Virus record (IMG/VR): IMGVR_UViG_3300045049_000080
Span: 1-56,889 of that record
Source of the DNA: a virus
Strand: one strand, 5' to 3'
DNA length: 56,889 nucleotides
Part shown: positions 1-56,889 of the stretch, in pieces
Position numbering within the stretch: the stretch's first letter is position 1
Layout of the letters: each line of letters opens with the position of its first letter
Notes under the pieces: generated by a model
Databases searched by the model: none
The model's input: the letters and a program-made list of their open reading frames with translations, nothing else
What the model was told of the DNA's origin: nothing
Position numbers and translations under genes: made by a program

Positions 1-2
1 GA

Positions 3-2285
3 CAGGTTGTCGCCAGCTTGCCATCGGGTACGCCGGTCTATAGCTGCGGCTATATGTTCGGCTCGCGCAACGTCTACAAGTTCCAGGCGACTGACACCTA
101 TGTCATCCCCATCGATCCGACGACGCTGGCGAACACCAACCTGATTGTTGCTGGCGCGACCATCACGGGGGCAAGCTCCACGGACACCGCGACCGTGGTC
201 AGCTACACGAAGGATCGCATCTACGTCACCAACCCGCAGCACAGCAGCGCGTTCAGTTGGACCGTCTTCACCCAGGGCGAGAACCTGCAGATCGGTGGCA
301 CCACGGTAGCTGCAGCTCTGCCGAACTATGTCCCCGGCACAACGCGGGCGATGGGCACATATCCGTTCCCGGGGCTGCGGATGCAGGACGGCATCTTTGA
401 CGGCAACAAGCTGAACCAGACCGCAGCGATGCGATGGGAGCACATCACCGAGATTGACTGGGTGGCTTCTGACTCCTGGGTCAGCGACATTTGGGTCAAG
501 AGCGCTGCCGGCGAAGGGATGCTGGTGGGCGGTCGTGATGGGCACATCCGCAACTACAAGGCCACCGACTTGCAGGGCAACGGTCTGCACTTCGGTGACG
601 TGGATACGGTCACGGGCTGCTGGGACTGGACCGTTGACGGCGTAGACATCAACGGCGCCGCCAAAGACTCTTCGATGGGCCACAACGATGGCTGCGTGAC
701 CTACTCTAACAACACGCGGAACATTCGAGGCAGCAACGCTGTCTTCGCGAACGCTGGCGGCTCCGGGAACACGGTGGCTGTTGCGATCGGCGGCATCAAC
801 TCCTACGACAACTCCGAAACGAGCTGGGTCAACTGGAAGGCCTACAACTGCGTTGGCGGCCCGTACTCCGTCAACCCGCCGACGACCGATCCGCGCGATT
901 CGGCCGCAAAGTGGGCCAAGCTGTATGACGTTCACTTCGCTCACTACCACGCTTACAACTGCGGAACCCTGGGGCAGTTCGGCGGCAATTACAGCGGGGA
1001 TAACGCAGCCCAAAGCATCATCGAGGACTGCTCGCTGACGGATGGGTATCTCTATGAGACTGTCATCGCATACGGGCCATTCCGACGCTGCAAAGTCTCT
1101 GGCCACAAGCACTACAGCCTGCTCGGCTTTGGATCTACCCCTGCTGCGCAGATCCGAGGGTTGATCGACTCTTCTACCGAGATCGAGGTTACTGACGAGA
1201 CGACTGGCAGCGGAAGCAACGGGCTGATTCGCTACGTTGGCACGCTCTGGGACAACTGCGACCTGAACAACACCGCACGCGGCGGTCAATACGGCATCGT
1301 CTGGGCGCAAATCAGCTCGTCGGCGACGGGAACCATCCTCTTCCGCTCGATCCGAAGCAGGTCTAACGCGATCGACAACTACCAGCAGGGGCATCTCTAC
1401 ACCGCCGGGCAGAACTTCGCATCTGCGCTGTACGGTGATATGGACCTCGACGATTCGACGACCGTCACCCGCTGGAGCCCGCCGCCCAACTACATCGGCA
1501 TGCAGGCCTTCAACCCGGCAACAAAGACTTCGCCCGGCTGGCTGCGTTTCCGTATGCCGCGCATCAGCCTCAACCGCTGCGCCCCGGCGGGCGGCTCAGG
1601 GGGCATCGTCAACTACACCGTCTCCGGCGCTGGCGTGGTGACGGGCGCGACCACAAACACCAACGGCTCGGGCTACACCGCTGGCACCTACTACCTTTGC
1701 ATTCCGAACACGGCAGGTAAGCCGGCGGTCATCAAGGCCGTTCTCTCGGGGACTGACCTCAGCACTGCGACCTACACCGTAGATGACGGGGGCTCTGGCT
1801 TCAGTGCTGGCGGCACACAGGCGTTCTCGTTCAGCGGCACCGTTCCGTTCCAGATCAATACGAGCCAGACGAACATCCTCGTCACCGAGCCGATGATCTC
1901 GACGAACGGTAACCGTCCGCCGTTCTCGATCGGCACAACGCAGACCAACGTCCGCATCCGCGGCGGCGACTATGACAACGCCGGCTGGTCGGTGCCCAAC
2001 GCAGGTCCGCGCTTCAAGGGTGGGTGGACCAATGGCAACCGGGCTCGTGCATCGCAGGCAGTGGGCGGCTCGCCCGTCACGTTCACCAACACGCTGGCAG
2101 ACGACGTGATTTTCATCGTTAGCGGGGGAACGGTGAGCGACATCTCGTTCTCTGCGACCAATGGCGGCACGTTTGACACGCTCTTCGCCGACACCAGCGC
2201 GCCGCGGACGGTGTTCTGCCCGTCGAACTCGCAGATGAAGATCACCTACACGGTCGCTCCCACGGTCATCCGTGAAGCGGTCTGA
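3..2285 (+). CDS. Tail spike/fibre-like beta-helix protein (5' truncated by window)
   Basis: The reading frame is open to the window edge, so the gene almost certainly starts upstream; the first internal start would be a TTG at 18 with no clear ribosome binding site. The 755 visible residues are rich in Gly, Ser, Thr and Asn, with many short polar strands such as NNTARGGQYG and YDNAGWS. This is the look of a right-handed parallel beta-helix receptor-binding or tail protein. A Gly-rich segment around residues 530-600 (NGSGYTAGTY and similar) resembles repeats found in phage tail proteins. No catalytic motif is recognised. It precedes the portal gene, so it belongs to the virion module; the exact role is inferred. 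Confidence 0.6.
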   Translation, partial: QVVASLPSGTPVYSCGYMFGSRNVYKFQATDTYVIPIDPTTLANTNLIVAGATITGASSTDTATVVSYTKDRIYVTNPQHSSAFSWTVFTQGENLQIGGTTVAAALPNYVPGTTRAMGTYPFPGLRMQDGIFDGNKLNQTAAMRWEHITEIDWVASDSWVSDIWVKSAAGEGMLVGGRDGHIRNYKATDLQGNGLHFGDVDTVTGCWDWTVDGVDINGAAKDSSMGHNDGCVTYSNNTRNIRGSNAVFANAGGSGNTVAVAIGGINSYDNSETSWVNWKAYNCVGGPYSVNPPTTDPRDSAAKWAKLYDVHFAHYHAYNCGTLGQFGGNYSGDNAAQSIIEDCSLTDGYLYETVIAYGPFRRCKVSGHKHYSLLGFGSTPAAQIRGLIDSSTEIEVTDETTGSGSNGLIRYVGTLWDNCDLNNTARGGQYGIVWAQISSSATGTILFRSIRSRSNAIDNYQQGHLYTAGQNFASALYGDMDLDDSTTVTRWSPPPNYIGMQAFNPATKTSPGWLRFRMPRISLNRCAPAGGSGGIVNYTVSGAGVVTGATTNTNGSGYTAGTYYLCIPNTAGKPAVIKAVLSGTDLSTATYTVDDGGSGFSAGGTQAFSFSGTVPFQINTSQTNILVTEPMISTNGNRPPFSIGTTQTNVRIRGGDYDNAGWSVPNAGPRFKGGWTNGNRARASQAVGGSPVTFTNTLADDVIFIVSGGTVSDISFSATNGGTFDTLFADTSAPRTVFCPSNSQMKITYTVAPTVIREAV

Positions 2286-2295
2286 GGAACAAGCC

Positions 2296-2529
2296 ATGAA
2301 GTTTTTGCAAGGCGACCGCGTGCAGATCGTCAACGCCGAGATTGGCGAGGTCATCGACGCCAAGGAGCGGCACGGCGGCTGGGACTACCTGGTGCGCTAC
2401 ACGGTTGGGGAGGGTCATTGGGTTCCCTCCGCCAGCGACCCGCAATCGCCGCAAGTCGATTGCTTCATTCCTCCGGAGCTGGTTGAGCACTGGTATCCCG
2501 AAGAGATGCTCAATTCGGAGGCTGTGTGA
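2296..2529 (+). CDS. Small conserved phage protein, unknown function
   Basis: This encodes 77 residues starting MKFLQGDRVQ. The ATG is preserved behind GAGGAAC, a good ribosome binding site; an upstream in-frame ATG at 2272 lies inside the previous gene and is less likely. The sequence (GDRVQIVNAEIGEVIDAKERHGGWDYLVRY in outline) looks like a small beta-barrel of the SH3/KOW kind, but I recognise no family. It lies between a tail gene and the portal gene and touches the next start codon. Confidence 0.6.
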   Translation: MKFLQGDRVQIVNAEIGEVIDAKERHGGWDYLVRYTVGEGHWVPSASDPQSPQVDCFIPPELVEHWYPEEMLNSEAV

Positions 2530-3065
2530 TGTTGCAGTACCCGCTCGCCCTCGACTTCTTCACGGCACTAGGGGGCTTCGCCGACTCGTGCCCGCGCACG
2601 TCTCCTCATGGACCCGGTTACTGCTACACCGGACCGACCATTCAGCTGCTCGACAACAACCTGGGCTTCGAGCAGCCTGCCAATGGCCTGTTGCAGATCA
2701 GCCTTTCGGCGCAGCCTGGAGAGAACGACAGTTACGTCAGTGGGAACGTTATCGTCCAGTTGTACGCGGTCAACGTTTTCAGCTCTGTAAACGCCACGCA
2801 GCTCGAACTGACCCCCGGCTTCCGGGAGATCGCTCACCGGACGATGCCTGTGAACAGCGGCGGCATTCAGCACGGCTTCGCGCCTGGCGGACCTACTCCA
2901 TCACTGCAGCCTTCGGAACTGGCGGCATTGGCTCTGGCTGCGAACTCAAATACGGGCGGCGTGTCCCTTGGGCTTCGCTTCTGGAACGACCCCAGCTGTC
3001 CTAACGCGGCAACGCTCAAGATCATCCAGTGGGCCGGTCGCCTGAGTCTGGGCCGCACGCACTGA
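2529..3065 (+). CDS. Hypothetical virion-module protein
   Basis: The 178-residue product starts at an ATG whose A is the last base of the previous stop (TGATG), a translational coupling arrangement; a GTG one codon earlier is the alternative. The composition, rich in Leu, Asn, Gly and Pro with few charges, suggests a folded beta-rich structural protein. No family is recognised. The position directly before the portal gene suggests a minor virion or head-tail role, which is inference only. Confidence 0.55.
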   Translation: MLQYPLALDFFTALGGFADSCPRTSPHGPGYCYTGPTIQLLDNNLGFEQPANGLLQISLSAQPGENDSYVSGNVIVQLYAVNVFSSVNATQLELTPGFREIAHRTMPVNSGGIQHGFAPGGPTPSLQPSELAALALAANSNTGGVSLGLRFWNDPSCPNAATLKIIQWAGRLSLGRTH

Positions 3066-3066
3066 A

Positions 3067-5817
3067 ATGGCTGTAGGCAACTCTGGCGTCGCGCGCAAGC
3101 GTGCCCAGCTGGGCACCGACCAAGAGCAGGAAGAGCGCGACCGCCATATCCCAGGCTTCAACTTCGGCGAACCCGAGGAGAACGAAGACGGCTCTGCGGA
3201 CATCCCGATCCCTGAGGATGACGACGCCCTGACCGAGCTGCCTGACGGCTCGGTTGAGGTGAAGCTCGAAGAGGAAGAAGAAGAGCCGGCCGACGAGGAC
3301 TTCTACGAGAACCTGGCCGAGCGGCTGGACGACACGGTTCTGTCGCGCCTATCCGCCGATCTCCTCGAATCGGTCGAACGTGACCGCGAGGCCCGCAAGA
3401 AGCGCGACGAACAGTACGCCGAGGGCATCAAGCGCACCGGTCTGGGCAACGAAGCCCCCGGCGGCGCGCAGTTCGATGGCGCCTCTCGTGCCGTGCATCC
3501 GGTGCTGGTTGAAGCCTGCATCGACTTCGCCGCCCGAGCGATCAAAGAGCTTCTCCCCGCTGAAGGCCCGGTCAAGACCAAGATCATCGGCGAGCAGAGC
3601 GAACCGAAGCTGCAGAAGGCCGAGCGCAAGCGTCAGTTCATGAACTGGCAGCTCACCTCCGATTCCCCGCGCGCTATTCGTGAGTACCGCAGGGAAATGG
3701 AGGTGGCTCTCACTCAGCTTCCGCTGGGTGGGTCGCAGTACGTCAAGTTCTGGCGCGATGAGCGTTGGAAGCGCACCCGTTGCGAGTTCGTGCCGATCGA
3801 TGACCTCCTGTTGCCGTTCGAGGCGACGGACCTCGCTTCGGCCACGCGGAAGACGCACGTCCAGAAGATCAACCGCGCGACGTTCGATGAGCGCGTGGCC
3901 TCCGGGATGTATCGGGAGATCCCGGTCGGCGAGCCGGTGTTGGGCGCGGAGGAGACGGCGGCAGAGCAAGCCTCGGCCAAGATCGAGGGCGTTGACGACC
4001 TGTCTTACAACGAGGACGGACTCCGGGTCGTCTATGAGTCGCAGATCCTCCTGAGCATCGAGGACGACAAGTACGCCAGCCATCCGGTGATGTCGTACAT
4101 CCTGACGGTGGACGAGCCGTCAGGGCAGGTTCTGTCTCTCCGTCGAAACTGGGAGCAGGACGACGAGCTTGGCTGCCCTCTGGATTGGATGGTGGAACTG
4201 CCGTTCATTCCGTGGCGTGGAGCGTATGCCATCGGCCTGGCGCACATCATCGGCTCCCTGAGCGGTGCGACGACCGGCGCCTTGCGGTCGTTGCTGGACT
4301 CGGCGCTGATGAACAACACCGCCACAGGGTTCATCCTTGAGGGCGGTCGGATGTCTGGGCAGAACACCCAAGCCCAAGTTGGAGAGCTGGCGCAAGTAAA
4401 GGGGCCTGTGAATATCGACGATATTCGCAAGCTCATAATGCCCAACCCGTTCAACCCGCCGAGCGAGACGCTGTTCAGTTTGCTCCAGTGGTTGACCGAG
4501 CAGGCCAAGGGCGTGGTAGCGACGGCAACCGAAAAGATCGCCGACGCCACGAGCCAGATGCCGGTTGGGACCGCGCTGGCCCTGATCGAGCAAGGCTCCA
4601 TCACCTTCTCGTCGATTCACACCCGTCTCCACGACGCGCAAAAGAAGGCGCTGGCGATCATCCATCGCCTCAACGCCAAGTATCTGGAGGACGAGGAGAC
4701 CGTTGAAGAGCTGGGCGAGCTGGTTGTTTCTCGGGCTGACTTCGAAGGCCCGATGGATGTTGAGCCAGTCTCGGACCCCAACATCTTCTCCGACGCCCAG
4801 CGGTACGCGCAGAACCAGGCGCTGCTGCAGCTTAAGGAGTCGGCGCCTCCTGGCCTGTTCAAAGATGACGAGGTTTACCGCCGCACACTTCGGACGCTTC
4901 GAATCCCCGACCCTGATGCGTTGCTGAACGCGCCGAAGGAGCCGCAGAAGCTCGACGCGGTGTCGGAGAACAAGCAGTCAGCCGACCCGCAGACTACTCT
5001 TAAGGCGTATAGCGGCCAGGACCACCTGTCGCATCTGAAATGCCACGTAGCGTTCATGACCTCGCCGATGCTGGGTGCGAATCCCCTGATCGGCGCGCAG
5101 TCACTGCCGAAGTTGCTGGCGCACTGCAACGAGCACATCCTCGCGCTGTACGAGATGCACGCCAAGGCGGCTCAGTCGGCGGCGGCGGCCATTCCTGGCG
5201 CTCAGACCGGCGACGCTGAGGCACTAGCCGAGCAACAGTTGGCGCAGATGCTGGGGCCGCTGATGCAGCACCTTCAGCAAGCCCAGCAGATGGCGCAGCA
5301 GTTCACGCAGCAGCCTCAAGACCCGAAGGTGCAGGCCGCGCAGATCAAGGCCAAGAGCGACCAGCAGATTGCCGCTGCCGAGACAGCGAAAGAGCAAGCC
5401 CAAGCAGCAGCCACGCAAGCCGCCGAACAGCGCATGGCGCAGTCCGACGCCGCAGACCATCAGTTGGCCGCGAACCAGCAGCAGATCGACGCCGCAAATG
5501 CCGAGAAGGATCGGCGGCTGGAGCAGTGGGAAACCTCTGTTGAGATGCAGACGGCTCGTGCCAACGCCGAAGCCGCCGCTCTACAGGCGCACTTGGATCG
5601 TGCGCTCAAGGCGCATATCGAAGACAGCAACAAGCGCCAAGAGGACTACATGGCGCGACTCAACGGCCAGATCGAAGCCGTTTTGACCGCGCTCAAAGCG
5701 CAATTGGCGCCTCAGCCTGCCGAGCAGGAAGTGCGCAACATCCCCGAAGGAAACGACGATGAGCAAGGCAATCAACCTGCACAAGAAGCTGGCGATGGGG
5801 GCAACCCAGGTCAGTGA
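3067..5817 (+). CDS. Portal protein
   Basis: The 916-residue protein matches the large portal proteins of podoviruses: a very acidic N-terminal tail (residues about 35-85), then the conserved stretch around FDGASRAVHPVLVEACIDFA and AAIKELLP-type residues at about 135-165, and a long central domain with MNNTATGFILEGG. The C-terminal third (about 690-880) is an Ala/Gln-rich coiled coil, as in the barrel domain of P22-type portals. A dodecameric portal would sit at the capsid vertex and be the docking point for terminase and neck. It starts one base after the previous stop. The family call is from memory of podovirus portals, and no search was run. Confidence 0.85.
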   Translation: MAVGNSGVARKRAQLGTDQEQEERDRHIPGFNFGEPEENEDGSADIPIPEDDDALTELPDGSVEVKLEEEEEEPADEDFYENLAERLDDTVLSRLSADLLESVERDREARKKRDEQYAEGIKRTGLGNEAPGGAQFDGASRAVHPVLVEACIDFAARAIKELLPAEGPVKTKIIGEQSEPKLQKAERKRQFMNWQLTSDSPRAIREYRREMEVALTQLPLGGSQYVKFWRDERWKRTRCEFVPIDDLLLPFEATDLASATRKTHVQKINRATFDERVASGMYREIPVGEPVLGAEETAAEQASAKIEGVDDLSYNEDGLRVVYESQILLSIEDDKYASHPVMSYILTVDEPSGQVLSLRRNWEQDDELGCPLDWMVELPFIPWRGAYAIGLAHIIGSLSGATTGALRSLLDSALMNNTATGFILEGGRMSGQNTQAQVGELAQVKGPVNIDDIRKLIMPNPFNPPSETLFSLLQWLTEQAKGVVATATEKIADATSQMPVGTALALIEQGSITFSSIHTRLHDAQKKALAIIHRLNAKYLEDEETVEELGELVVSRADFEGPMDVEPVSDPNIFSDAQRYAQNQALLQLKESAPPGLFKDDEVYRRTLRTLRIPDPDALLNAPKEPQKLDAVSENKQSADPQTTLKAYSGQDHLSHLKCHVAFMTSPMLGANPLIGAQSLPKLLAHCNEHILALYEMHAKAAQSAAAAIPGAQTGDAEALAEQQLAQMLGPLMQHLQQAQQMAQQFTQQPQDPKVQAAQIKAKSDQQIAAAETAKEQAQAAATQAAEQRMAQSDAADHQLAANQQQIDAANAEKDRRLEQWETSVEMQTARANAEAAALQAHLDRALKAHIEDSNKRQEDYMARLNGQIEAVLTALKAQLAPQPAEQEVRNIPEGNDDEQGNQPAQEAGDGGNPGQ

Positions 5818-6004
5818 GTACAAGCGCGGCGGCGCGGTCGTCAAGGGCTATGCCCGTGGCGGCTCGGTGAGCAAGGGCACGGTCGGCTCTTCGGTGCCAG
5901 CCATCGCCGTGACCCCGAGCGGTCGGGCGGCAAACCCCCTGACCGCTGCCAAGCAGACCAACGGCATTCCGGGCCTGAAGCGTGGTGGCTCCGTCAAGAA
6001 GTGA
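5759..6004 (+). CDS. Small basic Gly-rich protein overlapping the portal 3' end
   Basis: The 81-residue product begins in a second frame inside the last 59 bases of the portal gene, behind a good GAAGGA ribosome binding site. It is basic and Gly-rich, with repeats of the form YARGGSV, YKRGGAV and KRGGSVKK. The same GYAxGGSV motif occurs in the large virion protein encoded at 23516. Small proteins of this look often follow portals in podoviruses. The function is unknown; virion or DNA association is inferred. Confidence 0.6.
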   Translation: MSKAINLHKKLAMGATQVSEYKRGGAVVKGYARGGSVSKGTVGSSVPAIAVTPSGRAANPLTAAKQTNGIPGLKRGGSVKK

Positions 6005-6179
6005 CCGAAAGCTCCTCAGCGTCGAGGCTGTGAGGCGCCGGCTCTTGGAAGAGCAACAGGCGCTTCAGCGCGATGTGTGGGGCTCCAAGGACTGGCATGC
6101 CTTCCAGGCGATGGCCGCCCAGTATCAGCTTGTCGAATCCCTGTTGAACGAACTCGCCGTGAACGGCGAAGAGGATTGA
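5982..6179 (+). CDS. Small helical protein, unknown function
   Basis: The frame gives 65 residues from a GTG at 5982, overlapping the previous gene by 23 bases; a later GTG at 6030 is an alternative start. The product is mostly predicted helix (VEAVRRRLLEEQQALQRD, QYQLVESLLNEL). Nothing identifies a family. Tight packing between two head-module genes supports it being real. Confidence 0.45.
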   Translation: MVAPSRSDRKLLSVEAVRRRLLEEQQALQRDVWGSKDWHAFQAMAAQYQLVESLLNELAVNGEED

Positions 6180-6181
6180 GT

Positions 6182-6577
6182 ATGTGGTTCAAGATCACGT
6201 GGCCCTCAGGCTTGGTGACGCACGAGGCGTCGGAGGCTATGAGCCGGGAAGCTCTGGCGATGGAACGCTGGGGCAAGAACACGCTGGAGGAGGTGGAAGC
6301 CTTCGGCGTGAAGATCGAGCACGCGGCACACGAAGAACTCGTGAGCCTGGGCCTCGTCCATGCCGATGCGCCTGTTGCCGATGCTGCGCCTGCCGAAACG
6401 CCGGTTCCCACGCTGGACACGGACGCCATCGTAGAGACGGTGCCGACTTCGCCGACCCCCGAGCCGACCGAATCGACGCAATCGGCCCCTGAGACCGAAA
6501 CCAAGGTCTACAGCGACGGTTCCAGCGCCACCGGCCCTGGGCCTCTGCCCGATCAGTCGCCGGAACAGCAAAGGTAA
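6182..6577 (+). CDS. Hypothetical protein with disordered acidic tail
   Basis: The start ATG lies two bases after the previous stop and gives MWFKITWPSG and a 131-residue product; the longer upstream frame overlaps the preceding gene and is rejected. Residues 1-60 look folded, whereas residues 60-131 are a Pro/Thr/Glu-rich tail of low complexity. Function unknown; it is part of the head-assembly run of genes. Confidence 0.55.
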   Translation: MWFKITWPSGLVTHEASEAMSREALAMERWGKNTLEEVEAFGVKIEHAAHEELVSLGLVHADAPVADAAPAETPVPTLDTDAIVETVPTSPTPEPTESTQSAPETETKVYSDGSSATGPGPLPDQSPEQQR

Positions 6578-6582
6578 GCGCA

Positions 6583-6975
6583 TTGCGACCTGTGGGCGCA
6601 TCCTTGTGGCTTGATACAGACCTGATTACGGGGCCGTATCTCGCTCTTTGCAGAACGGAAGCGGAATACCTTGAGTGCACTAGGTATCTGAAAGTCTCCG
6701 ACCCACCTCCGTTCCTAAATCCAAAGGCCAACGCGACTACGCACACCTTCCAGTGCGAGTCGTTCCCTCAGTTCGCGTGCGTCGTGTGTTTGGGCAGCGT
6801 GGCGGAGGGCATCACCGGCTTGCAGGTGGCGGCACTGCTGGTGCACGAGGCGGTGCATGTGTGGCAGCTATTCCGCGAAAGCATCGGAGAACACGGGCCA
6901 TCGAAGGAATTCGAGGCGTACTCGATACAAGCAATCTCGCAGCGCTTGATGGAGCGCTATAGAGACTCACTCTGA
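6583..6975 (+). CDS. HEXXH-motif protein (putative gluzincin-like metallopeptidase)
   Basis: The 130-residue product starts at a TTG behind AAGGTAAG. It contains HEAVH at residues 88-92 in the hydrophobic context ALLVHEAVHVWQ, and a downstream acidic helix EFEAYSIQ at 109-116. This is the zinc-binding HEXXH plus distant Glu arrangement of gluzincins and minigluzincins, and small proteins with this motif occur in phage head modules. What it cleaves, if anything, is not shown. Its gene is the last before a rho-independent terminator. The motif is plain in the sequence; peptidase activity is inferred. Confidence 0.65.
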   Translation: MRPVGASLWLDTDLITGPYLALCRTEAEYLECTRYLKVSDPPPFLNPKANATTHTFQCESFPQFACVVCLGSVAEGITGLQVAALLVHEAVHVWQLFRESIGEHGPSKEFEAYSIQAISQRLMERYRDSL

Positions 6976-6993
6976 CCCCTCAACCCCCAACCC

Positions 6994-7017
6994 AGCCGCC
7001 CTTGAGGCGGCTTTTTC
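6994..7017 (+). terminator. Rho-independent terminator upstream of GroES-like gene
   Basis: A perfect 7-bp stem AGCCGCC/GGCGGCT with a 5-base loop is followed by a run of T. It closes the portal-to-HEXXH group. Confidence 0.85.
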
Positions 7018-7021
7018 ATTT

Positions 7022-7491
7022 CTAGGAACCGAAATGGCTTCTGACGGCTTTGACGCCACCCTGATCCAAGACATGGACTTGGCCTTCCCGAGTGTTGACC
7101 CTGGCATCGAGCCGCTGGGCGCGCGGGTGCTTGTCCAACTGCGCCGCCTCGGCAGCAAGACCAAGAGCGGCATCGTCCTCGTGGAAGACACGAAGGAGAC
7201 GGCGAAGTGGAACAACCAAGTCGCCAAGGTCGTTAAGGTCGGTCCGCTGGCCTTCCGCAATCGTGATACTGGGGACCCTTGGAAGGAGGGAGCCTGGGTC
7301 AAGGAAGGTGAGTACGTGCGCGTCCCCCGTTGGGGCGGTGATCGCGTGGAAGTCCCGGTCAAGCAAGCCGGCGTCGCCGAGAGCGAGCCGGTCACGTTCG
7401 TGGTGTTCAACGACCACGAGTTGATTACGAAGGTCACGGGCGATCCGCTGGAGCAGCGGGTTTACGTCCTCTGACGCTTCAAGGTTCCTAG
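7022..7491. repeat. 9-bp inverted repeat flanking the GroES-like gene
   Basis: CTAGGAACC at 7022-7030 recurs exactly inverted as GGTTCCTAG at 7483-7491, on either side of the coding sequence. A third, direct copy (CTAGGAAC) sits at 9117-9124 before another structural gene. The first and third copies provide the AGGAA ribosome binding site; the inverted one has no such role. Confidence 0.6.
7034..7474 (+). CDS. GroES-like co-chaperonin (Cpn10 family)
   Basis: The 146-residue product has the Cpn10 pattern: PLGARVLVQLRRL (GroES start), SGIVLVEDTKE (mobile loop followed by a strand), VAKVVKVGPLAF (the V.AVGPG region), WVKEGEYVRVPRWGG (G..V.. strand) and a C-terminal VFNDHELITKV matching the GroES ending. 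Phage co-chaperonins such as T4 gp31 replace host GroES to help GroEL fold the capsid protein; the location just before scaffold and capsid genes fits that role. No GroEL gene is present, so it would act on host GroEL. It is a single-gene cassette with a terminator on each side. The family call is strong, the client protein is inferred. Confidence 0.8.
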   Translation: MASDGFDATLIQDMDLAFPSVDPGIEPLGARVLVQLRRLGSKTKSGIVLVEDTKETAKWNNQVAKVVKVGPLAFRNRDTGDPWKEGAWVKEGEYVRVPRWGGDRVEVPVKQAGVAESEPVTFVVFNDHELITKVTGDPLEQRVYVL

Positions 7492-7494
7492 CCA

Positions 7495-7517
7495 AGCCGC
7501 CTACGGGCGGCTTTTTC
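7495..7517 (+). terminator. Rho-independent terminator after GroES-like gene
   Basis: A stem AGCCGCC/GGCGGCT with a short loop is followed by TTTTT. The stem sequence is the same as in the terminator before the gene. Confidence 0.85.
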
Positions 7518-7542
7518 TTTGCCCACTCGAAAGGACGCCGGA

Positions 7543-8535
7543 ATGGCCGTCGAAGACATTGACATCCGAGAGGAAGACGACGGCTCTGCCGTTGTCCACG
7601 ACCCGAACGACAAGAACACTCCGCCTGAAGCGGCGGAGCAGCACGAAGAACACGAAGACGAAGACGGCCACGAACAGCCGTCCGCCGAAGAAGCGCAGGC
7701 ACAGGCCGACGAAGAGGCCGCCGCACAGAACGACGACGAGCGCGAGGCGATCCGCCAGCGCCGCCGTGAAGAGCGCAAGCAGAAGAAGGAACACCAGAAG
7801 CGCCTCGTTGAAGACCTCCGCGCCGAGCTGGACGCCGAGCGTCGCCAGCGCATGGAGATGGCGCAGCGACTGGCGGCGGTGGAGCAGAAAAACAGCGCTA
7901 CCGATCTTGCCGCGATCGATGCGGCCGCCCAACAGTGGGAGCAGGCCGAGCGGATTCTGAAGAACCAAATGGCCGAGGCGATCCAGACGCAGAACGGCGC
8001 CGCCATGGCCGAGCTGACAGACCGCCTCTATGCGGCGAAGCGCGAGCGCGAGCGTCTTGCCAACGTCAAACAGACCTTCACGCAACGCCAATCTGCACCT
8101 CCTCCGCTTGACGCGGCTGCTCAAGCGCTCGCGATGAGTTGGATGCAAAAGTACACCTGGTTCCGTCCGGGGGCGGATGACTTCGAAAGCCAAGTGGTCG
8201 GACTGATTGACCGCGAAGTTGCGCGGGAGGGCTTTGACCCGCGCACCCAGACCTATTGGGACGAGATCGACCGCCGCATAGCGCAGCGATTGCCGAATCG
8301 GTCTCGCCCCGCGCCGGCCCAGCCCGGCAACAACACGCAAACCCAAAGGCCAGCACGGACCCCCGTGGCAGGCGGCAGCCGAGACAGCGGAGCGCAAAGC
8401 CCCGGCACGTATCGCCTGTCCGCAGAACGAGTCCAGGCCTTGAAAGACGCGGGCATGTGGGACGACCCCAAGGCCCGCGCCGACGCCATCGCGCGATTCC
8501 GTGACTACGACCGCAAGAACGCAGGTTCTCGCTGA
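7543..8535 (+). CDS. Scaffold-like head assembly protein
   Basis: The product is 330 residues starting MAVEDIDIRE behind an AAAGGA ribosome binding site; a start 8 codons upstream lies in the terminator region. It has an acidic disordered N-terminus (about 1-60), a long charged coiled coil (about 60-170, including RREERKQKKEHQKR), a Pro/Arg linker, and a C-terminal helical segment ending in LSAERVQALKDAGMWDDP and related residues. This architecture and its place between portal and major capsid genes are those of internal scaffolding proteins. No protease is attached. Confidence 0.7.
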   Translation: MAVEDIDIREEDDGSAVVHDPNDKNTPPEAAEQHEEHEDEDGHEQPSAEEAQAQADEEAAAQNDDEREAIRQRRREERKQKKEHQKRLVEDLRAELDAERRQRMEMAQRLAAVEQKNSATDLAAIDAAAQQWEQAERILKNQMAEAIQTQNGAAMAELTDRLYAAKRERERLANVKQTFTQRQSAPPPLDAAAQALAMSWMQKYTWFRPGADDFESQVVGLIDREVAREGFDPRTQTYWDEIDRRIAQRLPNRSRPAPAQPGNNTQTQRPARTPVAGGSRDSGAQSPGTYRLSAERVQALKDAGMWDDPKARADAIARFRDYDRKNAGSR

Positions 8536-8546
8536 AAGGAAAACCC

Positions 8547-9107
8547 ATGTCTGACATCCATAGCGACTCCCGATTGACCAAGACCGATGGTCGCCGCGCA
8601 CGCGGCAGCCGCGCCGAGGCCGATGACTCGCGCATCAACGATATGGGCACCGCGTTCGACGCGGACGAGCTGGAGCAAATGCTCCGCAACGAATTCGTGC
8701 AGGAGGCCCTGCCGAACATCCCCAAGAAGCCGGGATGGCATCGGTGCTGGCTGACCACCACGAGTTCATACGACCAGATCCACAAGCGCATCCGCATGGG
8801 CTATCAGCCCGTGACGCTGGATTCGCTCGGGGTTCCTGGTCTTGAAACCTATCGAATGACATCGGGCGAATTTGCCGGCTGCGTCTCGTGCAACGAGATG
8901 GTGCTCTTCGAGATTCCAGAGGAACGGTATCAAGCAATGATGAGAGTTTTCCATCATAAAAGGCCGCTGGAAGAAGAGCAGGGCATCCGTCAACAAGCGC
9001 AGTCCTCTGAGGAGGATAGCCGCGGCAAGAAGCTCGTTTCGTTCGACGACGACGACGAAGGATTTAGGCATCTGGGCCGAGAGCCCCGCACGCCTTCGTT
9101 TTCCTGA
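8547..9107 (+). CDS. Conserved head-module protein, unknown function
   Basis: The 186-residue product starts behind GAAAGGA. It has a charged disordered N-terminus, a compact central part (KPGWHRCWLTTTSSYDQIHK and GYQPVTLDSLG) and an acidic tail. The central segment is typical of a small protein often placed between scaffold and capsid genes in podoviruses, but I cannot name a function. Confidence 0.6.
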   Translation: MSDIHSDSRLTKTDGRRARGSRAEADDSRINDMGTAFDADELEQMLRNEFVQEALPNIPKKPGWHRCWLTTTSSYDQIHKRIRMGYQPVTLDSLGVPGLETYRMTSGEFAGCVSCNEMVLFEIPEERYQAMMRVFHHKRPLEEEQGIRQQAQSSEEDSRGKKLVSFDDDDEGFRHLGREPRTPSFS

Positions 9108-9132
9108 TCCCATTTTCTAGGAACGAAACTCC

Positions 9133-9711
9133 ATGAGCGCAACCTCAAATCCGTTTGGGTTCCGCCCTGCATATCACCCGACTGGGTTTGACAGGGCAAC
9201 TCGATATCCGGTGAACCCGGGCTACGGCACGGCCATGTACAAGGGCCAGCCGTGCATTCTCAACACCGCTGGTTATGTCACTGTCGGCACGTCCGGCGCT
9301 GACATCATCGGCGTGATTGCTGGCTTCGAGTACATCGACGCCACTGGCAAGCCCAACGAAAGCACCTACTGGCCCGCAAGCCAGACCGTGCTCGCCGGCA
9401 CCACGCCGGTTGCTTACGTGTACGACGACCCGCGCCAAGTCTTCGAGGTGCAGGCCGATGGCTCCATTCCCCAGACCGCCCTCGGCGATCAGGCGGACGT
9501 GAGCAACGTCAGCAACTCCACCAGCATCCCCTCGGGCGCCAACCTCAGCACCTGCACGCTCAGCTCGACGCTGGCCGGCGCTGGCTCGCAAGGCCAGTTC
9601 CGCATCGTCGGCGTGGGTCTCGCGCAGGACAACGCCTGGGGCGATGCCTTCACGGTGGTGCAAGTGCAAATCGCACGTCACCAGTACGTGAGCAACAAGG
9701 TCGCGATCTAA
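9133..9711 (+). CDS. Putative head decoration or minor capsid protein
   Basis: The 192-residue product begins MSATSNPFGFRPAYHPTG. The whole sequence is beta-rich, uncharged and rich in Gly, Ser, Thr and Val, with GTTPVAYVYDDP and GQFRIVGVGL segments. It directly precedes the capsid gene, where decoration proteins are usual. It starts behind AGGAACGAAA. Decoration is inferred from position and composition. Confidence 0.6.
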   Translation: MSATSNPFGFRPAYHPTGFDRATRYPVNPGYGTAMYKGQPCILNTAGYVTVGTSGADIIGVIAGFEYIDATGKPNESTYWPASQTVLAGTTPVAYVYDDPRQVFEVQADGSIPQTALGDQADVSNVSNSTSIPSGANLSTCTLSSTLAGAGSQGQFRIVGVGLAQDNAWGDAFTVVQVQIARHQYVSNKVAI

Positions 9712-9720
9712 GGAGCCGCC

Positions 9721-10746
9721 ATGAAATTCTTCAAGTCCATGGCCGCTACCTTCGCGGCGTTGTTCTCCGGCCTGTGGGGCCGCCTGGGCGATGCCCTGCT
9801 GTCGTTCATGTCGCGTTCGGGTCTGGTGCTCTGCGCCGCCCCGATGCGCTCAACCGACTTCAAGGCCATCGTCGAACCGATCCTGAACAAGGCGTTCGAT
9901 GGCGTCTACGACCAGCGTGCCGACGAGTACAAGTTGGTGTTCTCGGAAGAAGACGGCATCAAGCGTTCGTATCAGGAAGAGCCGGTGATGTTCGGCTTCG
10001 GTGCTGCCCCGGAAATGCCTGACGGCATGCCGGTGACGTACCAATCCGGTGGCGTTCTCTTCAACAAGCGCTTCTCGTTCAAGGTGTATGGCCTGGCCTT
10101 CGCCCTGACCAAGGTGCTGGTTGAAGACGGCGACCACATTCGCATCGGTGCGACCTTCTCGAAGCACCTGGCGCAGTCGATGATGGAAACGCTGGAAACC
10201 ATCTGTGCGAACCAGTTGAACCGCGCGTTCAACTCATCGTATGTGGGTGGTGATGGCGTCTCGCTGTCGAATGCCTCGCATCCGATCACCAACGGCAGCT
10301 TCAGCAACATCCTGGCGACTCCTGCGGCCCTGTCTCAGACCTCGCTGGAGCAGATGTTGATCCAGATCCGCCAAGCTGTTGACAACAACGGCAAGAAGAT
10401 CCGCCTGAAGGCCAAGCAACTCGTCATCGCCCCGGGCAACGAGCTGCAAGCCGAGGTGCTGTTGAAGTCGGTCCTGCGTGCCGGCACCAACAACAACGAC
10501 ATCAACCCGGTGAAGTCCAGCGGTGCGATCTCCGACAAGGCTGCCACGCTGTCGCGTCTGACCTCTTCCACCGCTTGGTGGGTGCAGACCGATGCGCCGA
10601 ACGGCCTGAAGGTCGTGTGGCGTCGTCGCATGGAAGGCGGCATGGAAGGCGACTTCGAGACCGACTCGATGCGCTACAAGAAGACCATGCGTCTGGATGC
10701 CGGCTGGGTCGATCCGCGTTGCGCGTTCGGCACGCCGGGCGCCTGA
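9721..10746 (+). CDS. Major capsid protein (HK97/Mu gpT-like type)
   Basis: The 341-residue protein has a recognisable capsid pattern: KAIVEPILNKAFDGVYDQ, a GGVLFNKRFSFKVYGLAF segment, LSNASHP, KAKQLVIAPGNELQAEVLL (the 'read-back' strand seen in Mu-type head subunits), NDINPVK and DAPNGLKVVWRRRMEGG. It is preceded by a strong AAGGAG site six bases before the ATG, so the unusual N-terminal extension (residues 1-41, hydrophobic and basic) is probably translated. Homologous capsid proteins as I recall them begin near residue 42. It is followed by a terminator. Confidence 0.8.
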   Translation: MKFFKSMAATFAALFSGLWGRLGDALLSFMSRSGLVLCAAPMRSTDFKAIVEPILNKAFDGVYDQRADEYKLVFSEEDGIKRSYQEEPVMFGFGAAPEMPDGMPVTYQSGGVLFNKRFSFKVYGLAFALTKVLVEDGDHIRIGATFSKHLAQSMMETLETICANQLNRAFNSSYVGGDGVSLSNASHPITNGSFSNILATPAALSQTSLEQMLIQIRQAVDNNGKKIRLKAKQLVIAPGNELQAEVLLKSVLRAGTNNNDINPVKSSGAISDKAATLSRLTSSTAWWVQTDAPNGLKVVWRRRMEGGMEGDFETDSMRYKKTMRLDAGWVDPRCAFGTPGA

Positions 10747-10765
10747 TGTTCAGAGACCGTGAGAG

Positions 10766-10790
10766 AGGCCCCTTCGGGGGCCTTTGTCTT
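10766..10790 (+). terminator. Rho-independent terminator after capsid gene
   Basis: A perfect stem AGGCCCC/GGGGCCT closes on a TTCG tetraloop and is followed by TTGTCTTT. It probably limits read-through after the highly expressed capsid gene. Confidence 0.8.
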
Positions 10791-10807
10791 TCCACAAAGG
10801 ATCAATC

Positions 10808-12010
10808 ATGGCTCTGAGCATTTGCACTGGACCCGTTGTCACTACCGGCAACATCGACTCCAGCCAGCAGCACGCGCCCGAGCAGGGTCCGAACCTTGAG
10901 TTTCAGGGTTCGGGTCTGCTGGACCCGCGCTTTGTCGGGACGATCGGTACTGCGCCTGGTACGCCGGTCTATGGCCTGTACGCCAATCCGTACTTCAGCT
11001 TGGTCGATGCGGTTCCTCAAGCCGCAGCGGCCAACCGGATTGCGGCGGCGCAGACGGCAACTTCCGGCACGGCAATGACGCTGGTGTCCACGCAGGGCAC
11101 GGGCGTTTCTCCGAAGATCCCGCTGGTCCCGATGGGGCAGGCGAAGACCTCGGCGAACGCTGTCAACGTGCTTGCGCTGGATTTCGGCTTCACCACGGCG
11201 AATACGACCTCTGGTAGCAACTCCATCACCATCCCTTCGGGCGCCTGGAAGTTCTTCCAAGCCGGTGAGACGGTCATCATCAGCGGCGCAGGCGCTTCGG
11301 CAAACACCCCTCTGATTACGACTGTCGCAGCCACCCCGGCCGCTGGGGCAACCACTGTCACTCTGTCTGCGAATGCGGGCCAGACGGTGAGCAACGCCCA
11401 AGTCGGTAACGCGGATGCCAGTGGCGTCACGGCCTGGCCGTTCGTCCAGGCTGGTCAGATCGCATTGGCTGATCCGGCGCAGTCGCTGGCGCGAGGTGTC
11501 TCTGTCACCTCGAACAACGCGGGCGACACCGGCTGGAGTGTGACCGTTCGCGGCTACGACATCGCAGGCAATGCGATGACGGAGACCATTAGCGTCACCG
11601 CCAACAGCATCGCCTACGGCAAGAAGGCGTTCAAGTACATCGCCAGTGTCACCCCCTCCAAGGGCGGCGGCGGTTCCACGACCGGAACCCTGTCGATTGG
11701 CACGTCGGATGTGTTCGGCTTCTCGGTCCGTTCGGACTTCTGGGAGTACATGAACATCTACTGGAACGGTGCTTTCCTGACCGCTTCTACGGGCTGGACT
11801 GTGGCTGACGCTTCCACGCCGACTGCCACGACTGGCGACGTGCGCGGCACGCTTCAGTGCGGCACGGTCGGCGGCGGTTCCGGCGCGACGGGTTCGGCCG
11901 ATGGCTCCAAGCGCTTGGCCGTGTTCATTTCGCTGCCGGTCTACAACGCGGTGGGTGCTACCAACCTGTCGTATGTGACCTTGTTCGGCAACTCTCAATT
12001 CGCCGGCTGA
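10808..12010 (+). CDS. Virion structural protein, unknown type
   Basis: The 400-residue product starts MALSICTGPV behind AAAGGA. It is almost free of charged clusters and rich in Thr, Ser, Gly, Ala and Val, with repeated beta segments (VTLSANAGQTVSNAQVG, GWSVTVRGYDIAGNAMT, GTLSIGTSDVFGFSVRS). Such proteins are usually exposed head or tail components. It is placed between the capsid and neck genes. No fold is identified with confidence. Confidence 0.6.
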   Translation: MALSICTGPVVTTGNIDSSQQHAPEQGPNLEFQGSGLLDPRFVGTIGTAPGTPVYGLYANPYFSLVDAVPQAAAANRIAAAQTATSGTAMTLVSTQGTGVSPKIPLVPMGQAKTSANAVNVLALDFGFTTANTTSGSNSITIPSGAWKFFQAGETVIISGAGASANTPLITTVAATPAAGATTVTLSANAGQTVSNAQVGNADASGVTAWPFVQAGQIALADPAQSLARGVSVTSNNAGDTGWSVTVRGYDIAGNAMTETISVTANSIAYGKKAFKYIASVTPSKGGGGSTTGTLSIGTSDVFGFSVRSDFWEYMNIYWNGAFLTASTGWTVADASTPTATTGDVRGTLQCGTVGGGSGATGSADGSKRLAVFISLPVYNAVGATNLSYVTLFGNSQFAG

Positions 12011-12011
12011 T

Positions 12012-13001
12012 ATGGCGACCTCAGGCACCGTTGCTCGCACGAGCATCGACGTTGCTACCGTAGTGGAGCACGCTGTACGAAAGTGCGGCGTGCCCACTTC
12101 TTCTATTTCTGGGGAACAGCTTCGCACCGCAAGGGAGAACCTGTTCTTCATCCTGACCGGACTGACCAATCGAGGCATCAACCTCTGGTCGGTTCAAAAG
12201 CAGGTACTGCCGGTGACTGCGTATCAGTCGCGGATGTACCTGTGGGCTGGTTCGGTGGATGTGCTCAACGCGCAATGGCGTTTTGGGACGTACACGGCGG
12301 CCACTACCTACAGCGGCGCTACCGCTTCTGTCACGTTCTCATCGGCAACCGCGGTCAACAGCGCGAGCGTGACGATCCCGACCGCTGGGACGTACAGCCT
12401 CGTGCTTGAAAGCTCCAACGATGGGGCGACGTGGACCCAATGCGGCTCCAACACGATGCAGGTTGCCTCCGCTGTCGGAGATCAGATTGCAGTGGACTGC
12501 GACCTCTTCAACAGCGCGACGTATTGGCGCGTGAGGGAGACCGTCCTCAACATCACCTGGGCGTCGGTCACGTTCTTGTCATCGACCACGGAAATACCGA
12601 TGGCGAAGATGAATCGCGACGAGTACCAGAGCCTGCCGAACAAGGCATTCAGCTCCCTGCAGTCGCTTCAGTATTGGTTCGACAAGCAGACGAGCCCGCA
12701 AATCTACCTGTGGCCCGTGCCGCAACAGGCCGGCCCTCAGGCCGTCTTGATGGTGCAGCACCAGATCCAAGACGTTGGGAGTCTGACGAACAAGTTGGAC
12801 GTTCCCGACCGCTGGCTGCCGGCCATCATCCACGAACTGGCCGCTGCGACTGCTCTTGAGCTACCTACCTCGATGGTCCCTCAGGGTCGGTTCGATGCCC
12901 TTACCGCACTCGCTCAGCGCTTCGTGAAGGAAGCGGAAGACGGCGAAGTTGATGGCGCTCCCATCCGGATCGCCCCCGCCATTCGTTCCTACACCCGCTA
13001 A
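12012..13001 (+). CDS. Neck protein, P22 gp4-like (tail accessory/head closure)
   Basis: The 329-residue product shows the gp4-like outline: an N-terminal helical part (ARENLFFILTGLTNRGINLW), a central MNRDEYQSLPNKAF segment and QIYLWPVPQ, then the conserved VPDRWLPAIIHELAAATALE region. Between about residues 85 and 185 there is an inserted beta-rich domain (SVTIPTAGTYSLVLESS, TWTQCGSN) resembling a carbohydrate-binding jelly roll, which makes it longer than the usual gp4 family. It would sit between the portal and tail. It is followed by an overlapping zinc-ribbon gene. Confidence 0.65.
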   Translation: MATSGTVARTSIDVATVVEHAVRKCGVPTSSISGEQLRTARENLFFILTGLTNRGINLWSVQKQVLPVTAYQSRMYLWAGSVDVLNAQWRFGTYTAATTYSGATASVTFSSATAVNSASVTIPTAGTYSLVLESSNDGATWTQCGSNTMQVASAVGDQIAVDCDLFNSATYWRVRETVLNITWASVTFLSSTTEIPMAKMNRDEYQSLPNKAFSSLQSLQYWFDKQTSPQIYLWPVPQQAGPQAVLMVQHQIQDVGSLTNKLDVPDRWLPAIIHELAAATALELPTSMVPQGRFDALTALAQRFVKEAEDGEVDGAPIRIAPAIRSYTR

Positions 13002-13222
13002 TGCGCTATCTCGACACACGCGGTCGCGCCGTGCTGACCGTGGGCATCTGCGACCGCTGCCAGTTCAAGTTCTCTCTATGCGACTTGACGGCCGACCGTA
13101 ACGCCCCAGGACTCCGGGTCTGCGATCAGTGCAACGACGCATTCGACCCGTACCGCCTACCGGCCCGGAAGACCGAGGACATCACCGTCCCGAATCCGCG
13201 TCCGGACCAACCGCTGAGCTGA
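13001..13222 (+). CDS. Small zinc-ribbon-like protein
   Basis: The 73-residue product carries two CxxC pairs, CDRC at residues 17-20 and CDQC at 41-44, with a further Cys at 27, a classic small zinc-binding ribbon. The ATG overlaps the previous stop by one base. Small proteins of this kind commonly follow the neck gene in podoviruses. DNA or protein binding is inferred only. Confidence 0.65.
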   Translation: MRYLDTRGRAVLTVGICDRCQFKFSLCDLTADRNAPGLRVCDQCNDAFDPYRLPARKTEDITVPNPRPDQPLS

Positions 13223-13223
13223 T

Positions 13224-14411
13224 ATGACCGGATATGTGAATGCATTCGGCGGGAGTTCCGTACAGCCCGCCGACCCGGCCTATCGGGCCGTAAGTCTCTC
13301 CGCCAACACGACCCTCGTTTGGCCCCCGCAAAGCCAGTCCGCGACGGACTACGTTGCGCGGATCATGGAAGTCACGGCCACCACGGGCGGCCTGACCATC
13401 ACTCTCCCGGACGCGACCGCGCAGTCCAATGGCTTTGATCTCATCTTCACCAACCCCGGCGCCAACACCTACACGGTGGCCGGGAACGGCGGCACGACGA
13501 TCTGCACCGTTGCTGCTGGGCAGGTTCAGTATGTCTATCTGAAGGACGCGAGTACCGCGCAGGGGACGTGGGGCGTCTTCCAGTTTGCGTCTCTGGCGTC
13601 CGCTGTCGCCGCCGCCTCATTGGTCGGCCCGGGCATCAAGGCGTCAGGCGGGGCGCTCTACGCCGCCGAGAACGTCTCGACGCTGAGCACGAACTACACC
13701 GTCCTCACGTCCGATCGAACGAATATGTTCATCTGGACAGGTGGGGCGGGGACGATCACCCTACCAACAGCCGCAAGCGCCGGAAGCGACTTCTTCTGGT
13801 CGCTGAGCAACCAAGGTACTGGCGCTGTCACCGTCCAATGCCAAGGCACCGACACGCTGGACGGGGCTTCGTCGCAAACCCTTTTGATTGGCGAGAGCTG
13901 CGAGTTCCATAGCTCGGGATCGCTCTGGGTAACCAAGGGCCGCGGCCGATCGACGCAGTTCAACTTCGCCCAACTCAACAAGAGCGTCACGGGTGGAACG
14001 GTCACGCTGACCTCTACCGAGGCGGCGAACACGATTCAGAAGTATTCGGGAACGCTGACCTCCGACTGCTTCGTTGTCGTCCCTTCGACGGTCCAGGTCT
14101 ATTTCGTCACCAACAACACGTCGGGCTCTTTCAACCTGACGTTCAAGACCTCCAACGTCTCAGGGGCCACGGTGACCATCGGTCAAGGGCTATCTGCAGT
14201 CCTGACCTGTGATGGAACGAACGTCACGAACACCGCGACCACGTTCCCGATTGTCGGCGACCTCTCGCTGAACAACCACCGCATCACGAACCTTGCGACG
14301 CCCGCCAGTGCAAACGACGCGGCCAACAAGGGCTATGTGGATGCAGTGATTCCTTCGACTCTCACCACTCAATCCACCCAACTGGCCGCCCTGGCCTTCC
14401 TCATCTCTTAA
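13224..14411 (+). CDS. Tail fibre-type structural protein
   Basis: The 395-residue protein carries two similar beta domains (LTITLPDATAQSNGFDLIF and GTITLPTAASAGSDFFWSL), followed near residues 349-378 by the fibre signature NNHRITNLATPASANDAANK and GYVDA. That signature is found at shaft-to-head joints of many phage tail fibres. The product is therefore probably part of the adsorption apparatus. The start ATG lies two bases after the preceding stop. Confidence 0.7.
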   Translation: MTGYVNAFGGSSVQPADPAYRAVSLSANTTLVWPPQSQSATDYVARIMEVTATTGGLTITLPDATAQSNGFDLIFTNPGANTYTVAGNGGTTICTVAAGQVQYVYLKDASTAQGTWGVFQFASLASAVAAASLVGPGIKASGGALYAAENVSTLSTNYTVLTSDRTNMFIWTGGAGTITLPTAASAGSDFFWSLSNQGTGAVTVQCQGTDTLDGASSQTLLIGESCEFHSSGSLWVTKGRGRSTQFNFAQLNKSVTGGTVTLTSTEAANTIQKYSGTLTSDCFVVVPSTVQVYFVTNNTSGSFNLTFKTSNVSGATVTIGQGLSAVLTCDGTNVTNTATTFPIVGDLSLNNHRITNLATPASANDAANKGYVDAVIPSTLTTQSTQLAALAFLIS

Positions 14412-14420
14412 GGAAATCGC

Positions 14421-15086
14421 ATGTCTCAACTCGTCACTCTGCCGGGGCAGATCCAAGACCCCTTGATGGTTTCGTTCACCCAGACCAACGGCACCCAAGC
14501 CAAGGTCGTGCAGGACGTGACCGCCGCGACCGGCTCTCTCCAGGGTGGTTGCCGGGTCTATGACCTCGTAGCCTCCAGCACGGATTCGTCCTCGAACTCG
14601 GTGATTCTGTGGCAGGCGGTGCAAAAGAGCTTGTACGCCAACATGGGAACTGTCACGATCACCGGCACGAACACCATCAACCGCACCTCAGGTTCGTTCG
14701 TCACCGATGGCTATGCGGTCGGCGATGAAATCATGATCCTCGGCGACACGGTGACGACCGCAAACAACGGCGTCGCTGCGGTTGTCACTTCGGTGGCTGC
14801 GGGCGCGCTCGGAGTCAACGGTACGCCGTTCACCAACGAGACGGCCGCCGCGGGGTTCCGCATCGTCAAAACCACCCGGCGCTCGACCACCACGGTGGCT
14901 GCCAACGCGGGGAACAACACTTCGACCGCGAACACCCAACTTCTCGCGACCGCGAACGACTCGACCAAGGATTCCCTTGGCATCTCTCTGGGCGCCAACG
15001 GGCTTCTGCTGGTGTCGATGGCCTCCCAAGTCGTCGGCGCTGTCCCGGCTCGCGTGACGATCACCGGCAACGCCTACCTGTACTGA
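14421..15086 (+). CDS. Virion structural protein
   Basis: The 221-residue product starts behind AAGGAAATCGC. It is Thr/Ser/Ala/Val-rich and beta-like, with the segment VTITGTNTINRTSGSFVTDG and GYAVGDEIMILG, a pattern common in phage tail and capsid surface proteins. It stands between two other structural genes and its function is not known. Confidence 0.55.
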   Translation: MSQLVTLPGQIQDPLMVSFTQTNGTQAKVVQDVTAATGSLQGGCRVYDLVASSTDSSSNSVILWQAVQKSLYANMGTVTITGTNTINRTSGSFVTDGYAVGDEIMILGDTVTTANNGVAAVVTSVAAGALGVNGTPFTNETAAAGFRIVKTTRRSTTTVAANAGNNTSTANTQLLATANDSTKDSLGISLGANGLLLVSMASQVVGAVPARVTITGNAYLY

Positions 15087-15087
15087 G

Positions 15088-15678
15088 ATGGCGATCCCCA
15101 ATCCGGCATCGGGGATGCCGAATCAGACCCCTCTGGGTCCCACTGCCGCACAGATCGCAAGCGCGACGGCTGCAATGGCCGGTCCTCTCGGGGTTGCTGC
15201 GTTGGCCGGCGTCCCAGGCCTGGCCGCCCAAAACCCGACCTACGCAACGCCGCCCACGAAAACCATCGTCAACGGCTGCTCGGCTGGTGGTCAAGCGGGC
15301 ATCGCGCTCAACACCAATGTCGCGGCCTTTCGGCAGGTCGTCACTGGGGCGCTGACAGCTAACGCGCTCTCCACCGTGCTCTCGATTAGCGGTCGCGGGC
15401 AGGTTGATGTGCTTGGCTTCTACACCGGAGACGCCACGGCCAGAACGCTCCGCCTTCAGGTGGTCGTTGATGGATCGACAGTGGCTTTTGACTCTACGAC
15501 GGCTTCCATCAGCTCGTCGGGCCAAGGCCTCGCTGCTGCCGGAATGATCTTTTCCGGCTCCCAGAACCTGTCGTTTGGGGCGCCGATCCACTTCAATCAG
15601 TCTCTGACGGTGAACGTGGCTTCGTCTCTCACGGAGACCGGCAAGTCCACGCTGATCTACACCGCGCAGACCTACTGA
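15088..15678 (+). CDS. Virion structural protein
   Basis: The 196-residue product has an Ala/Gly/Pro-rich N-terminal linker (residues 1-55) and a beta-sandwich-like remainder (LSTVLSISGRGQVDVLGFYT, TLRLQVVVDGSTVAFDS). The start is one base after the previous stop. Probably a tail or fibre-associated protein; the assignment rests on composition and neighbours. Confidence 0.55.
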   Translation: MAIPNPASGMPNQTPLGPTAAQIASATAAMAGPLGVAALAGVPGLAAQNPTYATPPTKTIVNGCSAGGQAGIALNTNVAAFRQVVTGALTANALSTVLSISGRGQVDVLGFYTGDATARTLRLQVVVDGSTVAFDSTTASISSSGQGLAAAGMIFSGSQNLSFGAPIHFNQSLTVNVASSLTETGKSTLIYTAQTY

Positions 15679-15680
15679 AC

Positions 15681-15962
15681 ATGATTCAGGAGTTCGGGAC
15701 GCCCTACACCGGGCCGACTGTTCCGGCGGTTGTCTCTATGCGCCAAGCGAGGCAGGCCCTGTATCTCGCTGGGAAGCTCTCGGCAGTGGACAGCGCGATT
15801 GCCGCGATGACGGACCCGACCCAGCAGCAACTCGCCTATATCTGGTGGAACTACAGCAACGAGGTGCAGCGGTCAAACCCGCTTGTCTCCGTGCTGGGAC
15901 TTGCCATTGGGCTGCAGTCGTCTGACATCGACCAGCTTTTCCAGACGGCCAATTCGCTATGA
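15681..15962 (+). CDS. Small tail-associated protein
   Basis: The 93-residue product contains the helical pattern MRQARQALYLAGKLSAVDSA ... IWWNYSNEVQRSNPLV ... LGLQSSDIDQLFQ, which I recognise as a small conserved protein found at the end of tail gene clusters in Mu-like and podoviral phages. No enzymatic motif. Its end overlaps the next start by four bases, implying coupling. Confidence 0.6.
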   Translation: MIQEFGTPYTGPTVPAVVSMRQARQALYLAGKLSAVDSAIAAMTDPTQQQLAYIWWNYSNEVQRSNPLVSVLGLAIGLQSSDIDQLFQTANSL

Positions 15963-16375
15963 ACATCCTCCTGGCGAGAAAGCCGACGCTCGGGTCATGG
16001 CTGATTCGGTTCGGTACGTGGTCGCAATGGTCTCACTGCGCCATCTTGACCGATGGGCACGTCATTGACGCCACGATGCAGCGCGGTGTGGCTGAAAGGC
16101 CGTTCGCTGAGTTCGTCGCGGAGTACCCGGATCGTCTGATGCTGTCGGTTGACTGCGATGAGGCGAAGGCGCTGGCGTTCGCTCGTTCGCAGATTGGCAA
16201 GCCTTACGACTATCTGGCAATCGTCGGGTTCGTCATTCGCCGAGGCTGGTCCAGCAGCGACAAGTGGTTCTGCTCTGAATTCGTGGAAGCCGTGCTCAAG
16301 GCTGGTGGGCGTCAACGTTTCCGCGAAGAACTACCCCGGATCACCCCGCGTGATGTCTGGGCAGTAACTCCCTGA
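15959..16375 (+). CDS. Papain-like (NlpC/P60 or YiiX-type) cysteine hydrolase
   Basis: The 138-residue protein has the circularly permuted papain-like order, with His first (WSHCAIL, H26) and Cys later (WFCSEFV, C105), plus QIGKPYDYLAI between them. In this family (YiiX/YaeF-type and related phage proteins) such enzymes cut amide bonds in cell-wall peptides or lipid-linked substrates. Placed at the end of the tail genes, it could open the cell wall during DNA entry or assist lysis. No signal peptide. Confidence 0.7.
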   Translation: MNILLARKPTLGSWLIRFGTWSQWSHCAILTDGHVIDATMQRGVAERPFAEFVAEYPDRLMLSVDCDEAKALAFARSQIGKPYDYLAIVGFVIRRGWSSSDKWFCSEFVEAVLKAGGRQRFREELPRITPRDVWAVTP

Positions 16376-16376
16376 C

Positions 16377-16994
16377 ATGCGCTACCTCATTTTGATCTGC
16401 GCGCTGCTGACAGCGTGCGGAGGCGGGAGCGTGCCAGATCCTCCTAAGACCATCGCGGCCATTGGCGACTCGCTGACTCTACAGACTGGGCTGTGCGCCG
16501 ACGCTACAGGCCTTCCGTCCTGCGCTCACCCGGAGAGGTCTTACGCAACGTACATAGGCGTCATTGGCAACTTCGGCCGGGGAGGGGACACCTGTACCCC
16601 CGAAGAGCCGTTCGACTCTGGTCCGTTCAAGGGTCAGCAGCGCGGCATGACCTGGCGCATTCACGAGCTGATCGCGCTGCACCCGACACAAGGCGTCGTC
16701 TTCGCTGGCTACAACGATCTCACAAGAGGCGTATCGAACGACCTCATCGTCAAGTGTCTGGCGGACCTGTGGTGGCGTCTGCAAGCGAACGGCATCGAGC
16801 CGATTGCAGTGACGTACCCGAAGGTGCAAGTGAATACCGAAAAAGTCGCTGCGTTGAACGTGGCGATACGAGAAGCGGCCAAGTCGGCGGGCATCCGGCT
16901 AGTGGACGCAGAAACCGTGGACGTGCCGACCGTCGATGGTCTGCACCCAACCGAAACCGGCGCCCGCGCCATAGCCAGCCTCTTCTCAAAGTGA
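16377..16994 (+). CDS. SGNH/GDSL-family hydrolase lipoprotein
   Basis: The 205-residue protein starts with a signal peptide and a lipobox LTAC with Cys14, so it should be lipid-anchored in the envelope. The SGNH blocks are all visible: AIGDSLT with Ser32, a Gly block NFGRGG near 65-70, GYND with Asn113, and DGLH with Asp187 and His190. These enzymes are esterases or acyl/acetyl hydrolases. The gene sits between a tail hydrolase and the holin-type genes. Substrates could be O-acetyl or acyl groups of envelope polysaccharide or lipid; the substrate is not shown. Membership in the family is secure. Confidence 0.8.
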   Translation: MRYLILICALLTACGGGSVPDPPKTIAAIGDSLTLQTGLCADATGLPSCAHPERSYATYIGVIGNFGRGGDTCTPEEPFDSGPFKGQQRGMTWRIHELIALHPTQGVVFAGYNDLTRGVSNDLIVKCLADLWWRLQANGIEPIAVTYPKVQVNTEKVAALNVAIREAAKSAGIRLVDAETVDVPTVDGLHPTETGARAIASLFSK

Positions 16995-17203
16995 ACGAAA
17001 TCGACCCCGTGCAATTCGGCGCACTCACTGCCCAGGTCAAGCTATTGGAGACACAGGTCTCTGAGCTTCAATCGGACGTAAAGGCGCTGCTCGCGCTGGC
17101 GAACAAATCCAAGGGGGGATTCTGGGCCGGGATGGCGATAGCTTCCGCAATCGGAGGGATCGTCTCTTGGGTCGCTTCTCACTTTCAGTTCCTCCCGAGG
17201 TAA
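16991..17203 (+). CDS. Coiled-coil, single-membrane-helix protein (holin/XhlA-like candidate)
   Basis: The 70-residue product starts at a GTG overlapping the previous stop (4 bases). Residues about 10-40 form a leucine-repeat coiled coil (LTAQVKLLETQVSELQSDVK), and about 44-65 a membrane helix (GFWAGMAIASAIGGIVSWVA). This resembles XhlA-type and other small phage lysis-associated membrane proteins. Its role may be holin accessory; no direct evidence. Confidence 0.6.
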   Translation: MNEIDPVQFGALTAQVKLLETQVSELQSDVKALLALANKSKGGFWAGMAIASAIGGIVSWVASHFQFLPR

Positions 17204-17205
17204 CC

Positions 17206-17454
17206 ATGAAACGCTCCGTCTCGGCCGGCATCCTCGCCGGCCTTCTTGTTTCTGCTCCTGCTGCGGAGTGGACCGGCCCCGGCGATAAGACCCTGACGCT
17301 CAGCGACGAAGAGGCGGCCGACTGCACCGTGCAGGGCGAATGCGCGGTGTTCAGTAGGCGCCAGATTGACGCGATGTTGACCGCTCAGCGCGAACTGACG
17401 CGCGACGAGATGCGCAAGCAGTGCGTGTTCGCTGGGATCGGCCGGGATTCGTGA
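17206..17454 (+). CDS. Small secreted protein in lysis cassette
   Basis: The 82-residue protein starts MKRSVSAGILAGLLVSAPAA, a clear signal peptide with an AxA-type cleavage site, followed by an acidic stretch with two cysteines (DCTVQGEC). The start lies behind GAGGTAACC. The mature part would be periplasmic. Function unknown; it is part of the lysis group by position. Confidence 0.55.
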   Translation: MKRSVSAGILAGLLVSAPAAEWTGPGDKTLTLSDEEAADCTVQGECAVFSRRQIDAMLTAQRELTRDEMRKQCVFAGIGRDS

Positions 17455-17705
17455 TGTTCGAAGCCCTCAAGAAGATGCTGACAGAGGGCGACAACACAAC
17501 GCCTTGCCCTGTTCGAGTAGCCACGGCCATCACTGCGTTCCTGTACCACGCTGGGGCGACCGTTGGCCTGGTCATGCATGACATGCACTTGGACATGGCA
17601 ACCCTCGGCCAGTACATCCAGCACATGGCGCTCCTGATCGGCGCTGGTGGTGGAACGGTAGGCCTGAAGTCCGCATTGAAGGCCGACGCAAAGGACGCCC
17701 CATGA
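17454..17705 (+). CDS. Putative holin
   Basis: The 83-residue protein starts at an ATG overlapping the previous stop by one base. It has two hydrophobic segments (about 21-41, VATAITAFLYHAGATVGLV, and about 52-68, HMALLIGAGGGTVGLKSA) and a charged C-terminus, which fits a small class II type holin. It lies immediately before the endolysin gene and overlaps it by four bases. Confidence 0.6.
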   Translation: MFEALKKMLTEGDNTTPCPVRVATAITAFLYHAGATVGLVMHDMHLDMATLGQYIQHMALLIGAGGGTVGLKSALKADAKDAP

Positions 17706-18133
17706 ATGCCAAGCAGCAACTCATCGGCATGGAGGGTTGGGTGCATCGCGCCTATCCCGATCCCATGACGGGAGGCGAGCCATGGACCATTGGCGCCGGC
17801 CATACGGGTCCGGAGGTCGTCAAGGGCCTGGAATGGACTGACGAGCAAATCAGCGATGCCTTCGAGCAGGACTATGCCGAGGCCGAGCGAGACGCGCTCG
17901 CTGTTTGTCCCAGCTTGGATTCGCTGGACGAGTGCCGACGCGCAGTCATCGTGAACATGGCCTTCAACATGGGGCGCGAGAAGCTGTCCCATTTCGTTGG
18001 GATGCTGGGCGCTGTTCGAGACAAGAAATGGGCTGATGCGGCCAACCACATGCGCGACAGCCTTTGGGCGCGACAGCTACCCAAACGATCCGCGCGCCTG
18101 GCCCGTCAAATGGAAGATGGCACGTGGCAGTGA
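17702..18133 (+). CDS. Endolysin, T4-type lysozyme (GH24)
   Basis: The 143-residue protein has the GH24 catalytic set: Glu11 (MEGWVHRAYPD), Asp20 and Thr29 in WTIGAGHT, followed by AVIVNMAFNMG, another conserved block. It would cut the glycan strand of peptidoglycan. There is no N-terminal signal or signal-arrest helix, so release should depend on a holin. The start is coupled to the holin candidate and the end overlaps another small membrane gene. Confidence 0.9.
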   Translation: MNAKQQLIGMEGWVHRAYPDPMTGGEPWTIGAGHTGPEVVKGLEWTDEQISDAFEQDYAEAERDALAVCPSLDSLDECRRAVIVNMAFNMGREKLSHFVGMLGAVRDKKWADAANHMRDSLWARQLPKRSARLARQMEDGTWQ

Positions 18134-18342
18134 GTTGCACCGACCACTGGCTGCGCGACTGCCTTGTCTTCTTGGTGGTCGGCTACTTCGGCTTCTGGTG
18201 GGCTGATGCGCAAGACCGCAAGCAGTGGATCCCGCGCCGCCTCTGGCCGATCTTCGCAATGCTCGGATTTTCCGTGATGGGCGCAGTTGGTGTTTGCGGG
18301 CTGATCGCTGGTTCCGTGCTTTTTATGGTGGGGGCGCTTTGA
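18130..18342 (+). CDS. Two-helix membrane protein of lysis cassette
   Basis: The 70-residue product starts at a GTG embedded in the endolysin stop (GTGA); another GTG two codons earlier is possible. It has two membrane segments, about 10-25 (CLVFLVVGYFGFWWA) and about 42-68 (LGFSVMGAVGVCGLIAGSVL), joined by a basic loop. This could be a second holin or an antiholin. It overlaps the Rz start by four bases. Confidence 0.6.
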   Translation: MSCTDHWLRDCLVFLVVGYFGFWWADAQDRKQWIPRRLWPIFAMLGFSVMGAVGVCGLIAGSVLFMVGAL

Positions 18343-18893
18343 ACCTGCTAGACCTCATTCCAGCGCCGTACCGGCTGGCGATCGAATTCGCACTTGTTCT
18401 GGCGATTTCCGGGGTTCTCTTTGGACTCGGACACAAGGGAGGCGTGCAGGCCGAACACGCCCGCATGAAAGTCAGGCTCGATGCCGTACAGCATCAATGG
18501 GACGTGGAGCGGCAGACCCTCCAAGCCAGAGCCATCCAAGCCGAACAAGAGCGCGACGCCAAGTCAGCGCAACGCATCGCTTCCGCTCAGGAGCAAGACC
18601 ATGAAGACGTTTCCCATGCGGAGCATCGCGCCGATGCTGCTGTTGCCACTGCTTCTGCTGCTGACCGCCTGCGCCAGCGAGCCGAAGCAGCCCTCGCCTC
18701 CTGTGGTGCAGCAAGAAGCCCTGATCCCGCCGCTTCCGCCGTCAGCCCGCCCGCAGCCCAAGCCTCCAGTGTGCTCCCCGACGTGCTCAGAAGGGTTGCG
18801 GAAGTTGCTGGACAGCTTGCTACCTTCGCCGACGCTTCCGACGACGCAGCCCAATCCTGCGCAGCCCGCTACGACTCACTGACCAAGAAGTGA
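18339..18893 (+). CDS. Rz: i-spanin (Rz-like)
   Basis: The 184-residue protein begins at a TTG overlapping the previous stop (TTGA). It has one N-terminal membrane helix (about 12-30, FALVLAISGVLFGLGHKG) followed by a long Ala/Gln/Glu-rich periplasmic coiled coil and an Ala/Pro-rich end. This is the classic inner-membrane spanin plan. A complete Rz1 gene is nested within it in another frame, confirming the call. The spanin complex fuses the inner and outer membranes at the last lysis step. Confidence 0.8.
   Translation: MNLLDLIPAPYRLAIEFALVLAISGVLFGLGHKGGVQAEHARMKVRLDAVQHQWDVERQTLQARAIQAEQERDAKSAQRIASAQEQDHEDVSHAEHRADAAVATASAADRLRQRAEAALASCGAARSPDPAASAVSPPAAQASSVLPDVLRRVAEVAGQLATFADASDDAAQSCAARYDSLTKK
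18601..18882 (+). CDS. Rz1: o-spanin lipoprotein (Rz1-like), nested in Rz
   Basis: The 93-residue lipoprotein is entirely embedded in the Rz gene in the +1 frame. It starts MKTFPMRSIAPM behind CAGGAG, with a Leu-rich signal and lipobox LTAC (Cys24). The mature part is Pro-rich (SPPVVQQEALIPPLPPSARP), as in Rz1. An upstream ATG in the same frame (18481) would bury the signal peptide and is rejected. Confidence 0.85.
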   Translation: MKTFPMRSIAPMLLLPLLLLLTACASEPKQPSPPVVQQEALIPPLPPSARPQPKPPVCSPTCSEGLRKLLDSLLPSPTLPTTQPNPAQPATTH

Positions 18894-19315
18894 CAACCGT
18901 CGTCGCGAGCGTAGCGGATGGCCTGATGGTCGCCGATTCCAACATTTGCGACGACGACCGCCGCTATCCAGGCAAGAAGGTCTGGCGCATCAAGGGCATC
19001 CTGATCGGCTTTGCTGGTGAGGAGCCAGACCACCTCCGCTTCCTTGAGTGGTATCGCGGCGGCATGGAGGGGAGGATCCAGTTCGGTGCCTCCAAGGCCC
19101 TGATCCTGTCCCCGGGCAAGCTAGAGCTATTTGATTCCAACTATGAGCGTCCGGTATTGATCCCGAAGGGCAGAGATGCCATCGGGACCGGAGCCAAGGC
19201 TGCGATGTGCGCTTGGGAGGCCTTGGGCTGGAAGAACCCAAAACGAGCCGTGCAGATCGTGTGTAAGCACGATGTCGGCTCTCTCGGCCCCGTGCGGGTC
19301 TATCGACTGAGGTAA
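18890..19315 (+). CDS. HslV/proteasome-like Ntn hydrolase
   Basis: The 141-residue protein resembles the peptidase subunit HslV. It starts Met-Thr-Thr (TTVVASVADGLMVADS), so removing Met leaves an N-terminal threonine, the HslV/20S nucleophile. The core runs as in HslV: ADS with Asp15 (mature numbering), GKKVWRI with Lys28/29, ILIGFAG, ALILSPGKLELF, and AIGTGAKAAMCAWEA. It is shorter than HslV (about 175 residues). No ATPase partner gene is nearby. The GTG start overlaps the Rz stop (GTGA), coupling it to lysis genes. Processing or degradation of a phage or host protein is possible but inferred. Confidence 0.7.
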   Translation: MTTVVASVADGLMVADSNICDDDRRYPGKKVWRIKGILIGFAGEEPDHLRFLEWYRGGMEGRIQFGASKALILSPGKLELFDSNYERPVLIPKGRDAIGTGAKAAMCAWEALGWKNPKRAVQIVCKHDVGSLGPVRVYRLR

Positions 19316-19320
19316 AGCCG

Positions 19321-20496
19321 ATGCCCGCGTCTACCGAGAAGATCGACTCGCGCCTTAAAGAATGGTGTACCGAGTCACAAGCACGCTACATCGACGCGGT
19401 GAACGAGTATGGCTCAATGCGGGCCGCCGCCCGCGCCCTGAAGGTCAACTACTACACCGTTCACTGCGCCATCAATCGAGCGCAGGCCTCAGCAGCGAGG
19501 CGCGGATATGCACCAGACCACGACATGGTCCGAACGGTGCCCGAGGGCTTCAAGGTCAAAGGGGTCTCGACCTATTACAACGACGATGGGAAGCCGGTCG
19601 GGCAATGGGTGAAGTCCGAGGCGGACAAGCAGGCCCAAGAGGCGTTGATGCGGTCGGCGTTCGAGGCAATGGCGGAGGATCTGCCGCGCTTGAGCAAGAC
19701 GCTGGCGCCGGCAGACACCCTGCCGCAGTTGTGCAACGTCTACACGCTGACCGACAGCCACGTTGGCGCGTTGTGCTGGGGCAAGGAGACGGGGGCGGAT
19801 TGGGATTTGAAGATCGCCGAGGAGGTGCTTACCGGCTGCTTCGAGCGCATGCTGTTGTCTGCGCCTCGGGCTCGGGTCGGCATCGTCGCCCAGCTCGGCG
19901 ACTTCCTGCATCAGGACAGTATGGCCGCTGTGACGCCGACGAACGGCCATCTCTTGGATGCTGACGGGCGGTTCTCGAAGGTCGTGCAGGTTGCGGTCCG
20001 CGTCCTGCGACGTGTGGTTGACATGGCGCTGAAGCGGCATGAGGCTGTCGTTGTCCTCCTCGCTGAAGGCAACCACGACCTGTCTTCATCGATCTGGCTG
20101 CGCACGATGTTCGCGGCGCTCTATGAGAACGAGCCACGGATCAAGGTGATTGACTCCCCGCTGCCGTATTACGTCCACCAGCATGGCGAGACGATGATCG
20201 GTTGGCACCACGGGCACCTGAAGAAGAACGACGGCTTGCCGCTGATGTTCGCCGCCGCCTTTGCCAAGGTCTGGGGCAACACAACCAAGCGGTACATTCA
20301 CACCGGACACCGGCACCACATCGAAGAGAAGGAACACGATGGGGTTGTGGTTGTGCAGCACCCGACGCTAGCCGCCCGCGACGCCTATGCCGCCCGAGGG
20401 GGCTGGATTGCAGAGCGCAGCGCCAAGGCCATCACCTACCACGAGCGGTTCGGCGAAGTCGGCCGCGTGACCGTCACTCCGGAGATGCTGCGATGA
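19321..20496 (+). CDS. HTH plus calcineurin-like metallophosphoesterase
   Basis: The 391-residue protein has an N-terminal helix-turn-helix (about 15-52, YGSMRAAARALKVNYYTVHC) and a C-terminal calcineurin-like domain with all metal motifs: LTDSHVG (Asp145, His147), QLGDFLH (Asp194), EGNHD (Asn251, His252), GWHHGH (about 296-299) and HTGHRHH (His327, His330, His332). It should be a two-metal phosphodiesterase or phosphatase. The HTH suggests DNA binding, hence nucleic acid is the likely substrate. It is five bases after the Ntn hydrolase gene. The specific role is unknown. Confidence 0.75.
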   Translation: MPASTEKIDSRLKEWCTESQARYIDAVNEYGSMRAAARALKVNYYTVHCAINRAQASAARRGYAPDHDMVRTVPEGFKVKGVSTYYNDDGKPVGQWVKSEADKQAQEALMRSAFEAMAEDLPRLSKTLAPADTLPQLCNVYTLTDSHVGALCWGKETGADWDLKIAEEVLTGCFERMLLSAPRARVGIVAQLGDFLHQDSMAAVTPTNGHLLDADGRFSKVVQVAVRVLRRVVDMALKRHEAVVVLLAEGNHDLSSSIWLRTMFAALYENEPRIKVIDSPLPYYVHQHGETMIGWHHGHLKKNDGLPLMFAAAFAKVWGNTTKRYIHTGHRHHIEEKEHDGVVVVQHPTLAARDAYAARGGWIAERSAKAITYHERFGEVGRVTVTPEMLR

Positions 20497-20675
20497 GCGC
20501 TACCGTTACCCGCCCGGCCTGCGCCGAATCCCCAATGCTCACCGAAGACGATGTTGTCTGGATTCGATATGAGGGGATGTGGCTTGGTCTTGAGAAAGAC
20601 ACTCGCCCGGAAACCGTAGAGCGCGCCTTGGCGGCTTTGCAGTGGATCGTTGGGCAAAGCGCACGCTGCGACTGA
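20493..20675 (+). CDS. Small hypothetical protein
   Basis: The 60-residue product starts at an ATG overlapping the phosphoesterase stop by four bases (ATGA). The long upstream extension of this frame is a shadow of the phosphoesterase gene. The sequence (VVWIRYEGMWLGLEKDTRPE) gives no family. It ends the transcription unit ahead of a hairpin. Confidence 0.5.
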   Translation: MSATVTRPACAESPMLTEDDVVWIRYEGMWLGLEKDTRPETVERALAALQWIVGQSARCD

Positions 20676-20689
20676 CCCACAAAGCACAA

Positions 20690-20720
20690 CGCCCCGACTA
20701 GAACGGGGCGCTGGCTGTTT
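20690..20720 (+). terminator. Probable terminator hairpin
   Basis: A 7-bp stem CGCCCCG/CGGGGCG with a 7-base loop is followed by CTGGCTGTTT, only weakly T-rich. It separates the phosphoesterase group from the next tail genes. Confidence 0.5.
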
Positions 20721-20804
20721 CGCCCGAGCGAGCTTCACGCCAACCCGCAGCCCTGCGCATGGGCTGCCGCTCGCACGTCTCCGGGTTTCGGACGACGCGC
20801 GCAT

Positions 20805-20821
20805 TGTAAAGACTATTTACA
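20805..20821. promoter_or_regulatory. Palindrome in AT-rich gap before adaptor gene
   Basis: TGTAAA and TTTACA form a perfect inverted repeat around a 5-base spacer, in a locally AT-rich stretch (about 20800-20860) of an otherwise GC-rich region. It sits about 50 bases before the next start codon. Operator or promoter function is inferred; no convincing -35/-10 pair was found. Confidence 0.35.
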
Positions 20822-20873
20822 CGAATGTCCACTGCCGGACAAATCTATTTGATTTGTTCGCGGACGAACACGT

Positions 20874-21509
20874 ATGTCCGGACCCGCAAACCTCAATTAC
20901 GACACCCTCGTCAGCGATATTCAGGCGTACACCGAGCGCACGAATGATCCCACGCTGGTAGCGCAGATTCCCCGCCTCATCATGATGGCGGAGAACCGTA
21001 TCGCCACCGACGCCAAGATCCTCGGGACGCGCGAGGTGGTGCAAAACACCTTCACCTCCGGTAATCCGGTGGTTCCGAAGCCGGCCTACTGGCGTCGCAC
21101 CGAGAGTCTGAACTACACCGACCCGACGAATGGGAGGACGCAGATCCTGCCTCGGACGCTGGAGTTCTGCCGAGACTACTGGCCGAACGCCGCCCAAACG
21201 GGTTCTCCGAGGTACTACTCGGACTACGACTTCGACAACTTCCTGATCGTCGCTACGCCGGCCGGCGCCTATCCGTTTGAGTTGGTCTACATCGCGCGCT
21301 TGGCGCCGCTGTCGTCGTCTACTGAGACGAACTGGCTGACCTCGAACGCGCCTCAGTTGCTGCTGAACGCCTGCCTTCTGGAGACTGAAATCTTCCTCAA
21401 GAACACGAGCCGCATCCCCGTGCGCCAGCAGGCGTATCAGGAGGCGCTGGACGCCTTCAAGAGCGAAGACGCCTCCCGTGTCATTGACCGCAACATCGTG
21501 ATCGCCTGA
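20874..21509 (+). CDS. Head-tail adaptor (tail tubular A-like)
   Basis: The 211-residue product has the adaptor outline: LVSDIQAYTERTNDPTLVAQ, IPRLIMMAENRIATDAK, then a central part with SPRYYSDYDFDN and the helical C-terminus LLLNACLLETEIFLKN. This pattern is shared with neck/adaptor proteins of podoviruses. It begins a new transcription group after a 198-base gap with no strong ribosome binding site, and precedes the gp10-like gene. Confidence 0.65.
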   Translation: MSGPANLNYDTLVSDIQAYTERTNDPTLVAQIPRLIMMAENRIATDAKILGTREVVQNTFTSGNPVVPKPAYWRRTESLNYTDPTNGRTQILPRTLEFCRDYWPNAAQTGSPRYYSDYDFDNFLIVATPAGAYPFELVYIARLAPLSSSTETNWLTSNAPQLLLNACLLETEIFLKNTSRIPVRQQAYQEALDAFKSEDASRVIDRNIVIA

Positions 21510-21510
21510 G

Positions 21511-23271
21511 ATGGCCGACCTCCCGACCATTTTCGAGCTGGTCAGCCAGCCGGGCATCAAGCGTGATGGAACGAATCTTGACAACGCCTTCTACCAAGAA
21601 GGGCAGTGGGTTCGGTTCCAGCGTGGCCGCCCCCGGAAGATTGGCGGCTATCAGCAACTCTCCGGGCAGTTGCTTGGCCCCGTCCGAGGGGTGTACGTCG
21701 ATAGCCGTTCCACGGGGAACACGGCACACACCTTTTCGACGCAAGGTGTCGAGCGGGTGCTGTTCGACAACTCGGGGACCGTCTCCGACATCACCGACCG
21801 CACTCCATCGGGCTTCACAGCCAACGACAACTACACCTGGCAGACCGCATCCATGTTCCAGTCTGGGGGCTCGGGGACGCCGACGCTGATCGGGTGTGTC
21901 ACGCCCGATATGGCGAACATCGCCAGCGATGACCCGGGGTACCTCTACGCTGGAGACGTGACGGCGAAAACCGCCCTGGCGCAAGTGTCGGACTCCAACG
22001 GCCCCATTCAGGTCAGCGGGGGCGTGTGCGTCCTGCAGCCGTTCGTCTTCGTCTATGGCTCGAATGGCTTGATCCGAAGCTCGAACCCCAACGACATCTC
22101 GACCGCCTCGGGGTGGACCCCAGGGCAAGGAACGGTATCGAACAACGTCGCCGCCACGAAGATCGTCAAGGGCCTGCAGATGCGCGGGGGCGGTAACTCT
22201 CCCGCGGGCCTGTTCTGGGCGCTTGATTCCCTTATCCGGGTGAGTTTCGTTGGCTCGGCGAGCGGCTTCTGGAAGTACGACGTGCTCTCCGACGATGTGA
22301 CCGTGCTCTCCAAGAGCGCGATCGTCGAGTACGACAACGTGTACTACTGGGTCGGTTCGGATCGGTTCTTCATGTACGACGGCATCGTGCGTGAGCTGCC
22401 GAACGAGATGAACCTCAACTTCTTCTTCGACAACCTCAACGCTTCACAGGCGCAAAAGGTCTGGGCGCTGAAGGTTCCTCGCTGGGGGGAAATCTGGTGG
22501 TTCTTCCCCTCGGGGACCAACACCGAGTGCGACACGGCCGTCATCTACAACGTCCGTGAAAAGACTTGGTACGACACCAAGATCGGGCGCTCCGCTGGCT
22601 TCCCGGCTCGCGTCTTCCAGTCGCCGCTGATGGCCGGTGAACTCGTCTCCACCACGAAACTGACCTATACCCAAAGCGCCGGAGCGTTTAGCGTGGGCGA
22701 GCAAATCCAGGGGTTGACGAGTGGAGCGGTCGGGACCATCGCAAAGAACACCGGAAGTCAGTTGAACCTCATCAACGTGACCGGCACGTTCCAGTCGGGC
22801 GAGACGATATCGGACACGATGAAGAACGGCACGGACCAGGGAACCGTGTCGGCTGCTCCTTCAACCCAAAGCCTTACCTCCCTCTGGCGCCACGAGTACG
22901 GGACTGATCGTGTTGTGGGGACTCAGGTGCTGGCGATTGATTCGTACATCGTCACCAACAACTTCCAATGGATGACGGGCGGCCCCATCGCCGAAGAGGG
23001 GCAGGGCGGAAACTTCCAAAGCCGGCTGACCCGTGTTGAACCCGACTTCAACATGACCGGCTCGATGAACCTGTACGTGGTGGGCAATGCCTACGCGCAG
23101 GCGCCGACCGTCACGTCCTCGGCTTACTCCTTCACCGCCTCAACCGAGTTCGTCGATCTGCGCGAGCAGCGCCGGGAAATCTCCCTCAAGTTCGAGTCGA
23201 ACACCGCAGGCGGAAATTGGGAGATGGGCAAGGTACTTTTGACCGTGGAGCCGGGCGACGAGCGTGGCTGA
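21511..23271 (+). CDS. P22 gp10-like tail accessory/stabilisation protein
   Basis: The 586-residue protein matches the gp10 type: an N-terminal RDGTNLDNAFYQEGQWVRF and GRPRKIGGY, repeated beta-propeller-like blades, WVGSDRFFMYDGIVRELP and EIWWFFPSG, and a late QSRLTRVEPDF segment. An apparently inserted domain at about 385-455 (GAFSVGEQIQGLTSGAVGTI) resembles tail-protein repeats. In P22, gp10 closes the neck and holds the tail. The gene is one base downstream of the adaptor gene. Confidence 0.7.
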   Translation: MADLPTIFELVSQPGIKRDGTNLDNAFYQEGQWVRFQRGRPRKIGGYQQLSGQLLGPVRGVYVDSRSTGNTAHTFSTQGVERVLFDNSGTVSDITDRTPSGFTANDNYTWQTASMFQSGGSGTPTLIGCVTPDMANIASDDPGYLYAGDVTAKTALAQVSDSNGPIQVSGGVCVLQPFVFVYGSNGLIRSSNPNDISTASGWTPGQGTVSNNVAATKIVKGLQMRGGGNSPAGLFWALDSLIRVSFVGSASGFWKYDVLSDDVTVLSKSAIVEYDNVYYWVGSDRFFMYDGIVRELPNEMNLNFFFDNLNASQAQKVWALKVPRWGEIWWFFPSGTNTECDTAVIYNVREKTWYDTKIGRSAGFPARVFQSPLMAGELVSTTKLTYTQSAGAFSVGEQIQGLTSGAVGTIAKNTGSQLNLINVTGTFQSGETISDTMKNGTDQGTVSAAPSTQSLTSLWRHEYGTDRVVGTQVLAIDSYIVTNNFQWMTGGPIAEEGQGGNFQSRLTRVEPDFNMTGSMNLYVVGNAYAQAPTVTSSAYSFTASTEFVDLREQRREISLKFESNTAGGNWEMGKVLLTVEPGDERG

Positions 23272-23503
23272 CCTGACGGTTTTCAACCCACTTCAAATGA
23301 CGTGGGAGCAGTGGAGTTCGCAGGTAGTCATAGACCTCTCCACGCAATACAATTTGCCTAACCCTGTCGAAGAGGGTTTGTGGCAACGCTGGGCAACCGA
23401 GTTGCTGACCATTCCGGGCTTGAGCGAATTGGGTCTGCCTGACCCTAGTGCATTCGCAAGCTGGCAAGCGTGGGCAGCCGCATTTACGCAGATCGCTGCG
23501 TAA
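23264..23503 (+). CDS. Small hypothetical virion-module protein
   Basis: The 79-residue product starts at a GTG overlapping the gp10-like stop by eight bases. It is Trp-rich (MTWEQWSSQ, LWQRWATELL, ASWQAWAAAFTQ) and helical. No family recognised. Located between the neck and ejection genes. Confidence 0.5.
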   Translation: MADLTVFNPLQMTWEQWSSQVVIDLSTQYNLPNPVEEGLWQRWATELLTIPGLSELGLPDPSAFASWQAWAAAFTQIAA

Positions 23504-23515
23504 GACCTCTTCGAT

Positions 23516-24973
23516 ATGGCAAACACAAAAGGCGCACTCGCGCATTTCGCTAGCGGCGGCTCAACCTACTCGTTGAGCGACCCGAAGTACGGCTGGACCG
23601 ACGTATCCTCCTCGCCCAACTGGCAGGAGTGGCTGGGTTCTGCGTTCCCGAAAGACCAAGCAGAGGCCGACATTTACCATGCGCTTGGCATTCAGATGCC
23701 AGACGCCACCGCCCGGACTGGCCCCGACTCTGACATCGGACGGTTCAAATACGACACGTCTGGGCTGCCGGATCTGTACCGCGGCTACGACCCGTCTTCT
23801 GGGCAACAGATTTGGAGCGCGTTCGACCGGAATGGGAGCCAAGTCGGGACGCCTCACACATGGACCGACTCGGGGTTTGATCCGCTGTCCGCCCTGATTC
23901 TGGGCGCTGGTGCCGGCATCACAGGCGCGGGGCTGATGGGGTACCTTCCCGGTGGGGCGGCAGCGGCCGGCGCCGAGGGCGTTGGAGGCATCGGAACACT
24001 AAGCGCCTCTGAGTTGCCCGCAATTGCTTCCCCGGCCATTGACGCCAACCTAATCGCTGGGACCGGCTCGCTTGCTGACCTCGGCGGCGCTGGCACGATC
24101 GGTGCGGGCTTGGGTGGCGGCGGCTCCCTTTACGGATCTCTCGGTAGCAGTGCAGCAGGCGGTCCGCTGGACCTCGCCTCAAGCTCAAATGCGTTTGCTG
24201 GTAGCGGTATTGCCGGTACGGCGGCCGATCCACTGGAGGCGGCAATGGCTGGAGGCGGCGCTTCGTACAACGTGCCCGGACTGTTCGAGGGAGCATCGCA
24301 AGGCGGCGGCCTGATGGATCGGCCCAGCAACGGCCTCTCCAATTGGTGGGACAAGGCCAGCAGCGGCGATCTCAACGCCATCCGCGGCGGCTTGTCCACG
24401 ATCGGGGCGCTGTCCCAACTGTTCGGCGGGCACAACCCGAACAACCTCAGCGCCTCTCAGATCCGAGACCAACTCAAGGGGCCGTACAACTCCTTCAGTC
24501 CGAGCCAACAGGCGGCGGTCTCGCACTACTTCAATTCGCCCGTCTCGGTCCAGTATCGAGCCCCGAACGTCAACGGCATCGTCCAACTGTCGAACCAGAC
24601 GGGCTCTCCATCGGCTCAGACTTGGTTGCCACCGAACACCGCGAACACCATGCCGGTGCAGCAGGGGCCGCAAGGTTACGCGCACGGCGGTTCCGTCTGT
24701 GGGGCACTCAGCAACTTCGCGAAGGGTGGCTCAGCCTACGTTCAGGGCAACGCGCCGGGGCAAGCCGACAACGTGCCGGCCGTCCTCAGCCCAGGCGAGT
24801 ACGTCATGGACGCAGACACCGTGTCGTCTCTTGGCGACGGCAACAACGCCGCAGGCGCACAAAAACTCGACCAGATGCGGCAAAGCATCCGCGAGCACAA
24901 ACGCTCCGCACCCGCAGACAAGATCCCTCCGAAGGCCAAGGCCCCTGAGCAGTACCTGAAAGGTCGCAAATGA
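23516..24973 (+). CDS. Large virion protein (putative ejection protein)
   Basis: The 485-residue protein has a Gly/Ala/Ser-rich hydrophobic middle (about 120-265, including LILGAGAGITGAGLMGYLPG) and a conserved C-terminus with DNVPAVLSPGEYVMDADTVS and LGDGNNAAGAQKLDQMRQSI. That ending is a recurrent motif of phage internal virion proteins. It also shares GYAHGGSV with the small protein at 5759. It likely enters the cell with DNA, forming part of a transmembrane conduit; this is inferred. Overlaps the next start by four bases. Confidence 0.6.
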   Translation: MANTKGALAHFASGGSTYSLSDPKYGWTDVSSSPNWQEWLGSAFPKDQAEADIYHALGIQMPDATARTGPDSDIGRFKYDTSGLPDLYRGYDPSSGQQIWSAFDRNGSQVGTPHTWTDSGFDPLSALILGAGAGITGAGLMGYLPGGAAAAGAEGVGGIGTLSASELPAIASPAIDANLIAGTGSLADLGGAGTIGAGLGGGGSLYGSLGSSAAGGPLDLASSSNAFAGSGIAGTAADPLEAAMAGGGASYNVPGLFEGASQGGGLMDRPSNGLSNWWDKASSGDLNAIRGGLSTIGALSQLFGGHNPNNLSASQIRDQLKGPYNSFSPSQQAAVSHYFNSPVSVQYRAPNVNGIVQLSNQTGSPSAQTWLPPNTANTMPVQQGPQGYAHGGSVCGALSNFAKGGSAYVQGNAPGQADNVPAVLSPGEYVMDADTVSSLGDGNNAAGAQKLDQMRQSIREHKRSAPADKIPPKAKAPEQYLKGRK

Positions 24974-26514
24974 GCGGCATCCTCGATTCACTCGGCAGTT
25001 TGAACAGCGGCCAACTCCCGCCGAACGTCACTGCCTCTTCGGGCTCGCTGTCGAGCCAGCCCGATTGGTTCCAGCAGATGGAGCAGGGCCTCGCGGCCCG
25101 TGGCGCCCAGATCGCCGATCGCGGGTATCAGTACTACTCAGATCCTCGCCTTGCCAACTTCACGCCCGACCAGCTCAACGCTTTCCAGGGTGTGCGGAAC
25201 ATGCAGGGCTCGTGGCAGCCTAGCTATCAGGGTGCTTTGGGTGCCTACGGGCAGGCGTTGCCTTATGGAATGAACTCCCTGAACCGCGGGGCTGGCTACG
25301 GGGCCGGAGCGGTCGGTGCAGCGCAGGCCGGCGCTCAAGGCGCAATGGGTGCGGCTCAGCAGTACGCCCCCTGGATGACATCGGCCGCGGGGACATACGG
25401 CGGCGCAGCGATGGACGCGGCGAACAGCGGGGGCGCGGCGGCGCAGAGCGCGGCCAACCAAGCCGGTCAGCAGATGGGCAAGGCGGCCAACCAATACGGC
25501 CAAGGCGCCGTCTCCGCCACGCAAGGCCCATCCCAAAGCTGGACGGACAACTTCTCCAAGTACATGAGCCCGTACACCCAGAGCGTGGTGAACGAGATCG
25601 GCCGCCTGGGGAATCAAAACCTGTTCCAGAACGTGTTGCCCCAGGTGAATGACTCGTTCATCGCCAATGGTGGCTTTGGTTCTGATCGCAACGCCGAGAT
25701 GATCGGCCGCTCGATCCGTGACGCGCAAACGAACATCTCTGGCTTGCAGTCTCAGGCGCTGGAAAGCGGCTACGGCACCTCGGCTGGCATCTTTGGTCAG
25801 GACGCCAACCGTGCTCAGCAGCAACAGCAGATGCAGTCCAACGCCAACCTTGGCGCTGGGAACCTCGTCACTGGGGCATTGGGGCAAGCTGGGCAGTTGC
25901 GCACGAACGCGGCTCTCGGTGCGGGCCAGCTCGCGACCAACGCAGCACTCGGCGCGGGAAATATGTACGAGGGGGCCTTGGGCCAAGGCGCGAACCTGCT
26001 CACTGGAACCGCACTGCAAGGCGGCCAGCTCGCCTCAAACGCTGGGCTGCAAGCGGGGCAGATGGCGAACCAGGGTGCTCAGATCGGCGGCAATCTCGCC
26101 CTACAGACCGGGCAAGGCATGGGAGCGCTGTCGCAGCTCGGGCAGCAGCTTGGCTACAACGACCTCAACGCATTGAGCGGCATCGGTGCGCAGCAACAGG
26201 GCCTCCAACAGCACGCCTACGACACGGCGTATCAGGAGTTCCAAAACCAGCGCGACTACCCGATGCAGCAGGCCTCTTGGCTGTCCAACCTGCTGCGCAA
26301 CGCGCAAGTTCCGACAACTCAAATCGGATCAACCAATGCACCACTTCCTGGGGCGCAGTACGGGGCGACACCCGCCAACCAGATTGGCGGCGCATTGAGC
26401 ATGCTTGCGCCGTACTTCTCCGGCTCAGGCGGCTCCGGAGGTTCGTCCGGTGGCGCTCTCCCATATTGGGGTGGCGGCTCCAACGATTGGGAAAACTACA
26501 TTCCCGGAGGCTGA
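24970..26514 (+). CDS. Large repetitive virion protein (putative ejection protein)
   Basis: The 514-residue protein is Ala/Gly/Gln-rich. Residues about 291-375 form a tandem array of 10-12 residue repeats of the type LGAGQLATNAA. A segment around 225-250 (DSFIANGGFGSDRNAEMIGR) is the best conserved-looking part. The repeats could make a long amphipathic rod. It is one of four consecutive large virion genes, so it is probably ejected. No enzymatic motif. Confidence 0.6.
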   Translation: MSGILDSLGSLNSGQLPPNVTASSGSLSSQPDWFQQMEQGLAARGAQIADRGYQYYSDPRLANFTPDQLNAFQGVRNMQGSWQPSYQGALGAYGQALPYGMNSLNRGAGYGAGAVGAAQAGAQGAMGAAQQYAPWMTSAAGTYGGAAMDAANSGGAAAQSAANQAGQQMGKAANQYGQGAVSATQGPSQSWTDNFSKYMSPYTQSVVNEIGRLGNQNLFQNVLPQVNDSFIANGGFGSDRNAEMIGRSIRDAQTNISGLQSQALESGYGTSAGIFGQDANRAQQQQQMQSNANLGAGNLVTGALGQAGQLRTNAALGAGQLATNAALGAGNMYEGALGQGANLLTGTALQGGQLASNAGLQAGQMANQGAQIGGNLALQTGQGMGALSQLGQQLGYNDLNALSGIGAQQQGLQQHAYDTAYQEFQNQRDYPMQQASWLSNLLRNAQVPTTQIGSTNAPLPGAQYGATPANQIGGALSMLAPYFSGSGGSGGSSGGALPYWGGGSNDWENYIPGG

Positions 26515-26517
26515 TAG

Positions 26518-28503
26518 ATGCCGTTCGATTTCGACAACACCATCCAAGGCGCACTCGGTCTCCTAGCCAAGTCTGCGCAGCCCGCGCAGATGGACACCGA
26601 CACGTCCTATCTGACTCCTTCGGCCATTGAGATGGGGCCGGGATATTCGCGTCGTGCAGCACTGGCCGGATTGCTAGGCCCGACTCACAGCGGCTCTACG
26701 GCTGAAGGGATTGCTAACTCCATGGCCGGCGAGAACGCTGCCGACTTGGAGCAGGCAAAGCTGCGTGCGATGTACCTCCCGGCAATTGCGAATGCGGTGA
26801 CATCGCGTCAACAAGCCGCAGCACAAGCCAACCTCGTCAACGTCGAAGCAGCGCAGCACATGATCGGCGCAGCACAGGCGGCGCGGGCTGCCGACATCCA
26901 GCGCTGGGCGCTCGGCCAATTCGGCTATGACGGCGGTCAACCGGATCAGATCGTCCCTCAACTGTCACAGGGGGCGCTTTCTCAGGGAGCGGCTCAAGGC
27001 GATGTTGGCCCGACAAATACGAACGCCCAGCGGATGACTGGCGCCTTGTCGGCAATGGCTCCGCAGCGACCGTCTGGGATGATGTTCGGCGTCCCGAGTG
27101 ACGTGGCTCTGTCGGATCTCGCCTTCAACGGCGGGAAGAACATCGCCGGGTTTGCGAACGAACGAAGTAAGCCGACCCCGGATGTCATCAACGCTCAGTA
27201 CGCGATGGGGGGCGACGGCGCTGGAGCGCAAAACCTTGTTCTGGCGAAGCTGATGAAAGAAGGCATCGTCACGATGCGTAACGGCCTGCTTTACAACACG
27301 CTCACGGGCCAGTTCATGGGTGCGCCTGCTGCGATGATCCAGAAGAACGCGGAGGCGGTGAAGCGTGGCGAAACTCTGGGCGGCACGACGACGACCGTCA
27401 ATCCCGATGGCAGCGAAAGCACGGCCATCTTCGGCGACTTGTACACCCCGCCCGGCGGCAATCCCAATACTCCTGCTCCGATCCGGAACAACAACCCCGG
27501 CGCCCTGATGCCGGGCGGGAAGTTGGCGCAGTTCAAGACGCCTGAAGAGGGCTTGGCTGCCATGGATCAAAACCTGCAGAGCTATGGCAAGCAGGGCGTC
27601 AAGACGCTATCCGGCGTCATTGCCAAATGGGCGCCGCCGAACGAGAACGACACGCAAGCCTACATCGCCGACGTATCGAAGCGCCTCGGCGTCGATCCGA
27701 ACGCCACCGTTGACTTGAACAACCCGCTGCAGCGCCACGCGATCAGCACAGCGATCATGCTGCACGAGAACGGCCCGCAAGCCGTGTTTGGGCAACCGGC
27801 CGCACAAGCAACGCCGGCTCCGGTGGGTGTACAGACCAAAGCCGCCCCAGGCGTGACTTCAGCACGAGCGCAAGGCGACAAGTTCTACGAGCAGATTGCC
27901 AGCGAAGGGCAAAGCGTCGGCCAGGACCGAAACATCCTGGAAGAGATGGCGAAGCTGGCAAACGACCCGAATGCGAAGTTCGGCCCCGGCGCTGAGGGCG
28001 TTGCCGCGTTCAAGGCGAAGATCGCCAACATCCCGGGCCTGCCGGATTCGTGGAAGGCGGATGTCCAGCAGGCGCAGACCTATCAAGACGTGCTCAGGAA
28101 GCTTGCGAGCAATATGGCGATGGGCCGCTTGGGGCAGGGCAGCACTGGCACCGACACCCAGTTGGAAACCTTGCTTCACTCGTTCCCCAATGGCGAGATG
28201 ACTCCCGCCGCTATGAAGCAGGTTCTTCCGATGCTTCAGCGCCAAGTGGATGCGCGCGAGACCCGTCTCAACGCTGCGTCGAACTTCCTCAAGGCGCATG
28301 GCAACGACAGGCAGTACATGCAGGACTTCAACCAGGCGTGGAGCAAGTTCGGCGATCCGGTCGCGATCGAAGTCGGCCGCCAACTGGCGATTGCTCAGAG
28401 CCGTGGGGACAAGAACGCAGCGGCGACCCTCATCGCCAAGATCAAGGCTGATCCTGACCTCACGGCCAAGATCAAGGGCCTCAACTCTCTGGGGGCGTTT
28501 TAA
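26518..28503 (+). CDS. Ejection protein with transglycosylase-like RNNNPG domain
   Basis: The 661-residue protein has helical N- and C-terminal parts and a central domain at about 322-420 beginning RNNNPGAL, then AQFKTPEEGLAAMDQNLQSY, TLSGVIAKWAPPNEN and a final MLHENG. This RNNNPG domain is common in phage virion proteins that help cross the cell wall and is related to lytic-transglycosylase-like folds. It starts three bases after the preceding stop. The protein probably enters the periplasm during infection; enzymatic activity is not proven. Confidence 0.65.
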   Translation: MPFDFDNTIQGALGLLAKSAQPAQMDTDTSYLTPSAIEMGPGYSRRAALAGLLGPTHSGSTAEGIANSMAGENAADLEQAKLRAMYLPAIANAVTSRQQAAAQANLVNVEAAQHMIGAAQAARAADIQRWALGQFGYDGGQPDQIVPQLSQGALSQGAAQGDVGPTNTNAQRMTGALSAMAPQRPSGMMFGVPSDVALSDLAFNGGKNIAGFANERSKPTPDVINAQYAMGGDGAGAQNLVLAKLMKEGIVTMRNGLLYNTLTGQFMGAPAAMIQKNAEAVKRGETLGGTTTTVNPDGSESTAIFGDLYTPPGGNPNTPAPIRNNNPGALMPGGKLAQFKTPEEGLAAMDQNLQSYGKQGVKTLSGVIAKWAPPNENDTQAYIADVSKRLGVDPNATVDLNNPLQRHAISTAIMLHENGPQAVFGQPAAQATPAPVGVQTKAAPGVTSARAQGDKFYEQIASEGQSVGQDRNILEEMAKLANDPNAKFGPGAEGVAAFKAKIANIPGLPDSWKADVQQAQTYQDVLRKLASNMAMGRLGQGSTGTDTQLETLLHSFPNGEMTPAAMKQVLPMLQRQVDARETRLNAASNFLKAHGNDRQYMQDFNQAWSKFGDPVAIEVGRQLAIAQSRGDKNAAATLIAKIKADPDLTAKIKGLNSLGAF

Positions 28504-30617
28504 TGCCGCTCGATCTCTCCGGGCTGGACGACCAAGCGCCGGCTCCTGGCGGGCAGGCCACCCCGGTCCCCGGCAAGCTTGACCTGTCGCTGCTCGATGA
28601 TCCTTCGCTGACCGCTGCTCCGACGCCAGCGCCTGCGAAGACTGTTGCCGCGACTCCGCCGCTAACTGGAAAACAGGCATACAAGGCCATCCAGAACGCC
28701 GCCAGCGATGGCGTGCTAGCTTTCCAACGAGGGCTCAACGATCTCGGCGGCGCGTTTTCTCACCATGTGATGAACCTGCCGCACGGTGGTGCGCAGTTCA
28801 TTCAGAACACGGTGGACGCCGGCCTTCAGCGCCTGCCGGACAACCCCGTCAGCCGGTGGTGGCACAACGACACCACCAACGACAATGCTTGGCTCGCGAA
28901 GCGCGAGGCGGACTACCAGGCCAGGGTGGGCAATTCCATCCCGGCATACATTGGCGCGATTGCGGGTGAGCTTGGTCCGTTCATGATGTCGGGCGGCAGC
29001 TCCATGCTCGAATCTGCTGGCAAGCCAGCCACCGCCGCCGCCGAGTGGCTGTCCTCCAAAGTTGGCTCTCCCGCCCTCCAGACAGCGTTGAAGTACATGG
29101 GTTTGGCTGGGGCTGGTGGAACTCAGGGGGCTTTGGCGGCGCTGGCCGCTCCTGTGAACGATGCTTCTGATTACTGGAAAGCCAAGGCATCCCAAGTGAA
29201 GACGGGCGCTCTCGTTGGTGGCGCCGTCCCGCCTGCTCTGGCGGCCGCAGGCGCCGCTGCGCGGGGCGTGAAGAACGCCGCCATGCCGCTCGTGGCGCCG
29301 GAAAGCTATGTGGGCAAGCAAATCGCCAACATGCTTGGCGATGATGCACAGACGGTACTAGGTAACCTTCAGAGTTATAAAACGCTGGTGCCAGGCTCCA
29401 CCCCGTCAGCGGCCCAGGTCGGCGAAAACACGAAGCTGCTCCAGATCGAGAAGGCGAACCGCAATACCGTCCCCGGGGCCGAGGTGTTCGCAAATCGCGA
29501 ATCGGCGAACAATGCGGCGCGGTGGGGCGTCATCAACGATGCGGCGAAGGACGATAGCGTCTTGACACAAGCCGTAGCTGCGCGTGATGCGTGGAAGCAG
29601 CCGGTAATTGACAAGTTGCTCAATAACCCAGCGACAGCCAAGCCTGTTGAGATATCGCCCATCCTCAAGCAACTCGATGCGTTGGAAAGCGGCAGCCTTG
29701 GCACGGACCCGGTAGTCAAGAGCGCGGTTCGTGGGTTGCGGCAGGATCTTCAGGATGCCGCAGCGAAGACCGACCTCAACCGCTACACGTGGACGCCATC
29801 GCAACTCAAGTCCCTGAATCCTGACGCGCCGTATGTGGACCCCGCATTGCTAGACGGCTATCGGCAGAACGTCCGCAACTTCCTTTCCAAGTACGCCTCG
29901 AATGGGGCGGTCTCGTCGAAGCAGGAAGCTGCGTTCGAGCCGATCAAGAACCAGATCATCAACGCGATCGAAGGGGCCAATCCGGGCTACAAGGGCTACC
30001 TCAAAGGCTTCGCCCAGAAGTCACAGCCGATCAATACCATGGAGGCAGCGCAGCAGTTGCAGGAACTCCTTGGGGGCAAGGCGCAGAACGCGCAGGGCGA
30101 CCCGATGATTTCTGCGGCGGGGTATCAGTCGGCGCTCAATCGGGCGATGAAGGGCCAACCCTACGGGATCAATCCGCAAACACGGGGTGCGCTGGAGGCT
30201 ATCGCCGACGACCTACAGCGATCCACCCGTTCGAACTCGCTGCGCACCCCGGGCTCTGATACGGCCTACAACATTCAAGCCCAAGGGGCGCTCGGGAAGT
30301 TGCTATACGGCCCTTCGTTTAACGGATCATCTAAGGCAACAAGAGTGGCGGCCGGTGCAATAGGATCATTCATCCCTGGGGTGGGCTGGATGGGCGGCTA
30401 TCTTGGTTCGGGTGAACTAGGCGCTACTGTCGGCAAACACGTCAATCAAGCCGCCGCCAAACTTCTGAATGACCCACAAGCATTAGCGGCGGCCCTTCAA
30501 GGTCAGCTTACGCCACAGCAGGCCGCAGTGATACCCGAGATTGTGAAGCTCCTGCCGAATGTCGCTTCTTACGAGGCGGCTCGTGTCGCTCCACAGAGCA
30601 AGCCAGCGAATCCATAG
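28503..30617 (+). CDS. Large putative internal/ejection protein
   Basis: The 704-residue protein has a Pro/Ala-rich N-terminus, a hydrophobic region at about 150-265 (AIAGELGPFMMSGG, ALVGGAVPPALAAAGAAARG), a long helical middle and a Gly-rich hydrophobic C-terminal patch (GAIGSFIPGVGWMGGYLG). Membrane-active patches and position after three other large virion genes suggest a DNA-ejection conduit component. The start overlaps the previous stop by one base. It ends the late + strand region. Confidence 0.6.
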   Translation: MPLDLSGLDDQAPAPGGQATPVPGKLDLSLLDDPSLTAAPTPAPAKTVAATPPLTGKQAYKAIQNAASDGVLAFQRGLNDLGGAFSHHVMNLPHGGAQFIQNTVDAGLQRLPDNPVSRWWHNDTTNDNAWLAKREADYQARVGNSIPAYIGAIAGELGPFMMSGGSSMLESAGKPATAAAEWLSSKVGSPALQTALKYMGLAGAGGTQGALAALAAPVNDASDYWKAKASQVKTGALVGGAVPPALAAAGAAARGVKNAAMPLVAPESYVGKQIANMLGDDAQTVLGNLQSYKTLVPGSTPSAAQVGENTKLLQIEKANRNTVPGAEVFANRESANNAARWGVINDAAKDDSVLTQAVAARDAWKQPVIDKLLNNPATAKPVEISPILKQLDALESGSLGTDPVVKSAVRGLRQDLQDAAAKTDLNRYTWTPSQLKSLNPDAPYVDPALLDGYRQNVRNFLSKYASNGAVSSKQEAAFEPIKNQIINAIEGANPGYKGYLKGFAQKSQPINTMEAAQQLQELLGGKAQNAQGDPMISAAGYQSALNRAMKGQPYGINPQTRGALEAIADDLQRSTRSNSLRTPGSDTAYNIQAQGALGKLLYGPSFNGSSKATRVAAGAIGSFIPGVGWMGGYLGSGELGATVGKHVNQAAAKLLNDPQALAAALQGQLTPQQAAVIPEIVKLLPNVASYEAARVAPQSKPANP

Positions 30618-30707
30618 AGGCCACAGAAGAGGGCCGAGCAACCAATGCCAAATGCAGACCGCCACGATCCAGGCGGTCCACGGGTGTTGATGGATCCACT
30701 CTCCCAC
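30483..30707 (-). CDS. Possible Trp-rich membrane protein overlapping a convergent gene
   Basis: A GTG-started 74-residue frame on the minus strand reads HPWTAWIVAVCIWHWLLGPL and then WLALWSDTSR, an apparent membrane helix followed by an amphipathic tail. Only the first 30 codons lie in intergenic DNA; the rest is antisense to the last ejection gene. It is downstream of the leftward operon but beyond a hairpin. It may be a chance frame; the membrane-like sequence in the non-overlapping part is the argument for it. Confidence 0.35.
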   Translation of the reverse strand: MGEWIHQHPWTAWIVAVCIWHWLLGPLLWPLWIRWLALWSDTSRLVRSDIRQELHNLGYHCGLLWRKLTLKGRR

Positions 30708-30749
30708 TAAGGCACCAGAAGTTTGCGGCCTCAGTTATAGCAAACTCCA

Positions 30750-30790
30750 AGCCCGGAGCATCCCATAGCGGGGTGTTCCGGGCTCTTTTG
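30750..30790 (+). terminator. Strong terminator at the convergence of late and left operons
   Basis: A 15-bp stem-loop, arms AGCCCGGAGCATCCC and GGGGTGTTCCGGGCT with two G-T pairs and a 5-base loop, is followed by CTTTTG. It ends the rightward late transcript and could also hinder leftward transcription arriving from the SLOG gene side. Confidence 0.8.
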
Positions 30791-30835
30791 TCGTTTGTGG
30801 CTCTCATTCTGTACATTGCCCATAATGAGAGGCAC

Positions 30836-31300
30836 TTAGCCGAACGGCCGCCAGACCGGGATGCCTGCTGCTTCGCAGCGCTTCACGTTGTCAGCGGTCC
30901 CGCGTCCGCCTGGGAAGGCAATGCAGCCATGAGCGCCCGCGGCTACCATCCGGGCATTGCGCTCCGGGCCAGCCTTCGGCCCCAGCTCGCGCCAGTTCGC
31001 CTCGAACACCTCCACCCAGACACCGCGGGCCTTCGCCCATTCGCCGGCCAGTGTGTCTGCGCCTGGTGCGCCACCGTGTACGAGGAGTGTGATGGAGCGC
31101 TTGGCGTGTGCTCGGTCGAGCGCGGCGAAGACTCGGGCACGGTCTGCGTAGTCCCGGCAGCCGCAGACGATGATGACGTGGGCGCTTTCCTGCCGCCGCA
31201 GCCAGGCGACGTGCTGCTGGCGCAGGGTCTGGGCGTCGTTCACCGCGAGCGGCGGCTGGCCTTCAACCGGGCGGTAGCGGGAGTCGGAGGGGTTGCCCAT
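30836..31300 (-). CDS. SLOG (YspA/DUF2493-type) protein
   Basis: The 154-residue product contains the Rossmann-like SLOG pattern: VIIVCGCRDYADRARVFAAL, LLVHGGAPGADTLAGEWAKA, then PERNARMVAAGAHGCIAFPG and GTADNVKRCEAAG. Members bind nucleotide-like ligands; some work in NAD or ADP-ribose-linked defence, while others are of unknown function in phages. The chosen ATG has a poor ribosome binding site, so the true start could be further downstream. It is the most distal gene of the leftward operon. Confidence 0.7.
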   Translation of the reverse strand: MGNPSDSRYRPVEGQPPLAVNDAQTLRQQHVAWLRRQESAHVIIVCGCRDYADRARVFAALDRAHAKRSITLLVHGGAPGADTLAGEWAKARGVWVEVFEANWRELGPKAGPERNARMVAAGAHGCIAFPGGRGTADNVKRCEAAGIPVWRPFG

Positions 31301-31337
31301 CCGAAGTAAGGATAACCGCCGTTTATCCCTGGTGCGG

Positions 31338-31571
31338 CTACAGCGCCTTGAAGCGCTCTCGGATCGCATGCGCGCAGTCCAGCGGGCCGACCCTTTCCAT
31401 GGGCCTTCCGCCCGCCAGGAGTTCCCACAGGCGGCCGTTCTCACAAACCTTCGCCGCTTCTTCTGCTGCGTGCTGCATGGCGAGACGCACAAGCTGCTTC
31501 ACGCCGGGGTGGGCATAAATCGCGGCAGGCAGCCCGGCCTGCTCGCCAAGGCGCTTCTGTAGATCTTCCAT
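31338..31571 (-). CDS. Small phage protein, unknown function
   Basis: The 77-residue product starts at an ATG behind CAGGAGTAG; a GTG just before it is in frame but less well placed. Largely helical (GVKQLVRLAMQHAAEEAAKV). The leader AGGAGTAGGTGATG recurs before the next gene, a sign of shared descent or common regulation. No family known to me. Confidence 0.5.
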   Translation of the reverse strand: MEDLQKRLGEQAGLPAAIYAHPGVKQLVRLAMQHAAEEAAKVCENGRLWELLAGGRPMERVGPLDCAHAIRERFKAL

Positions 31572-31574
31572 CAC

Positions 31575-31790
31575 CTACTCCTGATTCGCCACGTAGGGCA
31601 GCTTGAATCTCCCGCAGCAGCACTCTGAGACGAGAGTCATGCCAGATACCTTGCGGGTTTTGTTGATGTGAGCAAGGCATTCCTCGCAAAAGTTCCCGTG
31701 GCACTGGCAGGGTGACTGCCACCCGCACTTGTTGCACCAATCTCCGACCGGAGAGCGCGCCTCAACAGCGCCGCAAACGTGGCATGTCAT
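31575..31790 (-). CDS. Cys-rich zinc-ribbon-like protein
   Basis: The 71-residue product contains CHVC, CNKC, CQCHGNFCEEC and CCC groups, enough to bind two or three zinc ions. It starts at an ATG behind AAGGAGTAG. Function unknown; small zinc proteins are common in phage early operons. Confidence 0.55.
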   Translation of the reverse strand: MTCHVCGAVEARSPVGDWCNKCGWQSPCQCHGNFCEECLAHINKTRKVSGMTLVSECCCGRFKLPYVANQE

Positions 31791-31793
31791 CAC

Positions 31794-32012
31794 CTACTCC
31801 TTCACTAGAGGAACGTCCTGCCATTCGGTCCACTCGGGCACTCCTGCTGGCAGCGGGCCGGCATACATTCCGGCTGGTAGGTTAACTTGCTGCGTCTTAA
31901 CCTTCTTGCGCATTTGCAGGATCAGCCGCTGACCGTTCACCGGCTCCTCAAACTGAGGGTCTTGCGGGCGCATAGCAGGCACCCACCGCAGTTCCACGTC
32001 TTCAACGATCAT
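31794..32012 (-). CDS. Small hypothetical protein
   Basis: The 72-residue product (MIVEDVELRWVPAMRPQDPQ start) follows AGGAGACGCG and overlaps the stop of the gene upstream by four bases. The C-terminal PAGVPEWTEWQDVPLVKE type ending resembles small early phage proteins. No function can be assigned. Confidence 0.5.
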   Translation of the reverse strand: MIVEDVELRWVPAMRPQDPQFEEPVNGQRLILQMRKKVKTQQVNLPAGMYAGPLPAGVPEWTEWQDVPLVKE

Positions 32013-32206
32013 CGCGTCTCCTGTTGGGCGTCGTGCTCCAATTTTTCCAGCAGTTGAGAGATCGAGGCCAACTCGGCGAGCCTCTTGTCAGCCCTTCGCG
32101 CCAGCTTCTCCGTGGCGCGCTGGAGCTTACATTGCTGATCCTCGATAGATGCCAGGCTGTCGCTCACGCTCTTCTTGCGTTGCTCAAGCATCGTCTTGAA
32201 GTCCAT
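32009..32206 (-). CDS. Small coiled-coil protein
   Basis: The 65-residue product starts MDFKTMLEQRKKSVSD behind GGAGTAGAGCG; a longer version would overlap the previous gene and lacks a binding site. It is almost entirely a charged coiled coil. Function unknown. Confidence 0.5.
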   Translation of the reverse strand: MDFKTMLEQRKKSVSDSLASIEDQQCKLQRATEKLARRADKRLAELASISQLLEKLEHDAQQETR

Positions 32207-32210
32207 CGCT

Positions 32211-32411
32211 CTACTCCTTAGGTGATTGTGGCTGCTGGGCGCTGAGCGCAGCACGCCCGGCATCGGTCAGTACGAACCGAACGACGCGGAGGTGGGCACC
32301 AGGGTGGGATGCCTCGACCATGCCGGAAGTCAGGTACAGAGACAGTGGCGATGGTGTCAGATCACGGCCGCTTCTGTCTTCTGTGATCGCGGTAGGCGTC
32401 AAGCCACTCAT
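32211..32411 (-). CDS. Small hypothetical protein
   Basis: The 66-residue product begins MSGLTPTAITEDRSGRD behind AGGAGAATAGCG and overlaps the end of the preceding gene by 50 bases, an unusually long overlap. The C-terminus (FVLTDAGRAAL) has the look of a winged-helix hairpin end. No family is assigned. Confidence 0.45.
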   Translation of the reverse strand: MSGLTPTAITEDRSGRDLTPSPLSLYLTSGMVEASHPGAHLRVVRFVLTDAGRAALSAQQPQSPKE

Positions 32412-32763
32412 CGCTATTCTCCTGGGGAGCCATAGCAGCGGCAGCACGGACAATCGCTCGCCTGGTGGCGGCGCAGGGGTCGAAGCCTAGCGCCTCTCTG
32501 ACGAAGACGCCGCACGGGTGACTGGCCCAAATCCAGACCTTCTGTGGCACCGTCTCAATGTTCAGCGCCACAGCCATGCGGAATGCGTGCTCGTCGTATT
32601 CAAGCGGATTCCAGATTGTTCGATCGCCAGCCCGACGGCAAGGCCCGGAACGGCTGGGGTCCGGCATCACCATAAAGCCACCCTCTTCGTCCCAGGTCGC
32701 GGGAATGTCCGCCGCTTTCGCCGCCAACTCCAGTAGCTCTCGGTCTGGCTTGGTATCGCTCAT
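32362..32763 (-). CDS. Early phage protein with DRELLELAAKAA motif (paralogue A)
   Basis: The 133-residue product starts MSDTKPDRELLELAAKAADI and continues with WNPLEYDEHAFRMAVALNI. The same block, DRELLELAAKAA followed by WEPLSNDGDALRLAVKL, is found in the protein encoded at 35392-35703, so the two are paralogues. This is a common small-protein family in betaproteobacterial phage early operons, of unknown function. Confidence 0.6.
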   Translation of the reverse strand: MSDTKPDRELLELAAKAADIPATWDEEGGFMVMPDPSRSGPCRRAGDRTIWNPLEYDEHAFRMAVALNIETVPQKVWIWASHPCGVFVREALGFDPCAATRRAIVRAAAAMAPQENSDEWLDAYRDHRRQKRP

Positions 32764-32766
32764 AGA

Positions 32767-33000
32767 CTAGTTCCCCGGGAATACAACGTACTCAATGGCC
32801 GGCTTATCCGACCGTGCGGAGTGCACCCAACCGTCAGGCCTCGCCGGCTGTAGCTTGTCGATAAAAATGTCGTGTAGTTCCAGCAGGCACGTTTCGCTGT
32901 GAAGCTGGTACGCGACCGGCAGGTCTTGCGGAAGCGTGCTCAGGTGGGCAATCAGTTCCGCCACTGTGACGGGCTTTACTGCGAGATTGGTATCGCTCAT
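32767..33000 (-). CDS. Small conserved early protein
   Basis: The 77-residue product begins MSDTNLAVKPVTVAELIAHL, then STLPQDLPVAYQLHSE, a pattern I recognise from phage early genes (a LxxLPxDLPV block). The ATG is inside ATGAGCGATACC, a start context shared with several neighbours. Function unknown. Confidence 0.55.
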   Translation of the reverse strand: MSDTNLAVKPVTVAELIAHLSTLPQDLPVAYQLHSETCLLELHDIFIDKLQPARPDGWVHSARSDKPAIEYVVFPGN

Positions 33001-33005
33001 AGGGG

Positions 33006-33206
33006 TCAGCCTCCGTACTTCTTCGGCAGCTTGCCGGTCTTGGTCAGAAAGCCATTCCGCGTAAGCCACGCTCTCGCGGCGGCTGGATCTTTCAGTTCCG
33101 CTTCAAGCGCGTCAAGGCAAGGCTGCGCCTCTGGATCAGAAAGCCGCCATGGCCGCCCACGCGCGTTGAGCGGCTGGGTTAGCCATGGCCGAAGGGGATC
33201 GCTCAT
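33006..33206 (-). CDS. Small hypothetical protein
   Basis: The 66-residue product starts MSDPLRPWLTQPLNARG, with a basic C-terminus GFLTKTGKLPKKYGG. It is the first gene after the integrase in the leftward direction, separated from it by about 230 bases. No family is recognised. Confidence 0.5.
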   Translation of the reverse strand: MSDPLRPWLTQPLNARGRPWRLSDPEAQPCLDALEAELKDPAAARAWLTRNGFLTKTGKLPKKYGG

Positions 33207-33439
33207 AGGGGGATGCTCCACGTAAGGTATGCAGCGTTTGAACGTCTTACCACCTGTTCAAATGGCGACGCTAAGTGTTTGATTTTCCGTGCTCCATGAG
33301 GGGCGTCGGCGGACCCTCGGAAGGCTGTTGAAACAAGCTCGTAAGGTGTTGATTTGCAAGGCGATTCGGCTGTGAAGATCCGGGTTCTGCTAGTTTGCAT
33401 GGGCAATACACCTCGCGCCTCGTAGCGTTCCCACTTTAC
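33207..33439. other. Non-coding gap beside integrase (candidate attP region)
   Basis: No convincing gene lies here. The gap holds an inverted repeat TTTGAAC/GTTCAAA (33237-33243 and 33256-33262, 12-base spacer) and a direct repeat CGTAAGGT (33221-33228 and 33340-33347). Lambda-type attachment sites usually lie next to int and contain core and arm repeats. There is no visible tRNA 3' end. The role is inferred from position. Confidence 0.35.
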
Positions 33440-34528
33440 TCATTTTTTGTTCACTTGGCGCACACTGACACGGATATGTTCGACACCCCGAGGGTCCGCG
33501 TACAGGTCGCTCATGCGTTGCGTGGCGTGCCCCAAAAGCGCCTTGGTGTCCACATTGCCCTGAGCGTCATACAAGCGCTTGGTGAGGCTGCGGATTTCAT
33601 GGAACGTGGGGGCACCTTCGTCGGGGATCTTGGCGAGCTTGCGGGCCTCAGTGAAGGCGTGGCTGATGCGATCCGGGTGGACCTTGCTGCCGGCCGGCGC
33701 GTTGCCCCATGGGTTGACGTGATGCACAAGGAACTTGGACAGCACGCCCGTGCGTGCCTTCACCAGGTCAGACAATGAGACGCCGACCGCATCCATGCGC
33801 AGGGCAAGCGGAATATCCACGGGCTTGTTCGTCTTCCGCGTCTTGGTGCGCCAGACCGTCAGCCATTCGCCGCTGATGTGGACGCGCTCCATGCCGGCCA
33901 CCGTGCTGCGGTCCTGGCCCGTGACCAGCGCGAGCATCATTGCCAATGGCAGCCATTCCGCCACTTCCGGGGCCTTCGTATGGATCGCCTGGAACTGCTC
34001 CAGAGTCAGGCGCCCCCGCTTAACCATGGGCTTCGGGTCGGCCGTCACCTCGGCAGGGTTTGAGTTCATCCAGCCCAATTGCATCCCGCGCTTGCACACT
34101 GCAATGAGCCGGGAGCGGATTGCCTGCGCCCATCGGTTCTTGCCGGCCTTGGCGATTGGCTCGACGACGCCCGCGCAATCGGCGACGGTCAGCGTCCCAC
34201 ATTGCTTCTCGCCCAACGCTTCCCGGATTACCTTGTCCTGACTGCGCCAAGACTTCTCGGTGTTCTTCGTCGCGGCGGCTGGCATTTCGGCCAGTAGATC
34301 AGCGACCGTATGGACGGCGCCGGAAAGTCGCGCAACTAGAGAAGGGCGGGCGCCCAGCACATGAGCATTCGCCGCGATGGCTTCGTTGCGCGCGATGGCG
34401 AGCGAAACGCGCCCGATGACGAGCGTCTGTCCTGTGGTCGGGTGGCGCCACGTGTAGTAGCCCGGGCGCGGCTCGTAGAGGCCACGGGGCCAATCCCGCT
34501 TTCGGTGTGACCGGCGAGCTGCGCTCAT
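33440..34528 (-). CDS. int: Tyrosine recombinase integrase (lambda Int-like)
   Basis: The 362-residue protein has an N-terminal arm-site domain like that of lambda Int (RGLYEPRPGYYTWRHPTTGQ), a core-binding domain and the catalytic set: Arg207 in TGQDRS, Lys in the WRTKTRKTNKPVD hairpin, His310/Arg313 in FHEIRSL, His334 in LLGHA, and Tyr343 in MSDLYADPRG. Length and layout fit the family. It would join the phage to and remove it from the host chromosome. Its start overlaps the excisionase stop by four bases. Confidence 0.92.
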   Translation of the reverse strand: MSAARRSHRKRDWPRGLYEPRPGYYTWRHPTTGQTLVIGRVSLAIARNEAIAANAHVLGARPSLVARLSGAVHTVADLLAEMPAAATKNTEKSWRSQDKVIREALGEKQCGTLTVADCAGVVEPIAKAGKNRWAQAIRSRLIAVCKRGMQLGWMNSNPAEVTADPKPMVKRGRLTLEQFQAIHTKAPEVAEWLPLAMMLALVTGQDRSTVAGMERVHISGEWLTVWRTKTRKTNKPVDIPLALRMDAVGVSLSDLVKARTGVLSKFLVHHVNPWGNAPAGSKVHPDRISHAFTEARKLAKIPDEGAPTFHEIRSLTKRLYDAQGNVDTKALLGHATQRMSDLYADPRGVEHIRVSVRQVNKK

Positions 34529-34734
34529 GCTGCCTTCAGCCTATCCACCAGCGATGGGCGCGGCTGATCCGTCAACCGCTTGGCATCGGGATCGACGTAG
34601 TAGGACCGCCCCACCAGCTCGGGGGCCGGGTAAATCTCGCCCATGCGAACCCAGCGGCGCAGGGTCCACAGGCTGGGCGGGGGGCTGTAGTGTTTGGCCG
34701 CCCACTCGCAAAGTTTGATCTTCGGCCCGCTCAT
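34525..34734 (-). CDS. xis: Excisionase (Xis-like)
   Basis: The 69-residue product contains LCEWAAKHYSPPPSLWTLRR, WVRMGEIYPAPELVG and SYYVDPDAKR, matching the winged-helix excisionase family that bends attachment-site DNA and directs Int toward excision. It is translationally coupled to int, the usual arrangement. Confidence 0.85.
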   Translation of the reverse strand: MSGPKIKLCEWAAKHYSPPPSLWTLRRWVRMGEIYPAPELVGRSYYVDPDAKRLTDQPRPSLVDRLKAA

Positions 34735-35138
34735 GGCTTAATCTCGTAGTGGTTCTTTTTCCGGCTGTTCTCGCTGCCGGTGAGGATCTGCAGGTTGTTG
34801 TGCACGTGCAGGCCTGAGACGAGTTCGCCCTGCAGAGGGATGTCGTGATCGACGTGGTGCGGGATGCCAGTCGCCACGGTGAGCCGGCGCGCTTCTTCGT
34901 AGACCCGCCTGATTGCGCCTAGGTCGGCCCAGGCCGGCGTGCGCTGCAGCTTCGCGGCTCGGCGCTTGCCCGCGTGGAAGCGAACGAGGGCGGCGCGGTG
35001 CTCGCGCTCTTCCGCTTCACGCTGCTTGCGGGCCAATTTCGCGCGTTGCTTCGGCGTCAACGCGCCTCGTCGCGCCTCCGCAAGATCGACGCCCGGCAAT
35101 GCGATCACCGCCGCAACGTGCTCAAAAACGGCGCTCAT
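34731..35138 (-). CDS. HNH endonuclease
   Basis: The 135-residue protein has a basic coiled N-terminus and a C-terminal HNH domain: HHVDHDIPLQGELVSGLHVH, then NNLQILTGSENSRKKN. The HH..DH and later N residues are the expected catalytic and metal ligands. It overlaps the excisionase start by four bases. It may be a homing nuclease or a recombination-linked nuclease. No paired Cys zinc sites are seen. Confidence 0.75.
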   Translation of the reverse strand: MSAVFEHVAAVIALPGVDLAEARRGALTPKQRAKLARKQREAEEREHRAALVRFHAGKRRAAKLQRTPAWADLGAIRRVYEEARRLTVATGIPHHVDHDIPLQGELVSGLHVHNNLQILTGSENSRKKNHYEIKP

Positions 35139-35149
35139 CGTTTACTTCC

Positions 35150-35395
35150 TCAATCCGCGCAAATGGTGCTTCCTGAGCAGTACGTGAAGCGGCCCAAGTG
35201 CGTCAGCACATATCCAGTGATGGTCACAGTAGGCAACGATCCGAACTGAATAGTTCGCCGCTCCAAATAACCTTCGCGCTCCAAGCGCTCAGCAACTTTG
35301 GACCTCGTTGCAAGAAGCCCTGGACCTTTCGTGAATGCTGCATTTATCTCGGCAACGTATGCCCGCCCAAGGATTTCAAGGTCGCGCTTGTTCAT
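35150..35395 (-). CDS. Small HTH-like protein, unknown function
   Basis: The 81-residue product (MNKRDLEILGRAYVAEINAA) includes a segment LLATRSKVAERLEREGYLER that looks like a winged-helix recognition helix and wing, ending in YVLTHLGRFTYC. A regulator is possible, but nothing confirms it. Overlaps the neighbouring gene by four bases. Confidence 0.5.
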   Translation of the reverse strand: MNKRDLEILGRAYVAEINAAFTKGPGLLATRSKVAERLEREGYLERRTIQFGSLPTVTITGYVLTHLGRFTYCSGSTICAD

Positions 35396-35703
35396 CTCGT
35401 CCCCCTCAAATGCTCAGCGCTCTCTCCGTTGATCCGAACGTACTTCGTAGGATCTACTCCAGACCACAGAGATAGCATCGCCAGCGCCGGTCCGCTAATG
35501 CCCTTGCGGTCGCGCTCGATGTCAATGGTCAGCCGCAGCTTCACCGCCAGTCGTAGTGCGTCGCCGTCGTTCGATAGCGGCTCCCACCGCGTGAGTCCAG
35601 AGCCCGCCGCGGTTCGCATCAAGCAGCCAGTCACGTCGTACCACTTGGCGTTGATCCCCGCCGCCTTCGCCGCCAACTCAAGCAGTTCGCGATCAGTGCT
35701 CAC
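35392..35703 (-). CDS. Early phage protein with DRELLELAAKAA motif (paralogue B)
   Basis: The 103-residue product starts at GTG (STDRELLELAAKAAG) behind AGGAGGTGGACG, a near-perfect ribosome binding site; the longer frame upstream overlaps other genes. It shares its core with the protein encoded at 32362-32763. Function unknown. Confidence 0.6.
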   Translation of the reverse strand: MSTDRELLELAAKAAGINAKWYDVTGCLMRTAAGSGLTRWEPLSNDGDALRLAVKLRLTIDIERDRKGISGPALAMLSLWSGVDPTKYVRINGESAEHLRGTR

Positions 35704-35929
35704 CGTCCACCTCCTGTGCGCCCGCCACAAGCACAGGCGTAGTGAATTGGACGCGGACGACGCGCGCATCGAAGCCGTGCTCAACCAAGTCGCGCTTGTG
35801 CGCCACGGCGTACTTCCGTTGGCTCAACGTCCATACCGGTGGCAATACGCCTTGATCCGACGCGCACAGGAACTCGGTGCCGTTCTTGCGCTTGATCGCC
35901 ACCGACCAGCCTTCGCGTACTTCAGGCAT
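35693..35929 (-). CDS. Small early protein
   Basis: The 78-residue product begins MPEVREGWSVAIKRKNGTEF behind AAGGAGGGTGGCA, a strong site that decides the start. It is beta-like (WSVAIKRKNG, VVRVQFTTPVLVA). It overlaps the following gene by 11 bases. Function unknown. Confidence 0.55.
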   Translation of the reverse strand: MPEVREGWSVAIKRKNGTEFLCASDQGVLPPVWTLSQRKYAVAHKRDLVEHGFDARVVRVQFTTPVLVAGAQEVDGEH

Positions 35930-36350
35930 TGCCACCCTCCTTATCAATGGCGTCGAACAACTCACGCTCAAGCTGGCTCGCTTCGCCATCCAGTAGCGTC
36001 CGTCCGCCACTGATGCGGTCCTTGGCTTGGACTTCGGCGATGCGCAGCAAGTAGCGCTGGCGAAGATCGGTGATGCTGCGAAGTGTCTTCCTCGCCTCCT
36101 CAAGCTGACGCAGTGCTTCGTCTTGCTGGCCGCTCAGGGATAGGTACTCAAGGGCTTGCTGCTGGAGCTTGGCTTGGGCCTCCGCCAGTTGCTGCTCCAG
36201 TTCGGAGATGCGCTCGTCTCGCCAAGCAAACTGAATGGCGATGGCGCTCTTGTCGTGCAGACCTTCAGCCGTCATCCGGTCCAGGTGATGCAGGTAGAGC
36301 GCGTGCGGAACGTCAACGTCCGGGTAGGCGATGGGAAGCTGCGTGCTCAT
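35922..36350 (-). CDS. Coiled-coil early protein
   Basis: The 142-residue product has a short N-terminal region (VPHALYLHHLDRMTAEGL) and then a long Gln/Glu/Leu-rich coiled coil from about residue 45 to 115. The product overlaps both neighbours by a few bases. No family is recognised. Confidence 0.55.
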   Translation of the reverse strand: MSTQLPIAYPDVDVPHALYLHHLDRMTAEGLHDKSAIAIQFAWRDERISELEQQLAEAQAKLQQQALEYLSLSGQQDEALRQLEEARKTLRSITDLRQRYLLRIAEVQAKDRISGGRTLLDGEASQLERELFDAIDKEGGNA

Positions 36351-36625
36351 TCCTGCGATCCTCCGCGTTCAATATGGGTCGGCGCCCATATCCAGTCGTC
36401 AGGCTCCGGGCCAAAGCTCTCGTAAGCGACGGAACCGGCGGGGATGATGTCGTGCGCGTCCAGGCAGTAGCCGCCCATTGAGAAGGCGTCTTCCTTCAAC
36501 GCCTCGGGGATGCGCCCGAAGTTGCCGCCAAGGATGCGTCTGTGCGTTTCCACGAAGACCAGCACTCCGACCTGATGGTGGGTCTGGATGCTCGAAGGGC
36601 CGTACATGGCGCGGCGCGTGCTCAT
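36347..36625 (-). CDS. Small conserved early protein
   Basis: The 92-residue product contains GYCLDAHDIIPAG and ESFGPEPDDWIWAP. Start and stop codons overlap the neighbours by four bases. It looks folded but unassigned. Confidence 0.5.
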   Translation of the reverse strand: MSTRRAMYGPSSIQTHHQVGVLVFVETHRRILGGNFGRIPEALKEDAFSMGGYCLDAHDIIPAGSVAYESFGPEPDDWIWAPTHIERGGSQE

Positions 36626-37419
36626 TCCCGTCTCCCGATTCCAAGGGCGCGCTCAATGGCGCGGGCGACCAAGTAGCGATAGGTCATAGTCGGCGCCTCG
36701 TTGTGTGCGTCGAAGATCTCGTCGATCTGCGCTTTGCTCAGCTTCTGCGCTGGGGTGGTGGAGAGGCGCCATGCCTCCTGCCACATGCACCATGCCAGAT
36801 CCACGGCAATGTCGCGATAGTTGCCCGGCCATGCAGACCGCGTTGCGTCGTCTGGGTGGCGTGCGATGCCGCGCTCGTAAGGTGATGCGCTGATTGCCGT
36901 TTCAAACGCCTCCCGTACCTCTGCCGCTGGAGATGATGGAGATGACACGAGCTCTTGTTTGGGCGCGTCGGCGTTGCCGACCGGGCTGTCGCCCTTCGGG
37001 TTCGACCTCGCGCGATACTGCCGAAGCCACGCCGCTTTGCATGCGCGGCAACCACGTTTCCCACGCGATTCTGAAATTAGGTTCCCATCCGCATACGCAT
37101 GCCCCTGGGGGCAGTGCGTTTTCAGCGCGTTCAGCTTCGCCGGTGCTTCAGAGTTTTCATGCACGTTGGTGCGTCTATCAACCACGCGCAAATGCTCGGG
37201 GTTGACGCAGGCGCGGTTCCGGCAGACGTGGTCCACCACCATCCCGTCAGGAAGCTCAATTCCACGCAACATTAGGGACACGCGGTGGGCGCGCGGGTTC
37301 TTGCCGCGCAAATAGAAAACACCGTAGCCGTCACCGTCCGTCGCCGCCGTCCAAACCCAACATCCGCTTGCGTCGATCCGAACCTTCTCCATGAAGCGTT
37401 CACGCACGGCTTCATTCAT
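36622..37419 (-). CDS. HNH homing-type endonuclease fused to a phage early-protein domain
   Basis: The 265-residue product starts MNEAVRERFMEKV behind GAGGAGGCTAGC; an ORF extension upstream is antisense noise. Residues about 1-125 form an HNH_3 domain (GCWVWTAATDGDGYGVFY, VVDHVCRNRACVNPEHLRVV) plus a zinc module with CPQGH and CRACK. Residues about 150-265 are different: FETAISASPYERGIARHPDD, DIAVDLAWCMWQEAWRL, ending in ARAIERALG, as in ordinary small early phage proteins. An in-frame fusion, probably from homing-gene insertion, is inferred. Confidence 0.7.
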   Translation of the reverse strand: MNEAVRERFMEKVRIDASGCWVWTAATDGDGYGVFYLRGKNPRAHRVSLMLRGIELPDGMVVDHVCRNRACVNPEHLRVVDRRTNVHENSEAPAKLNALKTHCPQGHAYADGNLISESRGKRGCRACKAAWLRQYRARSNPKGDSPVGNADAPKQELVSSPSSPAAEVREAFETAISASPYERGIARHPDDATRSAWPGNYRDIAVDLAWCMWQEAWRLSTTPAQKLSKAQIDEIFDAHNEAPTMTYRYLVARAIERALGIGRRE

Positions 37420-37639
37420 TGCTAGCCTCCTCGCCGCTTCGCACCCCCATCCCTCGCGCGGGCGGCTTGCAGTGCGGGTGGTAAAAGCGGCTCCCGGAAG
37501 CATCAATCTCACCAAACGCGGTGCCGGTGATGGAGCCGCCGCACTTGTCGCACTTGAGGATCGACGCCGGGGGTATCCATGCCGCGTTAGGGATCGCAGC
37601 GTGCCCGCAGGGCTTAAGCGTAGGGTTATCGCTGTCCAT
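37412..37639 (-). CDS. Small zinc-finger-like early protein
   Basis: The 75-residue product carries CGHAA, CDKCGG and HPHC clusters, consistent with one zinc site. Its end overlaps the start of the HNH fusion gene by eight bases. Function unknown. Confidence 0.5.
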   Translation of the reverse strand: MDSDNPTLKPCGHAAIPNAAWIPPASILKCDKCGGSITGTAFGEIDASGSRFYHPHCKPPARGMGVRSGEEASNE

Positions 37640-38204
37640 TGTTCCAAGTCCTTCCTGCGGTGATCTTTAGAACACCCTTCTTGGTCAAACCAAACTCGGC
37701 GGCCAGCTCGGCAGCGAGGCCGACTTTGCGCGGAACCCATCGGCTTCGAATTGCGTCCACCTGCTCGGCAGATAGTTTCCGCTGCGGGTGCTTTTCTCCT
37801 GCCTGATGCGTGCCGTGCCGTACTTTGTCGGCGTTGTTCTCGGCTGGCGTGGCCCAGCGAACATTGCTAGAGCAGTTGTTTGCTGGGTCCCCGTCCCAGT
37901 GGGCTGCTTGGTGCAGCGGCGACGGGCGAGGGCCGATGAAAGCCATGGCGACCAGCTGGTGTACGCCCATTCGAATGCGCCGGCCTTCATCCGACCAGAG
38001 CTTTAGGCTTAGATAGCCGCGCTTTTGTTCAAGGCTCAGGGTGTTTCCGCCTCTGCCGATGACGCGCCCGTCGCTACTGACCTTGTAGCGGCGGAATCCT
38101 GGTATTTCTCGCCACGCAGGCGCAACGCCCAAAGCCTGTTCCGGCTGTCCCGATAGATCAAGCTGTGTATTCAAGAGGATTGGTCCTTGGAAATGCGGTC
38201 CCAA
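37626..38204 (-). CDS. NUMOD4-HNH homing endonuclease
   Basis: The 192-residue product contains a NUMOD4 motif (WREIPGFRRYKVSSDGRVIG), then HNH elements VHQLVAMAFIGPRP, HWDGDPANNCSSNVRWATPA and a C-terminal HTH-like piece (AEQVDAIRSRW, LAAEFGLTKKGVLKI). This matches homing endonucleases of the phage group I/free-standing kind. The start is uncertain: an ATG begins the frame, but a TTG 12 codons on (TTGAATACA) has a good AAGGA before it. Confidence 0.75.
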   Translation of the reverse strand: MGPHFQGPILLNTQLDLSGQPEQALGVAPAWREIPGFRRYKVSSDGRVIGRGGNTLSLEQKRGYLSLKLWSDEGRRIRMGVHQLVAMAFIGPRPSPLHQAAHWDGDPANNCSSNVRWATPAENNADKVRHGTHQAGEKHPQRKLSAEQVDAIRSRWVPRKVGLAAELAAEFGLTKKGVLKITAGRTWNNGQR

Positions 38205-38308
38205 GCTTTCTTCGCGGCGTCACGCTTGGCCTTGGCTTGAGCGAGTTCCCGTTCTGCCTGCTGCCACACTTGCCACTCGATAAAGACGTGCGGGAAGTGC
38301 TTTGCCAT
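38171..38308 (-). CDS. Small coiled-coil protein (start uncertain)
   Basis: The frame reads MAKHFPHVFIEWQVWQQAE and then a Lys/Ala/Glu-rich helix, 45 residues from the first ATG. Composition favours this frame over an overlapping ATG frame at 38370, which is Arg/Ser-rich. An upstream non-ATG start may add about 30 residues. It overlaps the HNH gene start. Confidence 0.4.
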   Translation of the reverse strand: MAKHFPHVFIEWQVWQQAERELAQAKAKRDAAKKAWDRISKDQSS

Positions 38309-38366
38309 CTTGTAGACCTCGCGCTTTGCGTCCCTGATCTGCTCAATGAAGCAGCTCCGATAGCCA

Positions 38367-38639
38367 TCACACCCCTCCCTCAGTCTGAGTGGTGGGCACC
38401 CTCGTGATCCACGCGCGGTTGAAAGCGCACATCGCCTCGTCCGGCGAATCACCGAACCCAGCAACACCCTCCTGCAGATTCGGGCCGTAGAGGGCGCACC
38501 ACTTGTTGCCGTCCAGCGTAAGCTCCGGGCGATAGAGGACGCTCGGCGCCGTCGCGTGCTCAGCAATGGCGTGCGCCAGTTGCGTCGCTTGGTGGACGAT
38601 TGCGTTCATCGCGAGGTTCGAGTCTTCAGCGGTCAGCAT
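38367..38639 (-). CDS. Small conserved early protein
   Basis: The 90-residue product includes WCALYGPNLQEGVAGFGDSP and DEAMCAFNRAWITR, a pattern recurrent in phage early proteins (GxGxSPxxAxxxFNxAW). It overlaps the large modular gene by 14 bases. Unknown function. Confidence 0.6.
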   Translation of the reverse strand: MLTAEDSNLAMNAIVHQATQLAHAIAEHATAPSVLYRPELTLDGNKWCALYGPNLQEGVAGFGDSPDEAMCAFNRAWITRVPTTQTEGGV

Positions 38640-39900
38640 CGCTGCCTCCTTGGGGTTGAGTAGTGGGCTGCACCGGGAGGGATGCGGACAGAGCGGCGCG
38701 GACTGCGGCGATCATCTTGGCTTGCGGCTGCTGATACTCGTTGTCGTGGCCCAGTGGCAAGCCGTACTCGTACACGTCGTACTCGCGCGCCACAGCGTCA
38801 ACCTCTTGAAGCATCGCCAGGATCTGCTCATCCGTCAGGGCTGCTACAGGCGCAGCGGGGAGAGCGGCGTAGAGTGGTCGATAGGACATGTCGGGGTCGC
38901 CGTCCTTCATCGGTCGCCGCGCACCTAATACGAAGCTGGGCGAGTACGGCGGCTGGAGCTTTACCCACGCCACCACCTCTCCTGCAGGCTGCGCTGGTGC
39001 AGGAGGGGAGGAGTCCCGCGCTTCAGCCAGTAGCCCCATGATCGCGTCCTTGATGACGAATCGCTCCGTCTCAGATGGCGTGTAGCAACCGTCGCGGCCG
39101 TCCTCGTCCTCGCCGCGCATCTCGTAGTTTTCGAGGTACTCGTCGATGAATGCCTCGGTCAGCGTGCTCCACGCCAAGGCTGCCTTCGCTTGGCGCGTCA
39201 CCGCCTCTGCTGCTACAGGCTGTGCTGGCGCAGGAGGGGAGGCGTAGTAGCGAACGGCCGCGATTAAGTCGTAGACGAGGCGGTGCGGCTTGTCCTGCCA
39301 TGTGTAGTGCAAAGGCCCCTCGCTCATTGCCCGGTGGTAGTCGTCCAGCGGGTAAAGCAGCGGACGTGGGGCGATTTCCGTCTTCAGCATCGGGTCTTCT
39401 ACAGGCTGTGCCGGCTCGGTTGGCGGGGAGGGGGCGGCACGACCACCATCGCAGTCCTCGCAGTGCGTCGGGTTGTACGCGCCGTCGGCAGTCCACGAGT
39501 CGATGTAGCCTTGGCCGCTGCAGTTCTCGCACTTAGCCGGCTCGGTCTGCGCCACTGGGCGGGCAGAGAGCAGCACGTCGCACAGGTCGTCGATGGCAGG
39601 GTGGCGCGGGCCGAATGCCAGAACCAGCATTGACCCGAGCCGCTTCCCGGCATCGGACACCGGCACGCCAGCGAAGCAGAAGTGATTCGTGTGGCCGTAG
39701 TCCTCGCCCACCGGCTCTGCCTGCGGCTTGGCTAGTGCTGCAAGGGCGTCGATGGCGGCGAAGGCGCGGCGCTGCATTTCTTCCGCGTCGTCGGTGTCGT
39801 CGCCGCGAGAAACGCGCCACTGCCCGCAGGCTGCGGACACAAGCCGCTTCGCCTCATCCGCCAGCGCCTCGGGTGTCTTGGGATTGGTGCTATCGCTCAT
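38626..39900 (-). CDS. Modular early protein with zinc module and repeated Pro/Ala linkers
   Basis: The 424-residue protein is built from short blocks joined by PPAPAQP-type linkers, which occur at least three times. Blocks are: N-terminal helix (about 1-60), a segment with AFGPRHPAIDDLCDVLLSAR (as in Ea22/Ead-type phage proteins), a CENC...CEDC zinc module (about 122-148), a YPLDDYHRAMSEGPLHYTWQ block, an AFIDEYLENYEM block, and a final LTDEQILAMLQEVDAVAREY plus AKMIAAVRAAL block seen in other phage proteins. The role is unknown. Confidence 0.65.
   Translation of the reverse strand: MSDSTNPKTPEALADEAKRLVSAACGQWRVSRGDDTDDAEEMQRRAFAAIDALAALAKPQAEPVGEDYGHTNHFCFAGVPVSDAGKRLGSMLVLAFGPRHPAIDDLCDVLLSARPVAQTEPAKCENCSGQGYIDSWTADGAYNPTHCEDCDGGRAAPSPPTEPAQPVEDPMLKTEIAPRPLLYPLDDYHRAMSEGPLHYTWQDKPHRLVYDLIAAVRYYASPPAPAQPVAAEAVTRQAKAALAWSTLTEAFIDEYLENYEMRGEDEDGRDGCYTPSETERFVIKDAIMGLLAEARDSSPPAPAQPAGEVVAWVKLQPPYSPSFVLGARRPMKDGDPDMSYRPLYAALPAAPVAALTDEQILAMLQEVDAVAREYDVYEYGLPLGHDNEYQQPQAKMIAAVRAALSASLPVQPTTQPQGGSDADR
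38985..39242 (-). repeat. Repeated linker DNA in modular early gene
   Basis: A 27-base unit at 38985-39011 recurs at 39216-39242 with two differences, coding for the PPAPAQP linker. Weaker copies are near 38836 and 39412. Confidence 0.6.
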
Positions 39901-40340
39901 TTGGTTTGTCCTTGCTCGTCTTTGGCAACATCAGTTGGGCGCACCGCTTCGCGGTCGGGCTCTTGCCCCTTCGGGGTCGAGCCGCTTCGCGTCTCGCCGG
40001 CTGTGCCGCTATCGATCCCTTGCGCGGTTGCTTGGCGGGCCTTGTAGCGCGCGTACCTGTTCGCCGCTATCCAGACGGAGCCAGCAAATGCCCGTGGCGC
40101 CGGCACGCGCGTCGTCCAGTTCTGCGCCCACCATTCCTCAAAGCCGTCGTCCAATGGCGGCAACGGGGCCTGAATGCGTTTCACGCCCGCCTCTTTATCG
40201 GAAGTCACACCGTGGGCGCGCTCAATGGCTCGGGCAAATGCAATCCATCCGGGTGGCAGCCGCACAGGGGCCACTTCGGTGCAGGTGCGGAGCAGATCGA
40301 ACAGCTCACCCTCCGAAAGCGGAGCCGCGTTATCGCTCAT
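39897..40340 (-). CDS. Early phage protein
   Basis: The 147-residue product starts MSDNAAPLSEGELFDLLRTC behind GAAGGAGCAAGC. It contains PPGWIAFARAIERAHG, close to the ARAIERALG end of the HNH fusion protein, then a GFEEWWAQNWTTRVPAPRAF block, also typical of early phage proteins. The C-terminal third is disordered. Function unknown. Confidence 0.6.
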   Translation of the reverse strand: MSDNAAPLSEGELFDLLRTCTEVAPVRLPPGWIAFARAIERAHGVTSDKEAGVKRIQAPLPPLDDGFEEWWAQNWTTRVPAPRAFAGSVWIAANRYARYKARQATAQGIDSGTAGETRSGSTPKGQEPDREAVRPTDVAKDEQGQTK

Positions 40341-40374
40341 GCTTGCTCCTTCGGGGGTTGCGGAAGAGGCACAA

Positions 40375-40809
40375 TCACTCAGCACTCCCGGTGACTTGAT
40401 CCAGCGCCAGCTCGCACAGCCGCTCCATCGTCAACGGCTTGCCGGCCTTGGTGCGCGGCTTGCGCCCCTCGATCGCCTCAACCACGTTGTCGCGCACGAT
40501 GATCTGGCCCACATCGGATGAATCCTCGCCAGACCACATCAGCTCACCGTTGGCGCCGATGCCGCGCTCCAGCAACCAAGAGCCGCACAGCCACTTCATC
40601 AGCGGCACGTACTCATAAAACTTCTCGTTCCCGTCCCAGACGATGGCATCCAGCGTCTCGGTCGGCACCCATTGCAGGTAGCTACGCACTCCGGAAGCCT
40701 TGGCTGTGCGTTCGCAGTCGTCCGCCATCTCAAGCAGGTCGCGCGCCTCGTTGAACGTGAGTTTGCGAGAGAGGGCGATGGAACCAGTGAACTTGGTGGT
40801 GTATCCCAT
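40375..40809 (-). CDS. Conserved early phage protein
   Basis: The 144-residue product (MGYTTKFTGSIALSRKLTFN) has a well folded look and includes YLQWVPTETLDAIVWDGNEK, WLLERGIGANGELMWSGEDS and VRDNVVEAIEG. This is a family I recognise from many phage genomes without a known function. It is transcribed with the recombination genes. Confidence 0.6.
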   Translation of the reverse strand: MGYTTKFTGSIALSRKLTFNEARDLLEMADDCERTAKASGVRSYLQWVPTETLDAIVWDGNEKFYEYVPLMKWLCGSWLLERGIGANGELMWSGEDSSDVGQIIVRDNVVEAIEGRKPRTKAGKPLTMERLCELALDQVTGSAE

Positions 40810-40811
40810 GG

Positions 40812-41039
40812 TCAGTCCTTCGCGTTAGCGATCGAAGCGGACGCCGCCGCAGGCGGCTGGAGCGTAGAGCGCGACGGCGAAGCCGGAACGCCCAAAGGAG
40901 AGTCCGAGGACAACACCAGTAAGGCGTACTCCTTGGCGTAGGCTCGCATTTGGTCTGCGGTGAAGATCGGAACGTCGGGGTGCGGGCCGGCGGCATAGAA
41001 GTCCGGTTCCGGCAGCGGTAGCATTTCAGGCAGTTGCAT
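40812..41039 (-). CDS. Small early protein
   Basis: The 75-residue product starts MQLPEMLPLPEPDFYAAGPH behind GAAGGAGAACACACC. The FTADQMRAYAKEYALLV segment is a recurring pattern in phage early proteins. Function unknown. Confidence 0.55.
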   Translation of the reverse strand: MQLPEMLPLPEPDFYAAGPHPDVPIFTADQMRAYAKEYALLVLSSDSPLGVPASPSRSTLQPPAAASASIANAKD

Positions 41040-41077
41040 GGTGTGTTCTCCTTCAGTTCTGGAAGGTGACGCCGTGT

Positions 41078-41413
41078 TCAGCGCAGATTCATTTCGGCGC
41101 GACGATTCGCAGCCTTGGTGCGTGCCCACTCAAACTTCATCCGAGCCAGCTCCCAGCGGCCCCTAGCCTTGATGGCGGCTTCCGTGGCGGCCTGCTTGCC
41201 TTTGAGGTGGGTAACGAACGCTTCCGATCGCCGAGCCTCGCGCTCCTGAATCGTGGCGCTGGTGGCGCCCTTGGTCTCGGCTTCCTTCATCAGCATCGCG
41301 AGCAGTGACTTGGTGTAGTCGTCGAGGAATGACGCGGTGGCCTGGGCCTCGGCGTACTCGTCCGACAACTGCTCCAACTTGGCGAACCGCGACTCGTCGA
41401 TATCGGTGCTCAT
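41078..41413 (-). CDS. Coiled-coil early protein
   Basis: The 111-residue product is nearly all helix (SRFAKLEQLSDEYAEAQATA, EREARRSEAFVTHLKGKQAA, RWELARMKFEWARTKAANRR). It overlaps the Ref-like gene by four bases, so it probably belongs to the recombination group. No enzymatic motif. Confidence 0.55.
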   Translation of the reverse strand: MSTDIDESRFAKLEQLSDEYAEAQATASFLDDYTKSLLAMLMKEAETKGATSATIQEREARRSEAFVTHLKGKQAATEAAIKARGRWELARMKFEWARTKAANRRAEMNLR

Positions 41414-41874
41414 GCGTAACTCGCTTGGTCAAAGAAGCCCAACTTCACTTTCAGCGCCGCCAGCAGATCCATTTCCTTGCCGTACTTCGCTTCAAACCGC
41501 GCCTTGTTCGGGTGACGGCTGACCAGGCCAAGAGAATCGCCGTTCTGGTGATGACCCGGATCACACAGCGGCAAAGTGAACAGGTGCCCGATACGCCGGC
41601 CGCCACGGAGGATGTGATGGACCGCAGTAGGGCGGGGCGAATGGCCGTCCAGAACGCATGCGATACATCCGTGTTCCACGATGGCATCCATCCACCTTTT
41701 CTCTTCGACAGTTGGCGCGCGCTTTCCCGGCTTGGCCTTGATCGACTTCGGCACAGCCACCACCGCATCATTCGCAGCAAACATCCGTGCTCTTGGTGCT
41801 GGTGGTGTTTCAGGTACAGCTGGAAGCTTTCGCTCGGGCTTTACCCATGCCTTACGGAAGCCGGAGCGCTTCAT
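41410..41874 (-). CDS. Ref-like RecA-dependent nuclease (HNH type)
   Basis: The 154-residue product matches the P1 Ref nuclease pattern: EEKRWMDAIVEHGCIACVLD, VHHILRGGRRIGHLFTLPLC, DPGHHQNGDS, HPNKARFEAKYGKE. Known Ref cuts DNA at RecA filaments and boosts recombination. The N-terminus is basic and disordered, as in Ref. It lies beside the ERF/exonuclease genes, which suits a recombination role. Confidence 0.75.
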   Translation of the reverse strand: MKRSGFRKAWVKPERKLPAVPETPPAPRARMFAANDAVVAVPKSIKAKPGKRAPTVEEKRWMDAIVEHGCIACVLDGHSPRPTAVHHILRGGRRIGHLFTLPLCDPGHHQNGDSLGLVSRHPNKARFEAKYGKEMDLLAALKVKLGFFDQASYA

Positions 41875-41876
41875 GG

Positions 41877-42179
41877 TCAGAAGGGCGGCGAGTCTTCGAA
41901 ACCGTCGTCGTCGCGCGTGCCGTAGGCGCGACCTGCCTGCTGCTGCCGTCCGCCGCCGAGCTTCATCTCGGCGTGCGTGCGTTGCGGCTGCTCGTCCTTC
42001 GGCTTCGGTTCGTTCAGGTAGGCCCAGCCGTCCCAGCCGACCGGCACAGCCTCCAGCTTCAGCATCGGCCCGTTCTTGGTCTGGATAACCGCGCCGATGG
42101 TCATGTACCGGCTCTTCTCGTTACCGTCGCGGTCGGTGTACTTGCCGGTGACGGCTGTGACTTCGTATTGCTTGCTCAC
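41877..42179 (-). CDS. SSB-tailed ssDNA-associated protein candidate
   Basis: The 100-residue product has an N-terminal beta-rich domain (QYEVTAVTGKYTDRDGNEKS, MLKLEAVPVGWDGWAYLNEP) and a disordered tail ending DDDGFEDSPPF. The acidic tail with terminal Pro-Phe mimics the SSB tip (DDDIPF) that recruits recombination enzymes. It is directly next to the exonuclease. A single-stranded-DNA role is inferred. Confidence 0.6.
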   Translation of the reverse strand: MSKQYEVTAVTGKYTDRDGNEKSRYMTIGAVIQTKNGPMLKLEAVPVGWDGWAYLNEPKPKDEQPQRTHAEMKLGGGRQQQAGRAYGTRDDDGFEDSPPF

Positions 42180-42817
42180 GCAGCTTTCCTTTCAGCGATG
42201 CCGCGCAGGGCGGCCAGTTTGGATTCCAGTTCGGCCAAGAACGTCTGCACCGCGTCTTCCAGCTCGCGCAGGTAAGCCATCGAAGGCTCATAGCGAACGC
42301 GGAACAGTTGCAGATCCTTCGGCATGCGCGGATCGAAGCTGACGAACTCGACCCACTTCCGTTCGGTGCAGGCGCACTGCCAGGCCATTTGCGGCAGGTA
42401 GGCTGACGGCGGTTCGCCGCGCATCAGGTACTCGATATGCGTGTGCGTCTTCGGGCACTTGATTTCCAACAGCCCGTCGTCGCCGATCAGCCCATCAGGG
42501 GAAGCGCCGGCCAACTCGATACGCGGGTGGAGCACGAAGCCGACTTCTTCGACCAGAAGGCCCGCATCCACCTCTAGCGCCAAGCGGGCGGCCGGCTCGG
42601 TTTCGGTGCCGTGCTTCATCGCGTCATTGGTGAACGACTCACCCACCATGCCGGTCAGGCGCTCGGCGATCAGTTCGCCCATGTAGGTCGCCCGGGTAGC
42701 ACTCGGCTCGCCACCGCGGCCCTTAGCGATCACGCAAGCGACCTTCGAGGCGGTAACACGGCCGGCACGGGCCGCATGCCATTCCGGAGTTCCCTGGGCG
42801 CATTGAATGACCTTCAT
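42176..42817 (-). CDS. YqaJ/lambda-type exonuclease
   Basis: The 213-residue protein has the lambda exonuclease pattern: GTPEWHAARAGRVTASKV, NDAMKHGTETEPAARLALE with Glu74, GASPDGLIGDDGLLEIKCP with Asp108, Glu118 and Lys120, and YLPQMAWQCACTERKW. It resects 5' ends to give single strands for annealing. It overlaps the ERF gene by four bases; the pair forms a two-component recombinase. Confidence 0.88.
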   Translation of the reverse strand: MKVIQCAQGTPEWHAARAGRVTASKVACVIAKGRGGEPSATRATYMGELIAERLTGMVGESFTNDAMKHGTETEPAARLALEVDAGLLVEEVGFVLHPRIELAGASPDGLIGDDGLLEIKCPKTHTHIEYLMRGEPPSAYLPQMAWQCACTERKWVEFVSFDPRMPKDLQLFRVRYEPSMAYLRELEDAVQTFLAELESKLAALRGIAERKAA

Positions 42818-43407
42818 TGCGTCACCTCTTGGCGCTTGTCGGCGTCGGCGGCAATAGCCTTCAGCTCGGAGTGATGGGGACCGAGGGCGCGGCGCTGGTC
42901 GGCGCTAAGGCCGTTCCAGTACGCCTGATACGCCTTCGTGCCCTTCTCGGCGTGGGACAGGGCCTCATCGTTCGGGCCGCCCTGGTCTTCGCCTTCCTCG
43001 GGGTCCATCGCCATCGTGGGTACGACGAACTGTTGGAATAGGGCGGTACGGAAGGCCACGGACTGCGCCTTGACAACCGCCTTATCGCCCGAATCCATCG
43101 CCTCGCCGAACACCTCGCACGAGACGTTGGAGCCGTCGTCGGCCGCGAACGTGAACGTCCCCTTCAGCACGACGAACCGCGTAGCCTTGCCTTCTCCCTT
43201 GGCGCGCTCGGTGACGGTCAGATCGGAATAGGACGGCGTAACCGTGATGCCGTGGTGAATCAGCACCACGCACATTTCGTTCATGGCCGCCTCGATGCCG
43301 CGATAGTTGACCTTCGCGCCACCCAAGTCTGCCCGGGACAGCTTGGCGATGCCCTTCGCGGAAATCTCTTTCATGGCGCCAACAAGCGCCGCGTGAATGT
43401 TGCTCAT
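42814..43407 (-). CDS. erf: ERF-family single-strand annealing protein
   Basis: The 197-residue protein has the ERF signature: YRGIEAAMNEMCVVLIHHGI, FTFAADDGSNVSCEVFGEAM, DSGDKAVVKAQSVAFRTALF and an acidic linker. The start is an ATG behind GGGAGTAGCG; four codons upstream is less likely. It anneals complementary strands during phage recombination and genome circularisation. Partner of the adjacent exonuclease. Confidence 0.88.
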   Translation of the reverse strand: MSNIHAALVGAMKEISAKGIAKLSRADLGGAKVNYRGIEAAMNEMCVVLIHHGITVTPSYSDLTVTERAKGEGKATRFVVLKGTFTFAADDGSNVSCEVFGEAMDSGDKAVVKAQSVAFRTALFQQFVVPTMAMDPEEGEDQGGPNDEALSHAEKGTKAYQAYWNGLSADQRRALGPHHSELKAIAADADKRQEVTQ

Positions 43408-43409
43408 CG

Positions 43410-43631
43410 CTACTCCCAACTCTCGTCACCGACAAACCAAGCCTTCACCCTCTGCCACAAAGAGCGCTTGGGCTGTACCGGCTGAAAGCAGTGGTACGGG
43501 TGGCGGCAGGCTTGATCGCTCTGGGCGCAGTCTCCGCAGCAGCCGGAGAAGACGCGCTCATGACGCTTCGTTGCCAGCTCTCGGTCCTCGGCGTCCTCGA
43601 TGACGGAGTGCATGTGGTGCAGAGCGTCCAT
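43410..43631 (-). CDS. Small Cys-rich early protein
   Basis: The 73-residue product contains HERVFSGCCGDCAQSDQACR and then HCFQP, a possible zinc site, and a basic C-terminus. The ATG is the fifth codon of the frame. Function unknown. Confidence 0.5.
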   Translation of the reverse strand: MDALHHMHSVIEDAEDRELATKRHERVFSGCCGDCAQSDQACRHPYHCFQPVQPKRSLWQRVKAWFVGDESWE

Positions 43632-43930
43632 CACAGCTCCCACTCTTCAGCGATCATTGAGGCGAACATCAGCCAGGCGTAGCGGACCTGCTGACGTTCA
43701 ACCTCGGTGAAATATTTCCTCTTGCGCCCGACGCTGACTTCTGAGAACGATGTGCCAGTAAGGCCCATACCCAAGCTGCTCAGGAAGCCCTCTACGAGAG
43801 AGCGTGTCTCGCCCCCGTATACTGATCCAACGCCGCAGCAAATGAACTCAACCTGGTTGAAACGGCTTTCCGTGTGTCCATCCCATAAGTTCTCATTTGC
43901 CACCTTCCAAAGAACATCGCTGATCTTCAT
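43631..43930 (-). CDS. Small early protein
   Basis: The 99-residue product reads MKISDVLWKVANENLWDG, then EFICCGVGSVYGG and YFTEVERQQVRYAWLMFAS. It resembles a small phage protein family in which ICCA/ICCGV and YAWLMF blocks occur. The start overlaps the stop of the next gene upstream. Confidence 0.5.
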   Translation of the reverse strand: MKISDVLWKVANENLWDGHTESRFNQVEFICCGVGSVYGGETRSLVEGFLSSLGMGLTGTSFSEVSVGRKRKYFTEVERQQVRYAWLMFASMIAEEWEL

Positions 43931-44082
43931 CACTTCGCCTTTCGCTGAATCGGCTTGACGTTGGATGCCTTGGACTGCGCTTGCTCTTGCCGGATGCGGT
44001 CGAACCGCTCGCGGATGTTGGTGTGATCCTTGTTCACGTAGACGAAACGCGGATCGGTCAGGGGAATGGTGGGATGGGCCAT
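43930..44082 (-). CDS. Short basic early protein
   Basis: This frame codes for 50 residues: MAHPTIPLTDPRFVYVNKDH and a basic helical end. The start lies behind GGAGGTTGAG, an excellent ribosome binding site, and it overlaps the next gene in ATGA-like fashion. The sequence looks like a conserved short phage protein. Function unknown. Confidence 0.55.
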   Translation of the reverse strand: MAHPTIPLTDPRFVYVNKDHTNIRERFDRIRQEQAQSKASNVKPIQRKAK

Positions 44083-44083
44083 C

Positions 44084-44185
44084 TCAACCTCCGCAACAAA
44101 CAATCACCGCATAGAACCCGCCACACACCAGCATCGCCATGCACTCCAGATAGAACTCGCCGAAGAAGGAGTGAAGGAGCGTCAT
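44084..44185 (-). CDS. Very short membrane protein
   Basis: A 33-residue frame, MTLLHSFFGEFYLECMAMLV followed by CGGFYAVIVCCGG, lies between two genes without other use for the space. It starts behind GAGGTGCAGCA. One membrane helix is likely. It could be a small membrane-acting peptide. Confidence 0.45.
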   Translation of the reverse strand: MTLLHSFFGEFYLECMAMLVCGGFYAVIVCCGG

Positions 44186-44194
44186 TGCTGCACC

Positions 44195-44836
44195 TCAACC
44201 AGGGAACCGCCGCGACACTTGGATGTGCCGATCCTTCACATCCGGGTGCGTCATGACGCCACGCGGGCCGTCGCGATATAGGTTGATGGCGAGGCTCAAC
44301 GCGGCGCCGAACTGAGCGCCAGACAAGCCCAACTTACCTACCGTCTCGTTATCGAACAGCGCGCGCTCGATCTTTTCGCGATCCTTGGACCACTGCTCTT
44401 TGTCCTTCCACGCCGCAGCGTCGTACTTCGACTTGAGAAGATGGCGCAGGGTTTCGGCAGCCGTGATTTGGATCGCCTGCTCGTAACCGGGGCCGATTCC
44501 GCCCATCTCGATGCTCCAGACAGAATCTCCCTTGTCCCACCGAGAAAGCCAGTCCGCAGCATCGCTGCCGTAGGTGTCGCATTCGCGTTTCTCGTCGTCC
44601 TCGGCCTCGGTGCGATAGAAGACCTCTTGGCCGTCAAGGAACAGCCCGCGAACGCGATAGCCAATACCCTTGCCGTAGAGGCGCACAGTCATCCCGGGAG
44701 CGGGCTCAATGGGTGAATCGGCGGGCACGAAGAACGACCATCCGTCATGCCGCTCAAACGACCATCCGTCGCCCCCCTTGCGGACCGACTTGATCGTTGC
44801 GTCTTCGTACTGCTCGTCGTTCGGAAAATTGCTCAT
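44195..44836 (-). CDS. Conserved early phage protein
   Basis: The 213-residue product (MSNFPNDEQYEDATIKSVRK) has an N-terminal beta part (GWSFERHDGWSFFVPADSPI) with a PGMTVRLYGKGIGYRVRGLF block, and a helical C-terminal part with WKDKEQWSKDREKIERALFD. It is common in phages of this kind but has no assigned function. Confidence 0.55.
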   Translation of the reverse strand: MSNFPNDEQYEDATIKSVRKGGDGWSFERHDGWSFFVPADSPIEPAPGMTVRLYGKGIGYRVRGLFLDGQEVFYRTEAEDDEKRECDTYGSDAADWLSRWDKGDSVWSIEMGGIGPGYEQAIQITAAETLRHLLKSKYDAAAWKDKEQWSKDREKIERALFDNETVGKLGLSGAQFGAALSLAINLYRDGPRGVMTHPDVKDRHIQVSRRFPG

Positions 44837-45009
44837 TCCTGCTCCTTCAGTTCGCGATTCGCGAATTCCGCACAGTCATCAGCACCAGCCGCCTGCTCTG
44901 CCGTCACTTCAGGGAGTGCCAACTTGCATGCTTGTCCGTACCAATTGGTGCGCTGGCGAATTTCTTCTTCGTGCTGGCGCTGCTCAGCGAGAAAGCGGGA
45001 GAGGGTCAT
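44833..45009 (-). CDS. Short helical early protein
   Basis: This 58-residue frame, MTLSRFLAEQRQHEEEIRQR to NRELKEQE, overlaps the next gene by four bases (ATGA) and is otherwise fitted between neighbours. It has an amphipathic helix and two cysteines. Function unknown. Confidence 0.5.
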   Translation of the reverse strand: MTLSRFLAEQRQHEEEIRQRTNWYGQACKLALPEVTAEQAAGADDCAEFANRELKEQE

Positions 45010-45011
45010 GG

Positions 45012-45380
45012 CTATTCCCCCGCGTGGAAGTCCGCGTACCGCTCGGCCGCCCGCTTGATCCAGCGCTGCGCCCGCTCATTGCCTGCCTTTGCTTGCTCGG
45101 AAACGATCTCCAGCAGTTCACGCAATGACGTGTCAGTCGGAGAAGCGAAGTCGTCGGAGATCACGTCAAGCACAGAAGCGTGGTTGCGCTGATAGCCCCA
45201 GCCCGGCGTGCGAACGTGAGCCATCGGGCTAATCGCCAGCGCACACACGAACTGGTCAGCAAGGCACTTCTTCTGCGCGTCGAGGCTGAATGACAGCGTC
45301 ACGTCGAAGTGCGCGCCCTCACCACCGACTCGGAGGTTGTCCGGCCAGACGGCAGCCGGAATGTCTTGATCGAAGCCCAT
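45012..45380 (-). CDS. Early phage protein
   Basis: The 122-residue product (MGFDQDIPAAVWPDNLRVGG) is followed by SLDAQKKCLADQFVCALAIS and a helical C-terminus. The start is behind GGAGAGCAGCG. No function is recognised. Confidence 0.5.
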   Translation of the reverse strand: MGFDQDIPAAVWPDNLRVGGEGAHFDVTLSFSLDAQKKCLADQFVCALAISPMAHVRTPGWGYQRNHASVLDVISDDFASPTDTSLRELLEIVSEQAKAGNERAQRWIKRAAERYADFHAGE

Positions 45381-45397
45381 CGCTGCTCTCCTGTGGG

Positions 45398-45694
45398 TTA
45401 GGCGGCGAACTCAATCGCCTGCAACTCAGAGATGCGGCGGTTGATCTCGGTGACGGCGGCTTGGAACTTGGCCGTCATCTCGCGCTTCTGCTGCTCCAGC
45501 GCCGCGATCTGCTTGGCGCGCGGATCGAAGTTGTCGGGGACTTCGACCTCCACGGTTTGCTCGCTGACGAAGAAGCGTCGCTCGTTCTCGTCAACCTTCA
45601 CGGGCCAGAGACGGGGCGCGAGTTCCATGCCGGAGTAGTCATCCTTCAGGCGCTCCTCCATGAAGAGGAAGACGGTGACTTGTTGCTTCGCCAT
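45398..45694 (-). CDS. First gene of leftward operon, conserved early protein
   Basis: The 98-residue product begins MAKQQVTVFLFMEERLKDDY behind GGAGAGCGCGA and ends in a coiled coil (RAKQIAALEQQKREMTAKFQ). It is about 30 bases downstream of the predicted pL transcription start. In lambda the first left gene is N, but there is no Arg-rich antitermination motif here. Function unknown. Confidence 0.55.
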   Translation of the reverse strand: MAKQQVTVFLFMEERLKDDYSGMELAPRLWPVKVDENERRFFVSEQTVEVEVPDNFDPRAKQIAALEQQKREMTAKFQAAVTEINRRISELQAIEFAA

Positions 45695-45731
45695 TCGCGC
45701 TCTCCTGTTGCATTGCGTTGTCGATGGGTAG

Positions 45732-45775
45732 AGTGTAGGCGCGACTAAACTTGAAAGTCAAGCGACAGCTAAACA
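45732..45775 (-). promoter_or_regulatory. pL-like promoter with two operators
   Basis: Read on the minus strand, TTGACT (45756-45761) and TACACT (45732-45737) are 18 bases apart, a good sigma70 promoter firing leftward. Two operator-like palindromes overlap it: AGTGTAG-N6-CTAAACT at 45732-45751 and AGTCAAG-N6-CTAAACA at 45756-45775, centres 24 bases apart. The same arrangement occurs at pR. Confidence 0.65.
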
Positions 45776-45785
45776 AATAAGCGCG

Positions 45786-45805
45786 TCTAGGTGAAAACAC
45801 CTAGA
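45786..45805. repeat. Perfect 8-bp inverted repeat between pL and lipoprotein gene
   Basis: TCTAGGTG and CACCTAGA surround AAAA. No T-tract follows, so it is more likely a protein site or mRNA leader hairpin for the rightward lipoprotein gene than a terminator. Confidence 0.5.
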
Positions 45806-45856
45806 TCGCTAACCGGCATGCGGGCGGCTACAGTGACTTACAGGAGGAATGATCAA

Positions 45857-46111
45857 ATGAAAACAATCGTCGCCGCGGCTTTGGCTGGCGTCTCTTTGTC
45901 AGGGTGTTTTTTCTTCTACATACCTGGCGGAGCTATTGACGCTCTGACGGGCAACAGCGGCAATGGCTGTGTCGCTGAGGGGGCGAGCGTTGGCGACCTG
46001 GTGAAGAAGGCGAACGGGAACGTCTACAAGGTTTCGTCGCTCTCCGGGCACTCCTACAAGTGCACAGACCCATCACTCCCCGTGCTTGCGACTTTGATCG
46101 AAAAGCCTTGA
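45857..46111 (+). CDS. Lipoprotein in immunity region (probable conversion or exclusion factor)
   Basis: The 84-residue protein has a signal peptide and lipobox LSGC (Cys17) followed by FFFYIPGGAIDA and a small Cys-containing domain (NGCVAEG, SYKC). The start is fixed by CAGGAGGAATGATCAA, one of the strongest ribosome binding sites in the window. Its place beside pL and opposite to the left operon suits a gene expressed in the lysogen. Small phage lipoproteins often block superinfection; that is inferred. Confidence 0.7.
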   Translation: MKTIVAAALAGVSLSGCFFFYIPGGAIDALTGNSGNGCVAEGASVGDLVKKANGNVYKVSSLSGHSYKCTDPSLPVLATLIEKP

Positions 46112-46292
46112 GGTATTCGGCCTGGCGCTCGCTGAAGGCCTTCGCGCTCCTCGCTCAATTTGCACGCCATCGCTGCACAAACGCACAAGTCTGGCTCACG
46201 CCCTGAGCCATAACACAACTACATTGAGTTACAGGCGAGGGCGGCATGCTGGATGCCCCCAGGTAAAACCAACAAGAGCGGGGTACAGAGCT

Positions 46293-46715
46293 ATGCCGTG
46301 GGCGAAGGATTCGTTGCGCATCCGCACGAGGATGCTGGATCAGAAGGTGCTTGGGGCGACGGTGACGGGCTACCTGACCCTCGCCTCCTCAGCCGAGATG
46401 CGAAAACGCATCGTCGAACGTATGGATGAGACCGGCGCCCTGGCCGTCGTCCTCGACATGCGCGGCACCGTCCACGTGATGGACAATGAAGACTGGCAGA
46501 GGATCATAGACACGCGCGACCTAGCGTTTCCTATGCCTGTCCCGGTCGCGATGATCGTGTCAGAGGCCGAAGAGGAAAAGGTCCGCGCGATGGCGGCAGC
46601 TATGAGCGGCTTCGGGCACTTGCGTGGGGTTTTTCGGGAGCTTCCGCCCGCCGTGGACTGGGCTCGGCGGTGGGCTGGGAACTGGGTGGACTTGCCGAAG
46701 GCCGGCCTCTCTTGA
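46293..46715 (+). CDS. Immunity-region protein of unknown function
   Basis: The 140-residue product has VTGYLTLASSAEMRKRIVER and ALAVVLDMRGTVHVMDNEDW, an alpha/beta pattern that recalls STAS/SpoIIAA domains. Its last 116 bases are antisense to the repressor gene tail. Possibly expressed in the lysogen with the lipoprotein. The STAS comparison is weak. Confidence 0.5.
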   Translation: MPWAKDSLRIRTRMLDQKVLGATVTGYLTLASSAEMRKRIVERMDETGALAVVLDMRGTVHVMDNEDWQRIIDTRDLAFPMPVPVAMIVSEAEEEKVRAMAAAMSGFGHLRGVFRELPPAVDWARRWAGNWVDLPKAGLS

Positions 46716-47088
46716 GCAAGAGGTAGCTTAGGTACTCGTCAAGTTCTGACGTCAGTTCAAGGCGGAGGGCTGGCGGACGGATGTCACTCAGGCGTCGCGC
46801 CAAGATCGCTGCCTGCTTTGTTATCCCTTCCGGCGTTGTGACTTCTTCGGACTGATCTTTCAAAAAGTAGTCGTCTGGAAGGTTGAACCGGCGCGCCATT
46901 GCGACCGCCGAATCCTCACCAAAGGCTACAACGCCCTTGAGAACTTGGCTCAAGTAGCTTTTGTCTAGAGGCCTCTCCGAGTGCCTGACATTGGCGGCAT
47001 AGGTCACCGCTCGCGTCTGCCAGCCGCGCTCTTCCCCAAACTTTTCTTTCAGCCACGCTTTGAAGCGCTGGCGCCGCTGCTCGTCCAT
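46600..47088 (-). CDS. CI-like repressor without peptidase domain
   Basis: The 162-residue protein has an HTH (LDKSYLSQVLKGVVAFGEDS, VAMARRFNLPDDYFLKD) of the XRE/CI type. The C-terminus (about 100-162) is helical and then Pro/Ser/Arg-rich; no S24/LexA-type Ser-Lys peptidase is present, so RecA-driven self-cleavage should be impossible. The ATG lies inside the weakest of three upstream operators. It is divergent from the Cro-like gene, the usual repressor/Cro arrangement. Confidence 0.75.
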   Translation of the reverse strand: MDEQRRQRFKAWLKEKFGEERGWQTRAVTYAANVRHSERPLDKSYLSQVLKGVVAFGEDSAVAMARRFNLPDDYFLKDQSEEVTTPEGITKQAAILARRLSDIRPPALRLELTSELDEYLSYLLLKRGRPSASPPSSQPTAEPSPRRAEAPEKPHASARSRS

Positions 47089-47154
47089 TAAGTCAATCCT
47101 AAACACAATAAATTTAGGACCGGCTTGACTTGGAAGTGTAGGCAAGCCTAAACT
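47086..47154 (+). promoter_or_regulatory. pR-like promoter with three operators
   Basis: TTGACT (47125-47130) and TAAACT (47149-47154) with an 18-base spacer form a rightward promoter. Operator-like palindromes are AGTGTAG-N6-CTAAACT (47135-47154), AATTTAG-N6-CTTGACT (47111-47130) and a weaker CATTAAG-N6-CTAAACA (47086-47105). The first is identical in its arms and spacing to the site at pL. Spacing is 24-25 bases. Confidence 0.65.
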
Positions 47155-47161
47155 ATGGCCC

Positions 47162-47455
47162 ATGAAGTTCTCCGCATGGGTCGAAGAAGAAGAGGGGCGC
47201 GGCGCGATGCTCGCTGCGCACTTCGATGTGACGCCTTCAGCCATTTCCCAATGGAAGAAGAACGGCGTCCCGAAGGACAACATGTTGGAGGTGCGTCGGC
47301 TTTCTGACGGCCGCGTCTCTCTGGAAGAGATGCTTGCCAAGGAAGACGAACCAAGTGTTCCCGCCTTCGACCCAATCGAAGACCACCGCAAGGTTGACGT
47401 TGGCGTGATCGACACCGGCATGGGTGTAGAGCCCGGCCGCAGGGCGGGGGAGTAG
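47162..47455 (+). CDS. Cro-like regulator (leaderless)
   Basis: The 97-residue protein contains a Cro/YdaS HTH: AAHFDVTPSAISQWKKNGVP followed by MLEVRRLSDGRVSLEEML. It is divergent from the repressor. The ATG is only seven bases after the -10 box, so the mRNA would begin at or next to the start codon, and no ribosome binding site fits. It would compete for the operators and favour lytic growth. Confidence 0.75.
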   Translation: MKFSAWVEEEEGRGAMLAAHFDVTPSAISQWKKNGVPKDNMLEVRRLSDGRVSLEEMLAKEDEPSVPAFDPIEDHRKVDVGVIDTGMGVEPGRRAGE

Positions 47456-47458
47456 CGC

Positions 47459-47707
47459 ATGCAAGCCACTTGGCACGCGCCCATCGCTCAAGCTGCCACG
47501 GTTGATCTGCCACGCGGGCAACAAGCGGTGCTTGATTTCATCTGCGAGTTCAAGCGCAACAAGGGCTATCCGCCGACGCGCGCCGAAATCGCCATTGGTC
47601 TCAAGTTCAAGTCCGCCAACGCCGCCGAAGAGCACCTGCAAGCGCTGGCCCGCAAGGGGGTCATCCGGCTTGAGCGAGGCATCTCGCGCGGAATCGTCGT
47701 GCTGTAG
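47459..47707 (+). CDS. Free-standing LexA-type DNA-binding domain
   Basis: The 82-residue protein equals the N-terminal domain of Lex[62 protein letters not shown]. coli LexA has the same [22 protein letters not shown] and SRGI blocks, and this protein stops right at the LexA hinge, without the Ser/Lys peptidase. The recognition-helix residues (SANAAEEH) are kept. It may bind SOS boxes of host or phage without being cleavable. It lies next to Cro in the first early transcript. Confidence 0.8.
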
Positions 47708-47722
47708 CTGAAGGAGTAGCGC

Positions 47723-47866
47723 ATGGCTGTCTACCCATCCGACGACTGGGACGAAGAAGAAGCCTTGGGCTTCGTTGCTCACCGTCCGCTTGAGCAAGTC
47801 AAGCCGCGCGAGTGGGTACAGCCGGAGCGGCGACAGACCGAGCCGCAAGACGACAAGGAGCAGTGA
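47723..47866 (+). CDS. Small acidic early protein
   Basis: The 47-residue frame, MAVYPSDDWDEEEALGFVAH and on, is very acidic at the N-terminus. It starts behind GAAGGAGTAGCGC, the same leader as several other early genes, and abuts the next GTG start. Function unknown. Confidence 0.5.
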   Translation: MAVYPSDDWDEEEALGFVAHRPLEQVKPREWVQPERRQTEPQDDKEQ

Positions 47867-48199
47867 GTGTTCTTCTTCAAACGCATGCGTGCCTGTGAAA
47901 CATGCGGTGTGGCCTATGAGCCGCCGACCTCCGGCATGGCCGCTGACTGGGCGCATCTCTGTCCGACCCATCGCGAGCCGGCTATGGATGAGGCCTATCG
48001 CAAGCGCCGTGTCGCCGATTGGGCGCAGCTCCATTGGGTGCGCCTCGAAAAGCAAATGAAAGAAGAATTGGCGGCGATGCCTCGTGCCGCGAACAACACG
48101 CATCTCGCTGATTTGTTCAAGGCTCAACAGGCCGCGATGCAAAACAGCGCCTTGGCGAATATCGGCGCCGCCGCCGTGAACTTGTTCAACGGCTACTGA
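47867..48199 (+). CDS. Small early protein with CxxC
   Basis: The 110-residue product starts at a GTG directly after the previous stop. It has CETCGVAYEPPTSG, then HLCPTH, a zinc-like cluster, and a helical remainder. Its end overlaps the convergent gene by seven bases. Function unknown. Confidence 0.5.
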   Translation: MFFFKRMRACETCGVAYEPPTSGMAADWAHLCPTHREPAMDEAYRKRRVADWAQLHWVRLEKQMKEELAAMPRAANNTHLADLFKAQQAAMQNSALANIGAAAVNLFNGY

Positions 48200-48426
48200 A
48201 CCCCTGAAGGATCGACCGCCGTGTTCTGCCCATTCAGCCAGCCCCGCAAGAACTCGATGCTCTGCGCAAGCGAATCGCGCGGCATCACCACGCGCAGCAC
48301 GACGGGCATCGTCGCGTCCTTGCCGTTCTCTGCCGGCTCGAAGCCCGCGAAGGACAGCACGACGTTCGGCCCGATGGGCGCAACGGCTGAGATGGTCACG
48401 GTGAAGACGGTGGGCACTGAGTTCAT
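48193..48426 (-). CDS. Counter-oriented small gene in right operon
   Basis: The 77-residue product (MNSVPTVFTVTISAVAPIGP, then VVLSFAGFEPAENG) is beta-rich and protein-like, in contrast with the Arg/Ser-rich reading of the opposite strand. It is the only convincing larger minus-strand gene inside the rightward operon. Its ribosome binding site lies in a nested hairpin. It could be independently regulated in the lysogen. Function unknown. Confidence 0.55.
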   Translation of the reverse strand: MNSVPTVFTVTISAVAPIGPNVVLSFAGFEPAENGKDATMPVVLRVVMPRDSLAQSIEFLRGWLNGQNTAVDPSGVQ

Positions 48427-48432
48427 GAGGCA

Positions 48433-48479
48433 CCTCGGGTTGGATCACGGGTTGGATCAACCCGAAAGCGTACCCGAGG
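48433..48479 (-). promoter_or_regulatory. Nested hairpin covering the ribosome binding site
   Basis: In the minus-strand transcript an outer 8-bp stem (CCTCGGGT with ACCCGAGG) encloses an inner 7-bp stem (CGGGTTG with CAACCCG, 3-base loop). The 3' arm of the outer stem contains the GAGG ribosome binding site of the 48193-48426 gene. Such structures typically control translation; the effector is unknown. Only 3-7 bases separate the parts. Confidence 0.55.
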
Positions 48480-48487
48480 TCTAACCC

Positions 48488-48574
48488 ATGACCGCCGCCC
48501 TCGTCATCAAGTTCGCCATCGTCGCCATAGGCCAGCTTGTCGTGCTGTTCCTCATCGACGACATGGAGGGATGA
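48488..48574 (+). CDS. Very short membrane protein
   Basis: A 28-residue frame, MTAALVIKFAIVAIGQLVVL and FLIDDMEG, encodes one hydrophobic helix. It is followed directly by another membrane-protein start (TGAATG), with the start codon in good order. No clear ribosome binding site is visible upstream. Confidence 0.45.
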   Translation: MTAALVIKFAIVAIGQLVVLFLIDDMEG

Positions 48575-48754
48575 ATGCTCGCCTTCTTGGTCAAGTGGCT
48601 CCCGCTGTTCCTGTCGCTGATGTTGGCTCTGTACTACCTCGGCGAGTTCTGGGATGCGCTGCTGCGAGATGACCAAGGCATGGCAGTCGCGGGCTTCATC
48701 TGGGCTTTGGCTTTTATTGGATTGGGTGCTTGGGTAGCTCCTGAGCACGAGTGA
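48575..48754 (+). CDS. Small two-helix membrane protein
   Basis: The 59-residue product has two membrane segments, LVKWLPLFLSLMLALYYLG and VAGFIWALAFIGLGAWVA, separated by an acidic loop. The GGAGG site lies within the end of the previous gene. A pair of tiny early membrane proteins suggests inner-membrane or exclusion function; inferred. Confidence 0.55.
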   Translation: MLAFLVKWLPLFLSLMLALYYLGEFWDALLRDDQGMAVAGFIWALAFIGLGAWVAPEHE

Positions 48755-48773
48755 GTTCAACACAGGAGAAGCA

Positions 48774-48824
48774 ATGCGCAACTTCGAAGGTTTCGACATC
48801 GTTGCGTACTGCGTCATCGCCTGA
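48774..48824 (+). CDS. Possible 16-residue peptide
   Basis: MRNFEGFDIVAYCVIA lies behind CAGGAGAAGCA, a good ribosome binding site with proper spacing. Too short to judge further; it may be a leader peptide for downstream genes. Confidence 0.25.
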   Translation: MRNFEGFDIVAYCVIA

Positions 48825-48983
48825 CCATGTTCTCCAGTGCTGCGCCGGTAAGCGCCATGCCCGTTCATCTCCTCCTGGCCGCGGGGTCTCCCTCCTCCGC
48901 GGTTCACACGCTGGCCCACCTTTCCGGCGCTGCACACCAAAGCCCCGATGGCTTGGACTCCACAAGGGCCGTGCAGCGCCACC

Positions 48984-49103
48984 TTATTTCCCAAGCAGTT
49001 CAGACGCGACTCGCTGCATCAGCGCAGCCTCAAACGCGATTGAACGGCCGATGCGTTCGAGCATCAGCTTCAACTGGCGTTTCGCCCATTGGTGATTCGT
49101 CAT
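48984..49103 (-). CDS. Possible 39-residue minus-strand peptide
   Basis: The minus-strand frame MTNHQWAKRQLKLMLERIGR and SIAFEAALMQRVASELLGK reads as a plausible amphipathic helical protein with natural amino acid usage. The ribosome binding site is weak (GGGGTGCTGAA). No gene on the plus strand uses this stretch. Confidence 0.35.
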   Translation of the reverse strand: MTNHQWAKRQLKLMLERIGRSIAFEAALMQRVASELLGK

Positions 49104-49164
49104 TTCAGCACCCCATCAATAGCGCACGTCGCGCCGGCCGCTTTGCTGGCAACCGCCGTTCCAG

Positions 49165-49263
49165 TGCTTTTGTTGATGCGTACCCCCGTGAGGCCCGCCC
49201 TGTGGCGGCCGATACCCGCAGCAGTACCGCGGGCGGATCGGGCGGTGCGCATCAACAAAAGCA
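49165..49263. repeat. Long inverted repeat around a GC-rich loop
   Basis: Arms of 20 bases (49165-49184 and 49244-49263) match at 19 of 20 positions; the loop is 59 bases and itself GC-rich with palindromic parts. The region 48825-49300 otherwise lacks a convincing plus-strand gene. Both arms read RINKS in outward frames. Function unknown: divergent regulation, structured RNA or recombination site are possible. Confidence 0.65.
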
Positions 49264-49300
49264 TTTCCAAGTTCATCAACAACCCGAGGTGTATCGGACC

Positions 49301-49759
49301 ATGGGCTCTATCGTGAAGGAACTGGCGGCGCAACGCCAGGCGGGGGACCGTCAACCGCACTCAACCGACGACAACCGAACTCAACCTGTGCAGCGCGATT
49401 GCGTTGGACCGGGACAGATGAGGGAGCCGGCGTTCATCGACTGGCGGATGGTTTCCCAGTGCGAGGACGAGCTGGCGGCGATCAACCTTTGCATCGATCT
49501 GTCGAAGCAAAAGGACGAGTCGCTTGCCAAAGACCTCGGCATCGACAAGGGTCACTTCAGCCGCATCCGCAAGGGGATGGCGAATTTCCCTGACCGCAAG
49601 CGTCTGGCGCTTCAGCGGCTGTGCGGGAACTGGGTGCCGCTTCAGTACGAAATCTTGAACGGGCCACCGCTGCGTCGTTTGCTTGACGAGTTGGACGGCG
49701 GGGGCTCTCCGTTCCATCCGGCCGCCTCGCGCGGTCTTCCCCGCGAACTGCGGGCCTAA
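49301..49759 (+). CDS. HTH regulator (CII/regulatory type)
   Basis: The 152-residue product starts MGSIVKELAAQRQAGDRQPH behind CGAGGTGTATCGGACC; the long upstream frame across the inverted repeat is rejected for lack of a binding site and odd composition. Residues about 60-125 hold an HTH: DESLAKDLGIDKGHFSRIRK, GMANFPDRKRLALQRLCGNW. This pattern is that of a small family of phage regulators. It is placed like lambda cII, before replication genes; CII function is inferred. Confidence 0.65.
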   Translation: MGSIVKELAAQRQAGDRQPHSTDDNRTQPVQRDCVGPGQMREPAFIDWRMVSQCEDELAAINLCIDLSKQKDESLAKDLGIDKGHFSRIRKGMANFPDRKRLALQRLCGNWVPLQYEILNGPPLRRLLDELDGGGSPFHPAASRGLPRELRA

Positions 49760-49771
49760 GAAGGAACGTCC

Positions 49772-50098
49772 GTGCGCTGCGTAGTGAACGACCTCTGCGT
49801 CATCGTCAAAAGCGGCAACCCCGAGAACCTCGGGAAGTTCGTGACGATCAAGCGTCATGCCTTCGCCGTCGATTGGCTGGTGGAAGCGCACGGATCCATC
49901 TACGTCGCCAGCAACATGTTTGGTGAACGGCTGGTGAAGCCGGGCCAGACCTGCCTCGCGCACGATGACCAATTGCAGCCGATCCGTTGGAAACGTGGCG
50001 TGGATGAGGTTTTGGCAATCGCCAAGCGCATCAGCACGTCCGAGCAGATCAGCGCACAGCGTCAGGCAATGCGCGCACACATGGCGAGGAAAGCATGA
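49772..50098 (+). CDS. Small early protein
   Basis: The 108-residue product starts at a GTG behind AAGGAACGTCC. It includes VKSGNPENLGKFVTIKRHAF and WLVEAHGSIYVASNMFGERL, the look of a KOW/SH3-like beta barrel, and a helical tail. This is a familiar early phage protein with no known function. Overlaps the next start by four bases. Confidence 0.55.
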   Translation: MRCVVNDLCVIVKSGNPENLGKFVTIKRHAFAVDWLVEAHGSIYVASNMFGERLVKPGQTCLAHDDQLQPIRWKRGVDEVLAIAKRISTSEQISAQRQAMRAHMARKA

Positions 50099-50235
50099 GC
50101 GACTACCAACCCATTGAATGGATCAGCCCATTCCTAGAAGGAGTGGAAGTGAAGGAACTGCCGCCTGCTCTAGCTTGGCTGATGTGGGACCAGGCAGTAC
50201 GTGAGTTGGACGGGAAGGAGCTGGCGAATGGGTGA
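50095..50235 (+). CDS. Short early protein
   Basis: The 46-residue product MSDYQPIEWISPFLEGVEVK and ELPPALAWLMWDQAVRELDG overlaps both neighbours (four bases before, eight after). The start matches the ATGAGCGA context of other early genes. Function unknown. Confidence 0.5.
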   Translation: MSDYQPIEWISPFLEGVEVKELPPALAWLMWDQAVRELDGKELANG

Positions 50236-51607
50236 TTACGAGTCATTCGTGGATCGGAAGCTCGCGTGCGTGCCGCCGAGCGGCATCGCTTCCGGCTTTT
50301 CGCTGCCCGGCTCGTTGTTCCCGCACCAGTCCGCGCTGACCGGCTGGGCGCTGCGCCGTGGGAGGTCGGCGATCTTCGCTGACACCGGTCTCGGAAAGAG
50401 CCGCATGGAGCTGGCGTGGGCGGCGGCGGTGACACGCTACACGCGAAAGCCGGTGCTGATATTGGCTCCGTTGGCCGTGGCGCAGCAGACCGCCAATGAG
50501 GGGGCAGCAATCGACATTGCCGTCACGGTCTGCCGCGATGGGTCTGACATCCGACCGGGCATCAACATCACCAACTATGACCGGCTACATCGCTTTGACG
50601 CGAGCGAGTTCGGCGGCGTGGTGTTGGATGAGTCTTCCATCATCAAGCACCACGATGCAAAGACGTTCCGTCTGCTGACGGAGGCATTCAATCTGACTCC
50701 GTTCAGGCTTCCGGCGACCGCGACCCCGGCGCCCAACGACTGGACGGAGCTTGGCACACACGCTGAATTCCTTGGCATCTGCACCCGCCAGGAAATGTTG
50801 GCTGAGTTTTTCTGCCACGACGGCGGGGACACGCAAACCTGGCGCCTCAAAGGCCACGCAAAGCACGCATTCTGGCGCTGGGTGGTGTCGTGGGGCGCGT
50901 TGATTCGTAAGCCGTCCGACCTTGGTTTCGCGGACGACGCTTACAACCTTCCGCCGCTGCATCTGCGTGAGCATCACGTTGACGTGGAAATGCCCACGAA
51001 CGGGATGTTGTTCGCCCTGGAGGCTCAGACCCTCAGCGAGCGCCGAGACGCCCGCAGGGCTTCCATGGAGGATCGCGTCGCGGAGTGCGCCCGCATCGTC
51101 AACGCCGAGCCCGGTGAGCCGTGGGTCGTCTGGTGCGACCTGAATGACGAGAGCGCTGCGCTGACGAAGGCGATTGACGGGGCTATCGAGATTCGAGGCT
51201 CTGACGACGTGGACGACAAAGAAGAACGCCTCCAGGCCTTCGCCGCTGGCAAGGCGCGAGTCCTCGTCAGCAAGCCATCCATCTGCGGGTGGGGCCTGAA
51301 CTGGCAACACAGCGCCCGAATGGCTTTCGTTGGCGTCACCGACAGTTACGAGGCGTACTACCAAGCCGTGCGTCGCTGCTGGCGCTTCGGGCAGAAGCGG
51401 CCCGTTCACGTTCACATCTTCGCCAGCTCCGCCGAAGGTGCGGTGGTGGCGAATCTCAAGCGCAAAGAGCGCGAGGCCCTGCACATGGCCGAAGCCTTGA
51501 GCGCGGAAACCAGGGATGCGGTGATGGCGGAAGTGACCGGAACGCGCCGCGAATCGAATCAACACAACGCCGGCCGCCGCGTTCAGGTGCCGGCATGGCT
51601 GGGGTGA
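50228..51607 (+). CDS. SNF2-type DNA helicase
   Basis: The 459-residue protein carries superfamily 2 motifs: Walker A ADTGLGKS (51-58), motif II LDESSIIK (Asp134-Glu135), motif III LPATATPAPNDW, and motif VI QAVRRCWRFGQKRPV. It starts MGDYESFVDRKL. Phage SNF2-like proteins act on DNA or in recombination and repair. The pair of this helicase and an adjacent DNA methyltransferase recurs in phages; it could act with the enzyme in modification, but that is inferred. Confidence 0.8.
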   Translation: MGDYESFVDRKLACVPPSGIASGFSLPGSLFPHQSALTGWALRRGRSAIFADTGLGKSRMELAWAAAVTRYTRKPVLILAPLAVAQQTANEGAAIDIAVTVCRDGSDIRPGINITNYDRLHRFDASEFGGVVLDESSIIKHHDAKTFRLLTEAFNLTPFRLPATATPAPNDWTELGTHAEFLGICTRQEMLAEFFCHDGGDTQTWRLKGHAKHAFWRWVVSWGALIRKPSDLGFADDAYNLPPLHLREHHVDVEMPTNGMLFALEAQTLSERRDARRASMEDRVAECARIVNAEPGEPWVVWCDLNDESAALTKAIDGAIEIRGSDDVDDKEERLQAFAAGKARVLVSKPSICGWGLNWQHSARMAFVGVTDSYEAYYQAVRRCWRFGQKRPVHVHIFASSAEGAVVANLKRKEREALHMAEALSAETRDAVMAEVTGTRRESNQHNAGRRVQVPAWLG

Positions 51608-51610
51608 CAC

Positions 51611-52483
51611 ATGAATTGCATTGAACAAGTGGTGACGGAACGCTATACGGCGGTCCACGGGGATTGTGTCGAGGCGATCAAGGGTTTGCCGGATCAATCC
51701 ATCGGCTACTCGATCTTTTCGCCGCCGTTTGCCAGTCTCTACACCTACTCGAATTCGCCGCGCGACATGGGCAACTGCCGCAACGATGCGGAGTTTTTCG
51801 AGCACCTTGAATACCTGATCGCGGAGCTTCGCCGCGTCATGAAGCCGGGCCGGGAGGTTTCCTTCCACTGCATGCTGATGCCTGCGGGCAAGGAACGCGA
51901 TGGCTACATCGGACTGAAGGATTTCCGTGGCGACCTGATCCGCGCTTTCCAGCGTCACGGGTTCATCTTCCATAGCGAGGTTGTCATCTGGAAAGACCCA
52001 GTGACCGCCATGCAGCGCACGAAGGCGCTCGGTCTGCTGCACAAGAGCGTCCGCGAGAACGCCGCGATGTGTCGGCAGGGCATCCCGGACTATCTGGTGA
52101 CGATGCGTGCCCCGGGTGAGTGCGAACGCGTCACCCACGAACCGCGCGACTACCCCGTTGACCTCTGGCAGAAAGTCGCTTCTCCGGTGTGGATGGACAT
52201 CAATCCGAACGACACCCTGCAATTCCAGTCGGCTCGTGAGCATGACGACGAGCGCCACATCTGCCCCTTGCAGCTCGAAGTCATCCGGCGCGGGGTGAGT
52301 CTGTGGACTAACCCGGGGGACATCGTTTTGAGCCCCTTCATGGGTATCGGTTCCGAAGGGTACGTCTCCCTTGAGTTGGGGCGGCGCTTCGTGGGGGTCG
52401 AGTTGAAGGCCAGCTACTTCAACCAGGCTAAGGCCAATCTCGCCGCCGCCGTCGCAAAGACGGTTGATCTGTTCGCTGCATGA
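51611..52483 (+). CDS. DNA methyltransferase (N6/N4 type)
   Basis: The 290-residue protein has motif IV SPPF (37-40) and motif I SPFMGIGSEG (241-250) in the beta-type order, followed by VGVELKASYF. SPPF is between the SPPY of N4-cytosine enzymes and DPPY of N6-adenine ones, so the base is not certain. No restriction enzyme neighbour exists, so it is probably an orphan protecting phage DNA. It begins three bases after the helicase. Confidence 0.8.
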   Translation: MNCIEQVVTERYTAVHGDCVEAIKGLPDQSIGYSIFSPPFASLYTYSNSPRDMGNCRNDAEFFEHLEYLIAELRRVMKPGREVSFHCMLMPAGKERDGYIGLKDFRGDLIRAFQRHGFIFHSEVVIWKDPVTAMQRTKALGLLHKSVRENAAMCRQGIPDYLVTMRAPGECERVTHEPRDYPVDLWQKVASPVWMDINPNDTLQFQSAREHDDERHICPLQLEVIRRGVSLWTNPGDIVLSPFMGIGSEGYVSLELGRRFVGVELKASYFNQAKANLAAAVAKTVDLFAA

Positions 52484-52493
52484 AGGAGCCGAA

Positions 52494-52697
52494 ATGAAAC
52501 CTCAGACCAAATTCGACCGCTTGCAGAAGCTGATGCGCCGCCGCTGGGTGTCGGGCGCCGTTGCCTTCAAGGAGTGCGGTCTTCTGAGCCTGAGCCAGCG
52601 CGCCGGCCAGCTCCGCCGCATGGGCGTGAAGGTGATCGACCGCTGGGCGGTGTCGCCGGCTGGTGCGCGGTTTAAAGAGTACCGCATCGCAGCGTGA
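52494..52697 (+). CDS. Small HTH protein
   Basis: The 67-residue product starts MKPQTKFDRLQKLMRRRWVS; the pattern RWVSGAVAFKECGLLSLSQR, AGQLRRMGVKVIDRW matches the helix-turn-helix proteins found in early phage operons. It overlaps the next start by four bases. Probably DNA-binding. Confidence 0.65.
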   Translation: MKPQTKFDRLQKLMRRRWVSGAVAFKECGLLSLSQRAGQLRRMGVKVIDRWAVSPAGARFKEYRIAA

Positions 52698-52852
52698 GCG
52701 CACTGCCCGTGCTCGACGAACAAGCGGAGTTCGACATCCGCTGGCAACTCTACGAGCGCGCCAAAGCCGAGTACCGGGCAGAGCATCCCGAAGCAACAGA
52801 AGACGAATACGAGACGTTCTGCAAGCAGTTGGCGGAACGGTTGGGGGTGTAG
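52694..52852 (+). CDS. Short acidic helical protein
   Basis: The 52-residue product starts at a GTG overlapping the previous stop and ends immediately before the next GTG. It is helical and acidic (FDIRWQLYERAKAEYRAEHP). Function unknown. Confidence 0.5.
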   Translation: MSALPVLDEQAEFDIRWQLYERAKAEYRAEHPEATEDEYETFCKQLAERLGV

Positions 52853-53560
52853 GTGGCACGCATCAGAACAATCAAGCCTGAGTTCTTTACATCGGAGGAC
52901 ATCGTTGGGCTGTCCCCGCTTGCCCGCCTGCTTTACATCGCTCTTTGGTGCGAGGCGGATCGGGAAGGGCGGATGACTTGGAAGCCTAAGACATTCAAGA
53001 TGCGTTACCTGCCGGCTGACGATTGCGATATCGAGGTTCTGTGCCAAGAGTTGGTTGCGGCTGGCGTCGTGAAGCTGTACGGCGTCGGACTAGCCTACGT
53101 CCCGGGTTTTGGGAAGCACCAGCACATAAACCCGAGAGAAACCCCCAGCAGCCTCCCCGATCCTGACGCATCACGCACGCGTCAACCACGCGTCAGCACG
53201 CGTGCAGCAACCGCCAGTGACGCGCAGGGAGGAAGGGAAGGGAAGGAAGGAGATGGGCGCGTCGGTGACGACGCACCCCGGGACCCCGCTCCGCTTCCCG
53301 TCGCCAAGATCCCCTTGGTTGACGGCTCCGAGCATGAGGTCTTTGCATCACAAGTCGCGGAATGGAGCGCGGCTTTCCCGGGCGTTGATATCCCTGTTGC
53401 TCTGGCGCAGATGCGCACGTGGTGCATCGCCAATCCGTCGCGGAAAAAGACTCGGCGGGGGGTTGAGGCGTTCATCGTTGGCTGGCTGTCGAAGGACCAG
53501 AACAAAGGCACTAATCGTGCCGCACGGCCCATGCAAGTCGGTTTTGAGGGGGCAATCTGA
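52853..53560 (+). CDS. Replication initiator (O/DnaT-like)
   Basis: The 235-residue protein has an N-terminal winged-helix domain (MARIRTIKPEFFTSEDIVGL, LARLLYIALWCEADREGR) found in phage replisome organisers, a disordered linker (about 100-150), and a C-terminal VAEWSAAFPGVDIPVALAQM, RGVEAFIVGWLSKDQ domain similar to DnaT-like ends. The linker DNA contains repeats that may be the origin. It is followed by the helicase gene two genes on. Confidence 0.75.
   Translation: MARIRTIKPEFFTSEDIVGLSPLARLLYIALWCEADREGRMTWKPKTFKMRYLPADDCDIEVLCQELVAAGVVKLYGVGLAYVPGFGKHQHINPRETPSSLPDPDASRTRQPRVSTRAATASDAQGGREGKEGDGRVGDDAPRDPAPLPVAKIPLVDGSEHEVFASQVAEWSAAFPGVDIPVALAQMRTWCIANPSRKKTRRGVEAFIVGWLSKDQNKGTNRAARPMQVGFEGAI
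53176..53253. other. Candidate replication origin within initiator gene
   Basis: Three tandem copies of a CACGCGTCA-like unit (53176-53184, 53187-53195, 53197-53203 in truncated form) and one inverted TGACGCG (53218-53224) are followed by a 28-base run of only A and G (53226-53253). In lambda, the origin lies inside the O gene with repeats and a purine-rich/AT-rich flank. Function is inferred. Confidence 0.45.
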
Positions 53561-53874
53561 TGCGCGGTCACGAGCCTCTCATCGCTATGCGCCTGAAGGG
53601 CTACACCCCGGCTGACGTGCATGTAGACATCGAACCTTCGTGGACTTGGCGCGACTGGCCGCAATGGACGAATCACGCCCAGGTTCTCATCGAGGATCGC
53701 GATTCCGTGGCGCTGCTGGATCTCCGCTTCCTCGTTGGCCTGATGGTGTTTGTGCAAGGCAACGATAGGGCTCGCGTGCAGGCTGTCGCCAGTGCATGCG
53801 CTGCAGCCAAGGCGGCTCGGGTCATCGCGGCATTGGATGACGGCGAGTTTTGGGAGGAATCATGCACCTGCTGA
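53560..53874 (+). CDS. Small early protein
   Basis: The 104-residue product reads MRGHEPLIAMRLKGYTPADV, then VLIEDRDSVALLDLRFLVGL and a C-terminal helix. It overlaps the initiator gene by one base and the helicase start by 13 bases. A similar compact protein often stands between initiator and helicase in such phages. Function unknown. Confidence 0.55.
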   Translation: MRGHEPLIAMRLKGYTPADVHVDIEPSWTWRDWPQWTNHAQVLIEDRDSVALLDLRFLVGLMVFVQGNDRARVQAVASACAAAKAARVIAALDDGEFWEESCTC

Positions 53875-54818
53875 CGCCGGATTCCATCGACTTCTCTGCG
53901 TACGTCAAGGAGACGGAGGCCGCACAAAAGGTGCGACCGGCCGGACTCTACGTTCAGGAACTCATCGAGGCGCTGGGCAAGAAGCGGCAGGAGGTTCGCG
54001 CCTTCCTTCCTTGGCTGAAGACACATGGCTTGTTCCAGTTTCGACCCGGCGAGGTGACGTTGTGGGGTGGTGTGAACGGTCACGGCAAGAGCCTCATGAC
54101 AGGCATGGTGTCAGCTTCGCTGGTCAGTCAAGGCGAGCGAGTGTGCATCGCCAGCTTCGAGATGAAGCCGAAGAAGACGCTTGAGCGCATGGTGCGGCAG
54201 TGGGGCGGCGATGCACCGGATGAGGCATGGGACGACAACCCGGAGGCGCTGGCGGTCTACCGTGACACCTACGAGCAGTTCCAGGCGTGGACAGAAAACC
54301 ACCTTTGGCTGTACGACCAGCAAGGGACGGTCCAGCGCGACATGCTGATTGGCGTCATCCGCTACTGCGCGAAGGAGTTGGGCATCACCCATTTCTTCGT
54401 TGACAGCCTGATGAAGTGTGTCGCTGCCGAAGATGACTTCAACGGCCAGAAGATGCTGGTGGACGAGCTGACGGCCATCGCGCGCGACTACTCCATGCAC
54501 ATCCATCTTGTGCATCACATCCGAAAACTATCCAGTGAAGAGCAGACGCCCGACAAGACGGACGTTAAGGGGTCGGGCTCCATTACCGATCAAGTGGACA
54601 ACCTTCTTCTGGTGTGGCGCAACAAAAAGAAGGAACGTGATGCGCAGGCGGGGAAGGCTGTGGCAGAGAACGAGCCGGACGGCCTGCTGATCTGCGACAA
54701 GCAGCGGAACGGCGAGTGGGAAGGGCGCATTGCGCTGTGGTTTGACAAGCGCTCCCAGCAGTTCGTCCATGCCCCGGGCGCCCAGCCGCTGACGCTCTAC
54801 AACTGGCCGCACGCATGA
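53862..54818 (+). CDS. DnaB-like replicative helicase
   Basis: The 318-residue protein has the RecA-fold helicase pattern: FRPGEVTLWGGVNGHGKSLM (Walker A GVNGHGKS near 70-77), VCIASFEMKPKKTLERMV, ITHFFVDSLMKC (Walker B), HIHLVHHIRKL, VKGSGSITDQVDNLLLVWRN and a DKQRNGEWEG ending. There is no N-terminal DnaB domain or primase domain, so it is a stand-alone motor. It would unwind DNA at the phage fork. Confidence 0.85.
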   Translation: MHLLTPDSIDFSAYVKETEAAQKVRPAGLYVQELIEALGKKRQEVRAFLPWLKTHGLFQFRPGEVTLWGGVNGHGKSLMTGMVSASLVSQGERVCIASFEMKPKKTLERMVRQWGGDAPDEAWDDNPEALAVYRDTYEQFQAWTENHLWLYDQQGTVQRDMLIGVIRYCAKELGITHFFVDSLMKCVAAEDDFNGQKMLVDELTAIARDYSMHIHLVHHIRKLSSEEQTPDKTDVKGSGSITDQVDNLLLVWRNKKKERDAQAGKAVAENEPDGLLICDKQRNGEWEGRIALWFDKRSQQFVHAPGAQPLTLYNWPHA

Positions 54819-55063
54819 CCCACCGCACTGACCGCATCTACCTGGCCGCTGACGTAGCCCGCTGCGAGCCGTCGAACAACTGCGGCGTCAAGCACGACTG
54901 CAAGCGCTACATGGCTGCTGTCCCTCAATACGGCCGAATGATCGGAGCGGACATGCCGCCTCCGTTCTTTCTTGGCTGCCCTATGTATCTACCTCTGAGC
55001 CTGAAGACCGGAACGATCAAGCCGGCGAAGAAGGCGAAGCCTGCTGTGAAAGGAATGGCATGA
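54815..55063 (+). CDS. Small Cys-containing early protein
   Basis: The 82-residue product has C..SNNCGVKHDCKRYMA and CPMY, perhaps a zinc site, and a basic Lys/Ala tail. It overlaps helicase stop and next start by four bases. Function unknown. Confidence 0.5.
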   Translation: MTHRTDRIYLAADVARCEPSNNCGVKHDCKRYMAAVPQYGRMIGADMPPPFFLGCPMYLPLSLKTGTIKPAKKAKPAVKGMA

Positions 55064-55644
55064 CTTTGAAAACCGAATACCAAGGCAAGAAGACCATTGC
55101 CGGGCACATCTTGGACCTTGCCACCCGCGAGGAGGGCGTCCACGTTGACGACCTGCCGCAATTCAACCGCGAGTGCGTGATCCAGACCTGTTCGTATCTG
55201 GTGGTTCGCGGGCAGATCATCCGCGGTGGCTATCGGCAGTGGGCGCGCTACTTCACCGACATGAAGTGCGCCGAGGCCTACGACCAGGCCATTCGCCAGC
55301 AGTTCAAAGATAAGCGGGCCAACCGGACGAACGAACGCGCCAAGGCTCGCCGCAAGGAGCGCATGGAAGCGCAGGGTGGCCCAAAGAAGCCTGGGCCGAA
55401 GCCGAAGGTGGAGAAGGTCGCCAAGACCACGCCATGGCGCCAGCCGAAGAAGGCATTGCCTCCGGTCGTGACTATCGCGCAGCCGAAGGTTCCGTTCAAA
55501 GACCAACCGGCCATCGTTCCCAAGGGGCTGAAGGTGACGAAGTGCCCGAGCCCAGAGCACTTCGGCCCGGCTGCACGGCTGGCCTACGCGCCAGTACAAG
55601 AGGCATGGCAGGGCAAGCCGCTGCGTGTGGGGGAGGAGGTGTGA
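55060..55644 (+). CDS. Winged-helix early protein with basic tail
   Basis: The 194-residue product has an N-terminal winged-helix-like domain (KKTIAGHILDLATREEGVHV, DDLPQFNRECVIQTCSYLVV) and a strongly basic, Pro-rich rest (KARRKERMEAQGGPKKPGPK), ending with EHFGPAARLAYAPVQEAW. It is likely a DNA-binding regulator. It overlaps the next start by one base. Confidence 0.6.
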   Translation: MTLKTEYQGKKTIAGHILDLATREEGVHVDDLPQFNRECVIQTCSYLVVRGQIIRGGYRQWARYFTDMKCAEAYDQAIRQQFKDKRANRTNERAKARRKERMEAQGGPKKPGPKPKVEKVAKTTPWRQPKKALPPVVTIAQPKVPFKDQPAIVPKGLKVTKCPSPEHFGPAARLAYAPVQEAWQGKPLRVGEEV

Positions 55645-55877
55645 TGACCGAGGATCAAGTTGCGCGCGCGGCCTCGCTGCTGGAGGACATCAAGTGGACG
55701 AGGGAATCGCTGGCGCTATGGGGAGATTCGGATTTGGATGCAAACGACTTTCTGAATGAGATCAATGTGGCGCCGGGGCCAGAAACGCGCGAATTGGCGA
55801 AAGCATTCCTAAGAGGCATGCGAGCGCATTCCGAGCGAAGGCTTGCAAGGCTGCAATCAGAGTTGGAGGGGCTGTGA
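55644..55877 (+). CDS. Small acidic helical protein
   Basis: The 77-residue product starts MTEDQVARAASLLEDIKWTR behind GGAGGTG; the long extension of its frame upstream is noise. It is helical and acidic. Function unknown. Confidence 0.5.
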   Translation: MTEDQVARAASLLEDIKWTRESLALWGDSDLDANDFLNEINVAPGPETRELAKAFLRGMRAHSERRLARLQSELEGL

Positions 55878-56005
55878 TGAGTTGCGGTGGATTTTTGGAA
55901 CTTGTCGCAATTTCTGGGATGGTCAGTCTTTCCTTCATCTTCTTTGCGCTCGCGATTGGCCGCACTGTTTACTCAATTCGCCGCAAGATCAGGGGTCGCA
56001 AATGA
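55877..56005 (+). CDS. Short membrane protein
   Basis: The 42-residue product has one hydrophobic segment (FLELVAISGMVSLSFIFFAL) and a basic end. It overlaps both neighbours by up to four bases. The role is not known. Confidence 0.5.
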   Translation: MSCGGFLELVAISGMVSLSFIFFALAIGRTVYSIRRKIRGRK

Positions 56006-56265
56006 CGCTATTGAATTTGCAGGTTCCAGTCATACGCTGCATCCAGCGGCCCTATTGGTGGCTTGTGACAGTCTGGCGTCAGTGCAATGAGCGGTGGTTC
56101 ATTTTTCGCGATGTCCCGACATGGTTCGTGGAAGAGCAAGCAACGCAGGAACCAGACAAAAGGCAATACCGCAGCAGGCGGTTCCAGCAAGCCCAAAGGG
56201 ATGAACTTGAAATCATCCGCCAAGCAAAGGAAGAGCTTCGGCTCCGGCAGCGTAGGGAGGTGTGA
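56002..56265 (+). CDS. Small basic early protein
   Basis: The 87-residue product reads MTLLNLQVPVIRCIQRPYWW, then WRQCNERWFIFRDVPTWF, and a charged C-terminal helix. It is coupled to its neighbours by short overlaps. No function assigned. Confidence 0.5.
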   Translation: MTLLNLQVPVIRCIQRPYWWLVTVWRQCNERWFIFRDVPTWFVEEQATQEPDKRQYRSRRFQQAQRDELEIIRQAKEELRLRQRREV

Positions 56266-56390
56266 TGGACCCGCGAGAAATGGTTATTTGGGCATTGGCT
56301 GCCTTGATGTGGATGCTGGTCATCGGCTTCGGCGCGCTGCTGGCCTTTGGCGCACACGAGGTTTTCAAACTTATCAAGGGCGACAAGTGA
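56265..56390 (+). CDS. Short membrane protein
   Basis: The 41-residue product has one membrane helix (MVIWALAALMWMLVIGFGAL) and a charged tail FKLIKGDK. It overlaps the next GTG start by four bases. Confidence 0.5.
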   Translation: MDPREMVIWALAALMWMLVIGFGALLAFGAHEVFKLIKGDK

Positions 56391-56749
56391 GTGCCTGGCG
56401 CATCCTTGTCCAGAACCTCTACGAGCACGGCCGAGCGGCTCCGCTGCGTGACTTCGACGACTGGTCGTTGTCGGAGAGTGCGGTGCAGAGCGGCCTGTTC
56501 TTCGCTCGCTGTCTGGGCTTTATCAAATCCAACGGCCTGCGTGGCAAGTTGGCCCTTTACGAACTTACGCCCAAAGGCAAGGACTTCGCTGAGGGCAGGG
56601 TGATGGTCTACGCCGGCCGGCACCCGATCCTTGCGGAGCGCATCCGCAGCACGAACGGCGCCAACCGGCACCGATGCGAGCGCCCATCTTCAGCGCGTCG
56701 AGCAAAGGCTGGCGCTACTTGGCTCATGAGCTATCCGGGGGTGATGTGA
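56387..56749 (+). CDS. Winged-helix-like early protein
   Basis: The 120-residue product starts at a GTG coupled to the previous stop. ILVQNLYEHGRAAPLRDFDD, WSLSESAVQSGLFFARCLGF, GKLALYELTPKGKDFAEG looks like a winged helix with wing and recognition helix, so DNA binding is likely. The last 40 residues are basic and disordered. Overlaps the next start by four bases. Confidence 0.55.
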   Translation: MSAWRILVQNLYEHGRAAPLRDFDDWSLSESAVQSGLFFARCLGFIKSNGLRGKLALYELTPKGKDFAEGRVMVYAGRHPILAERIRSTNGANRHRCERPSSARRAKAGATWLMSYPGVM

Positions 56750-56889
56750 GATTCGCCGCCCGAGTAGACGAGAACCAGGCCGAGATCGTGGAAGCCCTGC
56801 GTGCAGCGGGCGCCACGGTCTACATCCTGAAGTTGCCCGTCGATCTTTTGGTGGGATATAGGGGGAAGACGGCCTTGTTCGAAATCAAA
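56746..56889 (+). CDS. PD-(D/E)XK nuclease (VRR-NUC-like), 3' truncated by window
   Basis: The last 48 codons begin at a GTG (MRFAARVDENQAEIVEALRA) and end with PVDLLVGYRGKTALFEIK. The Asp of PVDLL and the Glu/Lys of FEIK are the nuclease fold residues typical of VRR-NUC/phage Holliday-type enzymes. The gene continues beyond the window. Confidence 0.7.
   Translation, partial: MRFAARVDENQAEIVEALRAAGATVYILKLPVDLLVGYRGKTALFEIK

Follow-up and report, generated by a model that had tools for sequence, protein, structure and literature searches.

A predicted lambda-like lysis–lysogeny switch of the PaaR2/YdaS sub-type in the virus record IMGVR_UViG_3300045049_000080

The immunity region and its neighbours

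The DNA analysed here (the window) comprises all 56,889 bases of an IMG/VR virus record, without attached host or chromosome. Its relevant features are listed in Table 1. At their centre is a leftward gene for a short repressor and a divergent gene for a Cro protein, with two strong copies of an operator-like sequence lying 1.4 kb apart and three weaker copies placed 24–25 bp inward from them. Rightward of the promoter pR follow cro, a gene for a LexA-domain protein, a methylase gene and a DnaB/primase-like (replication) gene, and the gene at 48827–49759 gave a weak regulator match only. A lambda-type integrase is also encoded, indicating that the phage is temperate. Among portal proteins, those of Caulobacter phages come closest to that of this phage (49% identity), which hints at an alphaproteobacterial host, and no DNA-level relatives of the 45–49 kb region were found in phage records.

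Table 1. Coordinates of the switch region and of the associated genes discussed in the text.
Feature	Position	Strand	Description and evidence
Lambda-type tyrosine integrase	33440–34528	-	PHROG integrase, E=5.6e-35; ~32% identity to HK022 Int
YqaJ/lambda-Exo-type nuclease	42176–42817	-	pL operon; Pfam YqaJ, E=6.8e-25
ERF single-strand annealing protein	42814–43419	-	pL operon; Pfam ERF, E=1.5e-7
OL1, strong operator (predicted)	45732–45751		AGTGTAGGCGCGACTAAACT; covers pL -10 box; exact pattern match, matrix rank 2
Promoter pL	45732–45761 (45761 to 45732)	-	TTGACT-18-TACACT; leftward into exonuclease/ERF operon; consensus scan
OL2, weaker operator (predicted)	45756–45775		AGTCAAGCGACAGCTAAACA; one arm is the pL -35 box; leave-one-out rank 7
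Prophage repressor CI	46600–47088	-	162 aa; PaaR2-like HTH, short helical C-terminal part
OR3, half-degenerate operator (predicted)	47086–47105		strong arm TGTTTAG; leave-one-out rank 6
OR2, operator (predicted)	47111–47130		AATTTAGGACCGGCTTGACT; one arm is the pR -35 box; leave-one-out rank 5
Promoter pR	47125–47154	+	TTGACT-18-TAAACT; consensus scan
OR1, strong operator (predicted)	47135–47154		AGTGTAGGCAAGCCTAAACT; covers pR -10 box; exact pattern match, matrix rank 1
Cro/YdaS-type lytic repressor	47162–47455	+	97 aa; Pfam, profile, Foldseek
LexA DNA-binding domain protein	47459–47707	+	without peptidase part; Pfam LexA_DNA_bind, E=1.1e-20

Among solved structures, the repressor is nearest to PaaR2, the CI of prophage CP-933P (7nkv, 8c3k and 8c3l, the last two labelled by Foldseek as the PaaR2 N-terminal domain), with E-values of 2.6e-4 for the single sequence (phmmer) and 1.2e-14 for a profile; the N-terminus MQKKE of the matched protein is that reported for PaaR2 (PMC8630535). 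When the two proteins are aligned (DKSYLSQVLKGVVAFGEDSA in the repressor, EKSYLSQLMSGRASFGEKAA in PaaR2), the recognition-helix residues KSYLSQ are found in both and at the same place. The AlphaFold model of the repressor, which is good in the HTH part only (pLDDT about 80), shows a four-helix HTH with KSYLSQ on the third helix (residues 43–51), and its Foldseek matches are weak (best E=0.04). The repressor has no Pfam match, and no S24 peptidase or autocleavage domain was found in it. Since it is short and such a domain was not found, SOS cleavage in the manner of lambda is unlikely and induction would have to differ. PaaR2 is likewise short (15 kDa including a His tag; PMC8630535). Searches by tblastn returned no relatives of the repressor from viral contigs, phages or genome contigs; those described below were reached solely via the operator sequence and the PDB, and the CI proteins of phage Evi and the Klebsiella phage share a modest 28–29% identity with it over the alignment.

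The Cro protein matches the Pfam family YdaS_toxin (PF15943; E=3.4e-7) just above the cut-off (30.4 bits against 30) and P22_Cro (2.1e-5) below the cut-off. Profile matches were obtained to Xfaso 1 Cro (3bd1, E=1.3e-10) and to YdaS (8co2, E=2.5e-5), and 8co2, the Cro of CP-933P, is also the best fold found by Foldseek (TM 0.67). A search of plasmids found no relatives, and extending the search through an alignment added no further loci. Directly after cro in the pR operon, where CII or YdaT would be expected, is the LexA-domain gene; YdaT, a CII analogue and a companion gene in CP-933P and Rac that is not counted here as essential to the switch, was not found next to cro.

Predicted operator sites and promoters

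The first-pass annotation had described a 20-bp pattern, AGTGTAG-N6-CTAAACT, with identical arms and spacing at pL and pR and three weaker variants 24–25 bases apart. Both copies, OL1 and OR1, are exact and a pattern scan of the 56.9-kb record found the sequence nowhere else, while the three weaker 20-mers are present as OL2, OR2 and OR3. Centre-to-centre distances are 24 bp for OL1–OL2, 24 bp for OR1–OR2 and 25 bp for OR2–OR3. The strong sites have dyad symmetry at 8 of 10 positions. Their arms are identical on the plus strand and hence mirrored relative to the oppositely facing promoters, the common feature being a near-palindrome. In a less strict form, GTNTAG-N6-CTANAC occurs at pL and pR, with variants at the -35 boxes and at the start of the CI gene.

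When up to three mismatches to the full pattern were allowed, the whole record contained eight matches, with 1.04 expected, a count reached by none of 100 shuffles. A symmetrised matrix built from OL1 and OR1 gave these two sites scores of 30.3 and 30.5, with a maximum of 14.6 over 40 shuffled sequences of 57 kb, and matrix scanning showed the motif to be absent from the rest of the record, so that it is not a sequence common elsewhere in the phage. Each site was also scored with a matrix made from the other four, and among the ~57,000 positions ranked, OL1 and OR1 each came second, OR2 fifth, OR3 sixth and OL2 seventh. With a matrix made from all five, the sites occupy ranks 1–5 and are followed by a gap (18.6 versus 14.8 for the sixth). 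On the matrix of OL1 and OR1 only, the weak sites are singly marginal (1.5, 1.85 and 20 places expected per genome), so the case for them rests on their position and on related loci. OL2, and OR2 in part, take one arm from a -35 box, so that their operator scores are partly a promoter effect.

The consensus scan gave pL and pR as divergent, sigma-70-like promoters, each with 9 of 12 consensus positions matched, that have an identical -35, an identical spacer length and a nearly identical -10. Read along the direction of transcription, the elements form the composite TTTAG-N6-CTTGACT-N4-AGTKTAG-N6-CTAMACT. Of the right-hand arms, that of the promoter-proximal operator (CTAAACT or CTACACT) supplies the -10 hexamer and that of its neighbour (CTTGACT) the -35 hexamer, and because the outer arms are promoter hexamers, the operators are repeated with the same 24-bp period as the -35 and -10 boxes. 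It had been proposed that all of the sites overlap promoter elements. This applies to OL1 and OR1, which lie over -10 boxes, and to OL2 and OR2, which lie over -35 boxes, but not to OR3, which touches neither box. Lying outside pR, OR3 overlaps the repressor gene at its ATG start codon and its ribosome-binding region, and perhaps also pRM; a position could not be assigned to pRM by eye, as its -35 was weak in every register tried.

The cro start codon at 47162 is 7 nt downstream of the -10 box of pR, and is the single ATG of 1532 in the record to have such a promoter 5–8 nt upstream. Six related Cro genes (L005, L006, L007, L008, L010 and L013) have a gap of 6–7 nt between the -10 box and the ATG. 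Given the short gap, its recurrence in these relatives and the lack of any other such ATG in the record, the cro mRNA is probably leaderless, with transcription from pR predicted to start at or beside the ATG. The cro mRNA of PY54 has been found to be leaderless by 5' RACE (PMC4488713). Five of the six loci (L005–L008 and L010) encode close relatives of Cro with a PSAISQWK helix and have the same layout, in which a CTTGACT -35 is fused to an operator. The operator arms upstream of their cro genes differ (TTAGTG...CACTAA, TTAAG...CTTAA) and resemble operators of the P22 type.

Relatives linking operator and repressor

Recognition helix and operator were joined without circularity by searches in two opposite directions, from DNA to protein and from protein to DNA. 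In the former, the promoter–operator pattern was used to search viral contigs, and it led to immunity regions that carry operators at pL as well as at pR and have CI helices reading KSYISQ (L011), RAQISQ (L013) and KAYISQ (L014). A stricter composite of two operators was found in 2 of 84,980 genomes, both Ralstonia, adjoining a prophage CI gene with RSQVAQ; about 0.5 chance matches would be expected in 257 Gb, chance figures for such collection scans being rough. The first pattern left O2 out of account, and L011, L013, L016, L017 and L018 all have this site with its TAG exactly in register; in the pL of the first four the arm that is not part of the promoter (TGTTTAG, AATTTAG) is also kept at the exact place. 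Matches in L012, L019 and L024, which lie upstream of a large structural-type gene or in an AT-rich contig, were judged to be chance or unexplained. L012 and L019 are related contigs in which the pattern (L012:8613–8642 and L019:8040–8069) is ~37 nt upstream of the large structural-type (portal-like) gene; no repressor gene was noticed near it, and it could be either a chance match or a late-gene operator.

In the opposite direction, the N-terminus of PaaR2 was used as a tblastn query and gave matches in Escherichia phage Evi (100%) and in Klebsiella phage 5 LV-2017 (66%), Evi standing in for the O157 genome since its PaaR2 N-terminus is identical. Each of the two has two GTTTAG-N6-CTAAAC sites with at most one mismatch within 5.2 kb, where 0.00 and 0.03 would be expected by chance. 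The pL of Evi has an O2 site at a spacing of 22 bp, again fused to the -35 box (GGTTTAGTTTTTGCTTGACT), and a further site lies next to the CI start, at the place that corresponds to OR3.

The known system most like this locus is that of CP-933P of E. coli O157:H7 (structures 7nkv, 8c3k, 8c3l and 8co2), where PaaR2 and YdaS footprint on 18-bp palindromes with the half-site GTTTAG over PR, PRM and PL (PMC8630535). Both have a short, homologous CI with a KSYLSQ helix, a divergent YdaS-type Cro, 18-bp palindromes of the GTTTAG type (here GTNTAGGCN-NGCCTANAC), and a PL whose -35 and -10 match those of PR. The repressor gene is the leaderless one in CP-933P; in this phage it would probably be cro. 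They differ in the inner half-site bases (GGC here, TAA in CP-933P) and in the gene after cro (LexA-domain here, YdaT there), and the toxin–antitoxin genes paaA2-parE2 were not seen in this phage.

The RacR–YdaS–YdaT system of the Rac prophage shares the YdaS-type Cro and, with TTAGGC-N3-GCCTAA over the -35 and -10 of pR, a common TAGGC/GCCTA core. RacR of E. coli K-12 shifts DNA carrying three TTAGGC/GCCTAA repeats into three complexes (PMC5700373). Unlike this phage, Rac has an odd spacing (N3), a different repressor (RacR) and a Shine–Dalgarno leader before ydaS, and K-12 Rac contains no GTTTAG site at up to one mismatch, its sites being TTAGGC-N3-GCCTAA. With P22 immC (c2/cro) and lambda (cI/cro) the locus shares its overall plan: the repressor and cro genes diverge from an intervening OR set, an OL set is at pL, the operators are spaced so as to cover promoter boxes, and the early operons run from pL into recombination genes and from pR into replication genes; with P22 it also shares the P22_Cro match. 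It departs from both in operator sequence, in a repressor without a found S24 or autocleavage domain, and in having two visible OL sites rather than three. The immB region of PY54 is similar in being a lambda-like switch, and its leaderless cro mRNA would be a further likeness if that of this phage is leaderless as predicted, whereas OR3 is the sole operator bound by Cro in PY54 (PMC4488713).

Interpretation and alternatives

The five sites are best read as OL and OR of a lambda-like lysis–lysogeny switch that belongs to the PaaR2/YdaS sub-type, that of CP-933P; their half-site consensus is AGTNTAGGC, and a probability of about 0.87 is given to this reading as a whole. The first-pass annotation had named them repressor/Cro operators of lambda type. 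The first part of that proposal is now supported by five independent lines of evidence, including the overlap with promoter hexamers, the PaaR2/YdaS homology, the two-way searches and the rarity of the motif; the second is correct as to layout, with the CP-933P, Rac and P22-like switches as nearer relatives. Very probably the switch follows a variation on the classic lambda scheme that E. coli prophages are already known to use, and its sequences point to an immunity specificity that is new within an established group of lambdoid switches (PaaR2/YdaS, Rac and P22-like). It provides a concrete, predicted immunity system for a phage without close relatives in the phage collection.

The assignment of proteins to sites, and the order in which they bind, is predicted from sequence. 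In the lysogen, CI dimers would mask the -10 and -35 boxes of pR by binding OR1 and OR2, and likewise those of pL by binding OL1 and OL2; both early operons (exonuclease/ERF to the left; cro, the LexA-like gene and replication to the right) would then be silent. Because the operator arms are themselves promoter hexamers, RNA polymerase and repressor should be unable to occupy the DNA together and would be mutually exclusive at pL and pR. During lytic growth, Cro would be made first from pR and would then bind OR3; Cro, or CI in excess, placed there on the start of the repressor gene, would shut off CI. PaaR2 octamerises (PMC8630535), so that bridging of OL and OR is possible, and by analogy looping over 1.4 kb may occur in this phage.

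One alternative accepts only OL1 and OR1 as true operators and takes OL2, OR2 and OR3 to be promoter or start-region sequences that resemble the motif by overlap. This would fit the lack of individual significance of the weak sites on the OL1/OR1 matrix, and the fact that one arm each of OL2 and OR2 is a -35 box. It is nevertheless improbable, given that the non-promoter arm of O2 is kept in the pL of Evi as well as of L011, L013, L016 and L017, that the weak sites rank fifth to seventh in the leave-one-out scoring, and that Evi too has a site beside its CI start. Another alternative dispenses with protein sites altogether and sees conservation of two strong TTGACT-18-TANACT promoters alone. 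The matching -35, spacer length and -10 of pL and pR are what it would predict, but a promoter places no constraint on the sequence of its spacer, which is where the AGTGTAG/AGTTTAG arm is found, and neither the 8/10 symmetry nor the recurrence of the same arms beside homologous repressors agrees with it, making it barely credible.

The gene immediately after cro raises a different question, namely whether the sites are read mainly by its LexA-domain product or by host LexA, which would place the early promoters under SOS control. The position of this gene favours such a role, yet the same class of operator accompanies a PaaR2-type CI in L011, L013, L014, Evi and Klebsiella phage 5, and the footprints on CP-933P were made by PaaR2 and YdaS (PMC8630535), so control by LexA is considered highly improbable.

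Compatible with the PaaR2/YdaS-type switch, and put forward tentatively as a rather doubtful extension of it, is a single code, with a CI helix K[SA]Y[IL]SQ paired with AGTTTAG-N6-CTAAACT and arms that are the -10 and -35 boxes, common to phages of distant hosts and with leaderless cro as a recurrent feature. If true, it would span E. coli, Klebsiella, Ralstonia and the present phage, and unrelated phages could give mutual immunity. Apart from this extension, the results tie an operator sequence that recurs in phages of several bacterial groups to the recognition helix of the repressor, and so allow repressor targets and cross-immunity to be predicted from sequence.

Two rightward genes lie inside the immunity region. 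The first (45857–46111) specifies a small lipoprotein-like product with the signal LAGVSLSGC, and the second (46293–46715) a weakly STAS-like protein, its 3' end overlapping the end of the repressor gene by ~115 bp. Lipoprotein-like genes are also found between CI and pL in L011 and L013, and genes at this position may serve in superinfection exclusion. Between OL2 and the small lipoprotein gene is an 8-bp inverted repeat with a 4-nt loop (45786–45805; TCTAGGTGAAAACACCTAGA), of which the CTAGGTG sequence is present as a single copy in the record. At the corresponding place upstream of pL, hairpins resembling intrinsic terminators occur in L011, L013, L014, L016 and L017.
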